Assembly: GCA_014885115.2 (NCBI GenBank)
Contig: WKLE02001172.1
Location: 1 to 20,755, forward strand
Length of the DNA: 20,755 nucleotides
DNA from: Asterionellopsis glacialis
Lineage: Eukaryota > Bacillariophyta > Plagiogrammaphyceae > Rhaphoneidales > Asterionellopsidaceae
Direction of reading: 5' to 3'
The translations under genes were made by a program, and so were the position numbers. The notes beneath the pieces are model-generated. The model was not told the origin of the DNA and made no database searches. It worked only from the letters and a program-made list of their open reading frames with translations. This document shows positions 1 through 20,755 of this stretch, one piece after another (within the stretch, counting starts at the first letter, position 1; each line of letters begins with the position of its first letter).

Positions 1-2112
1 CCCCCCACTAAACTAACAGTAGTCTTTGTTCATAAGAAAAACAGAATTTTGTGACTACAGTTTGGTGTGTGAATTGCAAAAATTTGTTGGGGGTTCAAAA
101 GGAGGAAGTTTCAAAGACGTTTTTTTTACTTTAAACCCTGTGTACTACCAGGTAACCATATTATAATGAGCTCATTCTTCTTATGAAAGACCTAGTGGTG
201 GCCCTCTTTTGGTGTACCTTCAACCATTGCAACAACTACCTGAACAAACAATCATAAAATAATGCACAACCAATGTGGCTAGCAACAAGGCTCTGTGTAC
301 CACAAATAGATAATGATATATGTTTGCACCAGCATAACAAGTCAAAAACTACATTAAAATCAATCTCCTATTCTATCCAAGAACAATAAGAATAACACAA
401 CCATTCAGTTAAAAATATTAGATTGCACCCTGCTAATAAATTAAAAATGTTATCTCTATAGTTTTTTTCCCATTGACTATTAAAATATAATATAAATTGA
501 TCCATGGGAGTTAATATTGTTTATGCCAATTATCATTCTTTGCTGGGAAAAAGAAATAAGAATCTACTGTACTACAACACACCAGATATAGTCACCACTT
601 CTAAATCCTATCTTTCTCATCACCACTTGCTATCATTTCTTGATATAATATGTGTCTGTTGTAACTTTGAAACCAAAAAAATTATTGGATCATTCTTGTT
701 GTACTGATGATGGTCTCTCTTTTGTCTTTTCATGTCAATTACAAGTTAAGGGGTACCACAGTAGTCAATTTGTTTGCTGCTCACACATAAAATTGCATAT
801 TGAGATCCATGAGTGTCATCTGGTTAGTAGAATATTACTGGTAGACCCAATTTGTTTCTTATTTCTTATTGTTTGCAACATATAATGGAGCTACAACTAA
901 AACAACAATACAATATACTATATTCTTTGATACTTACTAGCTTGGACAAGAAGAGGAGGACCAATGCACATAATGCATAATATAATCTATCAATTCTGCA
1001 CTGGAAGTTTATGTGATGATGATTTTTGTTGGTCTTTTTACAAAAGAGAAATTTACTAAGAAAAAAAAGGAGGAACCTCTCTGTCCCCTCTAACCAACAA
1101 TGAGGAGATAGAGATATCAAAAGGAATATGGACATGAATCTCAAATAGCAAGTACAACTTCTCCTTAAGACCCCCCGCATCAAAAATAAACAAACACTTT
1201 GGGTTACAGGTAGTTTACTGGACAAAAAAATGGAAGAGAAGGAATCGGTAGATATTCTTCGGACCTAATTGTAAAGTACCCCCCCAGGGGAGTGAGAAGA
1301 AATTTTCGCAAAATCGCAAGGTCGGTAGGGGCACACGCAAGGACGTTCTAGAATCTAGCCAGCAAAAAAAAATTGTTCACACACGTCGACGATGTCATGT
1401 CAGGGAAAAAATGGCGCGCCAGCACATACTAGGTCCGTAGAATTCAACGCTCACAAAATTGCTGACACTCATTATTACATACAGACATATATACATATAT
1501 AATTGAACAAAGCTTTCGCGCCATTTTTCGAGGTTGCTAAAATTCCATATGTACCGTCATGATATTATTGTTTTGAACGCTATCGCTAATAGTATGGAAT
1601 CTTAAGAAGAAAAAGTTCAAAGCAATGTAATTGGCTTGGAGATTTATGGATGAAAACATCATTCTCAATAAAATACAGAATATTATGCCTGTGGTATGGT
1701 ACGTCTACATACGACTTGGAAGGCAAGGAACGGGTGCTTCGCAGGAGGGAGAGGAGCAGCAAAGCAAGGGCAATGCGACCTTACTGTAAACACAGAGAAC
1801 AACTGTTGAATAAGACATTCTTCGCGGTTTTTGCACGAACCTTTGTGGCATGTATGTTGCCAGCAAACGACCGAATAGAGTAAGAGACAATAGTTTGTTC
1901 GTGTGAATACGAGCAAGAAAGTATTACGAAAAAGAGAATTGAAAGAGAGGTCGAAAGAAAGTTTCAGAAATAACACACTCCGAACAACGCGATTTTTTTG
2001 GGACGGAGTCCGTTGTTGCCAAGAATTTTAAGTTCTGTGTGAAGAAAGGATTGTAAAACTATTTTTATCTTCCTTCCTCTGATTGAGCTTACCTGAAGGT
2101 GCCTACATCACC
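1..2112. other. AT-rich intergenic region with no gene seen
   Basis: No convincing coding sequence is visible in this roughly 2.1 kb stretch on either strand. The open frames present (for example 866-1225 on the minus strand and 1650-1883 on the plus strand) are short, lack domain-like composition and show no splice partner. The left part is strongly AT-rich with homopolymer runs. One isolated copy of the TACCAGGTA motif lies near 147-155. The right part (about 1250-2112) is less AT-rich, holds CGCGCC-type motifs and is the likely promoter and 5' UTR of the gene that starts at 2113. Confidence 0.6.
1407..1528. promoter_or_regulatory. Inverted pair of ATGGCGCG motifs, E2F-like
   Basis: A 12-bp sequence, AAAAATGGCGCG, at 1407-1418 recurs as its exact reverse complement, CGCGCCATTTTT, at 1517-1528. 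The left copy is part of the palindrome TGGCGCGCCA. The right copy extends to TTTCGCGCC (1514-1522), which fits the general E2F/DP consensus (TTTSSCGC). The pair lies about 600-700 bp upstream of the ATG at 2113. A regulatory role is inference, since E2F-type sites in algae usually accompany cell-cycle genes. The intervening 98 bp is too long for a simple hairpin. Confidence 0.35.
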
Positions 2113-5100
2113 ATGACAACGGCAGCAACAAGCAAGTTGACAACAACAGCACCAACATCGACTGATAGTGCTGCCACCACCACCAACACGACTGTTGGAA
2201 CAAGTTTAGAAGCACGCCAAGCAGCTGCTCGTGCTTACGCATTATCATCATCAACAACGCAGCCGATTGCTCACCAAGACACTGGTAGCACAAGCTCAAA
2301 TCTAACTGGAACACAACCAACCAACAAGACACAAAACTTCCAAACTCCACCTGTTCGCCCAACACCCCCATCAAAGCATTCAACTCAGCAACAACAGCAA
2401 CAACAAAATAAACGAAAAAGGTCATCTAAGAAAACAACACCACCATCGGCAAAACGCAAGATTGCTCCACCACCGCCGTCGTTATCACAACCAAATTCAC
2501 ATCCACCTCTTCATCTTCACCTCACTTCTCCCTCTCCTACAGCCGCCACTGCTTCATCTTCTGTGATGTTGGACGACGAACAAAGCGAAGACGGTGATTC
2601 CTTAGAGTATCAAAAATTTGTTAACTCCTTGTTTACCAGCAATGATGACTTACTGAGTTTACCACCCATCGGTGAAGAGGGTGAAGAGGATGAAGATGAA
2701 TACGTAGCTGACGATGACAAGGAAAACGAAGATGGCGATGATGATGATGATGATAGTGAGGGAGATGTTGACGAGGCAGATACTGCTGCTACCGCGGAAA
2801 AGAACGACACCTCGGGCGTGAATAACAAACAGCATAATCCTCCTCCCATGTCACCAATTTCATTTGATTACGATGATTTAGATGCTGAATTGACTTCCCT
2901 CTTAGAGGAAGACATGGAAGCGGCTGTAACTACATTATGTCTCAATTCCGTGCCGAAAAATTCCTTACCACCACCCCCACACAAAGTAGTATCACCCACT
3001 ACCACCAAGAACGCCAAAAATAACAGGACACAATCATCATCACAACAAAAACAAGGACAACAGCCACAAACGCTGCAGGGGGCAGCAGTTGATGGTTGTA
3101 ATAGCAATAGTGGCGTAGGAGGAGCTGGTGGCAACACTAATATGAGTGCACCTTCACCATTGAGTATGTCTTCACCCACATCCAAAAAGGTTGCATCACC
3201 ACCGCAAGTGACTGGTCAACAGATGAATCGACTATGTAACTTGTTGCAATCACATTATCAAATACTGCTTCAACAGGCAGTAATGGCAGTACGACAAGGG
3301 TTTATACAAAAATCGTCTCAAAATGGTGGTGCCGCCAATAGTACTGCTTCTCGAGATTACGGTGCAGAAACGGCGGAAGATTTGGCAGAAATTATTGATG
3401 GAGCTGTGGGAATGCTTCAAGATTTAGATCAGGTACGAGAATGTGTGCTTTGATGTGTATTGATCCTCATTTTTCTTGTTATTGTATATCGAAGGTGGCG
3501 AATATCTCAACATTTCAACTTTTTTGGTATACCTGCACCTGCACACACAGAACCGAAAAGATGCTATTCGTAATTCCATTCAACAACTTGAAACAAAACA
3601 ATCTAGCAGTGGTGGCAAACGGTCTTTACTTTCCGCTTTGACAGCCTCATCAGAAACAACCACTGATGGGGGTGCCAAACCTCCTCACCAAAATCAACGT
3701 CTTACTCGGTCTGCGTTTACTCAAATGCAATCCTCAACTCAAACTAAAGCCAAGACTACCTTTGACATCAAGGGGTTGCAAAATCTGAAGGAAACATTTT
3801 CGATTATTGACCAAAGCATGTCCTCTCCGGAAGATATGACGATGGAAAATGGTGTCGGTGAAGCTTGTCGCAAGTTACTGCAGGAAGCCGGATCAAATAT
3901 ACAAGAAGCTTTGATTCCTAACAAAAAGGATATATCTGCTAATATTTCACACCCCAAGGAGTTCTTTGGACCAATGTTTGCACCTCCTACCAATCCTGAC
4001 CAAGAACTGGCGCTACGGAAAAATAGAAATCAATTTACGGCCGCGGAAGACAACTTGGTATTGAGAGGAGTGAATCTTTATGGTGAAAAACAATGGCTTT
4101 TGATTGCTGATAGATATTTACCAGACAGGTCAGTCAATGTCATTTCGCAACGGTATTCTAAACTTTGTCTAATGTTGTACAAGGCACATGGTATTTTCAT
4201 TGACGAAGATGGAAATTTAGAAACTCCTCGAAAAAGCAGCAAAAGTGGTACGGGACTAGATCGGTCAGATGACGAAGCTCTGTCCAAACTGAAAAAGGTG
4301 GAACCACCTGCCATTTTGAATGTGCATCGATGGAGTTTAGAAGAAGACCTTACGCTTCTGAAAGCAGTACCTTATTTGGGCAACATGTGGGCTGAGTTGT
4401 CAAGTAGATTCATTCCTCATCGGGATCGAGGTCACTTACGTAAACGTTATCAAGTGTTGGAACGTCGTGTGAAGGCTACTATACAACGAGCAAAGAAGAG
4501 TGGGGTCAACACAAGCAACGCATACAGCATGCCAGCTCAACCGAAGGGGTGCAAAACTGGCAACGCCGCTGCTCCTACTGCACGTTCATTACTACCGCCT
4601 CCCCGACCACCACCTGTACCACCATCTATGCCAAGAAGTCGAAAGACAAATAGCAAAAAGATTGTCAAAGATGTACCCGAGACTTTATCGTATCCCGGAC
4701 AGCATTTGCCACCCCCACAATACATACCACGTTTGGCATTACAACCTGGTAAGCGTATGTCGAACGGGGCTGCAGGTTCTGGTGCGTCATTGCCACCGGG
4801 GGCGAAGGGTGTGGGATTGGGTAGAAAAACTCCTGGGTATTCATTGCCAATGAGACCAAAGACAAATGGCACACAGGAGACGACAGGAAATGGTAATGCG
4901 GGGCCTGTTCATCCATATCTTTCTGGCGTCATTAAGGGTAGTAAGGGAAGCAAGATTGTTAGACCAGCAGACGTACAAAATAATCTTCGAAAAAATGGTG
5001 CGAATACAAAGAGTGTTGGGGACATTACAAAGAAGAAACCCGCTTTCAGTAAGAAGAGTAAAAAGAGTGTTGGTGGAAAAAAGAATGGTGCTTCGAAAGC

Positions 5101-6223
5101 ACGTTCAAAAGCAAATTCAAAAGCAAACAACATGGATTTACTTATTCCAGCAGCGTCAAGTCCCGAACTGGATAAGGCCGCAACAGTAGAAGGATCTGTC
5201 AAACTTGAAAACAACTCTACACGTACTGGATTCGAAAAACTCCTGAACGAAGGAAGCAATGATTGGTCGCAAGGCCCGCGTCTGAAGAAAATGATGGAGG
5301 AGACGGATACAGAGAGTTTGGTAGCTAGTACGATTGTAAATCATTTGGCTACAGGAAGTGTGGCTCATGCAGAGAGAAATTCGGCTGAGAGACTACCTCA
5401 TCTTGACTTTGACAATACCACTTCTAGCGGACTATCGTTTTTGAATGATCCGAGTGATAAGTTCTCAAGTCCTCTCAAGGCGCAAAGGCCATCAAATAGT
5501 GCTAGTATCTTTTCAAGAGTCACAGAGCAAACTGATAAGCGTGGTGCTCCACACGAGGGAACGAAAAAATCAAAACCAGTGAATGGCGGCGGAAGTCTCT
5601 TCGATTCTTCTCCACCAACTCCAGTTCAGGTCCCGTCCACACCAAGTAGAACAATGACTCCATCAAAGGCATCCTCTCATGCGTTTCATTTGGGTTCAAC
5701 CACTCCAATTGGTTTGTCTGGAGGGTTTTCACCATCCAAGAATTGTTTTTCATCTCCTGGATTCCGAGGAGCCTTTTCGCCAGGTGGCATGATGATGTCT
5801 TACTCAAAGGATGGAGCCAGCGCTGACAACTTTGAAGCTATGTTCGAGATCTCTGACAGAAGTCGTCAAGCATTTGAAGCTGGAGTAGCGAATAACGGCA
5901 GTGCAAAAACTGGACAACCTACCAGCTCTGCCGGTCCTACGCCCACACCCTATCTGAACCAGCCATTGACACCTTCTCAGGGTTATTACCGGGATGCCCA
6001 CAGTTTGAATCCGATCGATCTGGATGTGGTGTCGGCACTGAATACGTTGAGCAATTCGCCGGCTCGGCAATTGTCTATGAAGCGTCCAGCACCCTCCAGT
6101 GGTGCAGCACCAACTCTACCCAAGGACGAAAGTAAGAAAAGGGGAGCTGGCGAGAGCAAGAGCTTTTTTGCAAGAGCCATTGGTGGGGTTCGTGACAAAG
6201 AAACAAAAAAGAGACGAGTGTAA
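2113..6223 (+). CDS. GON4L/YARP-like protein with two SANT/Myb-type modules
   Basis: The model joins 2113-3432 and 3551-6223, giving 1330 residues. The ATG at 2113 sits in a good context (caccATGaca); the frame is open slightly further upstream but offers only a TTG. Residues 1-100 are Thr/Ser/Gln-rich. A basic NLS-like cluster (NKRKRSSKK) starts near 99, and an Asp/Glu-rich block spans about 187-225. A helix near 366-397 (QQMNRLCNLLQSHYQILLQQ) resembles the QxxxLxxxLxxHxQLLxQ helix of GON4-like proteins. A first SANT-like module begins near 602 (FTAAEDNLVLRG, then WLLIADRYLP). A second begins near 699 (HRWSLEED) and ends with IPHRDRGHLRKR, close to the VPHRD motif of plant GON4-like proteins. 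A Lys-rich stretch (about 930-965), a long Ser/Thr-Pro-rich tail and a basic C-terminus (ETKKRRV) follow. Known family members are nuclear transcription or chromatin cofactors, so a nuclear regulatory role is inferred. Confidence 0.72.
3433..3550 (+). other. Intron of the GON4L-like gene (118 bp)
   Basis: The donor is CAG|GTACGA and the acceptor is CACACACAG|AAC after a C/T/A-rich run. The flanking exons are in different frames. Removing exactly this interval joins them in phase 0 (codons CAG then AAC, giving DLDQ-NRKD). The upstream frame stops just inside the intron. The other candidate AG, at 3493-3494, would put the downstream exon out of frame. Confidence 0.85.
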
Positions 6224-6725
6224 TAATTTCCACGATAGGGATTCACGCGTGGTAATTGAAGGTACTAATAAAACAATTGTATGCTACTACACGATCGACT
6301 CCGCTTCTGCTGTAAATTCTTTTTCTGTGATCAGGCTGAAAATCTTGCGTTGAACTTAGTTTTTTGACCGAATGTAAGACTTCACGAAATCAATATTCGC
6401 AAAACAAACCAGCAAGCAAACAATCAGGGCTACTTCGATTTCGTATGAAAAGGACTATCTATAAAAAACATTCTCTGCAGGTAAAACGCTGTAAAAAAGG
6501 TTAAAGTACAGGAACTTTTTTTAAATCTAAATTTACGTATATCTCACATTGTATGCATTTTGCCACACGGTCCCAAGATAACAGTAATGGCACGGTCAGC
6601 AAGCAGTAGTATAATGGTGGAATATCAGTTTTTGTCTTTGCTTTCTTCATATCTCTCTACAACTAATTCGTCCTGTTCTACCTAAGCTATTTATTGATTC
6701 AACAGGACAATTGCAACCGCTTGTT
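6224..6725. other. Convergent 3' spacer, no gene
   Basis: About 500 bp between the stop codons of two convergent genes, so it must hold both 3' UTRs and polyadenylation sites. The sequence is AT-rich, with no coding pattern, no tRNA-like structure and no repeat that stands out. Confidence 0.6.
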
Positions 6726-8351
6726 CTAGGGCTTAGCCGCTTTTCTAATCCTTGCTTCTTTCTCTTTTCTAATCTTTGCTTCTTTCTCTTTTTCTTCTTC
6801 AGAAATGATTTTCTCCCAAAAGGGGACCAATGCTTTCACTCCGAGTTTTTCAGCTTTCAGTTTTTCTTTTTGCCTCTTCTCCTCTTTTTCGATGTTACGC
6901 AATTTGAGATCTTCCAATTCAGCTTGTGCTGCTTCGGAAAGCTCAGCCTGAATTCCCATCCAACCATGCTTCTCCATAAAAGTTTGCTTATCTTTTTCTG
7001 AGGGGCCCTGACGAGTGTAGTATCCTTTTCTTGGATTCTGATGTGTTGAGACTGTATCCGATTTCGAAGTCTCCGTCGCGCCTTCCATTAATTCGTCAGC
7101 GTCACTTTGCGAGGAGTCTTCTCCGCCTGAATCGGCCGGCTCCTCTGTAGATGCATTGTCAGTTTTCTGGCTACTTTCAATGCAAGCGATTTCTCCCTCT
7201 AAAGCAAGTGTCTTGTTTAAACCACTTCCCAAAATTACTTTGTTGTCATCACCAGTAACTTGTTCGTTAGCAGCAACTTCAGTCTCTTTTCCACTTTCTC
7301 CAAGGAGTACATTTGATTCGTCGAGTTTCTGGTTGGTTTGTTGACTGTCTCTAAATTGTGCAGCATTAGCTGCTACAGTGTCCCAGTAGCCTCTGTCTAT
7401 GAGCTGATCCATGCTGTAGGCTTTTCCACTCCCGGCAGAGGAAATTGAACATGTTTCTTCCGTGTCACTTGAATGTTTGTTGTCATCACTCTCATCGTCT
7501 GATCCAAAAAACCCAAATATTGCATCAAGAGGTGGCTGAACCATAGAATCAAAAACTTCTTTTTCAGCACTGGCAGTTGACGGAGCATCGTTCGTTGATG
7601 GTTTGCTGCAAACAAGGACCACAGACTGAACAGATGATACCGGCACAGAATCTTTGCTGTTGGTGGTTAGTACTGCTGCCTCTTCTTGAGCATCCTTGGC
7701 ACTTTTTTCTTCCTCTTTCAGATCTGAGTCAGAGATCTCTACGGTCTTATCCTCTTTGTGTGTTTCGTACTCTTCGTTACTTGTTGCTGAATCAAAAACC
7801 ACAATAGTTGACGAGGATGCGGGCTCACCGGGAAGGTCATTCTCCTCTAATGATACACTTCTTCCCTGCATATTGGTATATTCTTCATCTATGTTTTCTA
7901 CTGGCGACTGAATAGAACCCGACAGAGCCATTGAGTCACTTCGTTGCTCACTCTGGCTACTCGGCACGGCCGAATTAGAATTGTTGTAGCTGTCATCATC
8001 ATCACCACCCATCTCCTTTTTTCGATAGTTATAGTATTCATCGTATGATATACTTTCCATCTGACGAATTCTTTCTTCTGTACGAGCTTTCTTTCTTTCC
8101 TTTCGTCGTCGTCTTGCACAGCTTATTGGAAAAAAATGGTTCTTTCGTCGTTCTTTCACTTCACATTTTTCTCTGTAGATTTTCAATCTTTCATCGGTCT
8201 TGACCTTGGCTGCTAAAATCACAGTACCCCGTGGATTGGTCACACACTCTGTACCAAGTGTTAATAATGCTTCGCGTACAGGTAGTTTCGGTGGTTTATC
8301 ACTAATGTACGTAATACATACATCAACATCCTTGATGGGATGTAACACCAT
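6726..8351 (-). CDS. Charged coiled-coil protein of unknown function
   Basis: One open exon of 541 residues ending in TAG, beginning with MVLHPIKDVDV. I do not recognise the family. Residues 1-55 look compact and globular (alternating hydrophobics, a PPKLPVREALLTLG stretch), followed by a basic patch near 79-97 (ARRRRKERKKAR). Residues 110-435 are acidic and Ser/Thr-rich and probably disordered. From about 440 a more ordered segment appears (RKGYYTRQGPSEKDK, then MEKHGWMGIQ), leading into a Lys/Glu/Ala-rich coiled coil from about 469 to the end. There is no signal peptide and no membrane helix, so it is probably cytosolic or nuclear. The frame stays open for 12 codons upstream of the ATG as far as a TTCGCAG acceptor-like site, so a further 5' exon or a UTR intron is possible. 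Composition argues for a real gene; function is unknown. Confidence 0.7.
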   Translation of the reverse strand: MVLHPIKDVDVCITYISDKPPKLPVREALLTLGTECVTNPRGTVILAAKVKTDERLKIYREKCEVKERRKNHFFPISCARRRRKERKKARTEERIRQMESISYDEYYNYRKKEMGGDDDDSYNNSNSAVPSSQSEQRSDSMALSGSIQSPVENIDEEYTNMQGRSVSLEENDLPGEPASSSTIVVFDSATSNEEYETHKEDKTVEISDSDLKEEEKSAKDAQEEAAVLTTNSKDSVPVSSVQSVVLVCSKPSTNDAPSTASAEKEVFDSMVQPPLDAIFGFFGSDDESDDNKHSSDTEETCSISSAGSGKAYSMDQLIDRGYWDTVAANAAQFRDSQQTNQKLDESNVLLGESGKETEVAANEQVTGDDNKVILGSGLNKTLALEGEIACIESSQKTDNASTEEPADSGGEDSSQSDADELMEGATETSKSDTVSTHQNPRKGYYTRQGPSEKDKQTFMEKHGWMGIQAELSEAAQAELEDLKLRNIEKEEKRQKEKLKAEKLGVKALVPFWEKIISEEEKEKEAKIRKEKEARIRKAAKP

Positions 8352-9971
8352 TCCTTCGACAAGAAGTGCTTTTGCTTTCTTCTGCGAATTTATGGATCAC
8401 TAAGAGGTATCTATGCTAGACTAGGACTAGGACCTACTTCGCACGAGTCCAGGTATTTTAGAAATATTTGTTCTTTTTTGTCACGACTCGGTATCTTGAT
8501 CTGCGATTTGCCCGCCAAAGAAAAAAAGCAATAGACAAGCCGTTGAGGCGGCCGGCGGAACCTGCCTCGGGGCTTGATAGAGTTGTGAGCTGAGTTGAGA
8601 GTTTCAGCTCCGAGAAAGATGGGCGCCGGGAGGTTCGTTGGCGAGATCAAGGGGCCCGAGTATGTATCGGTATCTGTCCCTGGTAGGACCTAAGGACCTC
8701 CGTACAAGGTAGAGTCCTGTCCATTCTCCATACCGTATTGTACCAACGGTACATTAGAAAATATGTTGGGACAAATAGGGATCTCGATCGCTTGTCCTTC
8801 CGTTGGGAACCCAAGAAAATTGCATCAACACGTACCAGGTACAGGAGCCTACGTATGATAAAAGGTGCCTGTACCTGGTACCATTACCAGGTACCGGTAC
8901 ATGTACGATAATTTCTTATGATACCTGGTACCAGGTGTACCAGGTGCAGGTATTACTTCTATTAACTTTGAAACTGTACCTGGGGTACCGTCTGATGAAC
9001 TGACTGCTGGCCGCTAACTACTGGCTAACTGTACAGACAGTTAGTACTGTACCTGGTAATTAGAGTCAGTTCCTAACTCGTAAGGTTCTACCAGGTACAA
9101 GGTAGGTCCTAATTTAGTACATACTAGTATATATTTTCAAAGGTACCAGGTAGACTACACCAGTTCCAATCTTCGACATATGTTCCATCCGTTGGATAGG
9201 AGTTTTAAACGGTTTTCAACGTTTTTATTTCCCCCCTAAAATACTGAAAATGGAATTTTTCTGCAGTTATTAATACTCGATACTAGAGATAAAAAGTACC
9301 AGCACCTGGTACTACGAATTAGACTATCCCTTTAAAAAAAAGTATGAAAAATATTAATAATTATTTACTAAAACAACCAATTATTAATAGCTGTACGTGT
9401 AGTCCTACCATAAAATAATAATGATGTATATATGGTTGAACTGACACTTTTTTCTACTCACAAAGATCGCAACTCTATCGTTTGGATCGCACCGCTGCAA
9501 TTTTTTTACGCTGCTTGCTGTATTTTTGTTTTTAAAGTCAAACATGGCGCGCGCAACGGCCCAACCGACGGAGACGTTCTGGAGGGATACTGGAATTCAT
9601 CACTCATACGAAAAAATCTATAGACTGGCCAACCTTGTGGTAAATAGCGATAAATTTTAAAATTAAAAAAAAGCGCAAATGAACAGAGGATGATTCTTCA
9701 GAGATGAATATCAGGGGGTGTCTCTCTACTCTCTCTTATGGGTGAGCAAGAAATCTCAACCTTGCTTGCAGCGTCTGGATTATGATCTTCCTATTGTCGA
9801 TTTAGTGAGTAGCACATGAGACAGTCAGAATTCTCTAATCACTAAAATACAGGGAGGATAAGACCCATAGGAGCAGCACAACAATTGTAAAATGTAATTT
9901 TTATAATAGGCATTAAATACCACCTATTAAAGAATATGTAGAAAACAATACATGAAGAATACCTCCTCTTT
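8352..9971. other. Gene-free region between two minus-strand genes
   Basis: About 1.6 kb that should contain the promoter of the 6726-8351 gene and the 3' UTR of the 9972-12102 gene. Its left half (about 8400-9330) is dominated by TACCAGGTAC-like and TAGGACCTA-like repeats. The right half (9330-9971) is AT-rich with poly-A runs and nothing recognisable. The minus-strand open frame at 8411-8650 has no ATG, and the small plus-strand frames are not convincing. Confidence 0.55.
8826..9315. repeat. Island of TACCAGGTAC-like short repeats in both orientations
   Basis: Many copies of a near-palindromic motif (TACCAGGTAC or GTACCTGGTA) occur in both orientations. Examples: 8831-8842, 8871-8880, 8885-8895, 8921-8940 (two facing copies), 8976-8989, 9049-9059, 9089-9099, 9142-9152 and 9296-9313. 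Spacing is irregular, so this is not a simple tandem array. A related motif, GGTCCTA or its complement TAGGACC, adjoins it near 8420-8436, 8682-8700 and 9104-9110. Similar motifs recur at 20665-20712, with a single copy near 147-155. The origin is unknown; a degraded mobile element or a diverged satellite both fit. Confidence 0.7.
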
Positions 9972-12102
9972 TTAGAGTAACACTGTGCTCTCGTAGGTAT
10001 ATTCTCGTTTGGCAGAAGTAGGTAAATCTGGAGATCGTGATGGAGCTTCAGGTGCTCTGCCTGTTGGGACAAATGTTAAATCTCGATTTCGCTCCAACTC
10101 ACATGCCGCGCATGCACTACCTATGGCTGATGCACAAGTATGAAGTTCCTTTCTGTCTGATGTTGTAAAAAAACCGGGTTCTTCTTCACCGAGATAGACA
10201 GGTGTGTCCCAATCTGCCGCAATGTTAAACTCCTCTGTTGCAGTTGTTGTGTGGCCCTCACTTGCCTCGTCACTCGCAATATCTTTAGCATAATCCTTAG
10301 TTATATCGTCATCGTCATCGAAAGGTACATGGTCGAAGGCATCTTGTTTTCTTTTATCATTGGCAAACAAGGCCAAGACAATCAAAATTGTAGCGACTGA
10401 ACAACACAACGCAATCCACCCTGGAACACCCAAGCCTGATCTACCTTTTTCTCCAGTGTTTGTATCTCCAAAAGTTCCAGAATTTCTATCAGTGTCATCA
10501 ACAGGCGTGACTGTAATATCAGCTATATTTAGTAGCCCAGGAAGGCTAATGTCGAACTTTTCAAGTTCATCAAGTAGTCTCTGTCTAAGGTCAGCTGGTG
10601 GGTCAACACCATCATTCAAGTATATACTGACAACTTGTTCAGTTTCATGACAAGAAGCTCCAACGGGGACCTCACCGCCACCAGGGATCGAAGGAGTACA
10701 AGAACCTTAGATTAGATAGGAAAGAGTAGCGTACAGTGCACTCGTTAGAGCCATTCCACAGCCTCATGAAATAAAAAAACGACGTAGCAATATATTCATT
10801 AAAGCAACCCCATTACTTACCAACAACTTTTCCATCTTCAAAGACAACATTTACGATTCCATCTTTAGTGTTAACATCATCTGACATTAGCTTTCGCGAA
10901 TTAGTTGGGCATCCGGCAACCGCAGGTGCGACAATTTGTTGTAATGCTCTTGTGAGGGACTCCATAATGGATACAATGTCATAACCACCACGAATTGTAA
11001 GGTCCATGCCAACATTAAACTTGACAGAATTACCTGTCGTGGGGGCAGTGCCGAGACTGATGGCATCGCAATCGTTGATAACGAAAACGTCGGGAACAAC
11101 TGCTAATGTAGGCATGGCCGTTGGAGCACAAGTAACTTTGTGTTTGCCTTTACCTTTGTCTTTAGCTTTGCCACCTTTGCCACCTTTGCCGCCTTTGCCT
11201 TTTTCTTTTTTGCCTTCTGCATAACACCATTTCTCCTTTTTACCCTTTCCTTTTCCCTCTTTTTTGTCAAGCTTATCTTTGCCCTTTCCCCCCTTTCCCT
11301 TCTCCTTGTTTTTGGCTTTCCCCTTTCCCGTACTTGCATTGCTTGGTTGTGCATCCGGAAGCGCATCTGGAAGCGCATCAGCAGTGTGCTCATCTCCAAA
11401 ATGACCCGTACTGATACCTGTCGAGCCAGTAGAGGAATCGCCAATGGAACTATCAGGTACATCCACCGCGACTGGAGAAGCTGTAGGTTCCGGAGTGGTA
11501 ATTGGATCAAATGGAAATGTGGAATCAGCAGTGGCTCCTACGTCGTCTTCAGGTGGCTCATCATATTCTATATTTTCATCCGTTTTCATTACTTTTGGTA
11601 CTGGCTTTTTCCATTGAACACGAGGCTCACGAAGTGTCTTCGCAGGATCCTTGGAAGCCGTCTTCTCAGGATCCTTGGAAGTCGTCTTCGCAGGATCCTT
11701 GGAAGTCGTCTTCGCAGGATCCTTGGAAGCCGTCTTCGCAGGATCCTTGGAAGCCGTCTTCTCAGGATCCTTGGAAGTCGTCTTCGCAGGATCCTTGGAA
11801 GTCGTATTCACAGGATCCTTGGAAGTCGTTTTCACAGGATCCTTAGAAACTTCGTTTTTTTCTGTAACTGGATCTGACTTCTGTTTAAATCTGAAATGTG
11901 TCGATGTTGGCATTCGTCTTCCTCGAACACCATTATCAGGTCTTTGTATCAATGCTAATCGGGCAGTTCTCTTATCTGCATTCACTGATGAAAGTAGCAA
12001 AATAGATATTGTACCTAATTGGAATAAGTATTTCATGACAGTCATGCGTCGACCATTTCGTTGATGTGGTTGTTGATGGTGACAGTTATTATTTTTCCTC
12101 AT
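9972..12102 (-). CDS. Secreted-type single-pass membrane protein with SKDPxKTx repeats, Lys/Gly-rich stretch and SEA-like domain
   Basis: The model joins 12102-10821 and 10705-9972 on the minus strand (671 residues, stop TAA). The ATG at 12102 is the first in frame; a second ATG at 12045 would give a tighter signal peptide. A hydrophobic core at residues 25-39 ends in SSVNA, a likely cleavage site near 42. Residues 86-156 hold nine 8-residue SKDPxKTx units. Residues 259-322 are Lys/Gly-rich (KGKGGKGKDK type). From about 324 to 480 a folded region has a beta-alpha-beta-beta-alpha pattern with several Cys (NVGMDLTIRGG, IVNVVFEDGKVVG, ETEQVVSIYLNDG), suggestive of a SEA-like domain. A membrane helix lies at about 521-543 (WIALCCSVATILIVLALF), followed by a 128-residue acidic cytosolic tail. 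The Thr/Pro phrases (PTASPVAV, APTAMPT) are typical of diatom extracellular proteins. A cell-surface or wall role is inference. An RKL motif sits near 403-405. Confidence 0.75.
10706..10820 (-). other. Intron of the SKDP-repeat membrane protein gene (115 bp)
   Basis: On the minus strand the donor is GTTG|GTAAGTAA and the acceptor is ATCTAAG|GTTCT. Splicing is phase 1: the G left at 10821 joins GT to make a Gly codon. The joined reading (KVVG-SCTPSIPGGG) runs without a stop into the downstream exon and completes the Cys-containing domain. Without splicing the upstream frame stops right after the donor. Confidence 0.85.
11642..11850. repeat. 24-bp coding tandem repeat, nine units
   Basis: The hexamer GGATCC recurs exactly every 24 bp at 11645, 11669, 11693, 11717, 11741, 11765, 11789, 11813 and 11837. 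Units are nearly identical; the differences are mostly single substitutions that exchange Ala, Glu or Val after KDP, or Thr for Ala at the end of the unit. Because the period is a multiple of three, the repeat keeps several other frames open too, which explains the long plus-strand frames here. The high identity points to recent expansion or homogenisation. Confidence 0.95.
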
Positions 12103-12294
12103 GGTGGTGCTCAAGATAAAAGTTTCTTTCCATACAATTTTCTTGAGTGGAGTTGCCTGAAACCTAGAGGATTACGGTATGATGTGCAGTAAAAATGTGT
12201 GAGCATCGATACTTCATCCATGACCAATAAGCCGAGGTTCGAAGGTTGACAACTAACTATCGGAGATGGTGCGTTGAGAAAAGATAGTCGGGTC

Positions 12295-12304
12295 GGCGCG
12301 AAAA
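12295..12304 (-). promoter_or_regulatory. E2F-like site TTTTCGCGCC upstream of the SKDP-repeat gene
   Basis: Read on the minus strand the sequence is TTTTCGCGCC, a match to the general E2F/DP consensus, about 190 bp upstream of the ATG at 12102. It is oriented toward that gene but also lies in the shared divergent region. It is a sequence match only; such a short motif can occur by chance. Confidence 0.3.
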
Positions 12305-12837
12305 AATGTGACCTAAATACTCAGCGTCGGTTCGAGAGGTGCATCCTCGCCCAACGTATCTGACATAATTATTTTATGACTAGGCACGTGAAACTCGTCG
12401 AAATCAATAGCCCGGTATGCTTATACATAGGAGAACTCCGCCTACATTCATTGAAAATAATACGATCTGAAGACATATATTCAAATCGAACGCATCGCTG
12501 AAAAATACCATCGCAACATTATTAGAACTAATGTTAAGAGTAATTCTAATATCCATCGTCACACTTGGCAATGCTGCTTTTTTTGCATACCGAAACCGTT
12601 ACGGTCTACAGTCGCTGGTAGCGAGGATTACATTTCTATGAGTATTTGAATATATGTATATAAGTGGATTGCTTTATTCATATATGAATACTTTTTGAAT
12701 TCTCGTTCAAAATTTCGGCGACTTTTGCGGAGAAAGCTGGCATAACGGGCTCGTTTTAGCGGACCATCGATCCGTTCGCTTGCCAAATCTTCTCATTATA
12801 ATTCTTCAGTTCCACCCACATCACCGGGCCCCTGCTT

Positions 12838-13133
12838 GTGAGTACGAAATAGCTTGTTTTGTCAGCCATGAGACCGCTTTGTCTCTTTTGTTTGGATCGG
12901 TTGTTGATACTGCTATGGAAAAAATGATCTCCATTGCCTTGTTGAAGAAACAACAGTTTTAGTCGTTGGAGAAAGATGGTCAGATCGACATCCAGAATTG
13001 TTTTGATGGGGCACATCAAAAATTTATTCGTTTCCATGTGGTTCGTTAATTTTTTGAATTACACTTGAAAGCATTGGTTCAACGGGCATGATAAATCTAA
13101 CACAAACGCTGCTGCTTCTTCTTTTCATTACAG
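12838..13133 (+). other. Probable 5' UTR intron of the acidic membrane protein gene
   Basis: A strong acceptor (GCTTCTTCTTTTCATTACAG) ends at 13133, only 13 bp before the ATG at 13147, and is preceded by a branch-point-like CTAAC at about 13098. The best upstream donor is GTGAGTAC at 12838, giving a 296-bp intron, longer than the frame-supported introns in this window (92-118 bp). The acceptor is convincing; the donor choice is tentative, since nothing in a UTR fixes the frame. Confidence 0.45.
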
Positions 13134-13146
13134 AATATCATTCAAG

Positions 13147-14646
13147 ATGAACCCTAAATTCACCGGACTTGCCCTCGCGGGCCTTTTGGCACAAGCCGCC
13201 GCCACCAAGCCTGCTTTCGCCCAGCGCAAGGTCAGCACAAAAAGCCTTCGTAAGATGCAACGTAAGTTGGAAGAAGAGGAACTCACTGGTGATTACTCTG
13301 TCAGCTTCAACACCTGTATGCACATCAAGGTCAACGACGAAAACTTGTACGACGATAACTACGTTGCCTTGACCCAAAACGGATACGTTGAGGCTGTCAA
13401 GTCCATGGTTGTTTTCGATGTCTGCAAGACTGAATACTGTGGTTATGAAGGTAACAGCAACATGCACTCCATTGACCTTGCCACTTGGGTTGGATCCCTC
13501 GTAGAGGCCCCTGTCAACAAGAAGGAGGCTTACTGTGAGGCATGCAGGGAATCTGATGAATACTGCAATGCTGAAGAGGAAGAGGAGGAAGAAGAGGCAG
13601 AGGAAGATGAAAACAATGAAGAGGAGGACGAAGAAGATAAGGATGAAGAAGAGAACGAAGAAGACGAGGAAGATGACAAGGATGAAGACGAGGAAGAAGG
13701 CGAGAACGACGAAGAAGGCGAGGAAGATGACAAGGATGACGAAGAAGACCGTAAGCGTAAGCTTGCTGTTGCCAAGCGTCACCTCGCCGGAAACTACGTC
13801 GACTGCGACACCTGTGCTGCCCAAGGATGCTTCGACGAAGACGAGGAAGACCAAGGTGATGACGCTGCCATCCAAGATGAAGACGTCGTCGAATGGATCC
13901 AAGAGCTTGCTGAGTGTGTCCAACTTGATGAACAATACAACGACATGAACCTCTACGCCGGACTCACCTGTAACGGAGAGGGAACTGGTGTCACCATTGG
14001 TATCTTTGTTGATGAAGACTGTACTCTTCTCACCAACCAACAAAACGTCAAGAATGTCATGGCCAACGACGGCGACTTCTACGCTCTTTACCAAAACTCT
14101 GCCAACCTCATGACCTACTCCTTCATCAATGATGTCTCATGCGAACAAGTTGAATACCAAGCCTTGGGCGATGACGAAGAAGAGGAACAAGATGAAGACG
14201 AAGAGGAGCAGAATGAAGCCAACGAAGTCTGCCAAAACCTTGTTGGCGGTGAAATGTACTCCAAGCTCGGCTACTGTGAAGTTGATGAGGATGAAGAAGA
14301 AGAGGAAGATGACGAGAACGAGAACAACTGGTACAGTTATGATCTTACTGCCGACCAAGCCGAAGATGCTGGTGCCATCTGTCAATACATTACGGACTTC
14401 GAAGGTAAGTACGAAGCTTCTTCCAATGTTGACTACGAACACTCCGAAGACAACGAGGGCGGAACATTGTACGACTACTCTGCAGGAAAATCCGGTAGCG
14501 ACGGTTCAGGTGGCATGGTTATTGGAATCATTGTCCTCGTCCTTGCCATCATTGGTGTCACTGTTGCCGCAGTCTCTGCATGCACAAAGAAGTCTTCTTC
14601 AGACTCCAAGCGTGAGCCTCTTAACAAGAACGGCCAAATGGCATAA
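13147..14646 (+). CDS. Acidic, Cys-containing type I membrane protein, signal peptide, likely abundant
   Basis: A single exon of 499 residues from ATG to TAA. The N-terminus (MNPKFTGLALAGLLAQAAA) is a signal peptide, with possible cleavage near residues 20-26 (AAATKPAFAQ). A Cys-containing module follows (about 48-141: SFNTCMHIKVNDENLYDDNY, then YCEACRESDEYC). A Glu/Asp-dominated block runs from 143 to 201. Next come basic RKRKL (202-206) and RHL (211-213), a second Cys region (DCDTCAAQGC) and a domain with CVQL, LTCNGEG and DEDCTLL. Two shorter acidic stretches precede a membrane helix at about 458-480 (MVIGIIVLVLAIIGVTVAAV) and a short basic, Ser-rich tail. Codons favour C-ending synonyms (GAC, AAC, GTC, CTC, ACC) far more than the neighbours, as in highly expressed diatom genes. 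It resembles a common but unnamed stramenopile family of secreted YCxxC proteins. Function is unknown; wall, silica-vesicle or Ca2+-binding roles are guesses. Confidence 0.85.
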   Translation: MNPKFTGLALAGLLAQAAATKPAFAQRKVSTKSLRKMQRKLEEEELTGDYSVSFNTCMHIKVNDENLYDDNYVALTQNGYVEAVKSMVVFDVCKTEYCGYEGNSNMHSIDLATWVGSLVEAPVNKKEAYCEACRESDEYCNAEEEEEEEEAEEDENNEEEDEEDKDEEENEEDEEDDKDEDEEEGENDEEGEEDDKDDEEDRKRKLAVAKRHLAGNYVDCDTCAAQGCFDEDEEDQGDDAAIQDEDVVEWIQELAECVQLDEQYNDMNLYAGLTCNGEGTGVTIGIFVDEDCTLLTNQQNVKNVMANDGDFYALYQNSANLMTYSFINDVSCEQVEYQALGDDEEEEQDEDEEEQNEANEVCQNLVGGEMYSKLGYCEVDEDEEEEEDDENENNWYSYDLTADQAEDAGAICQYITDFEGKYEASSNVDYEHSEDNEGGTLYDYSAGKSGSDGSGGMVIGIIVLVLAIIGVTVAAVSACTKKSSSDSKREPLNKNGQMA

Positions 14647-15133
14647 GTTTGTTTTCTAGAAGACATTCGAGCTTTTTAAAAAGGTCAATGTGCTGACGGG
14701 CAAGCCTTGCTTGCACAAACTTGTGATTGGTGTATTACATATTGGAGTTTTTGTATAATTGTTATTAGGAGAAATTTAATTTCACGACATATTTGAATAT
14801 ACTGCTGCTTAGCTACTTTTAGGATAACGTCTTTACAAATTTGCTCTATTTTAGTAATGTTTACTATCACTGCGCACAACGATGTTCAATAGTTCGCTAC
14901 CACTACCTCCAAGAGCACTAAGGCTACACCTGAGGCTGCCTTTGTGTATGTTGTACAATAGATACTAAGAATATTCATACTCGTTGTCTTAATTCTGACA
15001 GAACAGTCGCGTAAGAACATTTGTTCTTCCAGATGCTCAAAAGATATACACTAATACGGTGGTATCGCTCTACTCGTAATGGATGGATTCAAGGAAATAA
15101 AAATCGCGTCGAGAAGGATACATGGCCCGACAA
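14647..15133. other. Convergent 3' spacer, no gene
   Basis: About 490 bp between a plus-strand stop at 14646 and a minus-strand stop at 15134, so it contains both 3' UTRs. It is AT-rich, with no coding pattern, no repeat and no RNA gene that I can recognise. Confidence 0.6.
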
Positions 15134-18100
15134 TCATTTAGAGAGGGGTTTTGCATCAGTACGATGGATACCTTTGCGGTTTTCTGAGGTCCTCACCACC
15201 TGTTTTTCTGAATTCCTCATTGGAGGCATCGGAGATAGCCCGAAAGAACCACGCTTCTTTGAAGCCATTGTAATTTGTCTATTTGTATTTCTGGCAGCTT
15301 TAGGTGTATCATGACTATGATTTGGGGGATGATGATGATGAGATGACGATGATTTTGCAGTGTGCGGCTCCTCCTGTTGATGTTCACGTGGCGAAGCCTT
15401 CATGATTGGAGATGCTTGGCCATGGGATGGTATTGTGACTTCGATGAGGCCAAGGGACTCAGCGCGTTCATAGTGCTTCACAACAGCAGCATTTGGTGCC
15501 CGCTCATTTTCAACCGTCGGTGGTACTGGTACCGCTACACCTGCTATCGCTATGTCAGGATCTCCTCCATCATACGAGGGGGAATCATACGAAGGGAATC
15601 TCTTCATATCTTGATTTTTTGTTCCAATATTTTGGGCATGATATTCAGTAGCATCCTCCCTAATCAAAATCCATCGAAAGGAATCAGTGAAAAGCACCGG
15701 AACCGGCTCAATATCATCAATCATTGTGACGACATCTTCGTTTGTCACAGAATGAACATCATGGCCATCGTTGCTATCAGAAGATAAACTTGTTTTGTCT
15801 CGGCGATATTGAACAACTGCGTCTTGAACAAACTTGGTGAGTAATGATAGTGCAAAAGCTCCCAACAAAAGCAGATACCAGCCTATCTCAATCGTTGGTT
15901 GTACCTTGAAGCACTGAGCATCGTCCTCATCCAAAAAACCGTAAAATTCAAGCGTAGCGAAAGTAGTATTCAGGCTCTCGCAGTACTGATTGACCATGAA
16001 CTCTGAAGCAGATCCCAATTGCCAGGAGCTGATAAATATGGAAACAACAAAAACATCGAGGTATTGCCACGCTTGAAGGATCTCGACAAAAAAAAGACGC
16101 CTTGTTCGTGTTTTGTCATCCATCGGAGCAAACCACTGTAAAAGTAATCCTGCGATAATGAAATGAATTTAAACGACATTGCATCGGTTAGTTAGGTCCA
16201 GAACACTGCTAAAAAAAGTCGGTTGATACTGGTGCAGCACGCATTTAAGCAAACATACCAAGAGATTGAATTACGGGAACAATCAGTACCGATACAATCA
16301 TCAATGCCGATAGTGAAAGGTGACCAATATAGGCTTTCGCAGTTCCCAAAAAACTTGCGTTATCCATGAGAAGCTGAACTATATTGAACAAGCTATAAGT
16401 ATCCTGGGCTTGCTCAAAGTCACGACCGGCCTCAATTGCAATACCTATCAAGCCCAAAAACTCAACTGAAAGAGAGACCAAAGATACACCAAGCACGATA
16501 ACAATCACAAGAACACCAACAGAAACGGCTAAGCCCATATTGACTCCACGCCGTACTCTGAGTTTGTCGTACTCGGCACGGTGAGGTCTTGAAAAAGCAT
16601 GATCGTGAAGAATATGTCGGTCTGTCTTGTTCGGGATTTCTATCGAATTGCCATCAAGTTCATCCGTATTTATCCTACTACATCGCTTCTGCTCGTAGAC
16701 ATGGCAAGATGCTCGCTGAGTGCGACGGTGATAGTAAATAATGAAATGGGAACTGATTTGTGATAAAAACTGTGCGATCATGTTTGCGTAAATTCCCCAA
16801 CGAGGTTCCACCATTACTTCAATAGAATAGAAATCTTCAGGGAGAAAAAGCCTGTCCGGACTTACAAGTGATATCCGAAAAGCAACCATTGCCATGATCA
16901 ACACAAATATATCAACAATACTCCATTTAGCAAGTGCCTCAAGCCAAGCTAAAATGGAGCCTCGCCGAGAAGTTGACACCTTGCTAGGAGGAAGAAACCA
17001 CAAGGCTAGAGTAATGATTTGCTTGGTATAAGGCCATATCCCAGAGAAGAGCAGGATGAGGATTGCAAGTTCCTCACCTCCAGCATTCCATAGATCGATG
17101 ATAGTCTTAGCGACGTTAAATTCGAAGACATTTGAAATGTCAATGCTCTCCTCAGCAATACCAAGTACAAGATTCACTGAGCCGCCAAGACTAAGATGAC
17201 CGCTAAGGAATAAAGCGATATTGATGAGTAGAACAATAGGCACTGCAACCCGAGCAATGGCGGGAACCTCTGGGCTTTGAAACAAAGCTTTACTTAGCTT
17301 GTCTACTTCTTCCTGCTTTTCTTTGCCTTTCTTCTGTTGCAGTGCTATTTGCGAAATGCGTGAACTAGGAAGTGATCGGAGCCACACCTGATTCCTCTGC
17401 CGAACATATCTCCGTACAACGTAGCCAATCGCAACAAAAGCAAAAATGATACATAGAATTGTAATCGCAACAGCGATGAGGAAAGATACCGTTTCATCTC
17501 TACCGCCTGAATCTAGTAGTGGGTCATACTTCGCACTCGTTGCGTTTATGACGTACTCGGGATGGTGTGGGCATCTTTTTGGAGCTTCACTTATAAAACG
17601 GTCTGCTTGAGTTTGAAAGAATTCGCCTTCAATTAATTGAGTGACGTATTCAAGAATATCATTCGCTGCTCCTTTAGCTTCCTCCACCGCCTCAGCGGAG
17701 TTCAGCCGGTCATCGAGCTCTGCTAGACCCTCACTCGTGCAGTTATTGCAAGTCACATTAAGGTCCAAATCTGTAACTGACAGTATCAAGTCTCTGATGC
17801 CAACGCTTGATTGAGAATTCTCTAACCGGATACCTCGCGAATCTAGCAAAGGTGGCGGTAAAGTGGCCGCCCAACAATTAGGATTGAGAATATTTTCAAG
17901 AGGAAATGTTACGAAAGCCTCTTCATCGATCAACAAAAGAATCTCGATTGCCGTCCTTATATCGTTCAAGGCGAGGGTGACATTGACTTCATTCCAAATT
18001 TCCAAGTCATCTGATATATCCAGGAAGTGAATGCAGTGAAGTTTTTAGAAATGTTCTGAAGGAAACAGAAATAGAGATAGATAATCGACGTTAACTACTT

Positions 18101-20372
18101 ACCGTCTCCTGACAAAGCCAGAAGCAACGTAGCCCCCAAAATGACGGATCTTTTGCCCACTCCAAGCGAAACTGTGTTATTAATTATGTCCGCGGTGTTT
18201 GACAATGGGCTTAGCAAGTCAATTGGACCTCCTACGCTATGGAGATTTTTGATAAATGCATTAGATATTTGGAACTGAATATCGGTGAAAAAACCACCGA
18301 TGGTGACATTCGTGTTCAGATCCACCAAATTTCCATTATATGTCATCATACCCGCAAATCCTGACTGTCTTTCAGTCAAAGGCTCAATTACTCGTTCGTT
18401 GAATGTATCCACCAAGCCAGTGACCTCATTAACCGTAAGAACGTTTGAAATCAGAACATCCCTAAGTATTGGCATTACATTTCCATACGGTGAGGTACCA
18501 GTTCCACCACGGGCAACAGCGCTCTCTTGCTTCAAAAGAAGATCCCGAAGATCCAGATTTCTCGGTTGTGGTGGTACGATAGGAGCAGGACAAGGCTGGT
18601 CTTCTAAGATACTTTGTAACTTCTCGTTAAGAGAATCTTTAAATTCAGTACGAAAGAAATTTGGCAGAGCTTCGACAATAATGTCGTCATAAAACTCGTA
18701 AATGGTATCAACAAGGGTAGAAATCAAATTGTTCAGTCCTTGAGAAGCAAAACCGCCTACTGTAGGCGTCTCGATATCGCCTAAGTCTATAGATAAATGC
18801 GCTATCTCAAAATCGAACGTTGTGGACATGAGACAGGGCAACAGGTTATCAGTATGTAACAGAGGTCCAAGATAAAAGTCGCCAAATTGGCTTTCATCAA
18901 TTGCTACCAGGATCGCAAGATCGATATTGAAGTTTTTCATTTTCAAACCAACAGTAGCCGTCTCTGTAAGCGTAGAGCCTGTATCTGATAATAGATCGAG
19001 TATAATTTCCAATTCAATATCAAGAAACTCCCACGTTAGTAATGTTTGCAAAGTGTACTGTCCGATAATAGCCGGGGGTTTGAACTCTTTGAAAGAGTCT
19101 AGGCCTCGAACTTTTATCTTGTCCAGTTTAATACTTGCTTGAATCAAACTCTTGTCTCCTCCTTCCCAGAGACTTAGGCCACCCGAAGTAAATTCTGAAA
19201 TGACCAATGAAAAAGCTCCGTCTTCATCCAGAATGGAGTCCCGGAGGAAGGTGTTAATGTAAAGATCGTTATCATTGGGATCGTTCACAGTCTGGTTGAG
19301 TAGCTCGTTTATCGTGTTTAAAATTGACTCCAAACCTTTGGCAATATCAGAATCGGCAGGTTTTTGAAAATCTACGATTGACACGCCCTCTGGAACGACC
19401 AAAGCATTTTCTGCAGCAAGGGGGTCATCTATACCGACGGTTGTTTCTAAGTATGGATCTAGCATATCATTCACTCCTTCGAGGATATTTGAAACAGATG
19501 TGCTTGTGAAGTTTTCAATTGAATCACATACCTTTTTTTCAACTAGGCCTTCAATAGCATTGCCGATGAGATTTTGGAAGACATTAATGTTAATAATATT
19601 GGAAAGAGGGGTGTCTCCATCTAATTGTAAGTTTTCAATATTAATTTCAGACACACAGTTTTCAGATGTAGCAGAATCTGGAGGTCCATCTTCTGGGTGC
19701 AGTAATACTATGTCCACCGACAAACTATTATCTTCAGTTATTCCACTTCCCGACCCTTCACCTGGTGATCCAAAGCCCAGGGAGTAATCGTATTCAATAA
19801 AGCAAGTCATATCTAGATCGTAAACAACGAGACTGAGAGTGGTAGAAGTAGAACCAGGTTTAGGTGTTACTACAATATTGCCAATATAGATATCTGTACA
19901 TTGTAGGTTCTAGAGATACACCGAAAAAAGAGGAAAGAAAGATTAGACGGTGAGAAAAAAAAAGGAATAGAAATGGGCGTCCTCTGTTGGAAAAATAATC
20001 GCGAAGCGCTTTAGTTCTCACCTTGAGATTGAGTACAAGTGTCCTAAATCCAAGATTTTGTTCAACAGTCTGATTGGGAAGGTCGAAAACCACACCTCGA
20101 AGAAATTGATTTACGCTTTCAAAGTCTCCAAGGCTCCTAGTGGAAAATAAATCTTGAAGTATTCGATTGTTGTAAGAAGCAATAAAATCATTATCTCTCT
20201 GATCTTTCTCAAAGTATGTTGGTCTATTATTGTTTCCAAGTTGGACCTCCAACTGGCGATCATGTTGTTTGATACTGATAAATTCATCGCTTGCTGAGGT
20301 GATGCTCGAAACAGCAAACGTTCGATCCCAGGACGACAAAAAAATCAACAAAAACAGCAGTACAAGCATCAT
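15134..20372 (-). CDS. BPI/LBP-like (TULIP) lumenal region fused to tandem PqiA-like membrane modules
   Basis: Four exons on the minus strand (20372-20022, 19909-18103, 18010-16259, 16149-15134) join into 1641 residues ending in TGA. The first ATG in frame is 20372. Residues 1-19 form a signal peptide (LVLLFLLIFLSS). A long lumenal region (to about 894) carries many N-glycosylation sequons. In it, LVLNLKNLQC leads to CVSEINIENLQL (Cys202) and, after a helix, LVEKKVC (Cys245). This follows the disulfide-plus-helix layout of BPI/LBP N-terminal domains. Similar strand-helix blocks recur further on (GLNNLISTLVDTIYEFYDD; AFIKNLHSVGGPIDLLSPL). After TM1 (895-918) come two four-helix modules, TM2-5 (974-1146) and TM6-9 (1211-1409). 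Both share a WF[LA]P...RR...W...D[IV]FV signature of PqiA/LetA proteins. The usual CxxC zinc-ribbon pairs are absent. A 230-residue Ser/His-rich cytosolic tail ends the chain. Lipid transfer at a secretory-route membrane is inferred from both families. Confidence 0.72.
16150..16258 (-). other. Intron 3 of the TULIP-PqiA gene (109 bp)
   Basis: The donor is TCTTG|GTATGT and the acceptor is TTATCGCAG|GAT, minus strand. It is phase 1: G plus GA makes Gly. The joined sequence (IQSLG-LLLQWFAPMDD) restores a membrane helix and the WFAP motif that matches the first module's WFLP motif. That internal match is strong evidence for this junction. Confidence 0.88.
18011..18102 (-). other. Intron 2 of the TULIP-PqiA gene (92 bp)
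   Basis: The donor is GAGACG|GTAAGTAG and the acceptor is GATATATCAG|ATGAC, minus strand. It is phase 1: G plus AT makes an Asp codon, giving LSGD-DDLEIWNEV. The upstream frame hits TAG right after the donor, so splicing is required to continue. Confidence 0.83.
19910..20021 (-). other. Intron 1 of the TULIP-PqiA gene (112 bp)
   Basis: On the minus strand the donor is CTCAAG|GTGAGA and the acceptor is GTATCTCTAG|AAC. It is phase 0: the joined reading LNLK-NLQCTDIY continues in frame to the long second exon. Splicing places a conserved-looking strand across the junction, which supports the model. Confidence 0.85.
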
Positions 20373-20755
20373 TTTGAGTATTTCTAGTTTCAAATTTTAT
20401 AACTCAAAAGCGTTGCGTAATTTTTAATTTGAAAGATTCCAATTTGTACATCCAAGTTAATTATGTTCAATTTCTTTCATTCAGTTTTGTCGCGATGTTA
20501 TCAGATGATGTTATTCGGAAAACGCAGTTATTGTTCCTTGTCTATCTTCTGCTCTTTCAAATATTTTTTTACAAGAGTTTTTTACACGAACCGCAGTTAG
20601 AGAGTTCGTATTCTCCCGACCGGACTATTTACTGTTCGCGGTTTTCATCTTGTTTCTCATAGGCCTAGGTCCTACCTGTACGGGTATGGAAGTAGGTCCT
20701 ACATACCCAGGTAATTACTCTGCTGTACATGATGGTAAGAGCATTTTTTACACTA
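20373..20755. other. Upstream region of the TULIP-PqiA gene with further repeat copies
   Basis: This region holds the presumed promoter and 5' UTR of the minus-strand gene starting at 20372. It is AT-rich up to about 20650. From about 20660 to the window end it carries two GGTCCTAC copies plus ACCTGTAC and CCCAGGTAA, the same short-repeat vocabulary as the 8400-9330 island. No gene is seen; the frame at 20429-20662 is low-complexity and unconvincing. Confidence 0.55.

What the first reader, a model, noticed from the sequence alone, without database searches (positions are those of the whole stretch)
15134..20372. One chain combines a TULIP/BPI-like lumenal region with two PqiA-like membrane modules
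In bacteria, PqiA and LetA are inner-membrane partners of separate MCE proteins (PqiB, LetB) that form a lipid conduit. Here a eukaryotic protein carries a signal peptide, about 870 lumenal residues with BPI/LBP-like features (Cys202-Cys245 bracketing strands and an amphipathic helix, repeated strand-helix blocks), then two PqiA-type four-helix modules. If correct, this replaces the MCE conduit with a TULIP lipid-binding region fused to the membrane component: a self-contained lipid transfer machine. The fusion is seen in the sequence, the family roles are established knowledge, and the combined function is inference.
Basis: partly seen in the sequence, partly recalled or inferred. Interest (0 to 1): 0.82.

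Follow-up and report, generated by a model that had tools for sequence, protein, structure and literature searches.

The report
Membrane-anchored chain of lipid-binding domains
A diatom gene joins three BPI-like lipid-binding domains to a bacterial-type lipid-handling membrane unit in one protein; the basic fusion was already noted in print, but relatives with three, five or seven such domains suggest an extendable lipid carrier that can be tested.

Summary
Minus strand 20372-15134 encodes one 1641-aa protein in four exons. It has a likely signal peptide, three TULIP-type domains (T1 82-289, T2 291-572, T3 570-872), one membrane helix and one complete PqiA/LetA unit: the 'two modules' are the usual two halves of bacterial PqiA or LetA. 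The family profile matches human BPI (E 1.7e-5) and E. coli LetA (E 0.0028), and models of two homologues match LBP/BPI/CETP and LetA by fold. The fusion is not new in kind: Wong and Levine (2017, PMC5507252) reported protist and amoebal CETP/BPI proteins with a C-terminal PqiA domain and drew the same functional inference. Apparently new (eight paper searches): relatives follow T1-(T2-T3)n-PqiA with n = 1, 2 or 3 (24, 29 and 6 of 69 homologues); T3 is homologous to T2, so the array grows by pairs. Zinc ribbons are missing and no MCE domain was found in the genome. Most likely the PqiA unit exchanges membrane lipid with the TULIP array on the lumenal or outer face. Lipid transfer is inferred, not shown; T3's fold was not tested by itself.

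The parts
20313..20372 (-). start codon and likely signal peptide (residues 1-20)
   Evidence: MMLVLLFLLIFLSSWDRTFA; hydrophobic stretch in hydropathy scan, no signal-peptide predictor was run; frame; coordinates
20022..20372 (-). exon 1, residues 1-117
19910..20021 (-). intron 1 (GTGAGA..CTCTAG, 112 bases)
   Evidence: junction aligned in 7 of 8 homologues
18103..19909 (-). exon 2
18011..18102 (-). intron 2 (GTAAGT..TATCAG, 92 bases)
   Evidence: the nearer acceptor gives a stop after 722 residues; junction aligned in 8 of 8 homologues
16259..18010 (-). exon 3
16150..16258 (-). intron 3 (GTATGT..TCGCAG, 109 bases)
   Evidence: junction aligned in 8 of 8 homologues
15134..16149 (-). exon 4 with stop codon
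19394..20129 (-). TULIP domain T1, residues 82-289 (contains intron 1); Cys202 at 19655-19657, Cys245 at 19526-19528
   Evidence: domain profile 153 bits (the alignment behind the profile includes exon translations of the window, so its own score is partly by construction); family profile vs BPI E 1.7e-5; fold of homologue vs LBP/BPI/Der p 7
18545..19390 (-). TULIP domain T2, residues 291-572
   Evidence: domain profile 265 bits (same caveat); BPI alignment of the homologue model runs through T1 and T2, model residues 61-532
17553..18553 (-). TULIP-type domain T3, residues 570-872 (contains intron 2)
   Evidence: domain profile 293 bits (same caveat); T2-T3 profile homology E 5.6e-9; fold of T3 not tested separately
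17400..17504 (-). connecting membrane helix TM0, residues 889-923
   Evidence: hydropathy 3.18; followed by RRYVRQR, cytosolic by the positive-inside rule (inference)
16542..17375 (-). PqiA module 1, residues 932-1209, four membrane helices, conserved Asp1086 (16911-16913)
15812..16532 (-). PqiA module 2, residues 1213-1416 (contains intron 3), four membrane helices, acidic residue Asp1335 (16055-16057)
   Evidence: second PF04403 stretch; profile comparison with bacterial modules E 1.3e-9 over 73 columns; D or E in 97 of 97 collected second modules; helices by transfer
15137..15811 (-). cytosolic tail, residues 1417-1641, low complexity
   Evidence: alignments to many homologues end between residues 1421 and 1500

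Best explanation
The gene encodes a membrane protein in which a PqiA/LetA unit (TM0 plus two four-helix modules) carries, on its lumenal or extracellular side, a tandem array of three TULIP-type lipid-binding domains. I think most likely that the PqiA/LetA unit takes lipid from (or delivers it to) the membrane and hands it to the nearest TULIP domain, and that the TULIPs pass it on to or from a partner membrane or extracellular lipid, as LetA is thought to do with the MCE tunnel LetB (recalled). Shown here by sequence and predicted structure: one gene, one chain, the domain order, the relationship to BPI and LetA, and an array that varies by whole T2-T3 pairs. Inferred: lipid binding, direction, energy source, location (secretory pathway or plasma membrane) and whether the array is a tube or a set of shuttles.
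Confidence: 0.65

Rival explanations
1. The PqiA part is only an anchor or a signalling partner, and the TULIP array is a surface receptor or trap for environmental or bacterial lipids, as LBP and BPI are for LPS.
For: T1 is closest to BPI/LBP, which bind LPS (PMC5507252); a signal peptide is likely, and relatives occur in Entamoeba, a phagotroph (recalled).
Against: Both PqiA modules are kept, with the acidic residue in 70 of 70 first and 97 of 97 second modules collected, more than an anchor should need (inference); diatoms are mostly not phagotrophic (recalled).
Confidence: 0.2
2. The extended arrays do not bridge membranes; each TULIP is an independent carrier that shuttles or stores lipid.
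For: Wong and Levine note that multiple lipid-transfer domains in one chain need not work in series (PMC5507252 section 4.7).
Against: 59 of 69 homologues show exactly T1 plus one to three whole T2-T3 pairs, which suggests a structural repeat (inference).
Confidence: 0.4
3. Artefact: two or more adjacent genes, or a wrong splice model.
For: No transcript reads of this organism were available.
Against: Continuous alignment to P0013 over residues 82-1495 at 40%, junctions aligned in homologues, transcript-derived homologues with the whole order, relative with five TULIP-type domains in the same genome on C648.
Confidence: 0.02
4. The lumenal region is another beta/alpha fold and the BPI match is chance.
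For: Weak single-sequence Pfam score; no credible PDB hit with the single sequence.
Against: Profile hits from diatom and amoebal families, fold matches, aligned cysteine pair.
Confidence: 0.03

Closest known systems
Protist and amoebal CETP/BPI proteins with a C-terminal PqiA domain (Wong and Levine 2017, PMC5507252)
   Same: BPI-like lumenal part followed by PqiA; same functional suggestion
   Different: The amoebal relative modelled here (P0068) has two TULIPs; the window has three TULIP-type domains and other relatives five or seven. The paper does not contain the word diatom, and the parts I read describe no array of more than two TULIPs
E. coli LetA (YebS) and PqiA
   Different: No zinc ribbons; fused through an extra helix to TULIPs instead of pairing with a separate MCE protein
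BPI / LBP / CETP
   Same: T1 and T2 align with the two TULIP domains of BPI; aligned cysteine pair
   Different: Soluble in animals, two domains; here a third domain T3 and a membrane unit
LetB / PqiB (MCE tunnels)
   Same: Modular lipid path of variable length next to a LetA/PqiA unit (analogy only, recalled)
   Different: Unrelated fold, separate protein, hexameric rings (recalled)

Membership tests
TULIP superfamily (BPI-like) | TULIP fold in T1 | tested here: met
TULIP superfamily (BPI-like) | Second TULIP domain as in BPI | tested here: met
TULIP superfamily (BPI-like) | TULIP fold in T3 | tested here: inconclusive
   T2-T3 profile homology E 5.6e-9; fold rows barely cover T3
TULIP superfamily (BPI-like) | Sequence homology to BPI N-terminal domain | tested here: met
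   Family profile E 1.7e-5; amoebal profile 1.5e-11
Pfam PF01273 as a label for the single window sequence | Score above the curated cut-off 28.8 bits | tested here: not met
   14.2 bits; I therefore file the region by fold and family profile, not by this label
TULIP superfamily (BPI-like) | Binds lipid in its cavity | not testable with these tools
   needs protein
PqiA family PF04403 | Score above cut-off | tested here: met
   49.9 bits, cut-off 23.8
PqiA family PF04403 | Two modules in tandem, bacterial order | tested here: met
   two stretches; LetA 64-418 aligned to P0068 600-1022
Bacterial LetA/PqiA type in the narrow sense | Cysteine zinc ribbons on the cytosolic side | tested here: not met
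   Only CxxC in the window protein is CNNC at 807, in lumenal T3; E. coli PqiA shows weak DZR matches and CxxC pairs
Bacterial LetA/PqiA type in the narrow sense | Partner MCE protein | tested here: inconclusive
   No PF02470 match in own genome; control found it in 4 of 14 genomes; assembly may be incomplete and introns hamper the search
Published TULIP-PqiA protist type (PMC5507252) | CETP/BPI region N-terminal to PqiA in one chain | tested here: met

The most novel reading that the evidence does not exclude
Diatoms have built an extendable, single-chain lipid conduit: T1 plus one, two or three T2-T3 pairs form a continuous hydrophobic path fed by a LetA-type loader, a eukaryotic, MCE-free counterpart of LetAB/PqiAB whose reach is set by the number of TULIP pairs.
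Probability: 0.3. Interest if true: 0.82.

Novelty: new variant of a known kind. Interest (0 to 1): 0.55.

Why it matters
It would show that the LetA/PqiA loader can work with a different lipid-carrying fold, so that loader and conduit are exchangeable parts. The natural series with three, five and seven TULIP-type domains makes the open question whether tandem TULIPs act as a tube or as shuttles testable within one family.

Tried and rejected
Swapped module order. LetA's two modules first seemed to match in reverse order. Profiles of 25 bacterial first and 25 second modules gave mixed results (module 1 better to second in 29, to first in 38 of 68; module 2 better to first in 58 of 63 with a module-2 hit; summed scores favoured the swapped order in 52 of those 63; the window itself 23.6 against 24.5 and 15.9 against 18.1 bits). 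Profile-profile comparison matched both eukaryotic modules better to the bacterial second module, and the fold alignment of P0068 is in bacterial order. Rejected, though leaned the other way.

The first version of that test kept only 17 bacterial proteins whose first module was labelled N, a biased choice; replaced.

An aligned query of 11 distant members returned only one of its own sequences: uninformative about breadth, not evidence of absence.

The PF01273 search of the own genome found nothing, but its control found nothing either: uninformative.

Single-sequence PDB searches with the window protein and P0001 found no credible relatives (the best row, Rix7 E 0.42, I take as chance). The 80 loci are close relatives of E. 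coli PqiA (Enterobacterales); two of them served to reach genomes, the rest were not used.

A plastid role was considered: the residue after the likely signal cleavage is Val, not Phe, so the diatom plastid motif (recalled, not from a call) is not evident.

Full report
Gene model. The reverse strand from ATG 20372 to the stop at 15134 was spliced in eight combinations of candidate GT-AG introns; one is open throughout and gives 1641 residues. In an alignment with eight homologues the sequence runs through the second and third junctions in eight and through the first in seven, the eighth starting later. The genome has introns and a silicon-transporter family match (278.4 bits), so it is most likely a diatom; relatives that bear names are mostly diatoms (Thalassiosira, Skeletonema, Cyclostephanos, Seminavis), with one Entamoeba.

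Lumenal part. The single sequence gives only a weak BPI score. A profile of 32 rows (30 of the 69 proteins, chosen for length, and two exon translations of the window) matches human BPI at 1.7e-5 and LetA at 0.0028 in the PDB; an amoebal and parabasalid profile of 43 sequences matches BPI at 1.5e-11 and LBP at 2.8e-5, LetA only at 0.34. Three relatives pass the Pfam BPI cut-off together with PqiA: P0033, P0076 and P0077, of 17 homologues scanned; P0001 misses it narrowly (27.9 bits). The aligned cysteines Cys202 and Cys245 fall on BPI cysteines. The model of P0062 shows three blocks of strands ending in long helices. Its best PDB matches are LBP, BPI and CETP; the first block alone fits Der p 7 and LBP, and the first two fit BPI's two domains. 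The third block is a homologue of the second (E 5.6e-9 over 238 columns); comparisons with the membrane module give 0.17 or worse, and 20 column-shuffled controls give 0.08 at best. The first block shows no such homology to the other two (E 0.008 and 0.027).

Own genome. Besides the window gene, a relative with T1-T2-T3-T2-T3 and PqiA lies on C648, T1-T2 and PqiA lie in two neighbouring frames on C818, a PqiA reading frame without detected TULIP on C504 and a T2-T3 piece on C363; these were read frame by frame, not as joined genes. No MCE domain was found, with the limits given in the membership table.

Prior work. Searches listed one paper that joins PqiA and TULIP: Wong and Levine 2017 (PMC5507252; I read sections 2.1 and 4.7 and found passages). 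[quoted passage not shown] The word diatom does not occur in it, and I saw no arrays of more than two TULIPs in the parts read. The LetA structure (9n8w, released 2025) is in the PDB; its paper did not appear in the listings. Of PMC10897342 I saw the abstract start and one passage. Most subscription papers are not in the library, so priority is not proven.

Function. The best-supported mechanism is lipid exchange between the membrane, via the LetA-type unit, and the TULIP array. Domain order, relationships and conservation are shown by sequence and predicted structure; transport, direction, lipid, energy and location are inferred. The receptor reading and the independent-shuttle reading remain open.

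Noticed in passing
G000:C504 (L007:3118-5625, minus strand): An 836-aa reading frame with a PqiA match and no detected TULIP domain, so the same genome may hold a TULIP-less eukaryotic PqiA.
   Followed up: partly
G000:C648 (L023): Relative with T1-T2-T3-T2-T3 and PqiA in the same genome, spread over three long reading frames.
   Followed up: partly
window 13147-14646, plus strand: Probably secreted, very acidic (EEEDE-rich) protein with a C-terminal hydrophobic helix; no Pfam match.
   Followed up: partly
window 10813-12114, minus strand: Lys/Gly-rich protein with about nine 24-base tandem repeats (11631-11848) coding SKDPAKTT-like units; no Pfam match.
   Followed up: partly
window 3476-6220, plus strand: Protein with Myb DNA-binding domains (PF00249, 50.0 bits, two stretches).
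   Followed up: partly
window 17553-18553, residues 765, 807, 810, 866 (T3): Four cysteines including a lumenal CxxC, C in 31 of 31 aligned rows; perhaps T3 disulphides.
   Followed up: no
P0027 residues 89-169: The Cyclostephanos relative has a META domain (41.5 bits) in front of its TULIP array.
   Followed up: no
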